This document shows, in pieces, positions 1-64,000 of a stretch of 64,000 bases of DNA. Position 1 is the stretch's first letter. Each line of letters begins with the position of its first letter. The DNA is from a virus. The notes beneath the pieces were generated by a model, which saw only the letters and a list, made by a program, of their open reading frames with translations, was not told where the DNA came from and searched no databases. Made by a program: the position numbers and the translations under genes. The stretch is taken from the IMG/VR virus record IMGVR_UViG_3300032116_000089, positions 1 to 64,000 of that record; one strand, 5' to 3'.

Positions 1-2
1 GA

Positions 3-263
3 TGTGGGCTTGTTATAACTGATAGCGGAGGATTACAAGAGGAATCTTCATTCTTGAAGAAGAAATGTATAGTATGCAGAACAACAACGGAAAGAATTGA
101 GGGGGAGTATATATTTTCATGGTTATGTAAATTACCAGATATGTTATCTGAAACTTTCAATTCTATAAAAATGGAATTAGTAAATGCTATATGTCCATAT
201 GGAGATGGTAAGTCTAGCGATAGAATATTAAAGATACTGGAGAGTCTACAATGGAAATATTAG
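3..263 (+). CDS. wecB: UDP-N-acetylglucosamine 2-epimerase, C-terminal part (5' end outside window)
   Basis: The open frame enters from the left edge and encodes 86 residues. It contains the C-terminal signature of non-hydrolysing UDP-GlcNAc 2-epimerases: ITDSGGLQEE, then CRTTTERIEG about 15 residues later, and finally PYGDGKSSDRILKIL before the C-terminus. In the family, the TDSGG.QEE and TERPE-like segments line the UDP-sugar site. The enzyme interconverts UDP-GlcNAc and UDP-ManNAc in the cytoplasm, feeding surface-glycan synthesis. The usual Pro after TER is Ile here, a small departure. The stop overlaps the next start by 13 nt, so it is co-translated with the methyltransferase-like gene. 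Family assignment is firm; the exact sugar substrate cannot be told from this fragment. Confidence 0.87.
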   Translation, partial: CGLVITDSGGLQEESSFLKKKCIVCRTTTERIEGEYIFSWLCKLPDMLSETFNSIKMELVNAICPYGDGKSSDRILKILESLQWKY

Positions 264-814
264 AATTTAGAAAAATATATACTAATGATGTTTATGATCA
301 TCATTTTAATGATGGATACGCTTGGTCTAGAATATATGAGTACGCTTTAATCTTAGAAAAGTTGCAAAAATATAGCAAAGATGGAGACTTAATACATAAT
401 TCTTCTTGGGGGTACGAAGGAGTTCATGTGAGGTTTAAAGAAATATTAGATTCTTTATACAGTGTAGAACATTCAGACATACGACCCTCTAATTTGCAAA
501 ATACGTTTATATATAACATCTTACATAATTCAGAAGCAATGAAAGAAAAATATGATATAGTGATTAACATCTCTACATTAGAAGAAGTAGGTGGTGATCA
601 TATAGAAATTTTTTATAACTTATTAGATCAAGTAAAAAATAATGGATATTTAATGTGTACATTTGACTTACCGGGATTACAACTTGATAAATTTGAAAGA
701 TTGTTTGATAAATCTATTGAATCATTACATGAAAATATAAATGGTGTTAATTCGCAAGTACCTAATAATCATTGTGCTGATCTCAATGTTGGAATGATAA
801 TACTTAAAAAATAG
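251..814 (+). CDS. Putative SAM-dependent methyltransferase-like protein
   Basis: 187 residues starting at ATG 251 with a GGAGAG ribosome site inside the end of the epimerase gene. The middle resembles the second half of a class I methyltransferase: YDIVINISTLEEVGGDH (about residues 100-116) looks like the D-x-V-x-S-x-x-x-x-E strand-loop, followed by NNGYLMCTFDLPG, which resembles the strand after the motif. The N-terminal glycine-rich SAM loop is not obvious; SSWGYEGVHVRF is the nearest candidate. It sits between two sugar-nucleotide or glycosyltransferase genes, so a role in modifying a glycan or nucleotide sugar is an inference from context. Catalytic competence is uncertain. Confidence 0.5.
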   Translation: MEILEFRKIYTNDVYDHHFNDGYAWSRIYEYALILEKLQKYSKDGDLIHNSSWGYEGVHVRFKEILDSLYSVEHSDIRPSNLQNTFIYNILHNSEAMKEKYDIVINISTLEEVGGDHIEIFYNLLDQVKNNGYLMCTFDLPGLQLDKFERLFDKSIESLHENINGVNSQVPNNHCADLNVGMIILKK

Positions 815-825
815 GAACTATGTAA

Positions 826-1548
826 ATGAAAAATTTTACTAATGATATAATATTCTTTGCAAATAGGCTTAAAAATAAGGAAAATTTTAGTTTTTCCAAA
901 TATGCCGATGGCGAATGGGCAGTAATTAAGAATCAAGCCATTAATAACAAAGAATTTTGGTTTGATCCAAATAGCGATAAAGATCAACAAAAAAGACAAG
1001 CTTTGATAGAGTCATTTCAATATAAACATCCTAATTATTATGTAGGTATATCCTGCCCGTGTTGTCAAGGTGTGGATACATTTAATGAAATGCATGAATT
1101 CTCTGGTCAAGATGAAGGCCATTTAACTTGGGCAAATTTATGGGTAAATTCTAACTATAAGTATTATTTGTCAAATATATTACCCATCTACAAAGAAAGA
1201 CACGTAGTATTGTTTTGCAATGAAAATGGTCGTATAGCCAATCTCCCATTTACTCCATACATGGTAGTTCCACTTAAAAATAATGCTTGGGAATATAATT
1301 GGAACTTAGTAGATGATGCAAAGAGAATGATATCAGCAATACCTTCTAAAGATATGCTAGTCCTGTTTTGTTGTGGGCCATTTGGTAATATATTATGTCA
1401 TGAATTAACCAAGTTTGACGATCAGCATACATACTTAGATATAGGATCTACTTTAAATCCATTTCTTAAGTCTGCGGGATTTGAACGACATTATTACATG
1501 GGAAACAATGTATTTTCTAACTTAACATGCCAATGGGGTAAACAATGA
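826..1548 (+). CDS. GT-D-fold (DUF1792-like) glycosyltransferase
   Basis: 240 residues. The N-terminus has FSFSKYADGEWAVI (about residues 21-34), matching the R/K-Y-x-DGE signature of GT-D-fold glycosyltransferases such as streptococcal SP_1767. The C-terminal half has MLVLFCCGPFGNILCHEL followed by TYLDIGSTL, corresponding to the family's conserved glycine loop and D-x-G segment. Members transfer a sugar from a UDP-sugar to glycan or glycoprotein acceptors in the cytoplasm. A CPCC cluster at residues 74-77 is unusual and could bind metal. The following start overlaps this stop (ATGA). Together with the upstream epimerase this suggests a phage-borne sugar module. The acceptor is unknown; virion fibres or the host surface are both possible. 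Confidence 0.72.
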   Translation: MKNFTNDIIFFANRLKNKENFSFSKYADGEWAVIKNQAINNKEFWFDPNSDKDQQKRQALIESFQYKHPNYYVGISCPCCQGVDTFNEMHEFSGQDEGHLTWANLWVNSNYKYYLSNILPIYKERHVVLFCNENGRIANLPFTPYMVVPLKNNAWEYNWNLVDDAKRMISAIPSKDMLVLFCCGPFGNILCHELTKFDDQHTYLDIGSTLNPFLKSAGFERHYYMGNNVFSNLTCQWGKQ

Positions 1549-2033
1549 ATATAGGAATATATCTAAAAATAATGGCCGATACTGAGCAATTAAATAGTAT
1601 TAATCAATTTGTAGACGATAATATTAACAATGAAAAGATATATGATATTAGCATTTTCTACGATGAAATAGCATTTAATCCAAATAATACTAAATGCGGG
1701 ATGTTTAATTCGGCTGATCTATGGAGTTTCAATGGTAACTTGATAGTTACATCTTTTGATGCATTAGTAACAGCGCTTAAAATTGTGAATAATATCAACA
1801 TATTTTATTATCATGGATGGGAAAAGCAAATAAATGCATTAGGTCTAGCCCAATTAACTAGAAGTAATGTAAAGATTATATGTAGATCAGAAGAGCAGAG
1901 CAAAGAGCTATATAGAATTACAGGACAAAGTGCAATAGGAATATCAGAAAACTATGAAAATATGACCGATTTACTTTTAAGGTGTGAAGATGAATACAAA
2001 TCAAATAATAACAATGTATACCAAACAGCATAA
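1545..2033 (+). CDS. Hypothetical protein, possibly glycosyltransferase-related
   Basis: 162 residues, translationally coupled to the GT-D gene by an ATGA overlap. No family is recognised with certainty. The order of predicted strands and the segments FNGNLIVTSFDAL, NINIFYYHGWE and VKIICRSEEQSKELYRITG read like an alpha/beta Rossmann-type N-terminal half as in GT-B-like or nucleotide-sugar proteins, but no catalytic signature can be named. The position in the sugar operon is the main hint to its role. The 3' end overlaps the next gene by 44 nt when that gene is started at 1990, which is long for this operon. Confidence 0.6.
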   Translation: MNIGIYLKIMADTEQLNSINQFVDDNINNEKIYDISIFYDEIAFNPNNTKCGMFNSADLWSFNGNLIVTSFDALVTALKIVNNINIFYYHGWEKQINALGLAQLTRSNVKIICRSEEQSKELYRITGQSAIGISENYENMTDLLLRCEDEYKSNNNNVYQTA

Positions 2034-2757
2034 GAGTACCTATGAGATTGCAGAAGAATTAAATACATATCCAAACAGGATTAGGCGTATTTTAATCAAG
2101 AGTGGCATATCTTTAAAAACCAAGAGTGAGGCTCAAAAAAATGCAATTGAAAATGGAACAGCAATACATCCCACTGTAGGAAAAGAGAGAACACAGCAAG
2201 AAAAACTAAAAATAAGCTCTGGACTAAAGAAATATTGGGAAGATATGTCAGACGAGATGTATAGCTCAAGAGTAGATCAATCTAAAAAAAGATGGGAAGC
2301 ACTGTCAGATGTAGATAAGGACAAAATGATGAGTGCTGCCATAAAGAGTATACAAGTCGCTGGCAAAGAGGGGTCTAAGCTAGAGAAGTTTTTGTATGAA
2401 GAAATAATCAAGGCTGGATATTCAGTACAGTACCATAAGAAACAACTCATACAAAATCAAGACCTTGAACTCGACATGTACATACCGTCGCTCAAGACTA
2501 TAATAGAGGTAGACGGCCCATCTCATTTCTTGCCCATATGGGGCGAAGAAAAATTGCAAAAACAGATCAAATCAGACACCCAAAAAAGTGGACTTATTTT
2601 AAGTAAAGGCATGGTCATCATAAGAATAAAAAACTTATCTGACTCAGTTTGTTTAGCCGATAAAGAAAAGTTGAGACTTGACATTTTGAATTGCTTGAGT
2701 ACAATAGAAAAGTCGTTTCCCAAAAAAGCAGAAAGGTATATAGAGATTGAAATATGA
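1990..2757 (+). CDS. Putative homing-type endonuclease: HTH, NUMOD3-like motif and PD-(D/E)XK/Vsr-like nuclease
   Basis: 255 residues from ATG 1990. A GTG at 1984 is also in frame, but AAGG at 1979-1982 is well spaced for the ATG. Residues about 8-45 resemble a resolvase-like helix-turn-helix (STYEIAEELNTYPNRIRRIL). Residues about 55-80 resemble a NUMOD3 DNA-binding repeat (VGKERTQQEKLKISSGLKKY). Residues about 155-215 form a Vsr/DUF559-type nuclease core: LDMYIP, IEVDGPSHF, then K-S-D-x-x-K and GMVIIRIKN. Such combinations are typical of free-standing phage homing endonucleases. The gene sits inside a coupled operon and overlaps its left neighbour, as expected for an intruding element or a domesticated nuclease. 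The target site is unknown. Confidence 0.72.
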   Translation: MNTNQIITMYTKQHKSTYEIAEELNTYPNRIRRILIKSGISLKTKSEAQKNAIENGTAIHPTVGKERTQQEKLKISSGLKKYWEDMSDEMYSSRVDQSKKRWEALSDVDKDKMMSAAIKSIQVAGKEGSKLEKFLYEEIIKAGYSVQYHKKQLIQNQDLELDMYIPSLKTIIEVDGPSHFLPIWGEEKLQKQIKSDTQKSGLILSKGMVIIRIKNLSDSVCLADKEKLRLDILNCLSTIEKSFPKKAERYIEIEI

Positions 2758-3509
2758 GTGATATTGAAACTATTTTTGAAACCGTAGAACTAGCATCGCC
2801 AAGTAATACTGATACATCAATTAAGGACGTTGTAGCATCGGACAGACCATCTATGCTAAGTCCAGAGTGGCATGACTATGCTATGACACTATTCCATGAA
2901 ACAGAGATGGTCGATGGTCATCCTCTAGTTGCTGGTTTGAGGCGTGTAGCAGAGCTTGTACTAGGCCCAATCATTTTCAGTGGCCCAACACAGGTATTTC
3001 CAGTACAACGCGATGATCATCACGGTCGTGCTACAGTAATCTTCACAGTAGAATTTGATAATGGCATGAGATATGCGGAAGTAGCAGATTCGTGGGAGGG
3101 TAATACAGATGATACTTTCTGTGCGTATGCAGTAGCTATTGCTAGCACTAGAGCAGAAGCAAGAGCATTACGTAAGGCACTCAAGATTAAGGGTGTTGCT
3201 GCTGAAGAATTAACAAAGAAAGATACAGCTAAGATAGTTAGACAGATTTCTTCTGTTAAGGATTCTAGCGGTGGAGAGTATAATGATCAAGACAGAATGA
3301 GTGATGCACAATACAATTTTATAGATGTAAAGTGCAAGCAACTCAACATCGATGGAGAGAAACTATTCGCATCATTTAAGGTGGATAGTGGAAAAAAGGT
3401 TTCTAAGAAGATCGCTAGTGATATCATAGATTCACTAAACGATTACCAGCGTGATAAAAGTTCAATTCCACAAGATATTATAGGCTATCAACAGGAGTGG
3501 CGTAAATGA
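2754..3509 (+). CDS. Putative single-strand annealing protein (Rad52/Sak-like recombinase)
   Basis: 251 residues, ATGA-coupled to the nuclease. The core, about residues 60-145, contains GRATVIFTVEFDNGMRYAEVADSW..GNTD..FCAYAVAIASTRAEARALRKAL. The strand, then the A-x-T/S-R-A-E-x-R-A-L-R-K-A helix, is characteristic of phage single-strand annealing proteins and Rad52-like proteins. The C-terminal part (MSDAQYNFIDVKCKQLNIDG, about residues 183-202) resembles the C-terminal helical domain often found on these proteins. The expected role is annealing of complementary ssDNA during phage recombination and replication. The adjacent nuclease and zinc-ribbon genes fit a DNA-metabolism neighbourhood. 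Exact subfamily (Sak, Erf, Rad52) is not resolved. Confidence 0.6.
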   Translation: MSDIETIFETVELASPSNTDTSIKDVVASDRPSMLSPEWHDYAMTLFHETEMVDGHPLVAGLRRVAELVLGPIIFSGPTQVFPVQRDDHHGRATVIFTVEFDNGMRYAEVADSWEGNTDDTFCAYAVAIASTRAEARALRKALKIKGVAAEELTKKDTAKIVRQISSVKDSSGGEYNDQDRMSDAQYNFIDVKCKQLNIDGEKLFASFKVDSGKKVSKKIASDIIDSLNDYQRDKSSIPQDIIGYQQEWRK

Positions 3510-3841
3510 AGATTACATATACTACAAAGAACGGGCGACTACAGGCAGAACTAGAAGGTGAATCACAGAAGGATTTATTTAATGAATTAAGTAAGTTCCA
3601 AGAAGTATTTGAAGAAACTACTTGCGGAAAGTGTGGTTCTGACGATATTCGATTCGTAGTTCGCACAGTTGATGATAATCAGTACTATGAACTACGATGT
3701 ATGAAATGTGGTGCCAGACTAGCATTCGGCGTTAATAAGAAGGGTGGCGGGTTATTCCCCAAGCGTAAGGATGCAGAAGGAAATTGGCTACCAGACGGCG
3801 GATGGGTTAAGTGGAATCCCAAAACGGAGAAGGCAGAATGA
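3506..3841 (+). CDS. Small zinc-ribbon protein
   Basis: 111 residues, ATGA-coupled to the annealing protein. Two CxxC pairs, CGKCGSDD at about residues 40-43 and CMKCGARL at about 70-73, are spaced as in a treble-clef zinc ribbon. The C-terminus, GGGLFPKRKDAEGNWLPDGG, is basic and aromatic. Similar small zinc-ribbon proteins are commonly found beside phage annealing or ssDNA-binding genes, so a nucleic-acid-binding accessory role is inferred. No enzymatic motif is seen. Confidence 0.65.
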   Translation: MKITYTTKNGRLQAELEGESQKDLFNELSKFQEVFEETTCGKCGSDDIRFVVRTVDDNQYYELRCMKCGARLAFGVNKKGGGLFPKRKDAEGNWLPDGGWVKWNPKTEKAE

Positions 3842-4119
3842 GATGTTTAGCAATACTATTTATGTTGATAGGGATATCAAATGAGGGATTTGCTAATTAT
3901 CCATTTTATGCTCTACCACAACCGACTGCCGTTCTTCAGCAACAAGTGGTTGTCCAAACTATGGTGTATCAAGCACCGCAGTTAATAGTTACGGTTCCTG
4001 TGCAAATAGTGGTTTATCCTCAACCAATTATTGATCAAAGAATTTATTGGGGGTATCCTTATTATACAACAACACCCATGCCCGTCGTTAGACATAGGCA
4101 TAGGTGCTGGAATTACTGA
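3838..4119 (+). CDS. Small exported Pro/Tyr/Val-rich protein
   Basis: 93 residues from ATG 3838, which overlaps the stop of the zinc-ribbon gene (ATGA). An in-frame start further upstream at 3811 is not preferred. The N-terminus, MRCLAILFMLIGISNEGFAN, looks like a cleavable signal peptide with an A-N junction. The mature part is low-complexity and rich in Gln, Val, Pro and Tyr (QQQVVVQTMV, IVVYPQPII, YWGYPYYTTT) and ends with a basic Cys-containing tail (RHRHRCWNY). It is the last gene of the plus-strand operon, directly before the terminator. No family is recognised. A periplasmic or cell-surface role, for example superinfection exclusion or envelope interaction, is only a guess. Confidence 0.65.
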   Translation: MRCLAILFMLIGISNEGFANYPFYALPQPTAVLQQQVVVQTMVYQAPQLIVTVPVQIVVYPQPIIDQRIYWGYPYYTTTPMPVVRHRHRCWNY

Positions 4120-4127
4120 TGATTTTG

Positions 4128-4151
4128 GGGGCGGGAAACCGCCCCTTTTTT
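4128..4151 (+). terminator. Intrinsic terminator ending the plus-strand operon
   Basis: GGGGCGG, a GAAA tetraloop and CCGCCCC form a perfect 7-bp GC-rich stem, followed directly by six T. It lies 8 nt after the stop at 4119 and stops plus-strand transcription before the convergent virion genes. On the minus strand the hairpin is followed by AAAA, not T, so it is not an efficient terminator in that direction. Confidence 0.93.
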
Positions 4152-4246
4152 CATTTCATGTGTAAAAGAAACCAACTAATAAAAGTTCCCATTACAATAC
4201 CAATTGAACTGATAATGAATAGAAATTTATTGATTGGATCTTTCAT
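4151..4246 (-). CDS. 31-residue single-span membrane protein
   Basis: The frame reads MKDPINKFLFIISSIGIVMG, continuing through about ten further residues (TFISWFLLH) and ending MK. The ATG at 4246-4244 overlaps the TGA of the upstream virion gene (ATGA), the same coupling used throughout this phage, and the stop lies at 4151-4153. The protein is one continuous hydrophobic helix of about 22 residues with a charged N-terminus (KDPINK) and a basic C-terminus. It is the last gene of the late region, where small holin-like or spanin-like proteins can occur, but there is no lysozyme beside it in this window. Function is unassigned; holin-like or virion membrane peptide are possibilities. Confidence 0.6.
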   Translation of the reverse strand: MKDPINKFLFIISSIGIVMGTFISWFLLHMK

Positions 4247-4974
4247 AAATATTCTACAGTGAAGTATAATCCATACTGAGTTTTGCTACCAATACTTTCT
4301 GGCTCAGAACTTAAGGCAACGTACCAATCGTGTCGAGTAGATACTAAAGAAATTCCACTTCTTGAAGTATATCCCAGTGCAGCATCAGTATCAGTAGTAT
4401 TAGTATTAAAACCACTTACGCCGGGAGAACTCGTTAATGTAAGTTCGTCATATTGACCCGGAGTTGGATCAAATTCTTTCCATCTATATCCATTACTTGC
4501 TGTTTCGTCGGAATTACCACGAAAATTTAAACTTCCCACTGTCTCTAATTCGGAAGGGTGTCGTGCCTCATAGACCCAAGTTGTCACACCGCTTGCTGGT
4601 TTATCTATGTTGTTTCTATCAAATATTCTTAGTTTACAATTCTGCACCCTAACAGGAGTTGAATGACTGAATCTTATATTTAATGGGCATAGATAATTAG
4701 GAAGATTTTCTAATGATATTGGGCTTTGACCATTAATAGTCACAGTACCCTTTGTTGATAGGGTTCCGCTAGTTGCCATAGCTGTATTATTTAATCTAGC
4801 GCCTTGTACGGTGCCATCAGCATTAGTTACGAACGTAGTAACTTGCTGCGATCCAATTGGCACAGATACGCCAAATGAAGATCCATAAAATCCTAGCCCT
4901 GACCCTAGAGTATGAGGTATTCCAGAGCCTTTTTCACCATCTTTAATATTAGCATAAAAATTGATTTCTGCCAT
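4243..4974 (-). CDS. Virion protein of unknown function (distal end of tail-tip block)
   Basis: 243 residues, with a GGGAGA ribosome site before ATG 4974 and its own late-promoter-like element at 5007-5017. It is glycine/serine/threonine-rich and appears beta-rich (GSGLGFYGSSFGVSVPIGSQ near residues 24-43; a C-terminal block ending GSKTQYGLYFTVEYL). There are only two Cys and no signal peptide or membrane segment. The composition and the position after the large tail genes suggest a virion surface, decoration or fibre-tip protein. No family is recognised. It is coupled by ATGA to the 31-residue membrane protein. Confidence 0.6.
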   Translation of the reverse strand: MAEINFYANIKDGEKGSGIPHTLGSGLGFYGSSFGVSVPIGSQQVTTFVTNADGTVQGARLNNTAMATSGTLSTKGTVTINGQSPISLENLPNYLCPLNIRFSHSTPVRVQNCKLRIFDRNNIDKPASGVTTWVYEARHPSELETVGSLNFRGNSDETASNGYRWKEFDPTPGQYDELTLTSSPGVSGFNTNTTDTDAALGYTSRSGISLVSTRHDWYVALSSEPESIGSKTQYGLYFTVEYL

Positions 4975-5006
4975 AAAAATCTCCCTATATTTCGTTGGGG
5001 TACACT

Positions 5007-5017
5007 GTAATATACAC
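5007..5017 (-). promoter_or_regulatory. Late-promoter-like element (copy 1)
   Basis: Minus strand GTGTATATTAC, preceded by a run of A rather than T, and 32 nt before ATG 4974. It matches the element found before five other virion genes. The TATATT core resembles a -10 box and no -35 is evident. Confidence 0.55.
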
Positions 5018-5022
5018 TTTTT

Positions 5023-8000
5023 TTAGTTTGCGGTTATTTCCAAGTTGACATATTGACCATAAGGACCATTCATTTGTGGATTTGCACCATTACTATTTTC
5101 TGGATAATTCATAATATCATTGACAAAAAATAAGAAAATGTCATATTTTCCAGTTTTATTGGTTGATAAACTATATGTTGTGCTTCTAGAAGATTTCACA
5201 TATCCATTACTATCGCCACCACCATCATTGTCTGGCGGTGTTAGTCTTTTTGTTCCGTAATCTTGTATTACATCATGACCAAGTTTTTCATAAATCATGC
5301 ATGTTTTTGCATGAATTTTTACTCCTCTCCCTTTTGTTGTTGTCACTTTACCTTCTAATGGTTTCCCATTTCCGTAAAATGGATTACCACTGAATTCTCC
5401 ATAAGCATCTTGTCCATATTTTTCAAAGTCTGGTTCTATTGTTAATATTTTACCATTTTCATCTGTTCTGGTAACCTTGAATCTAGCTGGCATTTTTGCT
5501 GAAAAAGTAACTTCTTCACCATCTGAATAACCAGACTGTGGATCATCTGGATCTTCATCTAAAATTTCTATTGCGAAAGGGGCAACTCCTATAGCCCTTT
5601 TGATATAATAAAAACCACCTCCACTTAGGAGTTGATCACGACGAACAATATTTTCCTTTTTAGTGAATACCTTATAATCCTTAAGTCGTTGCTGTATATA
5701 AAATCCAGCACGAAGTTTCTGTTCTGTACCTCCGTTATCTTCTTTGCCATAAAACTCATCAAGATCAACAGATGCTCCAGATGGATTAAATTGTAGTGGA
5801 GTAAAATATCTTCCATCATATATTGTATCTGGACAGTGATCAGTTATTTTACACCATAAAGCAGTTGTGCCAAATGCCCTAATGTCATCAGTAGAGCTTG
5901 CGCCCCACTGAACATAATCAAAGACTTTAGTTTGACCTCCATTACTAGTAGGAATTAATCCAAAAAATCCAGCGCCTGTGAAACTAGTACCCCCATCTCT
6001 TCCCGTTACAACACCATAGGCATTTAATCCAAAATTATTTGATGTTCTTAACTCTAGTTGACCACCGGCTGGCAAATTCACTGTTGCCCTTGCTGCTATA
6101 ATTCCATTTACATTAGATATTTCATCACCACCAACAAAAGGTATCAAACCGGGACCACCATCTGGTTTTTCAAATCTGTTAGGCGCAGAAAATGATGTAT
6201 TAGCACCAAATTTGCGTAAAATTCTACCAAAAGGAATAGCACCCCTTACATTGCCATTAGGTATAAGAAGATTATTTTGATCTATTGGTTGACCAATTAT
6301 ACTACTTAATCTTTGCCAAGCTTTTCCAAAAGCTTTATAATCCCACAGTTGCGATGTCAGAGACAGGTTCAAGTCTCTATATCCCCCTTGATTAGCAAAT
6401 AGTGTTGCTTCTTGAGTATTTGGTATTACACTTGTGCTACAAAGCGCTAACTGTAAAGACAGAGGAGTAAATTGTACAATTGTTGGATTTACTGGTTTTA
6501 GATTGAATACATCTTTATTGAATTGATTTACTACAAAGTCTCCTTTATATGCATCATGTAAATAAGTAATTAAATTTGTTGCATAATTTCCAGCTTTTTT
6601 CTGTGCAAACCACAGAGCATTTGATATGATAGTTTGATTACCAGAAGCATTTAGCGCCATCTGAGCGGGAAAATGATATAAGTTGCTGTCTGAAACATCA
6701 AAAGATGTACCAAAAAAATCACCTAAAAATAGAGTATTGTTGGCTTCTGCCGAAAAGTTTATTAAAGATTGAGCATTATATACAGCTAAATCTGGAGCTA
6801 TTGTATTAATAAAACTTCGCCCAGTTGTTGCATTTTTTAATTTAGCTACACTTGAGGATGTATATCCGTCTGGAAAATACATTCCCCAACTAGAAGTGAC
6901 CCTCAATGGATCAACATCGTTGGTATCTGGATAATCTTTAAATTCTGTTTGCTTGATATTTGTTTTTTTTAATCTAGAGTATTGATTATTGCCACATAGA
7001 TTAGGTTTTATAACGTCTGCGTCAAAAAACTGCCAATAACCGTCGCTATTGGGAATCAGATTTGTATTTACAAAAAATCCTGGTATTTCTGCAATAGGAG
7101 TTTCTGGTATTTGTAATTGCCAATTTAAAAGTTCATAGGAATCTACTGGCTTATTTAATAAATTCAATGTTTTCAATCTTTGAGAAAGATCAAAAACAGG
7201 CTCAATAATCATATCTTGATAAAACTTAAATCTCACATGATTTAAATACTTTTCTGGAGTAACGTCATTGTTGTCTGGTTGATCTCTAAAATAAGCAGAT
7301 GCATTTACAATATATTTTTGTATGTTTGACCATTCAACATTAAATTTCTTTGATACTGTTCTGGCCGGTCCAAATCCCATAGGAATCCATTCGCCGTTGA
7401 TTAAACTCCCTATAACTATTTCTCCAGCCGCGTAACTGCGTGGCGTTCTATTTACCATTATTACTTTTTCTTTTGGCGATGGTCCGCAGCCATATGAATT
7501 GGGACCAAAAAGATGAGGATTCCCGTTTTCTATACTAACTGGCATACCAGTGCCAACTGTAAATGAAGATGACAATGGACCGCTATAAAATTCCTCTAAA
7601 TCAGTGTTATCTACACTTTGTGGTAAATCTGGAATAGACACACCATCTATATCTGTCAATAATCTAAACAACATCTGTTGAGTACCAGACTCCCATCTAT
7701 TTGTAGCGGGGTCGTATGTCATTCTCATTGGGGCAGCTACGGTGTTGTCTGCATTATTGTCACCGCCCTGCGCTGGCGCGGCATAAACTCCCGGAGCAGA
7801 ATTTTGCGTTGGAGTATAAGCATATTGTCCACCAGTTGCTCTGCTTGGTACGCCAGCAAACATACCTCCAGCACTATCAGCTATAGTTCTTTCGGCACTT
7901 GCTTTGCCGCCAGATTGAAAATATAATCTAACTAGACTCTTTGCATCGCAAGTCAACACAGTGTAATCAACATCAAATGTAATACATCCAGATAGGCTGG

Positions 8001-8427
8001 TTTGAATGTTAGACCATACATAATTTAACTTGTATTTTTCTGCATCATCAGTAATAAAACCCTTTTGCCATAAATCAAAACGCTCTTGAAAATTTGTTAA
8101 ACTAGATGCTGCATCGCCGCTTGGAGTAGACCATATTTCTTGATCAGTAGTCAAAAAATACCGTTTAGTTTCTTGATCAAATCTAAACATAGACAACGTT
8201 ACAGAATCACCAAGCAATTTTGGTTTTAAAGATGAAAATTGGCCATCAAAATATTCATCAATTTCTCTAGATAATGTTTTTTTGCCATCTTTGCGTTCCA
8301 TTCCAAAATTATCTAGTGTATTTCTAGTATAAGAAGCTAAACCTATATTATGCAGAGTAACATGCTCTGTAATATAAGAATGATAATTTCTTACAGCACC
8401 GCCGCCCGACCTGTTAAACATGCTCAT
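5023..8427 (-). CDS. Large tail/baseplate-region structural protein, unknown family
   Basis: 1134 residues starting at ATG 8427, with AAGGA seven nt upstream. Next to the tail-hub candidate and part of the tail-tip block. The sequence is beta-rich and Asn/Gly/Pro-rich throughout, without signal peptide, membrane segments or recognised enzymatic motif. Early segments (VTLSMFRFDQETKRYFLTTD and CITFDVDYTVLTCDAKSLV) and a C-terminal segment (STTYSLSTNKTGKYDIFLFF) look like jelly-roll or Ig-like strands. The context (tape measure, giant tail protein, hub-like protein upstream in the same operon) supports a role in the distal tail or baseplate. No specific family is assigned. Confidence 0.65.
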   Translation of the reverse strand: MSMFNRSGGGAVRNYHSYITEHVTLHNIGLASYTRNTLDNFGMERKDGKKTLSREIDEYFDGQFSSLKPKLLGDSVTLSMFRFDQETKRYFLTTDQEIWSTPSGDAASSLTNFQERFDLWQKGFITDDAEKYKLNYVWSNIQTSLSGCITFDVDYTVLTCDAKSLVRLYFQSGGKASAERTIADSAGGMFAGVPSRATGGQYAYTPTQNSAPGVYAAPAQGGDNNADNTVAAPMRMTYDPATNRWESGTQQMLFRLLTDIDGVSIPDLPQSVDNTDLEEFYSGPLSSSFTVGTGMPVSIENGNPHLFGPNSYGCGPSPKEKVIMVNRTPRSYAAGEIVIGSLINGEWIPMGFGPARTVSKKFNVEWSNIQKYIVNASAYFRDQPDNNDVTPEKYLNHVRFKFYQDMIIEPVFDLSQRLKTLNLLNKPVDSYELLNWQLQIPETPIAEIPGFFVNTNLIPNSDGYWQFFDADVIKPNLCGNNQYSRLKKTNIKQTEFKDYPDTNDVDPLRVTSSWGMYFPDGYTSSSVAKLKNATTGRSFINTIAPDLAVYNAQSLINFSAEANNTLFLGDFFGTSFDVSDSNLYHFPAQMALNASGNQTIISNALWFAQKKAGNYATNLITYLHDAYKGDFVVNQFNKDVFNLKPVNPTIVQFTPLSLQLALCSTSVIPNTQEATLFANQGGYRDLNLSLTSQLWDYKAFGKAWQRLSSIIGQPIDQNNLLIPNGNVRGAIPFGRILRKFGANTSFSAPNRFEKPDGGPGLIPFVGGDEISNVNGIIAARATVNLPAGGQLELRTSNNFGLNAYGVVTGRDGGTSFTGAGFFGLIPTSNGGQTKVFDYVQWGASSTDDIRAFGTTALWCKITDHCPDTIYDGRYFTPLQFNPSGASVDLDEFYGKEDNGGTEQKLRAGFYIQQRLKDYKVFTKKENIVRRDQLLSGGGFYYIKRAIGVAPFAIEILDEDPDDPQSGYSDGEEVTFSAKMPARFKVTRTDENGKILTIEPDFEKYGQDAYGEFSGNPFYGNGKPLEGKVTTTKGRGVKIHAKTCMIYEKLGHDVIQDYGTKRLTPPDNDGGGDSNGYVKSSRSTTYSLSTNKTGKYDIFLFFVNDIMNYPENSNGANPQMNGPYGQYVNLEITAN

Positions 8428-8437
8428 GTTATATTCC

Positions 8438-11400
8438 TTATCCCGGAAGTGTTACATCGTTTGGATTGATTTTAAAGTCACTATCTGGCTTTTCGTATAG
8501 ACTATACGACGCTTTGAAATCCACATAGGGAGTATGGGCCATATAATGGTGATATGGTTCCTTTGAACATGGTTTATATCTACTCTTCATATCTGCCGCC
8601 GCTGCCTTGTAAGTCGCGGCTTGTCGTTGTATATTACTATCAAAAGAATTTTCTATATTCGTTATGTCGGCTTGGGTCATCATCGTAGAACTATAAACAT
8701 AATCAGTTTGATCAACTTGTCCCGGTGGAGTGCTTCCTTCTGTGCCAAACATAGCAGACGAATTACCAGCTAAAGATGCGCTGTAAGCCTTAGTCTCATA
8801 ATCAGAAACAGATGCTACCATGTACGTTGGGTAGTTTTTTGGTTGAGATGCAGCAGCGCCCATTCCAACGTTGCTCATCATAGTATTAATATTACCAATA
8901 ATATTTGTGCTAGACTGTGATTTGCCGATACCTTTTCGTATTAAAGCATTTCTTTCATCTCTTAATCTTTGTCTTTCTCTACTAATCTTAGAAATCATAT
9001 CTTGTTTTTGTTTTTGAAGTTTGCCAAAACTGGCTGTGTATAAATCCATTTTATATGTAGTTTTTATTCCACCTTCATTAACGTCTACAGATATATTAGT
9101 TACTAATGGACCGCCAGACAACAATACTTGACACAAAGATGTGGTTGGCATACCGGGATAACTAAATCCGCCTCTTTCGGAAAACAATAGCAAACTGTTT
9201 GCAAATTGAGCTTGTAAAACTCCAGCCTCATTCATTAATTCATAACCAGCATAATTCCAAGGAGATAAATTTTCGTCCTTTATGAACTCTACTCTTCCAC
9301 CTATATTTACATAGGCAGAGGATTGAACATCTACTTGAGATGAAACCCAAGGGCCATAACATCTCTCATTAGATATTAATGGAATTACTACTAAGTCTGG
9401 ATAAACAGGGGATGGAGAAGCCTGTTGAACCTGTTGAGGAAAACCAAATTGTAAAGAAGCTTTGGCTTTTTTAGATGCAAGCCATGCCGCACTTCTGGTT
9501 TCGGCAGTAAAAGTAGCACACGTTGGGTCGTTATGAGTTATGTTAGTTGTAGATGCCTTACTAGCATATGCTGGAGTAGCAAATTCTGGTAGTCCTTTTA
9601 CAACATCCATAGTAAGGTAATGTTTAATATCGTGAGTATTGTCTTTTTGATTTACTGAATCTGTATATCTGGCATCTTTAGTTGGTATAATTTTGTTTGG
9701 CAAAGTAATCAGTACATATACGTGATTAGTATCTAAATCTGATAAGTCTGTTCTGACCAAATCGCTGTTTAGTTCTGGAACCGGCTGTCTAAGAAAATCT
9801 AATCTTTGAGCATTTCCTTGTTCAGATGAAGTCGGAACAAAATTTAATTCTAGATATCTAAAACTATCAACATAGACGCCGGTTCCCGGAACAAGAGTTC
9901 CACCAACTATGCCATCTCTCCATCCAGAACATGGGATATGTATTTTGCGCGGCCTTGTTACTTTGGTTCTTGGATCTGCGCCACCATAGACTTGAATTGT
10001 TCTTAATGCTGTCTTTGGTGCCATATAAAATTTTTCGTCTACAGAACACTTGACAAATGCACATTGCTTTGGTTTATTTGTATTATCTGGCCTATCAGAG
10101 TCTGCTTCATCAAAAGATGTCCACACATCATCTCCAGTGTTATCTAAAAACTCACATATGTCTGGAATCATTCCTTGAGGAGTAATAACTTGTTGAGTAA
10201 AATCCTCAGAATTCATAGATCCCATATCTATATGTTGACTATTATCAAATCTAACATATGGAGATATTCTGCCATTTTCATCTAAGAAATTTGTTAAATC
10301 TTGCGGAACTAGAGAACTAACAATACCCATAGGTCTTGCTGCTTCTGGCAATCTGCTTAGATCAGCATATGATAATGTATTAGAATATAGATCAAATGGA
10401 AAGTATCCACCCAAGTTTGCTGGAGTGTAATTGAATTCATATTTATCTGTTATAGGATTAAAATTTGCTTTCAAAGCGCCGTTATAGCTTTGCTGCGATG
10501 GGTCAACGGCATCATTAAGAAAAGACTTAATCATGTTGCCACCACCTCCAGCACCACGGTACTGGGACACAAACCAAGGAGCAAATTCATCACCTATTCC
10601 AGAGGTAGATGGTCTTGGTTTAAATCCAAATGGGCCTGTAGCATATTCTGCACCGGCTGGTCCATTTTTCCAAGATACATTATTTTCATAGAATAGATTA
10701 ACTTTATTTGGTATTTTTACTAAGAATTTTTTACCTAAATTTTCATCTGCTACCCTTTTCAAAAATTCATATACCTTTAATGCATTTTCTGTTCCTTTTT
10801 TGGCTAGTCTTGGCAATACAGCATTGATTTTATGCAATGACTCTTCAATATCATTGAGTAAATCTATGTTAGGTGGAGTGCTTTGCAGCGCAGTTTTCAT
10901 AGCATTATAGTATTCTCTTTCAGCCGGTGTAAGAGATCCATAATCTTCGGCAATAACTTCTAATTCTTCCAATTGGTTATTTCTAATTTCTTCGTAATTT
11001 TCTCCATCAGCGCCGCGAATAGTTGCACCGCCAGTGATCATTCCTGTTATTCTCGACTGTAGCGTTGTTAATCCTCCCTCTGGTATTCCAAGTTTTGACA
11101 TACGTTTGTAATATAATGGATATCCATAGGGTGGATTGCAGGGACTTGATGGGAAGCCGTCTGATCCAAATGGTATAACGGCATAAGTGTCGAATACTGA
11201 TCTAGGAACAGTAACTCCATAATTATTAGATATATTTGGTGCTACCGGTATATTTGCTCCACCTAAACTTGGAGTTTGATTTAATACAGCGCCCTCAAAA
11301 CTATCATCATCTTCCAGCGATTCTAAATATGTGTTATTGTATCTACCTAAAAAGTTTTTCCAACATTCGTAAGAAATCGATGCGCATCTAAGTTCCATCT

Positions 11401-13231
11401 CTGTTGCAACATAATATGAACCTACACCATTGACGTTTAATCCAGTTGTATCTAATAAAATTTGTTGGTAAGCTCCCCAACCCTTGGGGATTGTTACGGC
11501 GTTTTTGCCAAGTGTCCCATAATATGGCAGTACTTGTTGTTCTAGTTGTTTTTCTAGTGTCCACTGTTTCCAATCTGCATCGTCTGATTCGCCACCGCTA
11601 CGACGATTTCGCACATTGATGAAATCTCTATCGGCATTAGTTGAAAAACAATACATATCAACTTCTTGTGCGCCAACCACGAATTTGTCTGTAGTTACAT
11701 TGGAAAGTTCATAGCCAACATCTTGATTTTCTACTAATATGCCAGATGTAGCTAGACTATCTATATATGTTTTTATAGCCCCGTAAACAGGCGCTCCAGA
11801 TCTGTCTATACTATCTAATCTTATTATTCCAGCAATTAGTTTAGTAGGATCAGAGTTTTGATTGTTGTAAAGAAATTGACACGCTGGATGATTTATAACT
11901 GGTAATAATGAAACATATAAATCTCTACTAGCAACATCGCAAATTTCCATTGCTAAATCTAAGAGATTTATTTGATCAAAATCCAAAAAATACATTAATG
12001 GTATTTGTGGTAGTCCGCTGAAATCTACCACATAATTATATCCACGAAAATTTATGATTTTACCAAATCCACGGGACTCATATTCATTCGGTAACGAAAA
12101 TTCTGTTGACATCATGGCTGACAAAGCCTGCGCAACTCTATAATAAGGAATGCCTTGCGGTCCTCTTCTGGAAAATCCAGTGCCTGTTACCGGAAAAGAC
12201 CTCTGTGAAGCTCCGAAGGATGGAAAACCGCCAGACCTATACCAACAATCCATTGGTAGATTATTTCCTTGAGAACCATTGTATGAAATATATCCATTAG
12301 AAGGATTGACTATCTTGGTCAATATATTGTAATTTTGAAATTCTGAACTTAATGTGCCAGACAAAGCTGCTGTCATGTTGTGTTCTAGAAATCCATATAC
12401 ATTGAAAATATTTTTTGTACTGAAAGTGGTGCCAGCGTAATTATTTAATATGATTATAACATTAGATAATATTTCTCTTGGATCAGTGACTTGAACAGAA
12501 TATAGTGGATTTCCACCGGGACCACGATTTTGTATATAAGATTGTAAAATTCCACCAAAAACTAAATGATTCATTCCACGCCTAAGTTCGTTATCTATTT
12601 GTCGTTGAAAACTATATATTTTGTTTGCTTCCAACATTACAAAACTATCATCTGGCAAAGACGTAAAATTATTTTTATCAAATACGCCAACCGGTTGAAT
12701 CGGTGTAGCTCTGCCAAGAGTATCCATGTTATATAGTTGATCGAATGTTTTCCGATAAGCTTGCTCAACGGTTGCCGAATCTTGTCCGAATTTAAAATAT
12801 ACTGGTGTTCCAGCTATTGGTGGCACAAATCTATCACCATTTCCACTGTGATAAACATCGTCACCTTGACCTTGCAAAGTATTATCAGAATTATTAAACT
12901 CATCATTTACTAAATCTACAGATAGAGTTGCGCTACTATCTCCAAATCCTCCGTTCATGCTAAAGCTACGTATCGACGCTCCAAGAAATGTCTGTTGTTT
13001 ATATCCTCTGTCATAAGTATTAGGAGTTGTTGGATCGATAGTCCATCCGCCGCCACCTATACCTTGAGGAATAACGCTACCACTATTTGAAGGCCAAGAG
13101 GTTCCATAAAAACCAGATGCTGGCAAAACACTTATATTAGATCTACCACCAATATTTCCAGCTGGAACTATCAATGAAGATTCATCAAATCGCGAATCTG
13201 TTAATTGTGTTGATGGGATTTCGTCGGTCAT
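8438..13231 (-). CDS. Putative tail hub/tail-tip protein
   Basis: 1597 residues from ATG 13231. A longer in-frame TTG at 13267 overlaps the previous gene by 35 nt and lacks a ribosome site, whereas ATG 13231 has GAGG eight nt upstream and lies one nt after the preceding stop. Residues about 85-240 (IRSFSMNGGFGDSSATLSVD, then HLVFGGILQSYIQN, then YSVQVTDPREILSNVI) resemble the beta-barrel hub fold of phage gp27/gp44-like proteins, with a G-G-I-x-Q-S strand and a V-x-D-P/S-R-x-x-L strand. Near residue 1400 there is a charged coiled coil (KQDMISKISRERQRLRDERN). The rest is unassigned. The hub role is inferred from these motifs and its place after the tape measure. Confidence 0.5.
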   Translation of the reverse strand: MTDEIPSTQLTDSRFDESSLIVPAGNIGGRSNISVLPASGFYGTSWPSNSGSVIPQGIGGGGWTIDPTTPNTYDRGYKQQTFLGASIRSFSMNGGFGDSSATLSVDLVNDEFNNSDNTLQGQGDDVYHSGNGDRFVPPIAGTPVYFKFGQDSATVEQAYRKTFDQLYNMDTLGRATPIQPVGVFDKNNFTSLPDDSFVMLEANKIYSFQRQIDNELRRGMNHLVFGGILQSYIQNRGPGGNPLYSVQVTDPREILSNVIIILNNYAGTTFSTKNIFNVYGFLEHNMTAALSGTLSSEFQNYNILTKIVNPSNGYISYNGSQGNNLPMDCWYRSGGFPSFGASQRSFPVTGTGFSRRGPQGIPYYRVAQALSAMMSTEFSLPNEYESRGFGKIINFRGYNYVVDFSGLPQIPLMYFLDFDQINLLDLAMEICDVASRDLYVSLLPVINHPACQFLYNNQNSDPTKLIAGIIRLDSIDRSGAPVYGAIKTYIDSLATSGILVENQDVGYELSNVTTDKFVVGAQEVDMYCFSTNADRDFINVRNRRSGGESDDADWKQWTLEKQLEQQVLPYYGTLGKNAVTIPKGWGAYQQILLDTTGLNVNGVGSYYVATEMELRCASISYECWKNFLGRYNNTYLESLEDDDSFEGAVLNQTPSLGGANIPVAPNISNNYGVTVPRSVFDTYAVIPFGSDGFPSSPCNPPYGYPLYYKRMSKLGIPEGGLTTLQSRITGMITGGATIRGADGENYEEIRNNQLEELEVIAEDYGSLTPAEREYYNAMKTALQSTPPNIDLLNDIEESLHKINAVLPRLAKKGTENALKVYEFLKRVADENLGKKFLVKIPNKVNLFYENNVSWKNGPAGAEYATGPFGFKPRPSTSGIGDEFAPWFVSQYRGAGGGGNMIKSFLNDAVDPSQQSYNGALKANFNPITDKYEFNYTPANLGGYFPFDLYSNTLSYADLSRLPEAARPMGIVSSLVPQDLTNFLDENGRISPYVRFDNSQHIDMGSMNSEDFTQQVITPQGMIPDICEFLDNTGDDVWTSFDEADSDRPDNTNKPKQCAFVKCSVDEKFYMAPKTALRTIQVYGGADPRTKVTRPRKIHIPCSGWRDGIVGGTLVPGTGVYVDSFRYLELNFVPTSSEQGNAQRLDFLRQPVPELNSDLVRTDLSDLDTNHVYVLITLPNKIIPTKDARYTDSVNQKDNTHDIKHYLTMDVVKGLPEFATPAYASKASTTNITHNDPTCATFTAETRSAAWLASKKAKASLQFGFPQQVQQASPSPVYPDLVVIPLISNERCYGPWVSSQVDVQSSAYVNIGGRVEFIKDENLSPWNYAGYELMNEAGVLQAQFANSLLLFSERGGFSYPGMPTTSLCQVLLSGGPLVTNISVDVNEGGIKTTYKMDLYTASFGKLQKQKQDMISKISRERQRLRDERNALIRKGIGKSQSSTNIIGNINTMMSNVGMGAAASQPKNYPTYMVASVSDYETKAYSASLAGNSSAMFGTEGSTPPGQVDQTDYVYSSTMMTQADITNIENSFDSNIQRQAATYKAAAADMKSRYKPCSKEPYHHYMAHTPYVDFKASYSLYEKPDSDFKINPNDVTLPG

Positions 13232-13232
13232 A

Positions 13233-13616
13233 TCAAGATCCTCTATATTGTCTACTGTAAAGTTCAAATCTTATAGAAGCCAAAACCAAATTATTCATAA
13301 CATTAATTGTCGTAATTCCACCGTCTACATTCGTAATGCCAGCACTTGCTAAAGCTCCAAGTGGAGCGTGATGAATATAAGGATTATAAGCAACAAAATC
13401 TTCAATACCTTTTATTTTAGAATCAAGGCCGTTAGATACTCCAGTAGTTGGAAATGAAAGATAGTCTGGTGCTGCTAAACTACGATTAGATTCAGATGGA
13501 TTATAGGGAATATCATTTGCCAATCCTATTATACCGCTAGATAATACTCTCCTCAATTGGATACTATTATCAGTATAATTTTCTTCTACATTGCGAAACT
13601 CAGAATTAGTAGCCAT
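13233..13616 (-). CDS. Small tail-region protein, unknown
   Basis: 127 residues. Its start codon shares one nt with the stop of the upstream 621-residue gene (TAATG), and its stop lies one nt before the start of the hub-like gene. Together these make a fully coupled trio. The sequence has no recognised motif. The C-terminal third (DGGITTINVMNNLVLASIRF) looks like an amphipathic helix or strand pair. The position suggests a tail-tip assembly or structural partner of the two flanking proteins. Confidence 0.6.
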   Translation of the reverse strand: MATNSEFRNVEENYTDNSIQLRRVLSSGIIGLANDIPYNPSESNRSLAAPDYLSFPTTGVSNGLDSKIKGIEDFVAYNPYIHHAPLGALASAGITNVDGGITTINVMNNLVLASIRFELYSRQYRGS

Positions 13617-15481
13617 TATCTATTTAACTCGTATGTCCAATTGATTTGTAAAGAATACCTTCCAGACTTAGCATCCCAACTTTCTACTGGGGGACTTATA
13701 AAATATTTTCTAATGCCATTTTCATTTATTGGACTATAAGCATGAATTATTGCATTAATCTGACTTTTATATGGTTCATTCAGACTTGGTTTTGATAATA
13801 CAGAAAATCGACGTATTTTGTCTTTCAATGTTCCTTGAGTGCCAAAAGAATAGTATCTGTCCATTATCAGTTCTATTGTAAGATCACGCTTGTACTCTGT
13901 TCTGCCGCCAATGTATTGTAAAACTGGGCCTGTTTGGCGACCCAAAACCGGTATAATTGCAAAAACATCGCCGGGATATGTATCATTAAATGAAATGTTT
14001 TCAGAAAGTGTACCATCAACTAGATTAAGCGGGCGACTGTCATACTCAACATTATAAGTAATTTCGCCTGTAAATTCATTTGTGCCTAAAGAAACAGATA
14101 ATGGAATATGATTTAAATTTTGATGTACAATAGATTGAGCGCGTCGGTATAGATAGCAATTTGGACCATACTGACCGGTGTTGCTGATTTGATGAAATTT
14201 GTATAAAGCATTTTGATATTGAGTATTTACATTTCCGCCGCCTAAGTTGATTGGAGTGGTTGTATTAGAACCTCCGTAGGATCCACCACCAGCATGTTGA
14301 CTAGATAAGCCTTTAATGTTACCCTCTATACTGACTTTATGTAAAGCATTATCTGAACTTTTAGATAAAGACATTCTATAATCTTCGTATGCAGTCCCAC
14401 TAGATAACAGCCAAGTATCATTTAGGGTAAATGTACCGGCGGTTACGTCAATAGATTCTGTTCGTAAGTGGTTGTAACCTCCCCATATATCTTTAGCTAT
14501 GTTTAAAAAACCACTACCAAAATATGGGCCAAGGCTATATTCTGGAAATTGTTCGTATCCAGTAGAGTTATTGGTTGATTCATCATCTGTATCTTTCAAA
14601 ACGCTAAGATATACATACTGCTTGGCTTGTTCCCACGCTTCTCTTCTCTTAGATTCGCCAACTCCATTTTCTTGGTAGTACATAGTTCTACCGGTAGCAG
14701 TAACGTTTCTAGTTAATCTGTATGTTCTTATAGAACCAATATGAGTATCTGGCAAAGTAGTTGGATTTGCTGCTGACGTATTTGTTACACCTTTGCCTTC
14801 ATCTACTTCTATGGACCAACTTTCACTATAGTCTTCAACGAAGCCGCTCGCCGCTAAAGCTGAAGCAAGTGATAGTCTGTTTCCGTCGTTGTTTCTATAT
14901 GGAATTCTATTGGCGCCCTCTGGAGTAAAAGTAGAATTCACTAATCCATCAGAAATAATATTATTGCCATTGTCTAATAGTACCTCTGCTCTTAAATTGA
15001 CAGTATATTTACAACTATTGATGTAAATGCCTTCTTCAAAACTAATAGACTCAACAATTGGATAAAATTTTAATATTGGTTCATCTGAAATGCCGGATGA
15101 TTCATCCTGCGGACTACCCGGATCGTTGTCCGCTGGCAATAGTTCAAATAATTGCCCGTCCTTTTTAAACAACTCTCTAATTAGATTTTGTTTTGCTATG
15201 ATAGATGACATAGCCTTTCCAACCGGAACTGACTCATGAGCCGGTCTATCATATTCATTTTTGAATGATGATCCAATAGATGCAGGACTAGAGTGAGAAG
15301 AAGCATTGCCAATTATGTAATATGGCGATCCTTCATCTGGTAAAATAGTACCATTTAAGGTGATACTATAGTAACTACCAAGCATACCAGTTTTATTTCT
15401 AATAGCATTTTGCGTAATAGAAATAAGTGGAACGGGCCTAATAATACATTTGGCACTGGTGTCATAAGAAATTGCTAGCAT
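13616..15481 (-). CDS. Tail-tip/baseplate structural protein, unknown family
   Basis: 621 residues, TAATG-coupled on both sides. The N-terminal third contains strands SYYSITLNGTILPDEG and YPIVESISFEEGIYINSCKY, and the later part has NEFTGEITYNVEYDSRP and EYKRDLTIELIMDRYYSFG. This spacing resembles phage tail-tip proteins that carry a virion-binding beta domain first and a second related domain later. The frame YIIGNASSHSSPASIGSSF may be a linker. No enzymatic residues are seen. It is a structural virion protein by context; a precise baseplate counterpart cannot be named. Confidence 0.55.
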   Translation of the reverse strand: MLAISYDTSAKCIIRPVPLISITQNAIRNKTGMLGSYYSITLNGTILPDEGSPYYIIGNASSHSSPASIGSSFKNEYDRPAHESVPVGKAMSSIIAKQNLIRELFKKDGQLFELLPADNDPGSPQDESSGISDEPILKFYPIVESISFEEGIYINSCKYTVNLRAEVLLDNGNNIISDGLVNSTFTPEGANRIPYRNNDGNRLSLASALAASGFVEDYSESWSIEVDEGKGVTNTSAANPTTLPDTHIGSIRTYRLTRNVTATGRTMYYQENGVGESKRREAWEQAKQYVYLSVLKDTDDESTNNSTGYEQFPEYSLGPYFGSGFLNIAKDIWGGYNHLRTESIDVTAGTFTLNDTWLLSSGTAYEDYRMSLSKSSDNALHKVSIEGNIKGLSSQHAGGGSYGGSNTTTPINLGGGNVNTQYQNALYKFHQISNTGQYGPNCYLYRRAQSIVHQNLNHIPLSVSLGTNEFTGEITYNVEYDSRPLNLVDGTLSENISFNDTYPGDVFAIIPVLGRQTGPVLQYIGGRTEYKRDLTIELIMDRYYSFGTQGTLKDKIRRFSVLSKPSLNEPYKSQINAIIHAYSPINENGIRKYFISPPVESWDAKSGRYSLQINWTYELNR

Positions 15482-18400
15482 TATTTCCCTCTTACTCTAA
15501 GGTTAAGAGCATCTGATGAATTCCATGTCCCGCTAGTGGTAAGTGTGAGGCTTGAAGACAATGAAACGCCGCTTTCACTCTGGTTGAATAAATATAAACC
15601 AGATGGCAACGAGTCAGATATGCCACTGACACCACCATTATACAATCCTATTGTATTATACACATAGGCAGAATTTTCAGCATTCATAATTAATGGTAAT
15701 TGTGAACTAGGCTCTAAATTCTTGCCGTCTATATATAGGGACATTACAGAATCTAAAAGTACTCCATATTGATAATATCCAAGCACAGACTCAATATATG
15801 GTCGATGGGCTATAAATCCACGAATAGATGGGTCTTGACCAGATACCTCTAGGAATATCTCACCTCTGCTATTTGGTATGATTATGCCGCTAGAATAATA
15901 TGGCTTATTATTTCCACTATTTGTGAAATTCAACACAATTGTTGGTTCGCCATAAATATCGCGAGTTCCAAACAGTCGCGCATTGATCCAAGATCCAGAA
16001 TTCGGCAGCGATGGATTTTGCCTCTTGAGCATAATATCTTTTGCATATACTGCTCCAAGATTTAAAATATTATTTCCAGAGGCATTATCAACTCCAGCAA
16101 AAACAGTATAATCAGCATCCGATCTGTATGGTCTAGATAAATATATTGTTTTACCAAATCTTTCACCGCTTGAATTTGGAGATTCAGACACAAACTTTTC
16201 TACTAATGACCAAGATCTTGTTTTATTTTCCCAATCAATAACTTTATTTTCATATAGATAAATTGCCCCAGCTTTATCTGCATTAATTCCACTTGTTTCA
16301 AGTAATAATCTATTTCCAGAAATACCTAAATCAAAAATATTTCTTTGTGGAATATCAAACTGACCATTGAAATTCTTTCTTGCGAAAGCTCCGCTATCAA
16401 ATACATTTTCATAGAAAGTATCAAATTTGTGATTTGGCGCACCGATGATAATTGTATCATTCTTAATGTCAATATCATGTCCAAATTGATCTGAATAGGA
16501 ATTTACTCCACTTAGTTGACCCATTAAAGATTCTGGTCTAAACTTTTTGCTGTACTGCCATAAAAGATTGCCAGATCTTTCAAACATATAGACAGCCCCA
16601 GCGCCGCCGTCGTTTCCTAAATGTAAACTTACTCCACTATCCCAAGGTGTAATTGTTTCTGAAGAGAAGGCTGAGAATGGAGAACCAGCCATAATTTTGT
16701 CTTTGTGGACACACACCGCATAACCAAATAGATCTCCGGGATATCCAGAAACAAAATGATCCAAGTCAAGATAATCATATCCTTTATCTTTCAGTAACTG
16801 TGGCAAACCGCCACCTATTGGAGCGTCGGTGTATCTTACGCCATCAATAATGCCGCTGAACCTAGCGGTAGATGCATGATTAAACTGTTCGTAATAAAAT
16901 CCGCTAATATATTCGTTTCTAATTCGTGCTATGACCTTTTCGTCTTTTTCGCCTTCCCACGGTAAATCTGGACGTTTTGAAATATACTGCGGCAAGTATT
17001 GAGATTCGTACTTGTTAATTATGCTTGCCGTAACTGTACCAGATCCTCCAAAGTTTCTATTTATTCCACTAAGAGAAGAATTAAGATAATATTTACTTGG
17101 ACTACCTCGTTCTGGAGAAATAAGTTTGTTATATACATCAAATTGTCTGCCGCTATTATCAGATGTAAATGTAGTCTCTGGATATAGACTGCGAATGAAA
17201 GAATATGTCTCTTGTGGAATAACTCCATTATTATCAACTACATATCTACCTTGAATCATACTAGAGTCTGTTATAACTGTGATGCGTGAACGTGCATATC
17301 CAGCGTCAAATGGTGATAAAATTTCTATTTCTTGAGCGGCCACGACAGGACCATCATCTATCAACTGATTGCCCAAGAACATACATCTATCTGAACAATA
17401 CTTTGTATTATCTGTACTGATTGGTCTAATTACATCAACATATTCTTTTCGTTCTTCTTGCTTGTCTGAAACTTGAACTATATCGAATTCGTCTGTTGGA
17501 ATGGCAATTGGTGTAGACGAAACCTTAGTAAGTATTGGAATTAATACTCCAGATATTCCAACAAGTTTTATACTGCGTGGGATAATATCTGTTCCACTAT
17601 GTACTCTAGGAATGGCACATGAAATATAGATTTCGTTAAATGATTCGTTAGAGGCATTTTGAAATTTGATGGTTTTAGTTGCAGAAGATTGTGAGTCTTC
17701 CCCAAAGAATGCGGTTACAATTGGTAAGGAATCATATATTTGACCATTGGTGTCTAGTTCTGGTATAGAATATGATCCATTGGCACCATTAACTGGGAAT
17801 GATGGAGCTACAGATGCTTGAGCGATATTAAATTTTAGTGAGCCTATCTCAGATGGAGTATCAGCAGATGTAGTAATGAATAACTTATATCCAGATCCAG
17901 CCTGAGTTGGGACTGTTAGTCGCACAATACCAGCATTCATACTCCATAAAGTATCTATATTTTCTTTTGGAATTTCATCATATATAACTTCATCCGAAAG
18001 CGCAAAACCTATTCCACCTTCTGACAATGCTAATGGATAGCATTCTGCTGGAGTCTGGAATGGTAGATAGAATTCATCTATGTAGTAACGTGGATCATTA
18101 AAAAATCTACCGCCAACTTGGTGATCTCTATCAATTCTGAAGTAATATATTTTCGATTTTTGATACTTATTTAAATGAGAAAGATAAACTGGTTGTATGT
18201 CAATACCTAATTTATTGCATAGTATCTGTGCCTGCTGTACACTTTCTAATGAACCATCACAAGTAATAACTAGTTTTTTATTGCCAATATTTAGCCAATT
18301 CTTTAGTAGCAATAGTTCGTAATTACTTGGCTGACTATTTATAGCGGCAACCCAAGCAACATTGTAGCGACCATCTAATGACTCTGTTAATACATTTTCA

Positions 18401-21400
18401 TCCACACCATTACGATTATTCAAAAATATACTTCTTAAAATTGATTTGTCATATCCTGCTGCAAAGCTAGGTCTATTAGTCCATCCGCCCAACTGAGCAA
18501 TTACTGATTGACCCCTTTGAGTTTTAGAACTTGAAACTAGATTAACATAAAAACTAATATTTTCATCCTCTAATAATAAACAAGCCTCTGATTCTGTAAA
18601 CGTAGAGGCTAGTACAGATACAGAAGATGTTTTATTTGATGGATATTGATGCTCAACACCAAAGTATGTTTTATCTGAAACTGTTTTCTTAGATATGTAT
18701 GGTGTGATGTCTATTTTTGATATGCCGCGAGCTTGTAATACTCCACCTTCATCGGGAGTAAAGAAAGGCTCCGATGTGAGATTGCTAGTAATATTATATT
18801 CTATGCTGTCATACATATCGTGGTCGGCAGACCATGCAAAAACTAAGTTTTCGTCTTGTTGATCTCCAAGCTCATAATATGTTGTATTTTCATATATAAT
18901 ATTGAATTTTCTATCTCGTCTGAATTGAGCAGGAACTTCTGGATATATTATCTCTTGTATAACTTTTTCTGCTGCCGCTAATAATGGAATAGGCTCTTGA
19001 TTCTTAGTTGGTTTAGGAGGCGGAGGATTTGGTCCACAATCTGGAACAAAAGAACCAAAAATAAAGGGCCAATTCTTCTTGTATATAACCGTAGCAAAAC
19101 CTCTGGCAGTAGGCTTACAACAATAATCGTTCCATCCAGCTCTTAGATCTCCATAATTTTTAAGTGGCATTTCACAGCGTGTCTGTATCTGTTCTTTTTC
19201 GCCCTCTGGATCGCACAATACTTTTTCTTCGCATGGCATATGCTCTTCTTCATATTGAAAATAAATCTTTATATCGGCAACTCCGCTAGCTTTTAGTGGC
19301 ATTCTATTTGTAAATGTAGAAGTTGCGCCCTGTGGAATCATGGACGGAATGACATTATTAAAATCCGTATATCCATTTGGTAGAGATTCATATTGATTTC
19401 TTGCTGGCACAATCCTCATACGAGATTGCAATCTTTCTAAAAGCTTGTTAAGAATATCGTTAGACTTGGCGTATAATCCATTTCTTTCCCAAATTGGATC
19501 ATTAGCAACGAGAACTAGATTTCTATCACCCAGTGCGAGCCATCTCGCAATATTGTCAAACACTTCGTTACTAATACTTATAGCATCAGCAGAAGGTGTG
19601 ATGATAAATGCCAAACCGGCATCTGTGGGGATTTTAGAGTCTGTGAATTCTGTCTTAGTAAAGTTTTTGTCACTGAATATCTGCGATAGATATCCAAAGT
19701 GACCAGAATCTAGAGTATTGTCACTAGATAGCTCATGCAAGTTACCAAATCTACCAATTTCTACAGCCCTATTATGTGGAAAATATTTTCTAGATTGAAA
19801 TACGTGTACTGACCCAGCGTTAACGGCAGCAGACCAAGCTGGATCGATAACACTAGGTATTAATTCATTTGGATCACTATACAAAGTTTGGAATTTTGTT
19901 CCACCCTTAACGTGATAAACATCGGCGTCGTTGTAGAAATTTAAACTATCTGTAGGTGCGCCAGCAACAACTATACTACCGTCTTCATTGGTGTCAACAC
20001 TATAGCCTAGTCTAGATGTTGGAGCAAATTCTTGCGGTATGAATGTCCAAGATCCAATGGGTTGCATTCTTTCGTACCCAAATGTATGAATCTTTTGATA
20101 TTCTTGTATATTTAAATCTACTCTAGATTTGAACTTGTGTTCTGGATCTAATTGTATATACAATGCATAAGCAGCTTCTAAGCTAGGACGTTCTCTATAC
20201 TTCGTAACAGCTGTCTTGTATTTATCATAGTAATTAGATTCTACCCAACCTGCTAATAAAGAGTAATATAAGTCTCTTTGATCGTCTTTTCGTTCATAAA
20301 TATTAACTGCTTGCGTTGTATATGGAGATCCTATAACTACGACCTCGCCGTCATCGCTTATACTAACGGCATGACCAAATCTGTCTGGAGTGGTATATGT
20401 TACATTTTCAGATCGAATTTCTTGTATTAAATTCCAAGATCCACTTTCTTTTTCAAATATATATACTTTACCGCCACTCTCTGGAGGAACATTGAATTCT
20501 GATAAAGTAGTATTAAATATTCCAACTTTGTTAGTAAAGAATCTAAATCTGTCTTCTTGAATCATCTTTCCTGTATCTAATACTTCGGATAGTAAAGATT
20601 TAGACATTTCAATCCAATTTGCATCACCGTCTGATAGATATTCAACAACAAGACCAGATGATCTAACTCCAAAGGAATCAACAAGACCACTAGCAAAACT
20701 ATAGCTCTTATAAAAGTTGATAAATTCGTCTATTGCTGGTTCTAATGATTCTCGACCTAGAGAAACGCTGTTATCTATACAGATTCCTAAAACTGGAGGA
20801 ATGTTATTATTTAATTTACTTTCATCATATGGAAATGATTCAAAGAAAGTAGCTTTCATACCACTAACAGAATTGTCTATTATTTCTCTGCTAACTGGAT
20901 ATCCAACATTTCTACTAATATCACGTAAGGCTATAAAGTCTGGTTTTTCTGGAAAATATGTTTGCGACAATTCTTGATTGTTAGCCTTTGGCGGGCAAAT
21001 CATTAATCTTAGATCGAACTTTATTCTAGGATCAGAAAAATATCTAAACAACAGATCTTTATCAGCGACTGCTTCTAATACGTCGCGATATGTTAATATA
21101 ACTACTGACTTATTTATTACTACTGGTATTTCGTGCTTAAATTCATCAGAGAAAATCATTAGCCCAATGTTTACACCGGATGGATCGCCGTTGTCAAATA
21201 ATCTAGGTGTCCACTTTGCGCTGGGGCCACCGACAACAAGAGTCTGCTGGGAATCTTCACCAACAGATTTTTTATTGTGGTTTACAGCAAGGTCTAATGA
21301 GTGACCGAATTGTCTACCTTCTTGACCTACATACCAAGTAGTCATAATTGGATTGAATGGTAGGTCTTTGTATTTAACTTCTTTTGCTGTCGAGTAGTCC

Positions 21401-24400
21401 TTCAATAAGCCAGACGGAAGAGTAAGTGCCTGCTCTAAAATCCAAGAAGATTTGTAATTTTCAAGCGGCCATTCATATCCACTAGGTCTAGCCTGTCTAC
21501 GATATAAAAATACAGTTCCAGCTTCTGTTAATGTAAGAGGTGGAGCAACTCCACTATCATAAAGAACGGGTCTAAATGGAGCGCCGATAGCTAGTAAGTC
21601 ATCTTTGGAAGCTACAGACTTGCCAAACTTGTTTCCGCTACTTTGATAAAAACTGTCTGCTATTATTCTGAATCCATCATGATCTGTTTTTACTTGATCA
21701 GTTTCGTTTTTATTATATTCTACTTCTATAATTTCAGTTGGTATGTCTATTGCTTCGGAAGATCCAGATTTACCAGTTATGTTAATCACATATGGAGTAT
21801 TGGGTGCAAGTCCGGTGTATTTTCTTATTCCATAAAAGTGGCCGCTGTATGGCATTGGATCATATACGATTTGAGAACCGGATGCGTGTCCAAATGATCC
21901 ACTTGGGAAAGATAGATTAGTATAAGTATTCTTTGCCCTAAATATGCCACCATCTACGCAAGAGTCTGGATAATACCACTTAATTCCATGTATATCGATT
22001 ACGGCTTCTGAACATCTATTACTATTATTGGTTGAGCAAGAACCGTAGCATATGATATCAACTCCACGTATATTATCATCAGAGTCTACATAAGCATATT
22101 GATTGTCTTGCGCAGTAATATTTATTCCAACATTGTTATTTGTCCAATTTATAGAAGCACTTCTATTTGCTAGAGATGCTGAAATTGGATAATTTATAGT
22201 TACCAAATTAAGTGTACCGCTATCATATGCTATGTTTGGCTCATAACCATTTATGTACAATAATGTGCTATTATTTATACTATCTCCATAGCCACTGCCA
22301 TATATAAACATTGGCATGGTCGAGGAAGGATAGGCATTATATGATGCCGTTATACCTCTGGTCCTCAATGTTAAACTATTGTCAACAAAACCGGCATTTG
22401 GATCAGTTGCGTGTGAATATAGTATTACGCTGCCACTAGAAGGATAAACAGCTGGAGATATATACAATGGCATATATGTCTCTCTCATAAACTGTCCACT
22501 TACATATAGATTTAATCCTTCTGTACTAACAGAACCAATATTTAAAGTATGTAGATTCAATAAACCGGGGTTAGTATAAAATCCACTGCTATCAATGAAC
22601 AAATTGATATCATCTGGACTTGTAAATCTTTGCCCATCAACATATAATATAAGAGGTTTAGATCCAGAGCAAGACAGTGGTGCAAAAAGATTTAAATATG
22701 CAAATTGTTCATATTTTTCAACATTTGCGAAAAGATTTAATTGATTATTAAATGTATCGTTAACGAATATAGCTTCTTCTAGCCTTACATTTGCGCTATG
22801 TATCTTTATAAGAGAATTAATTGGTCTACCAGATGGATAAATAAGATCATACTGTAAAAACATATCATCAAAATCTTTAGAGAAATATTTTTCTCTAAAT
22901 TCTTTTGTATATGATTCTCTATCAAATACAGCCCATGGTTCAGATACGTCAAATAAGCTATCAAAAGTAAATTTGCTTGTTAACTTTCTAATACATCCAG
23001 AAGGCTCTAAATAATGTGTAGAACGATTAATCAGCCCAAACATTTTGCTCGGTCTATTATCAGACTCTTGATTTTTGGTATATAGACTGACAATTAGTTT
23101 TGGACCAACTTTGCCATCGTCCCAAACAATATCGCTGAACGTGTCGTGTTCAACTATAGTATCAACGCATATTGCATCATCATTAAATTGATATCCCTTT
23201 GGCAATGTTTTGCAAATTCTTGGAGCAATAGCATAAAATCTATCTTGATCTACAGATGGAATATTAGATAAATTGAATCTTAAAAAGTCATTTTCAATTT
23301 GAGTATGATATGCAACGCCCGACAAGTTCACGCTAGATGGTAATGTCAAATTTGTATAAGCGCTATATCCAGATCCATTATGCTTGAGATTAAATGATAA
23401 GAAATCATCTCCATTCTTCTTCTTAAAGAAGTCAAAATCTGGTGAAAATTGACATATTTTGTATGCCCCCAAATGCCATAAGTCAATGTCATCATCAATG
23501 TAAGAGTATTGATCAGATCTTATATTAGTAATAGAAGTATTGTTAAAATGCATTCTATGCGAATCAAAAAATGATCGCGCGCTGGTTTGCTTAAGAAACT
23601 TATTTAAGTTAGTGCTTTCAATAATATTACACTTACCATTAGAAGCACCAACCTCATGCAAAAATAATGGTAAAGGATTTTGAGCATTATAAACTTGAGA
23701 ATATCCTATAGCTAGTGCTGGAGATCCAGACAAAATGTATGTTGTTATTGTTGATGAGGTTGAACGTAAGTTGTTGAATCCAGATACTAATTCATTATCT
23801 GTATAAAGTTTATATGTGTAATTACCATCATCATTATAAGTAATCAAAATCGACAATGGAAATTGATATTGTGATATTAATATACTATCAGACAAGGTTA
23901 CTATGGTATCATCATCTTTTCGAACTTTTAGTTTTAAAGTGCCATCTTCGCAGATTAGTGCAAGTGAATACTTAGTGCTGTTTTCATATGAAAATATTAA
24001 ACAGTTGTTAAGATCATTAGTAGATACTTTGTCTGGAGTAAATCTTAAAAATAAAGCAAAGCCTAGTGGATTATCTGGATTATCATAATCATCAAAAGAA
24101 TCGTTGTCAAGAACATACATCGTAAGTTCGTTGGTCGATGAAATTCTAGCCGCTCTATCAAAAGCATCAAATATATTATTTTTCCATACTATTGATTTAT
24201 AATCTGTTGTAATATCATTAAATAATTGATTTGAAGAATATCTCCAACCAAAATTTTCAAGAATGTCAAAACTAGATGACGCTTGACCAGCATAATCTCC
24301 ATTAGTATCAAAAATATCTACCCCATCAGTGTTGTGAAAATCGACATACGAAGATAAAAATGGATTCAGAGCAGTTTTATGATTAAAAGAATAATCAAAT

Positions 24401-26574
24401 GTTAATGGATTAAAATCTCCACCAGATAGCACATTACCATCTACACCCCTCCATCTTCGACTGTAATTAGATTTAATGTAGTTAGGAGTTGTAAGTCCAG
24501 TAACTATACCGCTTAATGGAATATTAGTGTTTATTTGATTTCCACCAACATTAGTAGATGGAAGTAATTTAATTTTTTTGTTAACCGCTGACTTATTGGC
24601 TGGACTTCCTAGAGTATGCATCATCATTGCATTCGATGGTTTATAATATATAACCATCTTGATATTTGCTATAGATGCTCCACTTGGTATTGGAGAAATA
24701 TCTATATAAAGATGCTCAAAAAAAGAACTGACAGAATATTTAGTAAATCCTAAAACATTTAGATTTTGATATATATCTAGTGGTATCGTATATTCTTTGA
24801 ATGATGTACTATCTACTAATATAGAGTCTTCTATAATGTAGTGATCACCAAGCCTTGATGTATCTCTATTATAATATTCTGATTGATCTGAAAGACTTGT
24901 GCTAGATAAGCCAAATGTATTAAAACTGAATCCGGATACGTTTGGAACATTATTACTATCAAATATCAATGATCCACTATTTTGTAGGAATCCGCCAACA
25001 GGACTTGTGATATTTAACAGTTTGTCATCACTATAACCTACTACGTCTATAGCATAGTCTGGATTGCTGGAGTGTTTTTTAGCTATAATTTTTAGTTCTA
25101 TTGAGTCTATGTCAAAAAAGTGATCGTTATATGGATAATTTGTTAGTTCTGCATTGTCGAAGTCGCTATTCCCGCCAAACGCGAAAGCGCCATTTATATA
25201 TTGATCGCTTGAGTCTCTTTCTGGTTTAGTATCAAATTTAAGTATTAATCTGCCGCTATCTTGTACTGGAGAAGTATTTAACAGTGTAATGTAATCACTA
25301 GTTTTGTCGTTTCTAATTTTCTGCAATAAATAAACAGCGCCAGAATTAGATATGTTTGTATATTCAGTATCATCAACGGTTGTTTTCCAGATACTGTTGG
25401 ACTCTGGATATATGCCATTATTATATGTGTTGTTAAATATTGTATTTGGTAACAGAGTTCTAACAACTCTTTCAGATTTATCTCTTACTTTAGAATAAAA
25501 ATTAAGATAATTATTCTTCAATACGCCGACACCGCCGCTATTGCCTATTTCTATTGCAGAAATGCGAAGACCATTAAATAAGTTTGGATTGTCTACGTTG
25601 GTGTATATTCCGCTTACACAAGTGTATTCATAGCCAAAGTTGAACTTAGTATCAAATGGTCGATTGTTACAAGTATAGGATAAGCTAAGAGATAAAGTAT
25701 ATGGTTGATTTTCTAAGAATAAGGGGCCACCAGAATCCATATATGGAAATCCAGATTCCCAAGATGGCTTGTTTACATTGTTTACAACAGGTTGAGAGAT
25801 ATAAGTTGTAAAATTATTATCACCTTTTATTTGAATATCTTCATATTGTATAATCAAATTACCACTTGGATCCTCAAGCTTAATATCATAAATGCCATAC
25901 TGTTGTGGGATGCGTAATACATAATCATCAAATGGTGCAGATGCCCTCAAAGCTAAGTAACTTAATTTTGGATTAGCTAGTGGATAAGATACGCGAAATT
26001 TATACTCTAGATCGCCAGAACTAAAGACTTGATTTGGAAATATGACAGATTGATTATCGTCAGAAAGCAATTTGCCATCTGTATTGTTATCGGTATAGTT
26101 ATTCGAAAAAACACCCTCATCTAATTTTTGATATGCTGGAGAAGATGTGATTTGAATATTGTTGCTAGTAATCTTATTTGTAAATGATACATCACCTATT
26201 GGATATAGTTTTGACGAAGCTCTAAAGCTTGGCTTGTGTCCAGCAAACTTATCAGTAAACGTATTCTTAAAATTAGAAGACGATGATAATCTAGAATTGA
26301 CTCTAAATTCTATATTCGAATAGCCACGAATATCGCCAACAGCCATATCCTTCAATTCTTCAGACGGTGCAAAGTCCATATTTTCATTGGCAAGCAATCT
26401 AGATGATCCAGACACAAAAGAAAAAACATTTCTGTATATTGACTCTTTTGTGAGCAATTTAGATACAGAAGATATTCTATTAGGCAGTCCGTGATTGATT
26501 GCGGCAGTTGCCAACAGTCTGGAATTTCCAGATAGATATTCTCTATTATTAGTGCTACAGGATATAGAACTCAT
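15481..26574 (-). CDS. Giant multidomain tail protein with FG-GAP repeats, LamG-like and VWA-like regions
   Basis: 3697 residues in one uninterrupted frame, starting one nt after the tape-measure stop. Visible parts: N-terminal region with NSRLL/SSRLL repeats (1-110); LamG-like beta sandwich (about 840-930, FALFLRFTPDK..GTLKLKV); short Gly/Tyr repeats (about 1300-1500); Cys-containing segments near 1515 and 2445-2490. FG-GAP-like blades occur near 1658 (FGKSVASKDDLLAIGAPF), 1768, 2072 (FGHAVSISDDGEVVVIGSP), 2197 (LGYSVDTNEDGSIVVAGAP), 3290, 3370 and 3490. Near 1933, GICIDNSVSLG matches a D-x-S-x-S MIDAS loop. Two related alpha/beta segments, RWLALGDRNLVLVAND (about 2350) and NWLNIGNKKLVITCDG (about 2760), resemble amidotransferase-like folds. 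Adhesion or tail-tip scaffolding is inferred. Confidence 0.72.
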   Translation of the reverse strand: MSSISCSTNNREYLSGNSRLLATAAINHGLPNRISSVSKLLTKESIYRNVFSFVSGSSRLLANENMDFAPSEELKDMAVGDIRGYSNIEFRVNSRLSSSSNFKNTFTDKFAGHKPSFRASSKLYPIGDVSFTNKITSNNIQITSSPAYQKLDEGVFSNNYTDNNTDGKLLSDDNQSVIFPNQVFSSGDLEYKFRVSYPLANPKLSYLALRASAPFDDYVLRIPQQYGIYDIKLEDPSGNLIIQYEDIQIKGDNNFTTYISQPVVNNVNKPSWESGFPYMDSGGPLFLENQPYTLSLSLSYTCNNRPFDTKFNFGYEYTCVSGIYTNVDNPNLFNGLRISAIEIGNSGGVGVLKNNYLNFYSKVRDKSERVVRTLLPNTIFNNTYNNGIYPESNSIWKTTVDDTEYTNISNSGAVYLLQKIRNDKTSDYITLLNTSPVQDSGRLILKFDTKPERDSSDQYINGAFAFGGNSDFDNAELTNYPYNDHFFDIDSIELKIIAKKHSSNPDYAIDVVGYSDDKLLNITSPVGGFLQNSGSLIFDSNNVPNVSGFSFNTFGLSSTSLSDQSEYYNRDTSRLGDHYIIEDSILVDSTSFKEYTIPLDIYQNLNVLGFTKYSVSSFFEHLYIDISPIPSGASIANIKMVIYYKPSNAMMMHTLGSPANKSAVNKKIKLLPSTNVGGNQINTNIPLSGIVTGLTTPNYIKSNYSRRWRGVDGNVLSGGDFNPLTFDYSFNHKTALNPFLSSYVDFHNTDGVDIFDTNGDYAGQASSSFDILENFGWRYSSNQLFNDITTDYKSIVWKNNIFDAFDRAARISSTNELTMYVLDNDSFDDYDNPDNPLGFALFLRFTPDKVSTNDLNNCLIFSYENSTKYSLALICEDGTLKLKVRKDDDTIVTLSDSILISQYQFPLSILITYNDDGNYTYKLYTDNELVSGFNNLRSTSSTITTYILSGSPALAIGYSQVYNAQNPLPLFLHEVGASNGKCNIIESTNLNKFLKQTSARSFFDSHRMHFNNTSITNIRSDQYSYIDDDIDLWHLGAYKICQFSPDFDFFKKKNGDDFLSFNLKHNGSGYSAYTNLTLPSSVNLSGVAYHTQIENDFLRFNLSNIPSVDQDRFYAIAPRICKTLPKGYQFNDDAICVDTIVEHDTFSDIVWDDGKVGPKLIVSLYTKNQESDNRPSKMFGLINRSTHYLEPSGCIRKLTSKFTFDSLFDVSEPWAVFDRESYTKEFREKYFSKDFDDMFLQYDLIYPSGRPINSLIKIHSANVRLEEAIFVNDTFNNQLNLFANVEKYEQFAYLNLFAPLSCSGSKPLILYVDGQRFTSPDDINLFIDSSGFYTNPGLLNLHTLNIGSVSTEGLNLYVSGQFMRETYMPLYISPAVYPSSGSVILYSHATDPNAGFVDNSLTLRTRGITASYNAYPSSTMPMFIYGSGYGDSINNSTLLYINGYEPNIAYDSGTLNLVTINYPISASLANRSASINWTNNNVGINITAQDNQYAYVDSDDNIRGVDIICYGSCSTNNSNRCSEAVIDIHGIKWYYPDSCVDGGIFRAKNTYTNLSFPSGSFGHASGSQIVYDPMPYSGHFYGIRKYTGLAPNTPYVINITGKSGSSEAIDIPTEIIEVEYNKNETDQVKTDHDGFRIIADSFYQSSGNKFGKSVASKDDLLAIGAPFRPVLYDSGVAPPLTLTEAGTVFLYRRQARPSGYEWPLENYKSSWILEQALTLPSGLLKDYSTAKEVKYKDLPFNPIMTTWYVGQEGRQFGHSLDLAVNHNKKSVGEDSQQTLVVGGPSAKWTPRLFDNGDPSGVNIGLMIFSDEFKHEIPVVINKSVVILTYRDVLEAVADKDLLFRYFSDPRIKFDLRLMICPPKANNQELSQTYFPEKPDFIALRDISRNVGYPVSREIIDNSVSGMKATFFESFPYDESKLNNNIPPVLGICIDNSVSLGRESLEPAIDEFINFYKSYSFASGLVDSFGVRSSGLVVEYLSDGDANWIEMSKSLLSEVLDTGKMIQEDRFRFFTNKVGIFNTTLSEFNVPPESGGKVYIFEKESGSWNLIQEIRSENVTYTTPDRFGHAVSISDDGEVVVIGSPYTTQAVNIYERKDDQRDLYYSLLAGWVESNYYDKYKTAVTKYRERPSLEAAYALYIQLDPEHKFKSRVDLNIQEYQKIHTFGYERMQPIGSWTFIPQEFAPTSRLGYSVDTNEDGSIVVAGAPTDSLNFYNDADVYHVKGGTKFQTLYSDPNELIPSVIDPAWSAAVNAGSVHVFQSRKYFPHNRAVEIGRFGNLHELSSDNTLDSGHFGYLSQIFSDKNFTKTEFTDSKIPTDAGLAFIITPSADAISISNEVFDNIARWLALGDRNLVLVANDPIWERNGLYAKSNDILNKLLERLQSRMRIVPARNQYESLPNGYTDFNNVIPSMIPQGATSTFTNRMPLKASGVADIKIYFQYEEEHMPCEEKVLCDPEGEKEQIQTRCEMPLKNYGDLRAGWNDYCCKPTARGFATVIYKKNWPFIFGSFVPDCGPNPPPPKPTKNQEPIPLLAAAEKVIQEIIYPEVPAQFRRDRKFNIIYENTTYYELGDQQDENLVFAWSADHDMYDSIEYNITSNLTSEPFFTPDEGGVLQARGISKIDITPYISKKTVSDKTYFGVEHQYPSNKTSSVSVLASTFTESEACLLLEDENISFYVNLVSSSKTQRGQSVIAQLGGWTNRPSFAAGYDKSILRSIFLNNRNGVDENVLTESLDGRYNVAWVAAINSQPSNYELLLLKNWLNIGNKKLVITCDGSLESVQQAQILCNKLGIDIQPVYLSHLNKYQKSKIYYFRIDRDHQVGGRFFNDPRYYIDEFYLPFQTPAECYPLALSEGGIGFALSDEVIYDEIPKENIDTLWSMNAGIVRLTVPTQAGSGYKLFITTSADTPSEIGSLKFNIAQASVAPSFPVNGANGSYSIPELDTNGQIYDSLPIVTAFFGEDSQSSATKTIKFQNASNESFNEIYISCAIPRVHSGTDIIPRSIKLVGISGVLIPILTKVSSTPIAIPTDEFDIVQVSDKQEERKEYVDVIRPISTDNTKYCSDRCMFLGNQLIDDGPVVAAQEIEILSPFDAGYARSRITVITDSSMIQGRYVVDNNGVIPQETYSFIRSLYPETTFTSDNSGRQFDVYNKLISPERGSPSKYYLNSSLSGINRNFGGSGTVTASIINKYESQYLPQYISKRPDLPWEGEKDEKVIARIRNEYISGFYYEQFNHASTARFSGIIDGVRYTDAPIGGGLPQLLKDKGYDYLDLDHFVSGYPGDLFGYAVCVHKDKIMAGSPFSAFSSETITPWDSGVSLHLGNDGGAGAVYMFERSGNLLWQYSKKFRPESLMGQLSGVNSYSDQFGHDIDIKNDTIIIGAPNHKFDTFYENVFDSGAFARKNFNGQFDIPQRNIFDLGISGNRLLLETSGINADKAGAIYLYENKVIDWENKTRSWSLVEKFVSESPNSSGERFGKTIYLSRPYRSDADYTVFAGVDNASGNNILNLGAVYAKDIMLKRQNPSLPNSGSWINARLFGTRDIYGEPTIVLNFTNSGNNKPYYSSGIIIPNSRGEIFLEVSGQDPSIRGFIAHRPYIESVLGYYQYGVLLDSVMSLYIDGKNLEPSSQLPLIMNAENSAYVYNTIGLYNGGVSGISDSLPSGLYLFNQSESGVSLSSSLTLTTSGTWNSSDALNLRVRGK

Positions 26575-26575
26575 A

Positions 26576-29500
26576 TTATACTATTCCGCCATCTGTTCGT
26601 TTTAGTCTTCCGCCGTCTACAACCTTAAACTGATTTTCAATAAGTCCAAATAGTTCCTGTTTTACTTGACCGGTAAGAGCCTTTAACAATCCGCCGTCAT
26701 TTAAATTAATACTTACGCTAGTAGAATCTAACTTAATACTTATCTTTGTATCTCTGAGTGATTGAACATTTTCTGATAATACTCTATTGAAGTTTTCTAA
26801 AGCTGCAACAAAATTTGTCATTCCTTGACTTGGTGCTTCTGGGCTTGAACTTCCTTCTTGGCGATATCTTACCATTCCTCCTCTAGCCATCATGGCGGCA
26901 CCACCATCACTATTAGATACACCAGCGCCGCCGTTCATAGCTTGTAAAATTTGTAAATTATTACCACGCTGAACTGCACCCCTATTCACCACAAATTCAC
27001 CGGGAGTCAACATGGCTGGTACGGTATCTGTGCCGCGAGGCACAAAAATACCTCTATTTGCGTATATTAAACCACCACGGGCTTTAGCGACAGCTGGCAT
27101 ATTTTCAGCCCTATTAGCTTTTTCGGCTGCTTTGTTGCCTCTTTCTAAGACTTCGTTAAATTTTAATTGAGCGCTATTCACATTTATGGTGGCTGTTTGA
27201 ACTTGCATTTCTGCCATTTCTGCTCCAAGTTCTCCAGTTTCTCCGAGCATACCGCCCAATTCACGTAGTCTAGCTTTACTAGCTTCTTCTTCAGCCGTAG
27301 TACCGGCCATAACCTGTGCTGCTCTCATATCTGTTACGCCTCTGGCTGATAATGCAGCACTAGAAGCGGCCTCAGTTAATCCGCCAGCCCCAGCCAATCG
27401 TTGACCATATAAAGTTTGAACTCCAGCATCTTGTTGACGTTTAATGTCTAGGGCGGCAGTTCCCAATGCTTCTGCTCCGTATTGATTCATTAATCTTTGA
27501 TCACCACTAGCGATAGCGGCTGTAGCGCCAACTGCGGATTGCTGTTTAAAGAATGCTTCCACATCGCCCTTGACTAACGACTCCATAGAATCTTTTTCAA
27601 GTTTATTCTTTTCTTCTGTTATCTTTAGTTGTTCTTCCTCTAATTTAATTAGCCCCCTAATAGTATCAATTTGTGTTTTATATGCTTTTTGTAAATCTTT
27701 TTGTGTTTCATCAGCAGTAACTCCAGCGGTTCCAGCCATACCACCTTGAGATGTTCTTTGAGATTCAATTTGCGAAAACCTTCCGCGAATTTCTGCATTT
27801 CTGCGTCTTAATTCACCAGCATCACCAGTTCGCATAGATGTCAAGCCAAGCCTAGAAGCTTCTACGTTAGATTTAGCTAATAAATTTCCTCTCTTTTCTT
27901 GCATACTAACAGCTTGGCCGCCATACTTAGCTTGTATTTCTCTACCTTCCGACAGTAAATCTATCGCCTCTTGTTGTGCTGCTACAAGATTTCTTTCAGC
28001 ATCAATTCGTTTCTTAGTAAACTCAGTAAGAACCTGTTCAGCTTTTGCTCTTTCTTGAGCAATTTTCTGAATAGGTTCAAACATTTTCTTTTGTTCTTCT
28101 GTCAACTTATCTCCAAAAGCGCTCAAGTCTCCAGCAATTATTTTATCTATATCAGAATCCTCTAAGTTCATATTCTTAACAACTTTTGTGAGGTTTTCTC
28201 TAGCTTCGTCAGATACTCCCGGCCCCAAACCGCTAGCAAGTTCTTCCGCCATTCTTTTCTTTATCTCATCAGAACTTAGATCTTTGAAATCAGCTTCTTT
28301 CATAGAATTTTTGACATTTTCAAATGCTTGATTGTAATTGGCTTGAGCTTGAGTAAATGCGGCTACATTTCCTTCAAACTTAGCAACCATTTGTGGAGAT
28401 ACTCCCATGCCTCGTAAATTATTAGCAACATTTTGTGCGGCATCTCTTATCTCGTCTGGATTCATAGCTTGTGCAGCGCTACTAATAGATTCCTGTAAAA
28501 ATTCAACATCGCTGACAAAAGTAGATCCACCAACTTCTAATCCAGCGGTAAATCTAGACATACTAGCAGAGAGTGCAGAAGCCGTTGCGTCAGCTGATCT
28601 AAGCCCTAAATTCATAGCTTGAAAAGATTCTTTCGCACGTTTTACTTCTTTTTCAATATTCTTGATTTCTTCATTGACTTGATCCAACTGTTCTGCCATT
28701 TGTGCTGCTGCCGACCTAGCGGCTTCAGCACCCTTCTTATCGCCAGCAAGATCCAAATCTGATCCCAAGACCCTCAATTCAGATATTCTACTTTGAAGAT
28801 CTCCGGTAGCTTCTTTTCTAATATCTTCTGTTTTGCCGCCTCTAACAATTCGCGATCTAATAGCAGCTTGTCTAGCTGGACTTTCTATATTAAATGCTTC
28901 TGCTTGCTGTTTTGCTGAAGAATTTATTTGTTCAACATTTTCTTTACTAAGTCTTTCATTTCTTACAGATGAGCTTTCTCCTAATAAGCCTCCCAGTGTA
29001 TAAACATCTCTTAGTGCGCCTTCTCCACCAAGTAATCCTGCTATTTGACCTATTGGTCCAGCAAAAGATCCTTTAGCGGCAGAACCTAAACTGCCAGCTA
29101 CAGAACCCCCAGACAACAACCCATTATATTGAGATCTATTTTTTAAATTTTCACGAACAAAGTCAGTTGTTCTTTTTTCTTGCTTTGACACTTCAGCGGT
29201 TTTGGATCTTATTCTGGACAATGCTTCTGATGCAGTTATACTTCCATTGCTAAAGTCATTCATAGCGGAAGTTGCTGTTTTTTGCGCTTGTTCTAGAGCC
29301 TTTTGAGTTTTTACTGCTCCAGCCTGTGCTGCGGCTAAAGCAACAGCACTGTCATATGTAGCACCACCAAACAGAGTTCCAATACCGGCTAAAAATCTGT
29401 CTCCAGCTTCACCAAATATACCAGATATTGCACCTGTCACTAGAGTAGCTACACCAGCACCTAGTGCGGCACCTATGGCTGCACCAATTGGTCCACCAAG

Positions 29501-32500
29501 TATAAAACCTATGGCGGCACCGGCAGTTGCGCCACCGGCTCTTACAACATTTGCGCCTTCTAGTCCAGCTTTTTTACCGGCAATTTCTTCTGCTTTTGCG
29601 ACATTTCCGCTGTCAATTGCCCCCTTTAGTTGATTATCGTAATCATATAAACTAGTTATCACAGAATTAAAAGCTTGAGTGGCAATATAAGCAGATCCTG
29701 CGATGGCAATAAGTGGACCAGCAAGTGCAGTTGCATTTTGAGTAAGAGCGCCAATTGAAGAACTAGCAGATCCTAATGAACTACCTAAAGAAGTTAAACC
29801 TTTGCCAAGCGTGGGAGATAAACTAGATACAGAAGATCCCGCTCTCATTAAACCTCTACCGCCTTGAAGTGCAGCACTTCTTCCGAATTTACTTGCTCCT
29901 TTTATACCTTTCCCACCAAGAAAATCCATCATACTTTGTGAATTTAATTTTACACCAAATGCCTCTAAGGCAAATCCTACCGCTGTAATAGTTGTGATTA
30001 ACCCCAAGATGCTATGAGCCATTTTTAATGCGCCAGATGAAGATTCATCAAGTGCTGGTAAAAATCCTTGAACTATACTAACGCCCATAGAAGCTACCAT
30101 CATTTTATTACCAGCCGCAACACCCATTGCGCTTTTTGCGGCAGAGTTTTGCGCTTTGGTATTAGCGTTAACAGATGCGGTATTGGTATTTACACCACCA
30201 ACTTTGCTACCCATAGTTGCACCCATAGTAGCAAAACCACCACTTGGAGTAGCAGACGGTGATGTAGTTTGGATCGGCCTCCTTGGAGAAGGTGCGGCTG
30301 ATGGTATGGATATAGGATTGCTAGCTTTAATGTCTCTTGAATTTTTAGCAAGAGCATTAACATATTGTTCTGCGGCACTTCGTATTTTATCTTGTGACGC
30401 TCCACTTTTCTGTAGTTGTTGTAAGTTATAGAACATACTGTCTACTACATCTATATTGACCGCAACAGAGCGTCGATTTAGTTTGGCATTCTCATCTATG
30501 ATTGCAGAAAAGCCGGGTAACACACTGTTTAAATAAACTAACTGTCTTTGATATTTTTGTGTAACGCTTTCACCACCAACGGCGCTTTTTGCTAATGAAT
30601 TCAAACCTAGAGCAAGTTTTGTAAAACCTCCAGCAGTAACTCTATCCAAAACTGATGCCATCTTCAGTGCAGCTACATCTAATTTTCTAGCACCTTCAAA
30701 AGACAATTTTTGTGCTGGAAGATCAAAAGCGGGTCTAGCGGGCTTGGCTCCGCTGCCAGATGTACCGGTAGCAAATCGCTGTACAATTCCGCCCTTGGCA
30801 TATTTACCAACTTTATTCATACGGTTTAGATTACCGTAACCAATCCTCTGAGCGGATGAACGATTTACAACAAACTCACCGGGAGTTAATAGGGCTGGAA
30901 CAGTATCTGTACCAACACCTCCACCAGTAGCATATCTGCGGCGTCTTATAGTTGCATCAACAATTTTCTTTTCTCTGCTTCTACCTTCATAATCTCCAAT
31001 AGATTTTCCGGTTTTCTTTTTCACCGCTTCATCAATTCTATCTTGTCTTTCAAACTTTGCCGCCTCAACAGCATCAAGTAAGGGAGAACTTATTCTCTTT
31101 GGTAATAAATTCATTTTTTTGATTTCAGAATCCGACATGATAAAATCTCGCCATCCTGTTGATTGGCGTTGATCAAGCATATCTTTTAGTTTTTCTACTG
31201 TTATATTTCGTTGTTTTGCTGCCGCAATAAGAGAATCTTCATCAAATGCCATACTTCGCTTGGGCAATTCATTGCCGACCCCACCACCATCGGCAAATTT
31301 TTGAATTATACCGCCAAAGTGTTTTCGTTGACCAGTTGTTCTTAAACTAACACCGCCCTTATAGCCATTAATAATATCATTAGCTAATTTTCTTTGTATA
31401 TTACCACCAACTTCACCGTAACTACGCTTGGCTTCAGCTTTAATCAACTTATTTACTTGTGCTTGACTACCAAACAAAGTCCCAAGCTTGTCTTTATTTT
31501 GAGATATTGCAGATCTTGGGAAGTCAAAATTTGCTCTACCACCAGCGGCTGTTGCTCCCGTAAAAGCTGAGATCATCGCTTCAAATAAATAACCTTCTAT
31601 AGTACTTCTGACTTGATTATCCGACTGAATTTTGCCAACTATGCCGGTCATCAATTTTTCATTTGTGTTTAATCCCGGCGGTAAATCAAGTAATCCTTGA
31701 GATACAACAGAATTGATAGTAGAATTTACTCCAGTAGAAATACCATCTAAAAATCCCTTATGAGCAGCTGCTGCATATTTAGCATTATTTTCTAAATTTC
31801 TTTTTCCTTCTTCCATTCCGGGATAGAATACTGGATAAGTAGCGGGATTTATAACAGCGTTAACACCGCCTTTGATTTCGTCTGGCGACAAACCGGCTTG
31901 AGAGGCAGAAATCTTAGCATATTTATTGCCAGCAGGAAGTGTGAATGGGAATGGTTGAGTTGCAGAATAACCTCCTTCAGATCCCTTTGGTGGAGTTAAT
32001 ACAAATGCGCCTATCTGCCCATCATTTACATCAAACTGTATGTTACCAGCACCAGCGACATCTTTATTTACGCCATATTTTCCATCTCTTTTTTTTGTAC
32101 TTTTTAGTTTTTGTGTGGCACCAACGATAGCTCTACCGCCGTTAGCATAACGATTTTGGTTCATAGCCGCCAAAGTACCAGCACCCATTTTATTAACACT
32201 GCTCTTGCGTATTACGAATTCTCCGGGTTGTAACATCGCTGGAACAGTATCTCTATTACCACTGCCGGGAACTAATCCGCCTCTAGCAAAACCAAGAACT
32301 TTACCGCCCTTGTTGTAAGTTCTTCCAGATGTTGCGCCGCTCATTATACCACCAAAAAAACCTCCTAAACCTTTAGCAATTTTGAAAGCCGCAAGAGCGG
32401 CCAATAAAGGCAGTAGAGGTTTAATAGAATCAGCAATCTTGATTAAAGCCGATGCCAATGACAACGCAGTATTTGCCATTACTTGGAAAGTAGATGTTTC

Positions 32501-33661
32501 TGTTATACTACGAATTAGAGCAAGGAATTCTTCTTTTACCTTCATAATTCTAATAGCAAGTGCCGCTTGTGCAGATGCGGCGTCATTAGTAAGAGAATCA
32601 TTTGCTTTTGTTGCAACATTCAAAGCCTGTTGAGCAGTCGTAAATTGCTGTAAAAGTGGCAACACTTTGCCAATTTGACGAAAGCCACCAAGTTCTTCAG
32701 CGATGCTAATAAATGTGAGGTCGCCTTCTCCTAATCCAGCTAAAGCCTGACTTAATCGTTTTATGGCTTCATAGGGACCAACGAACTTACCATTCAAATC
32801 TACAAGTTCTACACCAAACTGTTTTAAGAATTCAATAGTTTTTGGTCGCTGAATACGTGTGAAGATAGTACGTAAACCAGTACCAATACTTTCTGCACTT
32901 TCTCGCGTTGTTGCTCTAACGCTAGTAAATAGTGCCAGTAGTTCATTTAAACTGCCGCCAGAAGCTTTAAACACGCCGCCAGTTCTACGAATAACGTCAA
33001 TTAAGTCACTTGCTTCTACAGCGAAAGCGCCAGCAACAGCATTAATGGACCCTAACTGTGCTTCTAAAGCGCCTACACCTTGTTGAAATTGTGCTAAAAT
33101 AGCAATAGCACCTTCTGCTGTTTCAGTAATACTATCAAAGTTAGGAGCAAGCGCAGCTTTTGCTAGAGTTCTTAAAGCTACGGCAGTATCTTCAGCAGTT
33201 AAACCGGCCTGTGCTAATACTGTAGAAACTTCTAATAAATCTGAGGATGCAACGCCAAAACCGGTAGACAAACTAGTAATTTGTTTAGTAAGGCCACGAA
33301 GCTGACTAATGCTTTTACCAGTTACCTGAGATACTTTAATCAATTGACGTTCAAAGTCAATAGCATCTTGTACAGCATTTCCAAGAGTGTTAGTAAATAA
33401 ACTAACTGCTCTGGTTGCTACAGAAAAAGCAGCAAACCGCCGAACAGAAAGGGAAAAAGCTTTTCCCATTCTTTCAGCGGCTGTTGTTGCTTGATTGGTA
33501 GATTGAGTTACTTGCTGTAATTGACGCTGTGCTTGTGCAGACCCCTGCACTTGTACATTAACATTAACCCCACTTAACTGGGATTGTATTTGTTGTACAA
33601 CTTGCCTAACGTTATTTGGAGCTTGTAATTGTAATTGTGCGGTCAGTACGAATCTTGACAT
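26576..33661 (-). CDS. Tail tape measure protein
   Basis: 2361 residues, AAAGGAG ribosome site. After an N-terminal Gln-rich helix, residues about 85-390 form a phage tail tape measure (TP901-type) core, including FERQLIKVSQVTGKSISQLR and ELGGFRQIGKVLPLLQQFT. A module D-T-V-P-A-x-L-x-P-G-E-F-V-x occurs three times, near residues 474, 927 and 2219, each next to a Gly-rich stretch. Near residue 1390 lies a glycine-zipper hydrophobic stretch (GGPIGAAIGAALGAGVATLV). Residues about 1500-2150 are long coiled-coil helices. In the family it sets tail length and is ejected with DNA; at about 0.15 nm per residue the tail would be near 350 nm. It follows the chaperone pair and precedes tail-tip genes, the canonical order. 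Confidence 0.95.
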   Translation of the reverse strand: MSRFVLTAQLQLQAPNNVRQVVQQIQSQLSGVNVNVQVQGSAQAQRQLQQVTQSTNQATTAAERMGKAFSLSVRRFAAFSVATRAVSLFTNTLGNAVQDAIDFERQLIKVSQVTGKSISQLRGLTKQITSLSTGFGVASSDLLEVSTVLAQAGLTAEDTAVALRTLAKAALAPNFDSITETAEGAIAILAQFQQGVGALEAQLGSINAVAGAFAVEASDLIDVIRRTGGVFKASGGSLNELLALFTSVRATTRESAESIGTGLRTIFTRIQRPKTIEFLKQFGVELVDLNGKFVGPYEAIKRLSQALAGLGEGDLTFISIAEELGGFRQIGKVLPLLQQFTTAQQALNVATKANDSLTNDAASAQAALAIRIMKVKEEFLALIRSITETSTFQVMANTALSLASALIKIADSIKPLLPLLAALAAFKIAKGLGGFFGGIMSGATSGRTYNKGGKVLGFARGGLVPGSGNRDTVPAMLQPGEFVIRKSSVNKMGAGTLAAMNQNRYANGGRAIVGATQKLKSTKKRDGKYGVNKDVAGAGNIQFDVNDGQIGAFVLTPPKGSEGGYSATQPFPFTLPAGNKYAKISASQAGLSPDEIKGGVNAVINPATYPVFYPGMEEGKRNLENNAKYAAAAHKGFLDGISTGVNSTINSVVSQGLLDLPPGLNTNEKLMTGIVGKIQSDNQVRSTIEGYLFEAMISAFTGATAAGGRANFDFPRSAISQNKDKLGTLFGSQAQVNKLIKAEAKRSYGEVGGNIQRKLANDIINGYKGGVSLRTTGQRKHFGGIIQKFADGGGVGNELPKRSMAFDEDSLIAAAKQRNITVEKLKDMLDQRQSTGWRDFIMSDSEIKKMNLLPKRISSPLLDAVEAAKFERQDRIDEAVKKKTGKSIGDYEGRSREKKIVDATIRRRRYATGGGVGTDTVPALLTPGEFVVNRSSAQRIGYGNLNRMNKVGKYAKGGIVQRFATGTSGSGAKPARPAFDLPAQKLSFEGARKLDVAALKMASVLDRVTAGGFTKLALGLNSLAKSAVGGESVTQKYQRQLVYLNSVLPGFSAIIDENAKLNRRSVAVNIDVVDSMFYNLQQLQKSGASQDKIRSAAEQYVNALAKNSRDIKASNPISIPSAAPSPRRPIQTTSPSATPSGGFATMGATMGSKVGGVNTNTASVNANTKAQNSAAKSAMGVAAGNKMMVASMGVSIVQGFLPALDESSSGALKMAHSILGLITTITAVGFALEAFGVKLNSQSMMDFLGGKGIKGASKFGRSAALQGGRGLMRAGSSVSSLSPTLGKGLTSLGSSLGSASSSIGALTQNATALAGPLIAIAGSAYIATQAFNSVITSLYDYDNQLKGAIDSGNVAKAEEIAGKKAGLEGANVVRAGGATAGAAIGFILGGPIGAAIGAALGAGVATLVTGAISGIFGEAGDRFLAGIGTLFGGATYDSAVALAAAQAGAVKTQKALEQAQKTATSAMNDFSNGSITASEALSRIRSKTAEVSKQEKRTTDFVRENLKNRSQYNGLLSGGSVAGSLGSAAKGSFAGPIGQIAGLLGGEGALRDVYTLGGLLGESSSVRNERLSKENVEQINSSAKQQAEAFNIESPARQAAIRSRIVRGGKTEDIRKEATGDLQSRISELRVLGSDLDLAGDKKGAEAARSAAAQMAEQLDQVNEEIKNIEKEVKRAKESFQAMNLGLRSADATASALSASMSRFTAGLEVGGSTFVSDVEFLQESISSAAQAMNPDEIRDAAQNVANNLRGMGVSPQMVAKFEGNVAAFTQAQANYNQAFENVKNSMKEADFKDLSSDEIKKRMAEELASGLGPGVSDEARENLTKVVKNMNLEDSDIDKIIAGDLSAFGDKLTEEQKKMFEPIQKIAQERAKAEQVLTEFTKKRIDAERNLVAAQQEAIDLLSEGREIQAKYGGQAVSMQEKRGNLLAKSNVEASRLGLTSMRTGDAGELRRRNAEIRGRFSQIESQRTSQGGMAGTAGVTADETQKDLQKAYKTQIDTIRGLIKLEEEQLKITEEKNKLEKDSMESLVKGDVEAFFKQQSAVGATAAIASGDQRLMNQYGAEALGTAALDIKRQQDAGVQTLYGQRLAGAGGLTEAASSAALSARGVTDMRAAQVMAGTTAEEEASKARLRELGGMLGETGELGAEMAEMQVQTATINVNSAQLKFNEVLERGNKAAEKANRAENMPAVAKARGGLIYANRGIFVPRGTDTVPAMLTPGEFVVNRGAVQRGNNLQILQAMNGGAGVSNSDGGAAMMARGGMVRYRQEGSSSPEAPSQGMTNFVAALENFNRVLSENVQSLRDTKISIKLDSTSVSINLNDGGLLKALTGQVKQELFGLIENQFKVVDGGRLKRTDGGIV

Positions 33662-33693
33662 AATTCTCCTTTACTGATGCCACACAACCCTGT

Positions 33694-34581
33694 CTATTCA
33701 CTTTCCGTTGCTATTGACTTCTTTTTTTTAGTTGGTTTTTCTGACTGCTCTGTATCGTCTGGCTTTATTTCTTTGTTGTCATCATCTAGATAAGTGACTT
33801 CTGGTATATAATTACCATTTTCGTCCAACGGATTACCATCCTTATCTACCCTATTTCCTTGATCGTTTAGCCAGTATCCTTGCTTGTCTATTCTGCGACC
33901 ATCTGTGTCTACAGTCTCACCCTTGTCGTTAACTAAGCTAAGATCCTCATTAACGAAATGGAACATTTTAAGGAATTTATTTTCTGGTAATTTGGCTTCG
34001 AAATCCTTATCAACAGAATACATCATTCCGGCTAATGTTGATGCCGCCATAAAAGCGATTTCATCATCTCCGCGCTCTTTATAGTCTTCTATATCATTAT
34101 ACACTTTCTGACCATTTTCGTAAAACGCAGAATTAGCAACTAGATAATCAAAACGAACATTATCTGATATGGACTCTGCGGTATTTTGCTCTAGACTCAT
34201 TTTTTCAGCAATCAAGTCACGAAGTTCATTTCGCTTAATTCTCATCTGTATAGCAATTCGTTTGCCCTCAGAAGCTTTTAGCTTTTTACCGCCGTTACCA
34301 CTAACGTAAAGTTGTTTTTCTAAATCGGCAATTTCTTGAACAGTTTTCTTTTGTTCTTCGTCCTTACCTTCGTCCCAAATACCTTGCTGCTTCATGAACT
34401 TTTCAAGTTCTTTCTTAGTCATAATTCCATCCCTTACGCAATCTGTCCAAGCTTTTGCTCCAACTCTTTGGGCTTGAGAGATTAAATTACTACTGGGGCG
34501 TTTAACAGTTAGTTTAATTGTTTCTTCTTTTCCATTTCGTGTTCTTTTAACTTCTACTGATTTTTCCTTTTCCTGTGACAT
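33694..34581 (-). CDS. Tail assembly chaperone-like protein B
   Basis: 295 residues from ATG 34581 with a near-perfect GGAGG five nt upstream; a TTG further upstream (34593) is not preferred. After a basic N-terminus, GIMTKKELEKFMKQQGIW (about residues 54-71), a Lys/Glu helix, and FDYLVANSAFYENGQKVYND mirror segments of the 346-residue protein encoded two genes upstream, so the two are paralogues. A C-terminal segment has five tandem DxxG-type repeats (KGETVDTDGRRIDKQGYWLN, DQGNRVDKDGNPLDENGNY). It lies directly before the tape measure, where tail assembly chaperones are found in tailed phages. It lacks the classic slippery frameshift arrangement and is a separate gene. Confidence 0.6.
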   Translation of the reverse strand: MSQEKEKSVEVKRTRNGKEETIKLTVKRPSSNLISQAQRVGAKAWTDCVRDGIMTKKELEKFMKQQGIWDEGKDEEQKKTVQEIADLEKQLYVSGNGGKKLKASEGKRIAIQMRIKRNELRDLIAEKMSLEQNTAESISDNVRFDYLVANSAFYENGQKVYNDIEDYKERGDDEIAFMAASTLAGMMYSVDKDFEAKLPENKFLKMFHFVNEDLSLVNDKGETVDTDGRRIDKQGYWLNDQGNRVDKDGNPLDENGNYIPEVTYLDDDNKEIKPDDTEQSEKPTKKKKSIATESE

Positions 34582-34593
34582 ATTTTCCTCCAA

Positions 34594-34929
34594 TTATTTA
34601 TTGTTAGGGGTAACTACGGGTATTTTGATTTGATATCTTAACCATTCTATATCATATTGAGCTAATTCAGCATCAATATTACGAGCTTGATTATTTCCAC
34701 GATCTAGTATTTCTGATCTCACTTTATTGTATAAAGTCTTCATTAACTCTTGGTCTTTTGTAAGCTGTCCACCAGACTCGCTGTTCCATAAAAAACTAAA
34801 ATTTTCTTCTATTGTACTTAATGCGCCTATCATAGTTGTCTGAATTTTCTTTTTAAGTATCTTGGACAATCTATCTTTTGATTCAGCTTTATATTTTGAA
34901 TCTCTTATTTTCTTATAATCTGGTTCCAT
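34594..34929 (-). CDS. Conserved small phage protein between the chaperone paralogues
   Basis: 111 residues with AGGAGGATAAT before ATG. The segment TTMIGALSTIEENFSFLW, then NKVRSEILDRGNNQARNID and ELAQYDIEWLRYQIKIP, is predicted all-helical and resembles a small protein I associate with the tail-chaperone block of other large phages; this is recall, not a search. It lies between the two paralogous chaperone-like genes. A role as an assembly partner is inferred. Confidence 0.55.
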   Translation of the reverse strand: MEPDYKKIRDSKYKAESKDRLSKILKKKIQTTMIGALSTIEENFSFLWNSESGGQLTKDQELMKTLYNKVRSEILDRGNNQARNIDAELAQYDIEWLRYQIKIPVVTPNNK

Positions 34930-34930
34930 A

Positions 34931-35971
34931 TTATCCTCCTATTTTTCCTCTCATTTGATTAGTAGCCATCATCTGTATATTGCGTTTTTGATCTGGTAAA
35001 TTTTGATCTTGTATTGTTCCATGTTTTTCAATAGCGGACTGTCTTTGTTTTTTAATCATTTTGCCCATTGGGTCATTCATATCATTAATTTTTGAAGCAC
35101 GATCCTTATTAGAGACTATGAAAACTTCTGATGAATTTTTAATCTTTTCATTATTGGTTTCAGTGTCAAATTCTTTTTCTAATCTTTCTTTTTCACGTTT
35201 TTGATTTTGGATTATAAACCAACCGTCAAGCATATCATCGTCTTCTATAACTTCCTTTTCTGGACATTCTAATGACTCTTGTATATTATCATACATTTGT
35301 GACCAGACTAACAAATTTTTTTGATTATATGTCAATTCAGTATTGGGGGGATTGCAAAATAGTGGGGAGTTTGAATTTTCTCTTACTACCCATAAAGATT
35401 TCCAAGGGTCATTGCGGGCTATGTCTCTAGACTTTTTTTCTGATAAAAAGTGTGACTGCCACTCATCTATGACATATTGCAATGATATATCTTCAAAATC
35501 ATAGATCTTGTTTTCACGATATGTCGTATTTTTGATTATCCACATGAGTCTTTCAGTGGATGCAATGCCCTCGCATGTATTTTGATGATACATGTATTTT
35601 TTGTTTAGATGAGAAGATAACTGTGACTCACCTGCGCGAAGATATTTTCTTATACTATTGACCATATTTTTATCCCTACGAGCGTTGTAAATTTCTACTT
35701 TTAAACGCTCAATATCCTTTTTTAACCCTTCTTCTCTTTTATCGTCGTGAGGTGTCCATAGTTCATTTTCTAACATCCACTCATTAACATCTTCTTCGGT
35801 CATCATTTCTTCTGACAGGGCGTTATCATAGGCTCGTTGATATATTTGACAAGATTTAAAAGATTGATCAATTGTGAGTGGGCGTACTTCTAGATCTATA
35901 TCCTTATAATTTATGAATACTTTACCAGATCTTACCATAGAAACGAAAAACTCCCGCTCATGATGCTTCAT
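34931..35971 (-). CDS. Tail assembly chaperone-like protein A
   Basis: 346 residues. MMTEEDVNEWMLENELW (about residues 56-72), a long Lys/Arg helix (residues about 80-125) and ERLMWIIKNTTYRENKIYDF (about 142-161) align with the paralogue two genes downstream. The protein ends in a mixed-charge, flexible tail. Such long helical proteins in tandem before the tape measure are consistent with tail assembly chaperones or a soluble tail-assembly factor. The start codon at 35971 sits inside a hairpin, and the 3' arm of that hairpin encodes residues 4-7 (see terminator). The family placement is inference from context and recalled similarity to chaperone-region proteins of other large phages. Confidence 0.6.
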   Translation of the reverse strand: MKHHEREFFVSMVRSGKVFINYKDIDLEVRPLTIDQSFKSCQIYQRAYDNALSEEMMTEEDVNEWMLENELWTPHDDKREEGLKKDIERLKVEIYNARRDKNMVNSIRKYLRAGESQLSSHLNKKYMYHQNTCEGIASTERLMWIIKNTTYRENKIYDFEDISLQYVIDEWQSHFLSEKKSRDIARNDPWKSLWVVRENSNSPLFCNPPNTELTYNQKNLLVWSQMYDNIQESLECPEKEVIEDDDMLDGWFIIQNQKREKERLEKEFDTETNNEKIKNSSEVFIVSNKDRASKINDMNDPMGKMIKKQRQSAIEKHGTIQDQNLPDQKRNIQMMATNQMRGKIGG

Positions 35972-35994
35972 ACAGCTTTCTCATAAGCGGGAGT
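35946..35994 (-). terminator. Intrinsic terminator/attenuator overlapping the chaperone start codon
   Basis: Minus-strand ACTCCCGCT at 35986-35994 pairs with AGCGGGAGT at 35950-35958 (9 bp, then one mismatch and 4 more bp), followed by TTTTT at 35946-35950. The ATG at 35971 lies in the loop, and the 3' arm encodes H-E-R-E of the chaperone. It separates the tail-tube candidate from the downstream chaperone and tape-measure genes. Confidence 0.85.
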
Positions 35995-36042
35995 CTCATT
36001 TTTGTATCCTTAAAAATTCCTAATTATTTAGCTATGAGGTAA

Positions 36043-37239
36043 TCAAGGAGTACCGTTATAAATTGGCTCATAGTCTGGATTGTCTTTACTAGCAATTAAA
36101 TCTTGGGGATGTGTTACAGTTAAACTATTATAGGTAGAATAACTATATGTGATAGTAGCATTGCCACCACCAGCATCACCACCAGTATAATTTACTGATG
36201 ATAATCTACTCTTAGTACCTAAATCAAAAACAGTACCATCGTGTAGTCTTATAACGATTGTTTCTTCTGCTGTATTGTTGCCGTAGTTCTTTTCGCCAAC
36301 GTCGAAGCCGTCTTTACTGGTATCGCCTTCTTCGTAAGCGTTGATAAAATCGCCACTGACAGCAATAACTTCAAACTCAGAAGTTACTTCTACGGGGAAA
36401 TTTGCAAATCTATAGTATGGTGATTTTCTGCCAAGTTCTTGAATACTTTCTCTGTTTAAATCGCAGTTAATAGAGCAATTCTGTACGTGTACTCTATTTG
36501 TATTGTTAGAGCTATTGTAAGCATTACCCGCCGTGGCTGACTGAGTTACACCAAAAATTGATAATGGTAATATAGAATTTTTAATATCTACATTTTCTCT
36601 ACGCTGAACGCCACCGTAGAATGATCCAGTTTGTAAATTCTTTGGAGCATCCAAACCGTCGCCAGCAGTAGTAGAATCATCAAGTTGATTTGCTACTGAG
36701 GCTGAAAACTTTGTTGGAGTAATTGACCAAGCTTTATGATTACCAACTAGTGTTAACGACTCTGTGCAATTGCCATCTACTGGGAGAGTAAAGCCAATAC
36801 TACTAACATACATGCCGCTCATTTGTACTTCGACTAGGGCGTTGGCGTCGGTGTCGCCAATATTTTCTACAGTCTCTGGGAAAATACCTAGATAAACATT
36901 TGTTCTCTGTTTTGAACGTGCCACAAGAGATAATTTAGCAGCGCTAGTCAAAGTTTCTTCATCAACTCCGCATGTAGCAACGTGATACATCAGAGGATAA
37001 CCATCAAGAACCTTTTCTAAGGTTACTTCAATATCTGGTACGCCTTCGATATTTTCATAAATATGGATCTGACCTAATTCGAAAACTTGTTCTAGATTGA
37101 ATGTTGTGTTTAGGCCAACGCTCTGAACGCCATGAAGCACCTGCACGTTGTTACTGGTAACAGTTAGTGTGCCAGCATTATCATATAGTGGCTCAAGAGC
37201 AACGGCTTGGCAAGCGTAGAAAATTCTATTGTTGGGCAT
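36043..37239 (-). CDS. Putative major tail (tube) protein
   Basis: 398 residues, GGAGAG ribosome site and a late-promoter-like element 34 nt upstream. The N-terminal half (TLTVTSNNVQVLHGVQSVGL, then VFELGQIHIYENIEGVPDI and VTLEKVLDGYPLMYH) resembles a tail-tube-like beta-barrel with Leu/Gln/Ile-rich strands around a symmetric central channel. The following SFYGGVQRREN region and an INCDLNRESIQELGR insertion would be the outer domain. It immediately precedes the chaperone-tape-measure block, and the terminator at 35946-35994 sits between them; a high-expression tube gene with attenuated downstream genes would fit. No sheath gene sits next to it. Confidence 0.7.
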   Translation of the reverse strand: MPNNRIFYACQAVALEPLYDNAGTLTVTSNNVQVLHGVQSVGLNTTFNLEQVFELGQIHIYENIEGVPDIEVTLEKVLDGYPLMYHVATCGVDEETLTSAAKLSLVARSKQRTNVYLGIFPETVENIGDTDANALVEVQMSGMYVSSIGFTLPVDGNCTESLTLVGNHKAWSITPTKFSASVANQLDDSTTAGDGLDAPKNLQTGSFYGGVQRRENVDIKNSILPLSIFGVTQSATAGNAYNSSNNTNRVHVQNCSINCDLNRESIQELGRKSPYYRFANFPVEVTSEFEVIAVSGDFINAYEEGDTSKDGFDVGEKNYGNNTAEETIVIRLHDGTVFDLGTKSRLSSVNYTGGDAGGGNATITYSYSTYNSLTVTHPQDLIASKDNPDYEPIYNGTP

Positions 37240-37273
37240 AATTCTCTCCTATTTTAAGATGGTAAGCTCTAGT

Positions 37274-37284
37274 TACTTATACAC
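37274..37284 (-). promoter_or_regulatory. Late-promoter-like element (copy 2)
   Basis: Minus strand GTGTATAAGTA preceded by TTTTG, 34 nt before ATG 37239 of the tail-tube candidate. It matches the consensus except that the WTAY part reads AGTA. Confidence 0.55.
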
Positions 37285-37294
37285 CAAAACTATA

Positions 37295-38254
37295 TTAAAC
37301 TTCTATTGTTTCTAGTGTCAGCCGCACAATTCCAGCAAAAAAGTTGCTATTTATTAACTTCATGTCTTGAACAGAGGAATTTTTTAATCGTACCCTTCCA
37401 CGGGCATAATTATGGATCAAATCTGGATATCTCAATGCTCCAGAAACTGGAAATCCCATATAATCTAATGGAAAAGCTCCGCTGCTGGCTATGGAGTTAC
37501 TATTAAACATATATATAGTCTTATCATTTTGTAATGACATAATATCTACTAATTTATTTCTAGTATATTCATCTTCGGCTAAACAGTGAAATAAAACATC
37601 AGTTTCAACAAATTGACCACCGCCTAACTGATATCCACGTATATTTCTACGAGGAACAATTTCTATAGCTATGGTTGGAAGTTGCATCCTAGCTTCTGCT
37701 GGTAATTCATATTTAGCTTTATTAAGACTGCCGCCAACTGGCTCTAAAGAAGAATATTGAACTTCGGCTAACCAAGGTAGACTATTGGCATATACCACGT
37801 TGATGTATTTATAACTATATTCGGCCTGTACGACACTACCTGTCGGTATAGGATTGTTGAAAATTACTCTACCATTGTAATAATCAACTTTATGCGCATA
37901 TGTTCCACTCGTATTACTTGGATGGAAGGTGCCGTTCACGTAAACTCCAGATATACCGGGTATTGCTCTACTAGGGCCAATAATTGGTGGAGGTGAGTAA
38001 GATACTCCACTTTGCCAAACCCAATTCTTTCTAAAGCCTTCCCAAACTTTTCCACTTGGATATGTAGGGCTAGGAGAAATATTTAACCTACTATAATCTA
38101 CTGAGTCTGGAGAATTCTCGCCTATGGTAACATTCATATAGTTACCTTTTTCTAGCAATGACCAATCTAAAAACTCAATAATATTATCTTGTAATTCATT
38201 GTTTAATGTATTTTGAAATACATTATCAAATCCCTTTAGTTCAAGATATGACAT
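37295..38254 (-). CDS. Conserved neck/tail structural protein
   Basis: 319 residues, TAATG-coupled to the neighbouring 209-residue gene. It has a helical N-terminus (FDNVFQNTLNNELQDNIIEF) followed by an extended beta region, including PGISGVYVNGTFHPSN, GRVIFNNPIPTGSVVQAEYS and LPTIAIEIVPRRNIRGYQLG. This combination resembles tail completion or neck proteins encoded just upstream of major tail proteins in large phages, but I cannot name the family. Its position between neck-type genes and the tail-tube candidate supports a tail-terminator or head-tail-joining role. Confidence 0.55.
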   Translation of the reverse strand: MSYLELKGFDNVFQNTLNNELQDNIIEFLDWSLLEKGNYMNVTIGENSPDSVDYSRLNISPSPTYPSGKVWEGFRKNWVWQSGVSYSPPPIIGPSRAIPGISGVYVNGTFHPSNTSGTYAHKVDYYNGRVIFNNPIPTGSVVQAEYSYKYINVVYANSLPWLAEVQYSSLEPVGGSLNKAKYELPAEARMQLPTIAIEIVPRRNIRGYQLGGGQFVETDVLFHCLAEDEYTRNKLVDIMSLQNDKTIYMFNSNSIASSGAFPLDYMGFPVSGALRYPDLIHNYARGRVRLKNSSVQDMKLINSNFFAGIVRLTLETIEV

Positions 38255-38883
38255 TATGCACCTAAGACTTTCTTAAATATTTTGGTGATATCTTGTTCTT
38301 GTTCGGTTCCAATAAATGCTCTTGTAATAAAATTATTGTCTTTTGTTCCAGAGTATTGTGGCGGAACTCTAAATCCTTTGCCGGGAACCATGTTGCCTAA
38401 TCCCGTTCTGCCTAGACCTGTTTTTGGATTATATTCATAACCAACTACTATTATTTCATCTCCACGTAATAACATCCATTCTAACCAGTGTAAATCTCCA
38501 CCAGAATATATAGTGTGTCCTTGTGGCAATGCTAATAAATTAGCAAAATCATTCTGTTGAATTTGAAGCTCAAAACCTCCACCGGTTAAGTTTTGGTTAT
38601 ATTTTTTAAAGGTGATTAATATTGAGCCAGATATGGCATTTATTATTGCATTGACTATATTGGATGGCGATGTGTTAAATCCAAATTCTCCGGTTAAGCT
38701 TCTAGATAATAAAGCTTGTATTTCTGGTTGATTGTTTATCCACTTTGGAATTAAAGATACAACACTGTTGATAATTTTAGATTGATTACTTGATAGAAGA
38801 TTATTTATTTGAGTAGATATAGCTTGATTTATCTTTTTTTCTATTTCTTGTTCGGATTCAAGAAGTTTTAACGAGATACTCAT
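38254..38883 (-). CDS. Neck/minor structural protein (gp10-like by context)
   Basis: 209 residues from ATG 38883, which has GGAG six nt upstream and overlaps the previous stop (ATGA); an in-frame start six codons earlier is not preferred. The N-terminal half is helical (residues 1-60), and the C-terminal half has GGDLHWLEWMLLRGDEIIVV (about residues 130-150) and KGFRVPPQYSGTKDNNF. The layout resembles phage HK97-gp10-type neck or tail-completion proteins. It sits in the neck-gene cluster between the connector region and the tail-tube candidate. The assignment is by position and composition. Confidence 0.5.
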   Translation of the reverse strand: MSISLKLLESEQEIEKKINQAISTQINNLLSSNQSKIINSVVSLIPKWINNQPEIQALLSRSLTGEFGFNTSPSNIVNAIINAISGSILITFKKYNQNLTGGGFELQIQQNDFANLLALPQGHTIYSGGDLHWLEWMLLRGDEIIVVGYEYNPKTGLGRTGLGNMVPGKGFRVPPQYSGTKDNNFITRAFIGTEQEQDITKIFKKVLGA

Positions 38884-39359
38884 ATTCTTCTCCATAGACA
38901 AGAAAAATATCTTATCTGTCGTAATCCCATTGGATTATGCTCACCAATTCGCTCAAACCTCATTTCTTTGATATCTTTGATATTATTATGTACTATTAGC
39001 GCCTTAGATTTTAGTATAATAGGTAAATCAGTCATCATACCAATTGTTTGAATAACGTTGTCTGGAACTTGTACAGATGCGACATTGATAAATTCTTTAG
39101 GATTCCAATACACTTTTAATCTAATATCTTGAAGCACTTCTACTTCTTTAATAATTTTGTTGCTTCTCTCGTAATCACCCTTACGATTAATGTGGGCATT
39201 TATAGAGTTTCTTTCTGGAATATTATTATTTGGCACGTATACTATTTCTTCAACAGTGTCTGTCAATACTAATTGGCAATCAACTCCAAAAATGTCGAAG
39301 GTGGAATCTATAACATCAAAATATTTGTCGAAGACACTTTCTGGTACATTGACGGGCAT
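38880..39359 (-). CDS. Neck/head-tail joining protein, unknown family
   Basis: 159 residues. The N-terminal stretch (FDKYFDVIDSTFDIFGVDCQ) and a C-terminal block (NPMGLRQIRYFSCLWRRI) enclose a beta-rich region with VLQDIRLKVYWNPKEFIN. The sequence is consistent with a small head-tail joining or stopper protein encoded after the connector. Translationally coupled (ATGA) to the next gene. No family is named. Confidence 0.5.
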   Translation of the reverse strand: MPVNVPESVFDKYFDVIDSTFDIFGVDCQLVLTDTVEEIVYVPNNNIPERNSINAHINRKGDYERSNKIIKEVEVLQDIRLKVYWNPKEFINVASVQVPDNVIQTIGMMTDLPIILKSKALIVHNNIKDIKEMRFERIGEHNPMGLRQIRYFSCLWRRI

Positions 39360-39366
39360 TTTACAC

Positions 39367-39882
39367 CTATATAGTAATATCTATAGATGCTAGCTCTTCT
39401 GATGAAGTGGCTGCATTTATTGACTGTTTTATGGAAGCATAAGAATTGCTTAATATTGAGCGAGCTTGACCATATTGCAACATAAGTAAAGTAAGATCTT
39501 GTAGATTCATAGAATGTGATTGACCCTCTTTGTCTACAATTGTTGCTAGATCATTTATTCCAATATTATTAGCTTCTTTAGCTAAAGTGAATGCCCCATT
39601 AAGTAAGGTAATATCAGAAACATCTATGCCTAAACTATAACCAGAAGGTGTCTCCCAGCCATCTTTGACTTTTTCTTTCCATACGTTATCAAGAATTTGC
39701 ATTTTTTGAATTTTAAGTTTTTGCAGAGGCCATGCGTTCAAAATAGTATTTATTTCTTCAATTTGAGATAATGAAGGTTGATTGTCTTCATAATATTGAA
39801 TATTCACAGATCCATCCGAAGATTCGGAAAGAGTTTTAACCATAATAATAGGTAACAAATCTCTATACAAATGATTTAACAT
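39367..39882 (-). CDS. DUF4376-like tail-fibre assembly-type protein
   Basis: 171 residues, overlapping the end of the preceding fibre gene by 7 nt. Residues about 70-165 resemble the DUF4376 pattern: a helix, then VDKEGQSHSMNLQDLTLLML and YGQARSILSNSYASIKQSIN. DUF4376-type proteins are encoded beside tail fibres and are implicated in fibre assembly or as fibre-associated proteins. Being coupled to the 608-residue fibre fits this. Function of the family is not well established. Confidence 0.6.
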   Translation of the reverse strand: MLNHLYRDLLPIIMVKTLSESSDGSVNIQYYEDNQPSLSQIEEINTILNAWPLQKLKIQKMQILDNVWKEKVKDGWETPSGYSLGIDVSDITLLNGAFTLAKEANNIGINDLATIVDKEGQSHSMNLQDLTLLMLQYGQARSILSNSYASIKQSINAATSSEELASIDITI

Positions 39883-41702
39883 AAATAGGTTCCCATTATT
39901 CCATATTGTCCACTTACTGCTATATTCTCTGGTCCATATTTTTCATTGTTGACGATGGGCAGATTAGTAGTGTTATTACGAACTTTTTGTATTCCAGTAT
40001 ATTGTTGTATATTAGCTGGAATAGAAATAAAAGATGATATTAAACAAGTGCTAACATAATCATTGGCATCTCCACCGATATGATTATAGTTACTAATCAA
40101 AAAGTTACTACCGTTAAACCCATTTTCTAAAATAGAATTTATACCAAGAGCATAACTATTGTTAGAACCATTTAGAGTAACAGATAACTTAATATCCACA
40201 TTACATATTGAGTCAGTACCATTGATGACTAAAATTGGATCAATAAAGGTAGACGTAATTGGCGACCAACCTGTAGATGAAGTAACCCAATATGAACCCT
40301 TAACCAAAGACTTTAGAGGTTTGGAAATGCGATTATACTGATTAAATATAAGGCGTTGTTTGTATGTGTCCATAAATATATTAGATGAACCGGTATAAAT
40401 AGTTCCTAAATATTTTTTGGTATTGTCGGATAACATGATATAAATGCCATCAAATTTTGATATTTCTTCTATTCTGAATGAAGATGTTTTAGTGTTGTAA
40501 AACGGATCTTCAGAATCTTGCCAAGATGGTTCCCACATTTCCCACGGAACAACATCAAAGCTCAAAATATCATTATTCAAGTATCCAAATACATCATATA
40601 AAGTATTTGATGACAATGAAGAAAAAGTAGCGACGATCCTATTGTTGAAACTAGTTTTTACCCAAATATTTCCATCATATAAAGAAATTGAATTGCCGTT
40701 ATATGGAGAATAGTACAGAGTTACTCCAGAGCAATTTAAACAAGATGGATCACCTGAGCTTAATGTTAATCTACCATTAGATATATTGCTATTTATATCT
40801 GTAGAAGTAACTATATTATCTATTTTATCATCTAAGTATCCAGAAATTGCTACAATTTTATTGTTTAAAATGCCAGATATTGCAGTCATAGTGCCAGATA
40901 TTGCAGTACCACCAGCCATATTAAAGTACAATGATGACAAATCTGGAATATCTTCTTTAACAAGATATCTAAACATTGGATAATCTGGAGAACACGGCGG
41001 TACACAACCTCCAGACGGACCAGCAAAAACAGTATTGGCATTTTGCTTCTTGAGTAAAATATTTTGGTTAACAATACCGCTAAGATCAAAAACCACAGAC
41101 GAGTTAATGTTGAGTTGATTTGGTTCAAAATGAACTAACTGCCTGCCACCAGAATATGAAGATATTCCATTATTACCAGATGGAAAATAAATACCAGAAT
41201 TTCCTATATGAATTCCAGATACTACAATATTAGAGTTAGGACTTAAACCTCCTATGTCTAAAGTGCCAGATGGAACGGCTCTATTAATGCCTAATCTGCC
41301 ATTTGTAGAATCAAATACAATTTTATCGCTATATGACAGAGAGTTAGATGAGTTCCATATAGCCAATCCGCTGCTATTTGGAATAGGTTGAGTTCCAGAT
41401 GTATTGAATACAGAATTTGTAGCTGGATAAGTTACATATACTTCTTTAAGACCTTCTATAAAGTTTACTAATTGATTGGAATTAGTAGTTTTAAATGGGA
41501 ATCTTTTTATTTGATTAGAAGAGAGATATAGGCCAGAACCAATTTCATAATTAGTTCCATCTGTTACCGCATAGAATAAAGCATCATCACTAGAATATGA
41601 TGATGAAAAAGATGAAAATCCATTAACTGCACCGGACAAAACAAGATTGCCCGTGCCAATAGTATATGATATTTCTTTTACTCGATCATATAGCTTAATC
41701 AT
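39876..41702 (-). CDS. Tail fibre protein
   Basis: 608 residues. The N-terminal 95 residues (KLYDRVKEISYTIGTGNLVL, then FYAVTDGTNYEIGSGLYLSS and VYVTYPATNS) match a conserved N-terminal domain of many phage tail fibres: a D-R-V-K-E segment, a G-T-G strand, a W/Y-E-x-G-x-G motif and an aromatic end. This domain attaches the fibre to the virion. Residues about 110-250 have fibre repeats (GRLGINRAVPSGTLDI and SGIYFPSGNNG), and the C-terminal part is a beta-rich tip with GVTLYYSPYNGNSISLYDG. The ribosome site is weak. It is followed by the DUF4376-like gene. Confidence 0.8.
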   Translation of the reverse strand: MIKLYDRVKEISYTIGTGNLVLSGAVNGFSSFSSSYSSDDALFYAVTDGTNYEIGSGLYLSSNQIKRFPFKTTNSNQLVNFIEGLKEVYVTYPATNSVFNTSGTQPIPNSSGLAIWNSSNSLSYSDKIVFDSTNGRLGINRAVPSGTLDIGGLSPNSNIVVSGIHIGNSGIYFPSGNNGISSYSGGRQLVHFEPNQLNINSSVVFDLSGIVNQNILLKKQNANTVFAGPSGGCVPPCSPDYPMFRYLVKEDIPDLSSLYFNMAGGTAISGTMTAISGILNNKIVAISGYLDDKIDNIVTSTDINSNISNGRLTLSSGDPSCLNCSGVTLYYSPYNGNSISLYDGNIWVKTSFNNRIVATFSSLSSNTLYDVFGYLNNDILSFDVVPWEMWEPSWQDSEDPFYNTKTSSFRIEEISKFDGIYIMLSDNTKKYLGTIYTGSSNIFMDTYKQRLIFNQYNRISKPLKSLVKGSYWVTSSTGWSPITSTFIDPILVINGTDSICNVDIKLSVTLNGSNNSYALGINSILENGFNGSNFLISNYNHIGGDANDYVSTCLISSFISIPANIQQYTGIQKVRNNTTNLPIVNNEKYGPENIAVSGQYGIMGTYLC

Positions 41703-41708
41703 ATTCTA

Positions 41709-42674
41709 TCAAGCCGTATATGTTGGATTAATAGTTACAGTAGTAAGTCCACTGCCTCCCGGTTCGGTTCCAAATACAACTAAATCATTTACTATAGCGT
41801 CTAAGTAATATCCACCAGCACCAGCTTCTTCTGGCTTGCCCATGACCACAAAGCTTACAGAACGTAATTTTTGAGCATCATCACCAACTCTGTATGATAA
41901 AGCCACTGTATTCTCGCTGAAATCTTCTCTACTAGAAGCTGTTACTCTACCGTTACTATGACCAACTGCTACATAGTTGTTATCTTTAAATATGCCAGAA
42001 TTAAAAATAATTGTAAACTTGCCAGTAGCTTCTTTTTTAATGCCAGAGACATTATATGAATCAAGTACTGATGGGCTACCATTACCGCCAATGCCGCTAC
42101 CTTGGAATCTTATCCAAGCCTTAGCAACTCCTCTGGCAGAATCTAGCTTTGATGTATCTTTTAGGAATGTAAAGTTTGTACCACTTCCAACATTAATAGT
42201 CTCTGAAGTATTTGTTAGCTTGCTAAATTGTAGACCTCTATAGCCATTGTTGCTAGTTGGATCACCTTGACCACTAGCATTGATCCAAAAAGTTGACATA
42301 CCAAGGCTTCCGGCCATTGATCTTGTTCCGCTAACTGGTAAATACTGAGTATGAGGATCTCCGGTATTCAAACCATCTAATTGATTATGTAATATACTGC
42401 CGGGACCGGGATATGGAACTCTTTGCATATCAGTTCCATTTGGAGCATTAGGGAACACTATGCCAGATTCTACATATAATATGCCACCTAATCTCACATG
42501 GTTAACAAATGGTGTTTCGGAATTAAAATTACCACTGGCTACAATTTGATTTATAGATTCAACAGTATCTATAATACTGCTTCTGACATCGGCGGCTGAA
42601 ATTTGTCCAGCGTTGTTGTCTGGTATGACACCGCTAATATATGAAATTAAACCACTCTTTGATCTAACAGTCAT
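41709..42674 (-). CDS. Tail fibre/adhesin protein with short N-terminal anchor
   Basis: 321 residues, GGAGG ribosome site. Residues about 8-45 (LISYISGVIPDNNAGQISAA, DVRSSIIDTVESINQIV) match the first 45 residues of the 1071-residue fibre upstream, so both appear to use one virion-attachment module. Then there is a shaft with HNQLDGLNTGDPHTQYLPVSG, a well-known phage-fibre segment, and a beta-rich C-terminal domain (KAWIRFQGSGIGGNGSPSVL and VALSYRVGDDAQKLRSVSFV). It is a short receptor-binding or accessory fibre. Confidence 0.75.
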   Translation of the reverse strand: MTVRSKSGLISYISGVIPDNNAGQISAADVRSSIIDTVESINQIVASGNFNSETPFVNHVRLGGILYVESGIVFPNAPNGTDMQRVPYPGPGSILHNQLDGLNTGDPHTQYLPVSGTRSMAGSLGMSTFWINASGQGDPTSNNGYRGLQFSKLTNTSETINVGSGTNFTFLKDTSKLDSARGVAKAWIRFQGSGIGGNGSPSVLDSYNVSGIKKEATGKFTIIFNSGIFKDNNYVAVGHSNGRVTASSREDFSENTVALSYRVGDDAQKLRSVSFVVMGKPEEAGAGGYYLDAIVNDLVVFGTEPGGSGLTTVTINPTYTA

Positions 42675-42686
42675 CTGAATCCTCCA

Positions 42687-43208
42687 TTAATATCTAAAAT
42701 AGCCGCCTCTGGAATCGTAATCACCGTGGGTTCTAACAACATAGTCACTGGCTGGACTATATGGGCCAAGAATAGCGTGTCCAACCATACTACCACCAGC
42801 ACGATAATCTAGTAGTAGTTTAGAGTATTTATCAGAGAGATCTTTGTACAGAACTGATAGGGTAGAGGCTACTCCCCTTAAGTCTATAGCAGATGGGCCA
42901 TCTTTGATTGATATTGCATTAGAAGCTTCAGTTTTTAATTCACTGCCGACTATGATGCAGGCAGTTTTTAATGCAGTTAAGTTGATAAAAGCATTATCTC
43001 TGGTATTACTATCAGTAGGATCTGGAGAAAGTTCACCATTGGCAATATCTATATCATATGAGTTTGTGAAATCAGTTTCTATTGATAGCATTTGTGCGCT
43101 AACTAGAATAGATGTTTCTATTCTATCATCAGAATACTTGTACTTTGCTTGGTCAAGATCATTTATTAAATGTCTAACCATTAATGGTATTTGACTGCGC
43201 CAAGACAT
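42687..43208 (-). CDS. Head-tail connector/adaptor protein
   Basis: 173 residues, GGGGAC ribosome site, late-promoter-like element 35 nt upstream. All-helical: VRHLINDLDQAKYKYSDDRI, TSILVSAQMLSIETDFTNSY, NAFINLTALKTACIIVGSEL and TLSVLYKDLSDKYSKLLLDY. The pattern is that of gp6-type connector or adaptor proteins encoded soon after the capsid gene: a first helix with D-D-x-x-E-x-x-I, a second with Q-x-x-x-x-E, and PDP followed by a long helix. It is the first neck gene after the inserted adhesin island. Confidence 0.65.
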   Translation of the reverse strand: MSWRSQIPLMVRHLINDLDQAKYKYSDDRIETSILVSAQMLSIETDFTNSYDIDIANGELSPDPTDSNTRDNAFINLTALKTACIIVGSELKTEASNAISIKDGPSAIDLRGVASTLSVLYKDLSDKYSKLLLDYRAGGSMVGHAILGPYSPASDYVVRTHGDYDSRGGYFRY

Positions 43209-43243
43209 AAAAAGTCCCCATTTTTGTTTTTAGGCTTCTCTAT

Positions 43244-43254
43244 GTAATATACAC
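43244..43254 (-). promoter_or_regulatory. Late-promoter-like element (copy 3)
   Basis: Minus strand GTGTATATTAC preceded by TTTTA, 35 nt before ATG 43208 of the connector gene. Same 11-mer as copy 1. Confidence 0.6.
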
Positions 43255-43259
43255 TAAAA

Positions 43260-43859
43260 CTACATAGTATCTAATTCTTCGTCATTTTCTGGAACTGGTT
43301 CATTTGCTAGTAATTTGCGGGATTTTTTAATAGCTCTATAAACTAACATTTTGCCAATTGCGTCCATAAATGGCAGACCTCTGCGCTTTGCTTCATCTCT
43401 AAGCCATCCAATAATTGTATCTATATTTTCTTCGCACCAATCATTTCCTTTTTCATTCATTTCTAAAGCGTGTCGCTTACAAGAGCAACTATCTGTCATT
43501 TGAATTCCGACAGACTTAATCATTTTTGATAGTATAGTACCGCAATGGTTGGGATTTTCCTCTAATGTTTTAGGATATAATGATCGTAAGTATTTGGCTG
43601 GATCATCACCAAATAACTGAGTAATTTTATTTTCTGCCTGAGATTTTGTCCAATCTCCAATTAAGTCATAGTCAGAACCATTCCAAATTGGTATATTTAT
43701 TTGTAGTCCAATTATTTGTGCTGACACAGATTTGGATTTTGGATTATCTATAAAAATAAACTCTAAGTTTTCTAAGATAACTGGATTTGGATTAACTACT
43801 TTTCCTGCGTTATCAGAATAAGGCGGTGGTTGAATTGTAATAGAATTTTTAAGTTTCAT
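43260..43859 (-). CDS. Cys-motif protein, unknown function
   Basis: 199 residues, AAAGGAAA ribosome site. A compact conserved-looking block runs from HCGTILSKMIKSVGIQMTDS through CSCKRHALEMNEKGNDWC to NIDTIIGWLRDEAKRRGLPF (about residues 104-165). C-x-C, M-N-x-x-G-x-x-W-C and W-L-x-x-E-A-x-x-R-G-x-P-F form a striking signature that could bind metal. I recall similar motifs in other phage or environmental proteins but cannot name a family. It lies between the mucin-like genes and the connector; assembly factor or virion component are equally possible. Confidence 0.55.
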   Translation of the reverse strand: MKLKNSITIQPPPYSDNAGKVVNPNPVILENLEFIFIDNPKSKSVSAQIIGLQINIPIWNGSDYDLIGDWTKSQAENKITQLFGDDPAKYLRSLYPKTLEENPNHCGTILSKMIKSVGIQMTDSCSCKRHALEMNEKGNDWCEENIDTIIGWLRDEAKRRGLPFMDAIGKMLVYRAIKKSRKLLANEPVPENDEELDTM

Positions 43860-43918
43860 ATTTATTTCCTTTCAATAATGAGATCGTTACATACTATAAT
43901 AGCTAGTGCAAGCACTTT

Positions 43919-45610
43919 TTAGCCAAATCGCACACAAAATGTCATAGTCTCTACAGCGCCTTCGTCACCGGGATTAGGCGGTGGAGGTGTAAAGTTAGGA
44001 TATGCACAATTACATCCAAAATCGCAGGAATCAACAAGCAAAAGCCATTCGTCTTGGCCATTCCATCCCCAAAGGCAATTTCCTCCTCCGCAAACACATA
44101 TGCCGCCCGTACACATATCATTTTCTTTGCAGCATGTCCCATTACAGCATGTTTCATCGGGATCGCAAAGATCTACACATCCAGCCGGTGTGCATACTTT
44201 ACACAGAGTTGGGTTACAGCAGATACCCTGACAGCATGGAGCAATTGGATCACATCTATCAACGCAATTATTGCCCATACAGTCTTCGCAAGCCATTTTA
44301 TTACATGGTGGATCACAGCCGGGTGGATTTGGTGATGGAGTAGGTGGCTCGCAAGCTGGACCAACGATTGCAGTTGGGCAACAAAGACCACCAACAGGAG
44401 TCCATCCCTGTGGACAGCACCCTATAGATGTAATTTCAAAACCAATCGGACAGTTTCCCGGAGGTAACGTTGTAGATGGATTTTCAGTAGTACTTGGAGT
44501 GGAAGTTGTAGATGATGGAGTTTGTGTAGTACTACTAGTTGGCTCAGTAGTCGGAACTGTAGTTGTCCCTGTTGTTGTGCTGCTAGTGCCTGTGGTTGAA
44601 GTTGAAGTTGAAGTTGAAGTTGAAGTGGATGTTGTAGTTGTAGTACTAGTTGTCGTTGTTGGTGGATCTATACAAGCAAACTCATCAAAAATATTTTCTG
44701 GACAACATTTAATCGCGCCGGTAGATGGATCTATTAATATATAAGATCCACAAGGGCAACAACTTTCACCCTGTATATGATCAATGAGACAATAATTTGC
44801 GCCATATACTATACATGGGTTGGGGGTTGTTGTAGTTGTAGTTGTGCTTGTAGATGTAGAGGTGCTTGTAGTTGTGGGTTCTACAGTTGTAGTTGTAGTT
44901 GTGGGTTCTACAGTTGTAGTTGTAGTTGTGCTTGTGGATGTAGAGGTGCTTGTTGACGTAGAAGTACTTGTTGACGTAGAAGTGCTGGTTGATGTTGAAG
45001 TGCTGGTTGATGTTGATGTGGAAGTAGTTGTTGGGATGAGCGTCGTAGTGCTGCTAGTTGTAGTGCTACTAGTTGTTGTACTACTAGTTGTTGTTGGGCA
45101 TGGAATATCAATAGTTATAGAATAAGGATTTAAACTAATTGATGGTGGGACTTCGCAACAAGTGCTATCAAAATCACATATACTAGTTATAGATACAAGT
45201 AATTTTTTGTTGAATAGATTTTTAGTGGAACTATTACAATCAAAAATTGGAATATTTATGTTATTGTCACCTATATTATTGACACTAATAAATCCAAGTA
45301 TGCTATCTGTCATATACTCGCTTACATACACTTGAATAGTATTGCTCAAAGTAACTGGATATAGATTTGCATTATCAATATTTTCTGCATACCAAAATAA
45401 TTCAAAGCCAGTAATAGTTATACTAGAGTCTACGACGCATTTTTGCGTGGTGGTTATTAATGATTCGCCATGCTGTATAAGTACTGATTTATCATGGACA
45501 AGCTTGAGATCAATACTACCACTTGTATGCAATACTCTTAGCCCAAGTCCACCATTTGTGTACTTGGTTCCTAATGGAAAATAGATCGATCCACAGTTAC
45601 ACGATGACAT
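43919..45610 (-). CDS. Mucin-like Thr/Ser-repeat, Cys-rich virion adhesin 1
   Basis: 563 residues. N-terminus MSSCNCGSIYFPLGTKYTNG leads a beta-rich domain of about 175 residues (for example VTLSNTIQVYVSEYMTD). Then come long Thr/Ser tracts (TTSSTTT and TSTSTST, about residues 180-270, with another near 320-390) broken by a Cys-rich insert (NYCLIDHIQGESCCPCGSY). The C-terminal third has many Cys with a repeated CVDxCDPxxxCCxGxCC pattern: CVDRCDPIAPCCQGICC and CVDLCDPDETCCNGTCC. The final stretch (NCLWGWNGQDEWLLLVDSC) is aromatic. Extracellular, disulfide-stabilised and possibly O-glycosylated adhesin is the inference. It pairs with the next gene, which shares the T/S linker. Confidence 0.7.
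   Translation of the reverse strand: MSSCNCGSIYFPLGTKYTNGGLGLRVLHTSGSIDLKLVHDKSVLIQHGESLITTTQKCVVDSSITITGFELFWYAENIDNANLYPVTLSNTIQVYVSEYMTDSILGFISVNNIGDNNINIPIFDCNSSTKNLFNKKLLVSITSICDFDSTCCEVPPSISLNPYSITIDIPCPTTTSSTTTSSTTTSSTTTLIPTTTSTSTSTSTSTSTSTSTSTSTSTSTSTSTSTSTTTTTTVEPTTTTTTVEPTTTSTSTSTSTTTTTTTPNPCIVYGANYCLIDHIQGESCCPCGSYILIDPSTGAIKCCPENIFDEFACIDPPTTTTSTTTTTSTSTSTSTSTSTTGTSSTTTGTTTVPTTEPTSSTTQTPSSTTSTPSTTENPSTTLPPGNCPIGFEITSIGCCPQGWTPVGGLCCPTAIVGPACEPPTPSPNPPGCDPPCNKMACEDCMGNNCVDRCDPIAPCCQGICCNPTLCKVCTPAGCVDLCDPDETCCNGTCCKENDMCTGGICVCGGGNCLWGWNGQDEWLLLVDSCDFGCNCAYPNFTPPPPNPGDEGAVETMTFCVRFG
44594..44623 (-). repeat. 6-bp tandem repeat in mucin-like gene
   Basis: Five direct copies of the plus-strand hexamer GTTGAA, encoding alternating Ser-Thr in the fibre reading frame. 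Hexamers are in-frame, so copy-number change would alter length without a frameshift. Adjacent 44820-45100 is a more degenerate Thr/Ser-codon tract. Confidence 0.8.
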
Positions 45611-45620
45611 TTATTGACTC

Positions 45621-46802
45621 TTAAGGATTTGGGGGTGGACAATCTAGAATATGCGCCGCTAAACAATCTGAATGACACTTATACTTATAAAGTCCGTCTT
45701 CCCAACAAGAATGACCATAATCTTCTATACATTGAGCATCTATTATTGGTTCTATAGAAGATGGTCTACAGGCATCACACTGGTATGCTGGAGAAGGACA
45801 TTGACAACATCCACATTCAGACGCATCTCCAGTAAACGTCCAGTATGGTGGCTGATCGCATCCACAGCTTTCATCTGGAGCATTCAGAATAAAATTTTCT
45901 ATGCATGATATGTTAAGACTTGCGTTCCACTTATTACCGCACGGAGAATTTGGAGCAGAAGGGTTACATGAAATAGAGCCAATAATTATATCTCCACATC
46001 CTAATGTTCCATTTATAGACCAAGTATTGTCTCCGCTCTTAGTAAAGCTAGCTGTGGCGTTCCTATCAGCACACTCTGAACCAAATCTAACTATACCATT
46101 ACCGTCCCAGTTGCAACAATTAGGATCTTGAGTAGTGCTTGTAGAAGTACTTGTCGAAGTCGAAGTACTTGTCGAAGTCGAAGTACTTGTCGAAGTCGAA
46201 GTACTTGTCGAAGTCGAAGTACTTGTCGAAGTCGAAGTACTTGTCGAAGTCGAAGTACTTGTCGAAGTCGAAGTACTTGTGCTAGTAGTAGTTATGCAAC
46301 TTGATTCTACAATTACTGTAAATTCATCAGTATCAATAGTATTTCCAGATAAGTTTTTAGTGAGTACATCTATAGTATACCAAATTATATTACTACTATT
46401 AAGCCAAGTCCAAGGATAAGCTGGTACATTAGTGTATGATGGGGCTTGTCCGTCGAACGGATTAGGTATTCCATACATGTTAAAATATAATCCACTACCG
46501 CTAATTTCAAACAATGGTCTAGACTTCAGTGCGAATTTTGAATCATCCAGTTCAATATAAAACGGTTCACATCCAGCTGATGACATTAGTATGTCAGCAA
46601 CTTTTATGAATAATGGATCTAGTGTTTTTACTGGTAGATTTAGTACATAAACAGACTTATTGTAAGGTGGGCATGGTGCATTTTCATCTGGCAATACAAA
46701 GTAATCGATATCATATGGATCAGCAGGAACCGCTGGTCCACGTTGATCATATTTGGAATATGGAGATGGTAGTTGTATGCACGGATAATTAGGCCGTCCC
46801 AT
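45621..46802 (-). CDS. Mucin-like Thr/Ser-repeat, Cys-rich virion adhesin 2
   Basis: 393 residues. The first 170 residues form a beta-rich domain (YFVLPDENAPCPPYNKSVYV; KSRPLFEISGSGLYFNMYGI), followed by a perfect Thr-Ser linker of roughly 50 residues encoded by an 18-bp tandem repeat. A Cys-rich C-terminal domain follows: DPNCCNWDGNGIVRFGSECA, CGCCQCPSPAYQCDACRPSS and GHSCWEDGLYKYKCHSDC. No recognised family. The layout (domain, Thr/Ser linker, disulfide-rich head) parallels the neighbour downstream. Both are probably virion surface proteins because of the operon; a host- or environment-binding role is inferred. Confidence 0.7.
   Translation of the reverse strand: MGRPNYPCIQLPSPYSKYDQRGPAVPADPYDIDYFVLPDENAPCPPYNKSVYVLNLPVKTLDPLFIKVADILMSSAGCEPFYIELDDSKFALKSRPLFEISGSGLYFNMYGIPNPFDGQAPSYTNVPAYPWTWLNSSNIIWYTIDVLTKNLSGNTIDTDEFTVIVESSCITTTSTSTSTSTSTSTSTSTSTSTSTSTSTSTSTSTSTSTSTSTSTSTSTSTSTTQDPNCCNWDGNGIVRFGSECADRNATASFTKSGDNTWSINGTLGCGDIIIGSISCNPSAPNSPCGNKWNASLNISCIENFILNAPDESCGCDQPPYWTFTGDASECGCCQCPSPAYQCDACRPSSIEPIIDAQCIEDYGHSCWEDGLYKYKCHSDCLAAHILDCPPPNP
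46144..46280 (-). repeat. 18-bp perfect tandem repeat (7.6 copies)
   Basis: Seven full and one partial copies of GAAGTACTTGTCGAAGTC (plus strand). It encodes TSTSTS on the minus strand in the adhesin frame. The copies are essentially identical, implying recent expansion. Being a multiple of three, unequal pairing would change linker length in frame. Confidence 0.95.
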
Positions 46803-46812
46803 AATCTATCCT

Positions 46813-49800
46813 CTATGGATCACAACAGCATGATGTGTCTACTGCGCTTATCCAAATTGGTCTATATTCTCTGTTTACTAAACCAGCAATGACATATGCG
46901 CCAGAATGTATGACAGATGTTATATCTCTATTGAATATAAATATTGTGCCAGAGTTTGCCCAATCATTGTCTTTAATAAGCATTACACCGCTGGTTTTGT
47001 TTCCATTTGTTGGAGCTTGCAATCCGCTTGGCATATATCCTTCTATAAACATAGTGCGGATTAAATTAATTCCGCTATTTCCTATAGATATACCACTATT
47101 TCCTAGATTGACTCCACTCTGAGCTAGATTTGTGGCGTGAGTTATTCCACTAGAAGTATCAAGGGATGTGCCATCGCTAAACCTAATAGCTCCTCTTAGA
47201 CGTAAATCGCCGTTAAGTTCAGCAAACGGTCTTCCAGATGGATCTGGTGGAGTATAGTATGTTGTAGCATTCAACATCGGATTCTTAACGTGATCTAAAA
47301 CTAATAAATCAGCAGATCCGCTAGCACTAAATCTAAAACGTAAATTATTAGATGGATATAGTAAATTTGTTCCACTATTAATAACTTCAATTATATTAGT
47401 TTTTAGATGTAAGCTTTCTGTATCATTAGCATTATTGATATATAATCTTCCGCCACTTGGCATTATAAGTTTTTTATCAATGTTATTGGGACCAATAGTG
47501 CCACTAAATAATAACTTATCATTTAAACCTAATAGGAATTGATAAGATCCACTCTCTGAACTTCCAATGTTATGACCAATAATGATGTTGCCACTAGTAT
47601 TAGATAACGAAGGAGTCTTATTAAAAGAATAGTTTCCAAAGACTAAGTTATCATATGTAATATTAAGGCCACTAGCTGAGTTTTGACCAATAACTATATT
47701 ATTGTTTCCAGAAGTTAGATTATATAGTGACTCATAACCAATTGAAGTGTTGCCAGACCCAGAGTGAATATTAAATAATGACTTATATCCATAGCTAGTA
47801 TTGTACATTGTTTTTCTAGATATGTCTCTTCTTCCAGACGGAGACATGTATCCAGCATATGTATTCCCGCTTGGGTCAGTATAAACTGCTCTAGCATCTA
47901 AATTGTCTAGCTTATTAACAACTAAGTCAAAGTTATTGCCAGATGAATCTAAGTAAAACAATGAGTTATGTTGTCTAGCAAATTCTTTGTATGTATGAAG
48001 ATTATATATCTTACCGTATCCGCTCGTTGGGGTTACGGAAGAAGTGCTAACAAATCTGTTATCTTTAAGACTAATGGCTGGAAGTGCTGGGCCACCACTG
48101 TATCCAACTGTAATCATTGCGTTGGTATTGCCGCTAGATAGTATCCCTATTTGTTGAGAATTTTTTAATCTGGCAAAAATAATTTGTCCAGAATCTTTAA
48201 ACATATTTATGTCAAGAACACCGCTTCGGCTTAAATAGGCAATCTCTGCGCCACTCAATTCGCAATTTAATGGGGCTAATAGTTGTATGGCAGATTTCTT
48301 GAATCCGTTGTTTTGAGATGTAAATCTTCCAATGCAATCAATTTGAGATCTAACATTTAAAATTGTATTCGGTAAGATACTTTCGGTAATTGATGGAATA
48401 TTAGTTATTGAAAGAACAGAACCATTGTTATCATCCTTCATAAGAACTAGGCCATTGACGAACCTAGAAGTATCATTATATGATCCAATTACAAATCTAT
48501 CTGTCAAATCACCTTGAACATCTAAATCGGTATCATCTATATACTTTAATTCAAAACCACGAAGTTTATCTTTATTTTGATTAGCTATATCTTTGGTTCT
48601 TATCTTTGATCTACTCAAAAATCTCTGACTGACATTTACTCCAGACTCTAAAGCAGAGACTGAGAAAACATAATCAGAAGTGTCGCCAGAATTAGATATA
48701 AAGTTGATGTTTCCAACACCAGCTAAATGTCCGCTTGATGATCCGGGATTAACATTTAATACATTCTTACGAGAGATATATGTTATTCCACTATTAAAAA
48801 ATAATCCAAAACAATCATTTTCACCAAATGCTGATGGATTATAAGATACGATACTATTGGTTTTAATGTATCTATCGCTTGGTACTTGAAAATTTATGTT
48901 ACTATACCATGTAGCATTATACTGATCGCTAAAGCAAGACATGCCTTCGGATGGTTGTCTGAATATTAGACTATATTGTTTGTTACTTGTAAGTGACTTA
49001 AGAAATAATCCACCACCATCTAGGCCAGAATCTGTAAATAGCGGTTCATTAGATGAGTTAACGCCAAGGTAAAGGTTTTTATTATTATATGTTTCAGTAT
49101 CTACATTTATTAACCTACCTATGCTTGCTACATTATTTACAATTATGTTATCAAAATATCCAACTACCCATCTTCTAGATTGACTACCTAAAGAAAAATT
49201 ACTACCTATTGATGGTAGAAAAGATCCGCTTAGAGATATGGCCAAAGAAGATTCTCTTAATAAGGTAACATTATTGTTAAATCTAATGCCACTGGATACA
49301 TGAACATTTTGCCAAGGATAAAGTGCGTGTCCTAAATCAAAAGATCCGCTTCTAGATGGAGAAATATTGCCACTAACTTGCAGTGTTCCAAAATTATGAA
49401 GAGTTCTAGTTCCGACACCAAGTTGAATTCCAGATAAGTCTCCATGCAATAAAGGAATCCAACCAGAGCCTAATGGATTGCTGCATATATGAGTATCATT
49501 TACTGGATGATAAGCTAAGAAAAACTTATAGTTATCATCCTTAGCTACATAATAACCAGCACCATGACCGATAGCAATATTTCCAGTTCCTGACTTATTT
49601 TTGTTTAAAGCAAAGTTGCCCAAACCAATGTTCAAATTACCAACGGTATTGCCAGCAAGGGCATGATAACCAAGACCAATATTGCCTTGACCGTATACGT
49701 TACAAGATAAAGAATTGGACCCTAAAGCTGTATTTTGAACCCCTTGATAATTAGCCTTTAACGCAAAATATCCTACAGCAGTATTATCTTGACTGTTAGC

Positions 49801-50028
49801 TCCCGGTACATATAAATACTCTATAGTAGATTGACCAACTCTAGTATTGCCAGAAGGAGATGTGGCTAGATTGAGCGCTCTTAATTCTGCATCAGCTGTT
49901 AAATTATGTACAGAATCGATAATATCAAGGAGATTGTGTCTAATATCATATGGAGATATTTCGCCACGCGCTTGATCGGATATCTCATTTGTAATATTAC
50001 TAACAAGCTGGGACTTGCTTAATATCAT
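46813..50028 (-). CDS. Long tail fibre with YadA-head-like repeats
   Basis: 1071 residues. Residues about 5-45 (SQLVSNITNEISDQARGEIS, PYDIRHNLLDIIDSVHNLT) are shared with the 321-residue fibre as a virion-anchor module. Residues about 80-180 carry repeats NTAVGYFALKANYQGVQN, NTALGSNSLSCNVYGQGN, NIGLGYHALAGN and NIAIGHGAGYYV, which look like the YadA/trimeric-autotransporter head repeat (N-x-x-x-G-x-x-A/S). A second block occurs about 745-845 (NTSIGYESLYNLTSGN, NIVIGQNSASGLN, FNKTPSLSNTSGNIIIGH). The C-terminus (SGAYVIAGLVNREYRPIWIS) is beta-rich and ends CCCDP. A trimeric host-binding fibre is the likely role. Confidence 0.8.
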   Translation of the reverse strand: MILSKSQLVSNITNEISDQARGEISPYDIRHNLLDIIDSVHNLTADAELRALNLATSPSGNTRVGQSTIEYLYVPGANSQDNTAVGYFALKANYQGVQNTALGSNSLSCNVYGQGNIGLGYHALAGNTVGNLNIGLGNFALNKNKSGTGNIAIGHGAGYYVAKDDNYKFFLAYHPVNDTHICSNPLGSGWIPLLHGDLSGIQLGVGTRTLHNFGTLQVSGNISPSRSGSFDLGHALYPWQNVHVSSGIRFNNNVTLLRESSLAISLSGSFLPSIGSNFSLGSQSRRWVVGYFDNIIVNNVASIGRLINVDTETYNNKNLYLGVNSSNEPLFTDSGLDGGGLFLKSLTSNKQYSLIFRQPSEGMSCFSDQYNATWYSNINFQVPSDRYIKTNSIVSYNPSAFGENDCFGLFFNSGITYISRKNVLNVNPGSSSGHLAGVGNINFISNSGDTSDYVFSVSALESGVNVSQRFLSRSKIRTKDIANQNKDKLRGFELKYIDDTDLDVQGDLTDRFVIGSYNDTSRFVNGLVLMKDDNNGSVLSITNIPSITESILPNTILNVRSQIDCIGRFTSQNNGFKKSAIQLLAPLNCELSGAEIAYLSRSGVLDINMFKDSGQIIFARLKNSQQIGILSSGNTNAMITVGYSGGPALPAISLKDNRFVSTSSVTPTSGYGKIYNLHTYKEFARQHNSLFYLDSSGNNFDLVVNKLDNLDARAVYTDPSGNTYAGYMSPSGRRDISRKTMYNTSYGYKSLFNIHSGSGNTSIGYESLYNLTSGNNNIVIGQNSASGLNITYDNLVFGNYSFNKTPSLSNTSGNIIIGHNIGSSESGSYQFLLGLNDKLLFSGTIGPNNIDKKLIMPSGGRLYINNANDTESLHLKTNIIEVINSGTNLLYPSNNLRFRFSASGSADLLVLDHVKNPMLNATTYYTPPDPSGRPFAELNGDLRLRGAIRFSDGTSLDTSSGITHATNLAQSGVNLGNSGISIGNSGINLIRTMFIEGYMPSGLQAPTNGNKTSGVMLIKDNDWANSGTIFIFNRDITSVIHSGAYVIAGLVNREYRPIWISAVDTSCCCDP

Positions 50029-50043
50029 GTTAAGTTCCAGTAA

Positions 50044-50748
50044 CTATTTTAGGCTGATTTCTAGCGAATTAGCATCAAATCTTATATTGTCTCCAAGATA
50101 AACATAGCGTGGATTAGTTAGTTTAGCATACATCAATAAATTACCAGAGCCAACGGTTGGATGATCTACCACAGCTATTCCAGAAACCCAACCCCATTCA
50201 GTTAAGGCTGTATTGAAGACAATTTGATTTTTGTTTCTAATAAAACCATTACCCTCATAATCTGGATAATTAGATTTGACATATACTCCAGAATTAAACA
50301 TCCCAACATTTCCACTTGGCGCAAAAAATGAAACAGATGGAAATTCTTTAAAAGTATATGTAATATTTTCTCCGGGTCCACCATTGGCTGTAGAGTAACT
50401 ATTTGCAGCCGTGGTAGATAGAAATATAGGATAAAAATATGCTAGTGTTCCGCTGGTAGTTGAGCCATATACACTATAAGCAGTTGTGGAATCTACCCCA
50501 ACAGAATTCCAAGAATTGTCACCATTTGTGGCTGGAGAACCCAAGCTTATTCTTTGATAATTAGTTGTAACAAAGTTAAGGCCATTTTGTACACCAGATG
50601 GTAATTCTGGAATAGAGCTTCCAGTATCAGAATCTAACGGTACTCCACTTGTTAAAGCAATACAAATTGTAGATGGTCTTGAGAAAGCGGAGTTTCGGAA
50701 GAGATGACTCAATAGACCAGACTCAAGATAATCCGATAATGCGGCCAT
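50044..50748 (-). CDS. Conserved phage structural (tail-fibre-like) protein
   Basis: 234 residues, TAGGAGA ribosome site and a late-promoter-like element 40 nt upstream. The start AALSDYLESGLLSHLFRNSA and the end ITLWGWVSGI-like strand, then LLMYAKLTNPRYVYLGDNI, match a widespread phage structural family in which an amphipathic N-terminal helix is followed by a beta domain with a W-x-x-x-G-I-A-V-V-D and N-L-L-x-Y motif. Here the W-G-W-V-S-G-I-A-V-V-D motif is at about residues 185-200. The protein is probably a head- or tail-associated fibre base. It opens the transcription block after the capsid terminator. Confidence 0.65.
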   Translation of the reverse strand: MAALSDYLESGLLSHLFRNSAFSRPSTICIALTSGVPLDSDTGSSIPELPSGVQNGLNFVTTNYQRISLGSPATNGDNSWNSVGVDSTTAYSVYGSTTSGTLAYFYPIFLSTTAANSYSTANGGPGENITYTFKEFPSVSFFAPSGNVGMFNSGVYVKSNYPDYEGNGFIRNKNQIVFNTALTEWGWVSGIAVVDHPTVGSGNLLMYAKLTNPRYVYLGDNIRFDANSLEISLK

Positions 50749-50788
50749 ATTATTCTCCTATTATGTCCTTTGAATAACGTTATCTAAT

Positions 50789-50799
50789 GTATTATACAC
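50789..50799 (-). promoter_or_regulatory. Late-promoter-like element (copy 4)
   Basis: Minus strand GTGTATAATAC immediately after the T-run of the capsid terminator (TTTTTGTG), 40 nt before ATG 50748. TATAAT is a perfect -10 hexamer. Confidence 0.65.
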
Positions 50800-50834
50800 A
50801 AAAAAGCCACCCCCAATCGCTTGAGGATGGCTTT
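50798..50834 (-). terminator. Intrinsic terminator after the major capsid gene
   Basis: On the minus strand AAAGCCATCC pairs with GGGTGGCTTT (10 bp with one G-T pair) around a loop of about 10 nt, followed by a run of six T. It lies 27 nt after the capsid stop. It would isolate high-level capsid transcription from the adhesin genes. Confidence 0.9.
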
Positions 50835-50860
50835 AATGTGATGGATATTTCTAAATTATA

Positions 50861-51868
50861 TCAGAAAGAACCGAGAACGATTCTGCGATTATCTAGAACA
50901 CCAAAGCCAAGTTCAGCCCATCCGTAGTAGCCAGCGCGTTGCTGACGATGTAGGGTGGGATCTTCGAATACCTGTAGCTGTTGCTTGACGGGCATTACGA
51001 AACTATCATTCATGGACTGATCAAGACCAACAACAAGTTCAACGTCGCTTGCCTGTACAGCACCGCCAAGATCGCTAGTGAAGAAGTTCTGGTACTGTTG
51101 ACCTTCGCCTAGTTCGTCTAGGTCATGGAGGTTAACACCAAAGATTCTTGTCACAACGGATGCGTCTGGAGCGGCATTGTAGATTTCACGACGGGTAACG
51201 TCATCAATCTGGTCTAGACCCCAGTTACGAATATCTTCTAAAGCTTCTGGCGATAGATAGATATCTGTTAAGCGGCCACGACCAACTGACGCGGAGTTAC
51301 CGCCAGAATTTCTACGCATGACTGTCTGCATGAGTGATACTAATCTCTTTGAGAATAGACCAGCTGTTGCATCAGCATCATAGACGAGGATGTTACGATC
51401 AACGCCAGCGGCTAGAATGGTGTGCCAGCCGTCATCGTTCATCTTCTTAGTGAAACCAGCTTCCATAACCTGCATGGCACGACCAACGATATCCCATCTG
51501 GCTTCGCGGGCAAAGCGAAGTAGATAGTCAACCGATGATGCGATTGTGTAGGTTGGAATCATTACGTAGTCGCCTTCGACTGAACGCTCTGGGATTCTAC
51601 CGTGACCGGGATTGGTGTAAGCGACATGCTCACCTTCAAGGCCGGGGGAGATAAGATCTAGAGGAAATTCAGTTGTTGAACCGGCTTCCACGTTAACGGT
51701 TTCGAAAATATTACCGAGGATATTACCAACTAAAACGCCCTTACGTAAGGGAAGTTCTAGAGCTTTGGCAAACTCACGTTGAGCAGCCATTGCTACATTG
51801 ATATCGGCATCCCCTGACTTGCGTAGGAGGGCGATAAAGTCATCGCTAGGTCTTTCAGTTATTGGCAT
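50861..51868 (-). CDS. Major capsid protein, HK97 fold
   Basis: 335 residues, AAAGGAG ribosome site. Signature segments for the HK97-like capsid of this gene neighbourhood: TERPSDDFIALLRKSGDADI at the start, IPERSVEGDYVMIPTYTIAS (about residues 92-111), RWDIVGRAMQVMEAGFTKKM (about 122-141) and TLHRQQRAGYYGWAELGFGV near the C-terminus. It self-assembles into the capsid. The order protease-scaffold, decoration, capsid is that of lambda-like head operons. Codon use differs from the neighbours: CGT and C/G-ending codons are frequent, as in highly expressed genes. There is a terminator after it. Confidence 0.9.
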   Translation of the reverse strand: MPITERPSDDFIALLRKSGDADINVAMAAQREFAKALELPLRKGVLVGNILGNIFETVNVEAGSTTEFPLDLISPGLEGEHVAYTNPGHGRIPERSVEGDYVMIPTYTIASSVDYLLRFAREARWDIVGRAMQVMEAGFTKKMNDDGWHTILAAGVDRNILVYDADATAGLFSKRLVSLMQTVMRRNSGGNSASVGRGRLTDIYLSPEALEDIRNWGLDQIDDVTRREIYNAAPDASVVTRIFGVNLHDLDELGEGQQYQNFFTSDLGGAVQASDVELVVGLDQSMNDSFVMPVKQQLQVFEDPTLHRQQRAGYYGWAELGFGVLDNRRIVLGSF

Positions 51869-51887
51869 GTTTAATTCTCCTTTTATT

Positions 51888-51898
51888 TTATTATACTC
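51888..51898 (-). promoter_or_regulatory. Weak late-promoter-like element before the capsid gene
   Basis: Minus strand GAGTATAATAA, nine of eleven matches to the GTGTATAATAC element, 19 nt before ATG 51868. TATAAT is intact but spacing is shorter than in the other copies. It overlaps the end of the decoration gene. Confidence 0.3.
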
Positions 51899-52364
51899 AG
51901 GGGAGGTTGACTTCTACTTTGGCATAGCCATCGGCATCCTTACTGGTAAGGAAACGACCGACAACTAAACCACCAGAACTGCCGGGACTGTCGCCACGAA
52001 CATTGCCAGCATTTACGTGGCAAGCATAGGCTAATGAGCCAGCACTTGGTGAACCGGTGACGTTGTTTGTTACGACATAACCCTTGCGGAGTACTGTCAC
52101 TTTGCCACCCTTCTGCACTTCATCCTTATACTGGTTGAGGTGAGTACGGGTTAGATCCTTATTTACTACGTCGTTTAATAGAATACCAACTGGAACATTG
52201 GTGCCACTTACGGCGGCATACTTCACAAGGTTAACACCTTGATCCATAGCTGCACCAGAACCAGCGGTATCATGAACAACTACACCACCGCGAGTTGCAG
52301 TACCGGCGTTGTAGAAGAAACTGATATCAGTCTGAAGCTCGTATCTATCTGCTTTTAGGGCCAT
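51897..52364 (-). CDS. Head decoration protein
   Basis: 155 residues, AAAGGAG ribosome site. The start LKADRYELQTDISFFYNAGT, the middle VPVGILLNDVVNKDLTRTHL, then DEVQKGGKVTVLRKGYVVTN, and the end DADGYAKVEVNLP match a small beta-rich head protein that I recall from other tailed phages, encoded next to the major capsid gene. It would decorate the capsid surface and stabilise it. Like the capsid gene it has a more C/G-rich codon use than the neighbours. Confidence 0.8.
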   Translation of the reverse strand: MALKADRYELQTDISFFYNAGTATRGGVVVHDTAGSGAAMDQGVNLVKYAAVSGTNVPVGILLNDVVNKDLTRTHLNQYKDEVQKGGKVTVLRKGYVVTNNVTGSPSAGSLAYACHVNAGNVRGDSPGSSGGLVVGRFLTSKDADGYAKVEVNLP

Positions 52365-52381
52365 AGTTTTTCTCCTTTATA

Positions 52382-52993
52382 TCACTTACGTAAAACGTTA
52401 TTTGTTAGCCACTCTGCCACACTAGCTCTTGTGGCTTCTATTTCATCGCTAGCATCAGAAGCATCTACGAGAGTGGCTTCTGTTGTTTTTACTTCTTCAA
52501 AAATAGCAGCAGTTGATTCTTCAGCTACTTCTGTTTTCTCTTCTGCGACAACTTCAGTTTCTGAAGCCATTTCCTTCTTTTCTTCTTTCATCATCTTATC
52601 CTTCATGGCTCCCCACTTTTTCTTCATGGCAGCAACAACTGCTTCGAAGGCTTCGTCGCTAAGAGCATCATATAAAGAAAGTGATTCATCGGCTTCCGAA
52701 TCTTCAAAGCCAGCCATGACTAGCTTTTCTTTTCGGCTACGATCTTTTTCTTTCTTCTTCATGTCTTTCATTTCTTTATCCATTGCTGCTAAATCCTTTT
52801 GTAGATTAGCAATTGTTTCTTCTAAAGTTGTTACCTTAGAAGCATAAGCTTGAATTTCTGTTTCTTTAGCGACTAATGAAGCCTCTAATTCTGAAACATT
52901 GTTTTCTACTTGTACTTCTGTAGCTTCAACCTTTGCAGCTTCTTCTACAACTGGTGCAGTTTCTAGCTGCTTCTCTTCATTATTATCTGACAT
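52382..52993 (-). CDS. Nested capsid scaffold protein from an internal start
   Basis: 203 residues in the same frame as the protease C-terminus, starting at ATG 52993. Residues MSDNNEEKQLETAPVVEEAA are followed by a Lys/Glu/Ala coiled coil and an acidic, Thr/Ala-rich tail: the composition of a scaffold. The strength of its own ribosome site, AGAAGGAGAAG ending eight nt before the ATG, is stronger than that of the full-length gene. This recalls lambda Nu3, an internal in-frame scaffold start in gene C. It would supply excess scaffold over protease. Confidence 0.65.
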   Translation of the reverse strand: MSDNNEEKQLETAPVVEEAAKVEATEVQVENNVSELEASLVAKETEIQAYASKVTTLEETIANLQKDLAAMDKEMKDMKKKEKDRSRKEKLVMAGFEDSEADESLSLYDALSDEAFEAVVAAMKKKWGAMKDKMMKEEKKEMASETEVVAEEKTEVAEESTAAIFEEVKTTEATLVDASDASDEIEATRASVAEWLTNNVLRK

Positions 52994-53785
52994 ATTCACT
53001 TCTCCTTCTGAAACGTTGGAAATAGTTTGTTGTTCATCAACAGAGAAAGCCTTGCTAGAATCAAGAATGATACTTCTGGGATTTGCTGGTCTAGATACTA
53101 AACCTTTACCAGAAAAAGAAATATCTCTTAATAATCTACCAATTTGATAGCCTTCATATTCTCCGGTTCCGCCATAAGCCCTTAAATGCTTGGTTAAAAA
53201 TGCCGAGTCTTCATTTCTGGCAACTACTTTACTTTTACCAGCATTATCTTTTACGGCATAGTCAAAACCAGCAAATAAACATTCCATTGAAACGAACCAC
53301 TTACCTTGTTCTATCTCTGATATGATTTTTTGCATCCTCTCTCTGTTCTCTGGATTTGTCCAACTGTTATAAATAACGGCTTCGGTTACAATGTCGAATT
53401 CATATGGTGTTTCAGAGTCTTCTGCGCTGACTTTGTTACCATCTCTATCAACAACATAACATCCAGTGATGTGTCCTATTATATCGTTTTCATTATGCAT
53501 TAAATTAAATTGTTTGTCTTCTGGAGTACTACGAGCCGCCCAAGTTTGGTTCGGATCGAAAACGTCATCGTTTTTATTCCATCCAGTAGAAACTAATATC
53601 GATTTAAGATAGTATAAATCTATTTGATTTGGATTGCTAGATGCTTTTACTTTATCTAACAAAAGTTGAACAGCATCTGATTCTGTTTTGTTGCTAAGAA
53701 CGGCAGCTGAACAATAAGCTATAGTCGTGTCATTTTTAACACGTTCTGATACTCCGTCAGCGATTTCTTGTGCATATATTTTCAT
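52382..53785 (-). CDS. Prohead protease fused to scaffold region
   Basis: 467 residues from ATG 53785 (GAGG ribosome site five nt upstream); a GTG inside the promoter element at 53821 is not a start. The first 250 residues resemble a T4-gp21/large-phage prohead protease: TIAYCSAAVLSNKTESDAVQ, NDDVFDPNQTWAARSTPEDK, LMHNENDIIGHITGCYVVD and KWFVSMECLFAGFDYAV. S-M-E in the last segment and H in LMHNEND are plausible catalytic candidates (Ser/His type), not proven. After about residue 265 comes an acidic coiled coil (EIQAYASKVTTLEETIANLQ) ending in a helix with VAEWLTNNVLRK. The fusion and nested start match known protease-scaffold genes. Confidence 0.75.
   Translation of the reverse strand: MKIYAQEIADGVSERVKNDTTIAYCSAAVLSNKTESDAVQLLLDKVKASSNPNQIDLYYLKSILVSTGWNKNDDVFDPNQTWAARSTPEDKQFNLMHNENDIIGHITGCYVVDRDGNKVSAEDSETPYEFDIVTEAVIYNSWTNPENRERMQKIISEIEQGKWFVSMECLFAGFDYAVKDNAGKSKVVARNEDSAFLTKHLRAYGGTGEYEGYQIGRLLRDISFSGKGLVSRPANPRSIILDSSKAFSVDEQQTISNVSEGEVNMSDNNEEKQLETAPVVEEAAKVEATEVQVENNVSELEASLVAKETEIQAYASKVTTLEETIANLQKDLAAMDKEMKDMKKKEKDRSRKEKLVMAGFEDSEADESLSLYDALSDEAFEAVVAAMKKKWGAMKDKMMKEEKKEMASETEVVAEEKTEVAEESTAAIFEEVKTTEATLVDASDASDEIEATRASVAEWLTNNVLRK
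52999..53009 (-). promoter_or_regulatory. Internal ribosome-binding site for nested scaffold
   Basis: Minus-strand AGAAGGAGAAG, with GGAG eight nt from ATG 52993. It lies inside the coding region of the protease and translates there as S-E-G-E-V. Strong match to the 16S anti-Shine-Dalgarno. Confidence 0.7.
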
Positions 53786-53810
53786 ATTTTCCTCATGGTG
53801 TCTCTCACAG

Positions 53811-53821
53811 ATAATATACAC
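53811..53821 (-). promoter_or_regulatory. Late-promoter-like element (copy 5)
   Basis: Minus strand GTGTATATTAT preceded by TTTTT, 25 nt before ATG 53785 of the protease-scaffold gene. The 60 nt to its right (53822-53881) contain no gene; they are AT-rich and show no hairpin. Confidence 0.6.
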
Positions 53822-53881
53822 AAAAACATAGTAAGTTTAGCGAATTGGTATATGTATGATAGACAAAATAAAAGTAATTTA

Positions 53882-54250
53882 TTATTCAATTGGCGATGAG
53901 GTTGTGGTTATAGGTTCTTGAGTCGTAGTTGTGGGGGTAGATATGGTAACGGTTCCATCGTCGTTCATAGTAAATTGACCAATTAAGCTTAATCCATTAG
54001 ATATTGCTTCTGGTTTAACTGAAGCTATAAGTTGACCCAAAGCGTAATGTAACTCAAAAACCTCTTTAGCATCTGATCCTAATGCTGATGCGATTTGAGT
54101 CGGAGTTGCTCTGGGATTATTCCAAAAATTGCTAGATCCAGCATTGAAAGCGTTCTTCATCATAAAAAACGTTTGCTTTGTGGACAGTTTGAGATTATTT
54201 GCGACAGATTGTGCGGGATCTGGCGCTGGTGTGGAATCTAGTATGCTCAT
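53882..54250 (-). CDS. Small virion-associated protein, unknown
   Basis: 122 residues, ATGA-coupled to the upstream 60-residue gene. The middle (LKLSTKQTFFMMKNAFNAGS through TPTQIASALGSDAKEVFELH) is predicted helical, and the C-terminus is a Thr/Ser/Pro tail (STPTTTTQEPITTTSSPIE) like the linkers of the mucin-like proteins. It is part of the fibre block. No family is recognised; tail or head accessory are possible. Confidence 0.55.
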   Translation of the reverse strand: MSILDSTPAPDPAQSVANNLKLSTKQTFFMMKNAFNAGSSNFWNNPRATPTQIASALGSDAKEVFELHYALGQLIASVKPEAISNGLSLIGQFTMNDDGTVTISTPTTTTQEPITTTSSPIE

Positions 54251-54429
54251 ATAGTTTCTCCATTATTTAAATTAAGCGATTGTAAATAGTTATCAGCAAC
54301 AACATTTACTTCTTCTTGTGTTGGATAGTGGTCAAATTTGAAAAACTGAGTCGAGTTTTCATCGATAACTACTCGCACCCTGTATTTATTTGCAGGATCA
54401 AGAAAAACTTCAGTAATAGTATAATTCAT
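54247..54429 (-). CDS. Small 60-residue protein, unknown
   Basis: 60 residues, AAGGTGA ribosome site. Alpha/beta (NYTITEVFLDPANKYRVRVV, EDNSTQFFKFDHYPTQEEVN-like, ending NNGETI). It lies between the beta-helix fibre and the 122-residue gene with coupled ends (54438/54429 and 54250/54247). Possible fibre-assembly partner by context. Confidence 0.5.
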   Translation of the reverse strand: MNYTITEVFLDPANKYRVRVVIDENSTQFFKFDHYPTQEEVNVVADNYLQSLNLNNGETI

Positions 54430-54437
54430 TTTTCACC

Positions 54438-57400
54438 TTATGCTTGTATTATTGTAAGATCATCAACATACCCGGTAAATGTAGTTCCGCCCCAGCACTC
54501 TACTAGTATTTCAACAACGCCCGATTCTGTTGGAGTAAAGTTCAGAGTCACTTGTTCCCATGTGTCAGCAGCAGCAGTCATATAGCTAATTACATCGTTA
54601 GTTACACCAGCTATTTGTCCACCCTTAACTCTTAATCTAAAAGTTAATCCTGTACTTGTGCGTCTCATCCATGCCTTAATTGTAACTATACTATTAGCAC
54701 TAACGGCAACTTTAGCAATAGAGAAATCCAATGGATAGGTTTCTCTTCTATAGTCACTGGTTGAAGATATGCTCCAAGCAAACCCAGTATTGCTGTATCT
54801 AACACTAGTTTGTGGTCTTACAACACCACCATCTGTATAGATATAGTGATTATTAGCAACTCCATCTAAATTCATACTATATATTCTAGCATTAGAGGCT
54901 GTATATATTCCAAACTCCGCAGACTCTAATACTGTGCAATTATTAAGAAACATGTCGCCAGCAAAACTATAGAATGCATTGCCTATATTTCCAGAAGTTA
55001 AACAATTAGTAAATGTTTCATTAAATCCACCGTGACCGGCCCTATATCCATCATTTTGATTATTCATAAAATTACAATTATTCCAAACATTATTTGCTCC
55101 ACCACCAGCATTTGTAGTAATTCCAAAAGAGCCATTGTTATTCCAGTAGCAATTGTTAAAAGTTACATGATTTCCATTTCCAAAATCCATTCCTCTTAAA
55201 GTATTGCTCAAAAAATAACAATTAGTGAATTTATGAAAATTAAATCCAAAGTCTGTTGCCATTCCAATCTGATTACAATTCATAAAAACATTTTCAAATT
55301 TACAATTTTGAGATGCGGTTGGAACTTGAAAATGATTGGTACATGATATAACATAAAAGTTACGAACATTACAGAAGAATGAATTTTGCATCCATACTCT
55401 ATCATACCTAATAAATCCCATCCTATTAAAACCATTACCAGATTTACTGCTTATATTTAATCCATAACCAAGGCTGTTTTGACCATCAAAAAAAGTAACT
55501 CCACTTTGAGTAGTCATATTAGTTCTATCAAAGCCACCCTCAAAAACAATATTGGGAGTAAAATGACTTGCTCCGTCATTGATCAAATGAACATTATTAC
55601 TAGCCGCTGATTGAACTGGTGTTTTTATAGTTTCTCTTTTAAATGTATTTATGGTTTCTGTTGTTCCATAGTATCCTTTTGAAAAGTTTCCCTGAGTACT
55701 AACAGCTGGACTTGTGGATAGTCTTCCGTCTATAATTACTCTGGTTCCAACAATACTTTGTATTGGATACCACGTTTCATTAGTAGTATTTTTTCCAATT
55801 AGTGATGTTAAGTTTAATGAATCTGCACTTGAATTAGCTTTACAGGCTATAATATTGCTTAATAAAACAGTTTGCGCCCCAAAATTATTACTACGATATA
55901 AAGCTACACTTTGAATGCTGTTTCCTAAATTAGTACCAAGATCAACAGTAAAAACATGCCATGTATTTAACGCTCCCAAGGCAGGAATATTGAAAGTATT
56001 AACCGCTGTAACACCAGCGTTATCGCTACATAATCTAAGTTGTAATCCGAAATTAGCAGTCGATCCAGCCGTTTGGTATATAAAAAAGCTTAGTTGTTGA
56101 TAGCCACTCAAGTCTTTGGTCGAGAATGATTTATATGCCATTAAGCCAGTTGTAAAAGAAGCATTCGCTGCTATCTGATCGCTAACATTTCCTTGTTTTG
56201 TAGTAGTCGATGTTGTTGCTGTTATGTTTGTGCTTGCTGTCCAAGCTGTGCGACCTTCTCCAACATTGCCATGACTAGCAATATTCTCTGTTAAAGCAGA
56301 TGCTAGTCTAACAACACAATTGGTTGCTTTTCTCGATGTGCCAGATGCCCCACCAACACCATTGCCAGTCGATCCAGTAAGAGTAAATGTAGTAGATCCA
56401 GTAACTGTTATTTCCCATGTTCCATTAGCATTAGTATTTGTAGCATGGTCACAAATAAATACAGTATCTCCTGTTGAGTACGCATGAGCAGATGAGGTTG
56501 TTATGGCTATCGGAGTTGCATTAGTAGATGATGCTATAGCAATTGTTGGGAAAGATCCTGTACCACTCCAAGTAGCATTTCCTATGCTTGTTGGATCTGG
56601 ACTAGCTTCAACTCTTATAATATCACAAGAATGAGTTCTAAGTGCTGTTAGTCCGTTTGTGAATGTTTGTATTCTTCCGCCTATAAAATATTGACGCGCA
56701 CTAGTATTTGCCAACGCTGTACCAGAAACAATAGCATATAGTGTTAAATTTGTACTATTTACTCTTGCTATTATATGGTAGTAAGCATATATGCTTCCAT
56801 TAAAAATACTTAAGATTTGTCCGGGGGGGTTTTCGTATGTCGTAACAGAAGCTGAAGCCTCTATTTGAATCCCAGTAAAATATATTCCCTTTGTTGCGTT
56901 TCCAAAATAGCTCATATTGACTAAATCTAATCCGGTATAGCTATCTTCGGCCATACAAAAAGAAAATATATCGCTAGAAGCATTAGCGGAAGACGTTACT
57001 GTTATGCTTAGTCTATACCAGCCTCCCCCGATATTGCTTATTGCAGAAGTGGCACCGGCCCCTGTTTGTTCCACAGTGCCGTTAGAAAGATTAAATCTTG
57101 CTGTTTTTGTAGTATCATTTGTCCATTGTAAAATAACTTTATTTCTTCCTGCGCTTCTAACATATACTGAGGCCGTATATTGAGTACTGTTAGCAATAGT
57201 AATAACACCGGCCTGTGTTCTAGCAAAATGGCTGGTGAGATTTGGATATTCTTGCAAATAATAAATATAAGAATTAATACCAGTTGGTCCGGTTATAGTT
57301 TCATCAACATAATAGTCCAAACTTAATAATCTGCATCCATTATAAGTTCCGTAACCTTGCCAGAAATTAGTGTGCCAACAAATATTTTTAAGAGGAGCTA

Positions 57401-57545
57401 TGGTGTTATCGTTGGGAAAATTTGCTGTGGCTGAACTAAAAGTTGAAGATGTTATTGCTCCATCGCTGCCAGAAGCCAAAAGAGCGAAACTAGTTCCACT
57501 ATGGTTGTCGTTTCCATTTTCATAATCTAAATAAAATGTTGTCAT
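54438..57545 (-). CDS. Tailspike-like protein: beta-helix with flanking jelly-roll domains
   Basis: 1035 residues, ATGA-coupled to the upstream small gene. N-terminal TTFYLDYENGNDNHSGTSFA resembles the start of phage tailspike/fibre proteins. Residues about 100-235 (TQYTASVYVRSAGRNKVILQ, GWYRLSITVTSSANASSDIF, IYFTGIQIEASASVTTYENP) look like a carbohydrate-binding jelly roll. Residues about 690-880 repeat NC/N-F-x-N-N (NCYFLSNTLRGMDFGNGNHV, FNNCYWNNNGSFGI, WNNCNFMNNQNDGYRAGHGG, TNCLTSGNIGNAFYS), a right-handed parallel beta-helix. The C-terminal 130 residues (TIKAWMRRTSTGLTFRLRVK, ILVECWGGTTFTGYVDDLTI) are a second jelly roll. Polysaccharide binding or cleavage is likely; no catalytic residues are assigned. 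Confidence 0.75.
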   Translation of the reverse strand: MTTFYLDYENGNDNHSGTSFALLASGSDGAITSSTFSSATANFPNDNTIAPLKNICWHTNFWQGYGTYNGCRLLSLDYYVDETITGPTGINSYIYYLQEYPNLTSHFARTQAGVITIANSTQYTASVYVRSAGRNKVILQWTNDTTKTARFNLSNGTVEQTGAGATSAISNIGGGWYRLSITVTSSANASSDIFSFCMAEDSYTGLDLVNMSYFGNATKGIYFTGIQIEASASVTTYENPPGQILSIFNGSIYAYYHIIARVNSTNLTLYAIVSGTALANTSARQYFIGGRIQTFTNGLTALRTHSCDIIRVEASPDPTSIGNATWSGTGSFPTIAIASSTNATPIAITTSSAHAYSTGDTVFICDHATNTNANGTWEITVTGSTTFTLTGSTGNGVGGASGTSRKATNCVVRLASALTENIASHGNVGEGRTAWTASTNITATTSTTTKQGNVSDQIAANASFTTGLMAYKSFSTKDLSGYQQLSFFIYQTAGSTANFGLQLRLCSDNAGVTAVNTFNIPALGALNTWHVFTVDLGTNLGNSIQSVALYRSNNFGAQTVLLSNIIACKANSSADSLNLTSLIGKNTTNETWYPIQSIVGTRVIIDGRLSTSPAVSTQGNFSKGYYGTTETINTFKRETIKTPVQSAASNNVHLINDGASHFTPNIVFEGGFDRTNMTTQSGVTFFDGQNSLGYGLNISSKSGNGFNRMGFIRYDRVWMQNSFFCNVRNFYVISCTNHFQVPTASQNCKFENVFMNCNQIGMATDFGFNFHKFTNCYFLSNTLRGMDFGNGNHVTFNNCYWNNNGSFGITTNAGGGANNVWNNCNFMNNQNDGYRAGHGGFNETFTNCLTSGNIGNAFYSFAGDMFLNNCTVLESAEFGIYTASNARIYSMNLDGVANNHYIYTDGGVVRPQTSVRYSNTGFAWSISSTSDYRRETYPLDFSIAKVAVSANSIVTIKAWMRRTSTGLTFRLRVKGGQIAGVTNDVISYMTAAADTWEQVTLNFTPTESGVVEILVECWGGTTFTGYVDDLTIIQA

Positions 57546-57724
57546 CCTTTAGCTCCTAAGAATGGTTGTGCTTTATATACAACATCCATATTTCTAGTTT
57601 CTTGATTTTTAGTTACAACTTGTACAAATGGTTGAGCCTTATACACAGTATCCATAGACTCAAGTTGAGTTTTAGTTAATAGCCTATTTGGACCTTTTAA
57701 CAAATTTACTCGTTTATTAAACAT
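57542..57724 (-). CDS. Small tandem-repeat protein next to fibres
   Basis: 60 residues from ATG 57724; a longer frame that starts at 57763 overlaps the fibre gene and is not preferred. It contains a duplicated block, M-D-T-V-Y-K-A-Q-P-F and M-D-V-V-Y-K-A-Q-P-F, about 19 residues apart, each followed by a short charged or basic run. The stop overlaps the next start (ATGA). The ribosome site is weak, so translation may depend on re-initiation after the fibre stop five nt upstream. Function unknown; the duplication suggests a small binding module repeated twice. Confidence 0.6.
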   Translation of the reverse strand: MFNKRVNLLKGPNRLLTKTQLESMDTVYKAQPFVQVVTKNQETRNMDVVYKAQPFLGAKG

Positions 57725-57729
57725 AATTA

Positions 57730-60700
57730 TTAACCATAATTCTGAGAGAAAGAACCATACCAATAAGTTCCATCACTAATAAAACTTAATAAATCAACTT
57801 TGCTTGCTGTGCTTGTTATTGTTGGGGGTGTGCTGTCACTCCATCTGACCCCTGTGAATGTTGCTGTAAACGATCCGGCCCCAGTATTTAAAAATAATGA
57901 GAAACTCTTACCAGCAGTTGCTGTGGGCATAGTAAATGTGCAGTTACCCGTTAGTGTGCAAGTGTGTACTGTGCCACTGGCTAGACTTAAAGTTTTGCTA
58001 GTTCCACTGCTACCATTAGCTACAACACTTTCTGTGAAACTATCAAATGTGAGATTGCCATCAATATTAACATCTCCAAGAACATCTAGTGTTGTTGATG
58101 GTGTAGATGTTCCTATGCCAATACGACTATTACTTCTATCTGTACTAAATATAGTTCCACCACCAGCACCAATATCAGCATATAAACTTAGACCATTTGC
58201 GTTCAAATAAGCAACTGCCGAGGGGCCATTATCAATAATCACCAAGGTGCCGTCACTATTAATATAAACGCCCTGCTCACCATTTTTAGCAGAAAAGCCT
58301 CCTCCTGCTGGAGAACAAACAAAATCTCCATAAACTTGTAATTTTGTATCCGGATCAATACCACCTATACCAACATTACCGCTGCTGGTTACTACCAAAT
58401 TAGCAGCACCCGGCGAACCTCCTCCGTATTGAAACGATCCATCAGCATATCTCAGCGCCAAGGTGTTACCATTATTATCATAAAAACCTAATTCTCCTCC
58501 AAATGTATCTTCACCAAATTCAATACGACCCAGTAAATTAGATCCAAAAAAAGCAGTTCCATTAACGTCTAATTTAGCCGCTGGGGATGCTGTTCCTATG
58601 CCAACCCTGCCATCTGTATTTAAATAAACCTGCGCACCATTTTGAGTTGTAAAGCATATTGGATTATAGGACGTAATAGCATCATTAAAGCCTTGAAAAC
58701 AAGCAAATTCAGTATTACTACCAAAAGTTCCAGATGGATTAGTATTTGCCGCTATTCCCACAGTACCAGCACTATTACCAAACCAACTAATACTACCATA
58801 AGATTTAAATCCAAGACTTTTAAAAACACCATTGACATCCAATTTGGCAGCGGGCGAGTTAGTCCCTATTCCTATTCTAGCATTGGCTCTATCAGTATAA
58901 AAGAATGGAGATGCTGCCGAATCGAACAATGTAAGTCCATTATCATCTATAGTAAGAGCGATATTTGGTCCAATATTATCATTAAATGCTAAACTTGGAA
59001 CTGAAGGATCAACAAATAGTCCTGCTGCACCGGCGCTTGGATCGCCAACAACAGTGCCGCAAGAAAAAGAACCTCTTACATCTAATTTGGCAGTAGGAGC
59101 GGTGATACCAATTCCTATGTTACCAAGATTATTTATTCTTAGTCTTTCCACCCCACTAGTACTAACGCCAAAAGTATTCGCTGCTGGACTAAACAAGCCA
59201 GTATCAGTATCATTAATAAATTCAAAAGATGGCAATGAAGCAGTGCCTGATCCTCCAATAAACGATCCTGTTGCTAACACATCTCCAGCAACATGAAGTT
59301 TAGAGGTTGGGGTTTGCGTACCAATTCCTACTCCGGTATTATTTACAACCATCCAAGAGGTATGATTACCAGTAACATCATATCCCAAAGAGTGTTTATA
59401 TCCAGAACTACTAACACTATAGTTTAATGTAGAACCATCTGCTTTATATATTCTAGTATTATTATCACCATATATACTAAAAGTACCACCTCTTATAATA
59501 TTATTTTGTGTAATAATATTTCCATTAACGGTAAGTGCTGCACTACCGGCGATAGCAGAATTGTTAATGTCAATGCTAGTAAATAAACCAGTTCCAACAA
59601 CGTGAAGTGTGGCTGTTGGACTTGCAGTTCCTATACCAACATTTCCACCCATAAAAACCGCAGCATAGTTTCCTAAGATTGTTCCAGTAACTAATGTGCT
59701 TGCATTAACATAAAGACCATAGCTATTAGTAGTAGTATATTGACCACTACTAGATGGAGATATTAACAAACCGTATGTACTATTAAGATTACTACTACTA
59801 GTAAGAAAAGTTGGATTCACATATAATGATGTGTGATTTTGACCATTTGCGCTTTGAGAAGCATGAGAATTTGATACTATTATTCCGGTAGTACCAACGC
59901 TGTTTCCTTGTAAAAGGCCAGCAACTTGGAGTGGGGCGGTTGGAGAAGTGGTTCCAATACCAACATATCCACTATTAGTAATCCTCATTCTTTCAGTACC
60001 ATAGTCGGTATCAGAAGAACCAGCACCTATTCTGGTGCTAAAAGCGATATGTCCATTGCTATCGTTAGAAGTAGAAAATATTTGCATTATTCGTGAAGAG
60101 GCATTGTAGTTGATACCCATTCTATAATTATTGTCAAAAAACATACCAAGCCTAGAGCTACTCCATGTTTGCTGTATAGCCCCATTTACTTCAAGTCTAG
60201 CTGAAGAACTAGGAGTATTTGTATTTATTCCAACGCTAGTTCCATTATCAAAAACTAAACTATTACTTAACCCACTACCGCCAGTTCCAAACTTGCTTAA
60301 GTAATTAGATGTCCCTACCGGTAACAGTCCACTTACACTACTATTAAAATTAGTTATATCAGATGACGAATGGGTGTGTCCATTCAAACTAACAATCGTA
60401 TCATTAACACTTAGGGTTGAGAAATTTCCAGATCCATTTTGATCTATGGTCCAATAAGGATGGTTAAGAGATGTAAGTTCTCCTATATATATTGTTCCCG
60501 GTGATCCTCCATCAAAATCATTTACAGATAAGAGGGCATTAGAAATCAGATATCCGGTTGACAATATATTATTACCATATATATCTCCAATAACTTCTAG
60601 CTGAACAGTGGGAGTGGATGTTCCTATCCCAACGTTACCACTAGATAACAATCCGTTTGTAAAAGTATGAATTGCATCTATAGTTCTAGCATTATTTATA

Positions 60701-62001
60701 TGCACATACTGAGAATGATCATCATCAGCCAAGCCAAATAAAATCCCGTGATCATTTTGAACAACGCCGATAGATGTTGATTGTATAGCTACTCTAATAT
60801 CTAATATACTTTGTAAGCTACTTTTAGGAGTATTGGTAAAAGTATTGTCGGTTATAAAAATTAAACGATATAGTGGTCTTATTTCTGATGTTGGTATATT
60901 AGTTAAATCAATATCGCTCCAATTATTATTGCTTGTGGCACTATTTAAATTATCATCTTCTCTTTGACCAAGTATAGCAAGAATCGGCTCATTAATATCG
61001 TTTGTTGCCACAATCCACATAGCAAAATATTTTTTATCACCAACATTAGGAGTTGTCCATGTTCCACCAGAGTATAAATTATATTGCGCTCTAGTAGCAT
61101 TGTATTTTAGTGGAAAACTTGTGGCAGTATCTCGTACCCACTGTCCCGTAGTTCCGCTGTGATAGTAAACAGGAATATATGCAATGGGACTTAATTGTTG
61201 AATGAAACTTCCAGCGCCAACTCCATTTGTTATATTTATTATAATATCTTCTTGATATAAAGTACCATCAGATATATCAAATTGAGCATGACTATTGGAC
61301 GATCCATTTCCTAGAAGCGTATATCCTCCGATACTCAAGCCATTAATATACTGCATACCAAAAGTATTATGAATCCACTTGTGGGTCATGCTATCCATTT
61401 TGATTCCATGACGCTCTTCACCAAAAAATGTGCTTTGATTAATACCACCATTCCAATGGATAAATGCTACTGGCACATCAGTATCAAAATCAAATGCAGA
61501 AGTTTTAGTTTGTAAAATATAAGGAGGCGTGGTATCAAAATGAATATAATTCAATGCTGTTCCTGAGCCAAGAACAACAGTCTCAACCGTGTTCTTAACA
61601 ACTTTAATTCCTTCAATATATAAAGTATAAGAACTTCCAGAAGTGGCTGGTTGTATTGTGAATGTGCGAGTACTATCATTGAAACTAATAGTGCTATCAT
61701 CTCTGTTCACAAAACCTTGAGGTTCTTGACTTAATGTATTGACCTCTATCGAAGAATGGTTATGCCCACTAACACTAACAGGAACACCACTAACAGCAAG
61801 ATAATTAAAGTTACCACTTGCTGGAGTTATGTAGGTTCCACTTATACTAGTAACACCAAGATTAATTACAGAGTTGGCATTATTCTTAGTATAGAATTTA
61901 CCATCAGCAATATTTATAGCAAGTTCGCCCTGAGATAAACCGCTAGCAGCGGGAGCAGCGCCGGATGTGCTACTCCTTTTGTGTTGTATAGTATTAGCCA
62001 T
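57730..62001 (-). CDS. Tail fibre with VGIGT/P-x-L-x-V-x-G repeats
   Basis: 1423 residues, AAAGGAC ribosome site. N-terminus MANTIQHKRSSTSGAAPAAS leads LSQGELAINIADGKFYTKN, matching the anchor of the neighbouring 602-residue fibre. Ten copies of the V-G-I-G-T-x-x-P-x-x-x-L-x-V-x-G module (for example GNVGIGTSTPTVQLEVIGDI, GYVGIGTTSPTAPLQVAGLL, GRVGIGTASPAAKLDVNG) run over about residues 450-1330. Each is flanked by short variable segments. This repeat is widespread in phage fibres and related surface proteins. The C-terminus (HTCTLTGNCTFTMPTATAGK, FTATFTGVRWSDSTPPTITS, YWYGSFSQNYG) is a compact beta tip. Probably a trimeric host-range fibre. Confidence 0.85.
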   Translation of the reverse strand: MANTIQHKRSSTSGAAPAASGLSQGELAINIADGKFYTKNNANSVINLGVTSISGTYITPASGNFNYLAVSGVPVSVSGHNHSSIEVNTLSQEPQGFVNRDDSTISFNDSTRTFTIQPATSGSSYTLYIEGIKVVKNTVETVVLGSGTALNYIHFDTTPPYILQTKTSAFDFDTDVPVAFIHWNGGINQSTFFGEERHGIKMDSMTHKWIHNTFGMQYINGLSIGGYTLLGNGSSNSHAQFDISDGTLYQEDIIINITNGVGAGSFIQQLSPIAYIPVYYHSGTTGQWVRDTATSFPLKYNATRAQYNLYSGGTWTTPNVGDKKYFAMWIVATNDINEPILAILGQREDDNLNSATSNNNWSDIDLTNIPTSEIRPLYRLIFITDNTFTNTPKSSLQSILDIRVAIQSTSIGVVQNDHGILFGLADDDHSQYVHINNARTIDAIHTFTNGLLSSGNVGIGTSTPTVQLEVIGDIYGNNILSTGYLISNALLSVNDFDGGSPGTIYIGELTSLNHPYWTIDQNGSGNFSTLSVNDTIVSLNGHTHSSSDITNFNSSVSGLLPVGTSNYLSKFGTGGSGLSNSLVFDNGTSVGINTNTPSSSARLEVNGAIQQTWSSSRLGMFFDNNYRMGINYNASSRIMQIFSTSNDSNGHIAFSTRIGAGSSDTDYGTERMRITNSGYVGIGTTSPTAPLQVAGLLQGNSVGTTGIIVSNSHASQSANGQNHTSLYVNPTFLTSSSNLNSTYGLLISPSSSGQYTTTNSYGLYVNASTLVTGTILGNYAAVFMGGNVGIGTASPTATLHVVGTGLFTSIDINNSAIAGSAALTVNGNIITQNNIIRGGTFSIYGDNNTRIYKADGSTLNYSVSSSGYKHSLGYDVTGNHTSWMVVNNTGVGIGTQTPTSKLHVAGDVLATGSFIGGSGTASLPSFEFINDTDTGLFSPAANTFGVSTSGVERLRINNLGNIGIGITAPTAKLDVRGSFSCGTVVGDPSAGAAGLFVDPSVPSLAFNDNIGPNIALTIDDNGLTLFDSAASPFFYTDRANARIGIGTNSPAAKLDVNGVFKSLGFKSYGSISWFGNSAGTVGIAANTNPSGTFGSNTEFACFQGFNDAITSYNPICFTTQNGAQVYLNTDGRVGIGTASPAAKLDVNGTAFFGSNLLGRIEFGEDTFGGELGFYDNNGNTLALRYADGSFQYGGGSPGAANLVVTSSGNVGIGGIDPDTKLQVYGDFVCSPAGGGFSAKNGEQGVYINSDGTLVIIDNGPSAVAYLNANGLSLYADIGAGGGTIFSTDRSNSRIGIGTSTPSTTLDVLGDVNIDGNLTFDSFTESVVANGSSGTSKTLSLASGTVHTCTLTGNCTFTMPTATAGKSFSLFLNTGAGSFTATFTGVRWSDSTPPTITSTASKVDLLSFISDGTYWYGSFSQNYG

Positions 62002-62023
62002 TTCAGTCCTTTATAACGTTAAG

Positions 62024-63832
62024 TTAAAATGATCCACCATCAAGTGAACAATCAACAATTGCAGCACAAACGGTTCCTGCTGTCAAGTATGTTGCTGTAG
62101 TAACAGCGGTAACGTGTCCTAACCCATCTACAGTGATGCTAGCGATACCATTACTACCCTGTGCGCCAGTTAAAGTAGATGTATCAGCATGACCTATAGT
62201 AATACTGCCGTTGCCATTAGTAATATCAACGCTTGTTCCAGCAGTCAACGTTGCTTTAGTCAATGTATTACCAGTACTATTACCAATCAATAATTGGCCA
62301 TCTGTATAACTAGTTTGATTAGTTCCTCCATTAGCCACCGGTAGTGTTCCACTAACATGTGCTGTAAGACCAACTTTACCCCAAGATGGTGCAGTATTAA
62401 CACCGCCAGCCAATAATACATTGCCGGTAGCCACATCAGCAAGTTTTGCTAAAGATGTTGTTGTATTAGCATAAAGCAAATCACCAATAGCATATGAGCT
62501 TTGACCAGTTCCGCCCTTATCGGCAGCAATTGTTGTAGCATTCCAAGTTCCGGATGTTACAGATCCGCCAGACATGACTCTAAAAGTGATATCATTATTG
62601 TCATCATAAATAATAAATGCTGCATCCGTAGTAGGTTGATAACCAGCATTAATTACTGCAAAAGAATTAGTGCCAGTAAATGTTTGACTTGCACTCAGTC
62701 TGGCAATATCGCTAGCTAAAAATCCACCATCTTTAATGATTTTACCGGTAGAACCATCAAACATGGCAATATTACCACTAGTAGCACTAGTTGGACCAGT
62801 TACAAGAATACTAGCATCAGCTATATTTGTTTGTAAAATAACCCAATTGCTACCAACAACAGCATGAGTACCAGCGGATGTACCATCGGTTGTGCAAATA
62901 AGAGTATCATTTACTTCTACTGCTGGACCAGAAGCTCCGCCAATTTTACCAGCAACGCTTACTTTATAGGTCCAACCCCTATCACCAGATGGATAATTAG
63001 GATTTGTTGAACAATCAATTGCACCTTTAAATATCATTGCATCATTAGTAGCAATACCAGAAACAATCATATTATCAACATAGGTCTTAACAGCATCTGC
63101 TCTTGGAATAAAAGTGGAACTATTATTTGTATCTAAATTTGTTGATACTTGATATCCAGTATTTAAGGTTTTACTACTATTAGCTGCCCATGTTGGGATA
63201 TATCCACTAACATTTATAGATGTTGATCTTACTACTGTACTATCAACAGCAATACTATCTGCTGATACAGAAATACCATCTCCTTGACCAATATCGAAAG
63301 TCCTATTAGCTGATAATGTACCACCACCAACAAGACCGCTACCAGCAATAATATCCAAACCACTAGTAGCCGCACCAATATCATCAAGAATTTGATCTTT
63401 ACTAACTGATTTTAGCGTTTGGGTGGATGAATTAGGATTATTATCAAAAACTGCAAAATATCCAACACTGTTAGATGAGGTATTAATAGCTACTGCACTA
63501 ATGCCACTATTAAAAGTTGTAGTATTACCAAATGTTTTTAAACCATTGACGGTTTGATCGCCAGTTGTATAGACACCATTAGTGACAGTCTCGGCGTTAC
63601 CAGTTACACTAATAGGCCAAGTGCCGCTAGCATTAGTGCCGCCGCGATGTGCAAAATATCCAGTTCCACCAATTTGTTCAATACTAGAAGCTGCGCCACC
63701 TACTCCGCTGCCATAACCATAATAAAGAATATTGTCATTCTCATTGAATGCTAATTCACCGTTAGATAGTGATGATGGTTTTCCAGCAGCACCGCTAGCT
63801 GGTCTTCTCTTGATTTTGATTGTATTAGCCAT
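62024..63832 (-). CDS. Tail fibre protein, 602 residues
   Basis: 602 residues, AAAGGGGA ribosome site; late-promoter-like element 32 nt upstream. N-terminus MANTIKIKRRPASGAAGKPS, SLSNGELAFNENDNILYYG is a common phage-fibre anchor, shared with the next gene. Then repeated blocks: GNTTTFNSGISAVAINTSSN, IAGSGLVGGGTLSANRTFDI, GQSSYAIGDLLYANTTTSLA and NGGTNQTSYTDGQLLIGNST. The latter patterns (G-G-T-G-Q/N-S/T-S-Y followed by D/G-x-L-L-x-x) are typical of long fibres. The C-terminus (TGAQGSNGIASITVDGLGHV then CAAIVDCSLDGGSF) ends with DGGSF. The end resembles the 40-residue fragment to the right and the tape-measure end (DGGIV). Confidence 0.85.
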   Translation of the reverse strand: MANTIKIKRRPASGAAGKPSSLSNGELAFNENDNILYYGYGSGVGGAASSIEQIGGTGYFAHRGGTNASGTWPISVTGNAETVTNGVYTTGDQTVNGLKTFGNTTTFNSGISAVAINTSSNSVGYFAVFDNNPNSSTQTLKSVSKDQILDDIGAATSGLDIIAGSGLVGGGTLSANRTFDIGQGDGISVSADSIAVDSTVVRSTSINVSGYIPTWAANSSKTLNTGYQVSTNLDTNNSSTFIPRADAVKTYVDNMIVSGIATNDAMIFKGAIDCSTNPNYPSGDRGWTYKVSVAGKIGGASGPAVEVNDTLICTTDGTSAGTHAVVGSNWVILQTNIADASILVTGPTSATSGNIAMFDGSTGKIIKDGGFLASDIARLSASQTFTGTNSFAVINAGYQPTTDAAFIIYDDNNDITFRVMSGGSVTSGTWNATTIAADKGGTGQSSYAIGDLLYANTTTSLAKLADVATGNVLLAGGVNTAPSWGKVGLTAHVSGTLPVANGGTNQTSYTDGQLLIGNSTGNTLTKATLTAGTSVDITNGNGSITIGHADTSTLTGAQGSNGIASITVDGLGHVTAVTTATYLTAGTVCAAIVDCSLDGGSF

Positions 63833-63864
63833 GATGTCCCCTTTGGTGTGTGTGAATATTCAGT

Positions 63865-63875
63865 ATTTTATACAC
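63865..63875 (-). promoter_or_regulatory. Late-promoter-like element (copy 6)
   Basis: Minus strand GTGTATAAAAT directly after the TAA stop of the partial upstream gene, 32 nt before ATG 63832. TATAAAAT rather than TATAWTAC makes this the most divergent copy. Confidence 0.5.
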
Positions 63876-64000
63876 TTATACAATTCCGCCATCTAATTCA
63901 TTTTGATTGATCCAACGGGAATTGTTAGAGTCATATTTTATTAGGTCAGAATTAGAAATATCATTAAAGTATATTTCATTCAACTGGCTAAGTTTTGGAT
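63876..64000 (-). CDS. Fibre protein, C-terminal fragment (5' end outside window)
   Basis: 40 residues visible, entering at the right edge: PKLSQLNEIYFNDISNSDLI, then KYDSNNSRWINQNELDGGIV and a TAA stop. D-L-I-K-Y-D-S-x-x-x-R-W-x-N with final D-G-G-I-V is a common ending of phage fibre shaft repeats. The fragment is immediately upstream of the 602-residue fibre and its promoter-like element. The full length cannot be known here. Confidence 0.7.
   Translation of the reverse strand, partial: PKLSQLNEIYFNDISNSDLIKYDSNNSRWINQNELDGGIV

What the first reader, a model, noticed from the sequence alone, without database searches (positions are those of the whole stretch)
43919..46802. Two adjacent mucin-like adhesins with disulfide-rich heads
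Both proteins combine a beta-rich N-terminal domain, a Thr/Ser (mucin-like) linker and a Cys-rich domain that is not typical of intracellularly assembled phage proteins. The CVDxCDPxxxCCxGxCC repeat in one is a regular module. Together with phage-encoded sugar genes they suggest an extracellular, perhaps glycosylated, adhesin system whose role (binding of mucus, polysaccharide or host surface) is not described in the families I know.
Basis: partly seen in the sequence, partly recalled or inferred. Interest (0 to 1): 0.85.

Follow-up and report, generated by a model that had tools for sequence, protein, structure and literature searches.

The report
Modular mucin-like phage surface adhesin pair
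Two neighbouring genes of an uncultured, probably long-tailed phage encode proteins with a conserved base, a Ser/Thr stalk that could carry sugars, and a cysteine-rich tip; related phages keep the base but swap the tips, as expected for an adhesive appendage on the virus particle.

Summary
P1 (43919-45610, - strand, 563 aa, 48 Cys) and P2 (45621-46802, - strand, 393 aa, 24 Cys) are the two most Cys-rich of 37 window proteins and the only ones with pure Ser/Thr stretches. Neither has a convincing Pfam or PHROG match, and neither matches any named phage. The phage belongs to a large uncultivated clade (capsid protein 81-95% identical in the 80 IMG/VR loci kept). At the same position, between capsid/fibre genes and a putative head-tail adaptor, many relatives carry proteins with P1's N-terminal domain (confident beta-rich model, no known fold match) or P2's N-terminal region (cadherin-like model), mostly with Ser/Thr linkers and variable C-terminal modules. 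The P1 N-terminal domain occurs once in each of 26 of 49 records. Between two close relatives the base is 82-98% identical while most of the rest falls to 18-46%, and modules recur in both P1-type and P2-type proteins. I read P1/P2 as a modular adhesin pair with swappable tips, probably on head or neck. Glycosylation, disulfides, virion location and ligand are untested. The GDP-mannose dehydratase gene also occurs in relatives lacking P1/P2, so the sugar link is weak. Verdict: real, new protein families, known general strategy.

The parts
43919..45610 (-). P1, 563 aa: A domain, Ser/Thr linker, Cys module, Ser/Thr linker, Cys modules M1-M2-M3
   Evidence: ORF; Cys and Ser/Thr content; AlphaFold model
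45086..45610 (-). P1 N-terminal A domain (residues 1-175), beta-rich; C4, C6, G7, P12, S143, C145 invariant in the 15-row alignment
   Evidence: alignments; profile found once in each of 26 of 49 relatives' records; pLDDT block means 70-96 over residues 1-150
44822..45097 (-). P1 first Ser/Thr linker (residues 172-263)
   Evidence: tandem repeats
44666..44821 (-). P1 middle Cys module (residues 264-315)
   Evidence: sequence
44456..44665 (-). P1 second Ser/Thr-rich linker (residues 316-385)
44342..44455 (-). P1 module M1 (CC..GW..GLCC), shared with L005, L089, L090, L091
   Evidence: profile search
44090..44317 (-). P1 module M2: the twofold CVDxCDPxxxCCxGxCC repeat; among loci searched by profile shared only with L005
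   Evidence: model shows a series of short beta hairpins, pLDDT about 90
43922..44092 (-). P1 module M3 (CxWxWNG..C..CxC), shared with the P2-type protein of L089
45621..46802 (-). P2, 393 aa: B1 peptide, cadherin-like B2 domain, Ser/Thr linker, modules M4-M5
   Evidence: ORF; alignment; model
46653..46802 (-). P2 N-terminal B1 peptide (MGRPxxPC...), also found ahead of the A domain in proteins of L034, L041, L028, L021, L018
46293..46625 (-). P2 B2 domain (about residues 60-170), cadherin-like beta sandwich
   Evidence: best PDB fold matches are cadherin EC domains, probability up to 0.91 but E 0.09; relatives
46131..46295 (-). P2 Ser/Thr linker, 18-bp tandem repeat
45804..46118 (-). P2 module M4 (CCNWDG...), shared with L089, L090, L091 and with A-domain proteins of L018 and L021
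   Evidence: pLDDT block means 80-95 over residues 231-330
45624..45803 (-). P2 C-terminal module M5, no relative found among the loci searched
43260..43859 (-). Neighbour nk199 (199 aa); within the capsid clade its C-terminal domain (CSCxxRAxxMNxxG...) is found only in loci with A-domain proteins; in the unrelated contig L086 it is fused to a Cys-rich protein
46813..50028 (-). Neighbour sp1071, virion structural/fibre protein with YadA-like NTAxGxxAL repeats (repeat naming from own knowledge)
   Evidence: PHROG 6002 virion structural 2e-25, PHROG 4636 tail spike 4e-13

Best explanation
P1 and P2 are virion surface proteins of a modular adhesive appendage, most likely on the head or neck. The conserved N-terminal parts (A domain; B1 peptide plus cadherin-like B2 domain) are the base that docks on the particle or on neighbouring fibre proteins. 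The Ser/Thr stretches are extended spacers that may carry glycans. The C-terminal Cys-rich and beta modules are exchangeable tips that contact something outside the particle, most plausibly a polysaccharide or protein on the host surface or in its mucilage. Because neither protein starts with a recognisable signal sequence (by eye), I infer that they are made in the cytoplasm and that the tip cysteines pair only after lysis, when particles meet oxygenated water. Shown here: architecture, locus conservation, base conservation, tip variability, module sharing. Inferred: location on the virion, spacer role, disulfides, adhesion.
For: Same position in relatives, between MCP/gp80/sp1071 genes and the nk173 gene. 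One A-domain gene per record in 26 of 49 records, and its presence is clustered on the capsid tree (3 changes against 13.6 in shuffles; near-copies contribute to this). The P1-type proteins of L005 and L055 are 82-98% identical in 50-residue blocks over the first 450 residues, the rest mostly 18-46%. Against the window, the first 150 residues keep 44-58% in L005, L055 and L089, where MCP is 94-95% and nk173 91-94%. Module M3 occurs in P1 and in a P2-type protein, M4 in P2-type and in A-domain proteins. Neighbour sp1071 matches virion structural and tail spike families, the gp80 neighbour a podophage fibre family. The B2 model resembles cadherin domains, weakly. Capsid fibres that make first contact are reported for phage 7-7-1 (PMC12796354) and head-first binding for HFTV1 (PMC9973310).
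Against: No proteomic or imaging evidence of virion presence. No significant fold or sequence match for the A domain or P1's C-terminal part. Some relatives lack the genes (L014, L016, L038, L039: sp1071 is followed directly by nk173), so they are not essential for particle assembly across this clade. The window has other receptor-binding candidates, the tail fibre genes 57730-62001 and 62024-63832.
Confidence: 0.6

Rival explanations
1. P1/P2 are tail-side receptor-binding or tail-fibre accessory proteins, placed by chance of gene order next to the head genes.
For: Conserved base with variable tip is the classical tail-fibre pattern (own knowledge); a gene shortly downstream (41709-42674) matches a tail fibre family, and the cassette varies strongly.
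Against: Position after MCP, gp80 and sp1071 and before nk173; the best-supported tail fibre genes (57730-62001, 62024-63832) lie elsewhere, upstream of the capsid genes.
Confidence: 0.2
2. The Ser/Thr stalks act mainly as a glycan coat that shields particles, with the Cys-rich ends as stability elements rather than binding sites.
For: Pure Ser/Thr runs; a phage-encoded GDP-mannose dehydratase and a GT-D-fold hit below Pfam's cut-off; capsid and tail-tube glycans acting as a shield are reported for mycobacteriophages (as cited in PMC12619734).
Against: The tips vary and are swapped, which a coat does not require; the dehydratase gene also occurs in relatives without P1/P2.
Confidence: 0.1
3. 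The Cys modules bind metal (zinc or iron) in the reducing cytoplasm instead of forming disulfides, and the proteins serve another role during infection.
For: The proteins are made in the cytoplasm and show no signal sequence by eye; CxC and CC patterns can bind metals (general knowledge).
Against: Very many Cys in CC pairs with short hairpins in the model, location inside the structural gene run, fibre-type neighbours.
Confidence: 0.08

Closest known systems
Capsid (head) fibres of tailed phages, e.g. Agrobacterium phage 7-7-1, phiCbK, phi29 gp8.5
   Same: Flexible surface appendages on the head; used for first contact with the flagellum in 7-7-1 (PMC12796354).
   Different: No sequence match to named phages; Ser/Thr stalks and Cys-rich tips did not come up in the passages read.
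Ig-like decoration proteins such as T4 Hoc and T5 pb10
   Same: Surface beta domains; Ig-like domains are proposed to bind mucin glycans (PMC6867891; pb10: PMC5292684, listed).
   Different: A and B2 have no significant Ig match; Cys-rich variable tips and Ser/Thr linkers are extra.
Tail fibre / receptor-binding proteins with conserved N-terminus and variable C-terminus
   Same: Conserved-base, swapped-tip evolution.
   Different: Genes sit between head and putative adaptor genes; separate tail fibre genes exist.
Glycosylated mycobacteriophage virions
   Same: Phage-encoded sugar genes and possible glycosylation of structural proteins (as cited in PMC12619734 and PMC11256854).
   Different: There the capsid and tail-tube subunits carry the glycans; here no glycan is shown and the candidate sites are dedicated Ser/Thr stalks.
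Metazoan mucins and cadherins
   Same: Ser/Thr-rich stalk; B2 model is cadherin-like.
   Different: No homology detected by sequence; resemblance of style only.

Membership tests
Phage head fibre / capsid decoration proteins | Encoded in the structural (head) gene cluster | tested here: met
   Between sp1071 and nk199/nk173, downstream of MCP
Phage head fibre / capsid decoration proteins | Present on the capsid of purified particles | not testable with these tools
   No proteomics or imaging available
Phage head fibre / capsid decoration proteins | Sequence or fold match to a known head fibre or decoration protein | tested here: not met
   No significant Pfam, PHROG, INPHARED, PDB-fold or (P1 only) BFVD match
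Receptor-binding proteins with conserved base and variable tip | N-terminal conservation with C-terminal exchange among close relatives | tested here: met
   L005 vs L055 82-98% then mostly 18-46%; modules shared across protein types
Receptor-binding proteins with conserved base and variable tip | Demonstrated binding to a host surface ligand | not testable with these tools
   Needs binding assays
Cadherin domain | Cadherin-like fold | tested here: inconclusive
   Top fold hits are cadherin EC domains, probability up to 0.91, E 0.09
Mucin-like glycoprotein | Long Ser/Thr-rich tracts | tested here: met
   30-residue windows at 100% Ser/Thr in P1 and P2 only
Mucin-like glycoprotein | O-glycans on the tract | not testable with these tools
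   Needs mass spectrometry
Targets of diversity-generating retroelements | Reverse transcriptase in the same genome | tested here: not met
   No PF00078 match in the record; the record may be incomplete

The most novel reading that the evidence does not exclude
A widespread uncultivated phage clade carries a true phage mucin: an O-glycosylated, disulfide-locked appendage system with its own module-shuffling tip repertoire, matured after lysis and made partly with phage-encoded sugar enzymes.
Probability: 0.2. Interest if true: 0.85.

Novelty: new variant of a known kind. Interest (0 to 1): 0.6.

Why it matters
It identifies two N-terminal domain families and several Cys-rich modules without a match in the libraries searched, at a defined, highly variable locus of an abundant phage clade whose only capsid match among named phages is Bacillus phage G (22%). 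If confirmed, it would show that phages build disulfide-rich, mucin-style adhesive stalks, a chemistry usually linked to eukaryotic extracellular proteins, and would give a marker for studying how such phages find hosts or particles in water.

Tried and rejected
Single-protein searches with full P1 and P2 found no relatives in IMG/VR; the 14-row A1 alignment was too divergent to search with, the 4-row subset A2 worked. A2 found nothing in GTDB genomes. MCP hits in four MAG contigs named as SAR202, Alphaproteobacteria, Chitinophagia and Flavobacteriales disagree, so no host is claimed. Diversity-generating retroelement: no reverse transcriptase in the record. An HIV gp120 hit of the Cys-rich end (E 0.018) was dismissed as chance. 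A direct tie between the sugar genes and P1/P2 was set aside as unproven because the dehydratase is also in loci without P1/P2. Literature searches for Thr-rich and Cys-rich phage proteins returned nothing on point.

Full report
Observation. P1 (43919-45610) and P2 (45621-46802) are two closely spaced - strand ORFs in a colinear run of structural genes. They hold 48 and 24 cysteines (8.5% and 6.1%; the other 35 window proteins average 0.75%), and only they contain 30-residue windows made wholly of Ser and Thr. The CVDxCDPxxxCCxGxCC motif occurs twice in P1 (residues 449 and 478); none of 20,000 shuffles of the C-terminal part gave a looser form of it. The P2 linker is a perfect 18-bp tandem repeat, so it can change length without a frameshift.

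No known family. Neither protein has a convincing Pfam or PHROG match; the best is a PHROG of unknown function at E 0.031 for P2. There is no tblastn match in 50,697 phage records with P1, P2 or P1's Cys-rich end, nor with the Cys-rich end of L089's P2-type protein, and no relative of the full proteins was found in IMG/VR.

The phage clade. The major capsid protein is 81-95% identical in the 80 IMG/VR loci kept, out of 596 stretches confirmed as relatives, but among named phages only Bacillus phage G matches, at 22%. The terminase is closest to Bacillus Slash-type phages and Microcystis phage MaeS at about 25-27%; with a tape-measure-sized tail protein I infer a long-tailed type. Four MAG contigs with the capsid gene carry conflicting host names.

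Conserved locus. In relatives, the place between sp1071 and nk173 often holds proteins with Ser/Thr linkers and many cysteines. Profiles built from P1 and P2 find an A domain (about 160 residues), a short B1 peptide and a B2 domain, in several orders and fusions: in L034, L041, L028, L018 and L021 the B1 peptide comes before A in one protein. A search of 49 records found exactly one A-domain gene in each of 26; several records are near duplicates and many are short, so the fraction is approximate. On a capsid-protein tree the presence label needs 3 changes against 13.6 in shuffles. L014, L016, L038 and L039 lack the cassette: sp1071 is followed directly by nk173.

Base and tip. P1-type proteins of L005 and L055 are 82-98% identical in 50-residue blocks over the first 450 residues and then mostly 18-46%. 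Across the closest relatives (L004, L005, L055, L089, L091, L093) MCP is 94-95% identical to the window, and where covered nk173 is 90-94% and nk199 74-79%, while the local P1 match, where one is reported, is 31-50% over 169-272 of 563 residues. Module M3 occurs in window P1 and in the P2-type protein of L089; M4 occurs in P2-type proteins and in A-domain proteins of L018 and L021. Other tips include an FGE-sulfatase domain in L004. I read this as domain shuffling onto a conserved base. Not every relative has a strong Ser/Thr linker: L018, L021, L015 and L050 reach only 53-70% Ser/Thr in their richest 30 residues.

Structure. AlphaFold gives confident beta structure for the A domain, the M2 hairpins and M4. 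Fold searches give no significant match for P1; for P2 the best hits are cadherin domains at probability up to 0.91 but E 0.09.

Neighbour nk199. Within the capsid clade its C-terminal domain is found only in loci with A-domain proteins. In L086, an unrelated contig found through the Cys motif, it is fused to a Cys-rich protein. That fusion suggests that the two work together.

Sugar genes. A GDP-mannose dehydratase (record 70961-72049, E 8e-105) lies near the terminase gene and has relatives in 42 other loci, including L014, L016, L038 and L039 that lack the cassette. A GT-D-fold hit at 829-1548 is below Pfam's cut-off. So glycosylation is possible but not specifically tied to P1/P2.

Mechanism. 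I commit to a modular adhesive surface appendage at about 60%; docking, post-lysis disulfide formation and ligand binding are inference. Reported fibre-first or head-first contact in other viruses (PMC12796354, PMC9973310) shows that such a role is plausible.

Novelty. The domains and their combination are new to the libraries searched; the strategy, a conserved base with exchangeable tips on a phage particle, is known.

Noticed in passing
L005:16042-16545, L055:16202-16705, L093:6793-8001, L004:16542-17810: A small nucleotidyltransferase-like ORF sits between the P2- and P1-type genes in L005 and L055; in L093 a similar segment follows a Thr-rich, Cys-containing part of the same ORF, and L004 has a matching hit. 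Pfam support is weak, below the cut-offs (E 0.02-0.05).
   Followed up: partly
L057:15922-18282: A Cys-rich, Ser/Thr-rich protein contains a Hint/intein-like stretch ending in VHNC; Pfam Hint hits are below their cut-offs.
   Followed up: partly
L004:17810-21007: The A-domain protein carries an FGE-sulfatase domain (E 1e-19) whose parts appear, by eye, in permuted order.
   Followed up: no
L040:15282-20753: A 1,823-aa A-domain protein with 121 Cys and many repeats of a Cys-containing unit with a PATP-like motif.
   Followed up: no
window 50861-51868: The capsid gene defines a very large, highly conserved uncultivated phage clade whose only match among the named phages searched is Bacillus phage G at 22% identity.
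   Followed up: partly
L083:8059-8925: A 288-aa ORF next to the dehydratase reads like a glycosyltransferase by eye (EHD motif) but has no supporting Pfam match and no relative in the fetched loci.
   Followed up: partly
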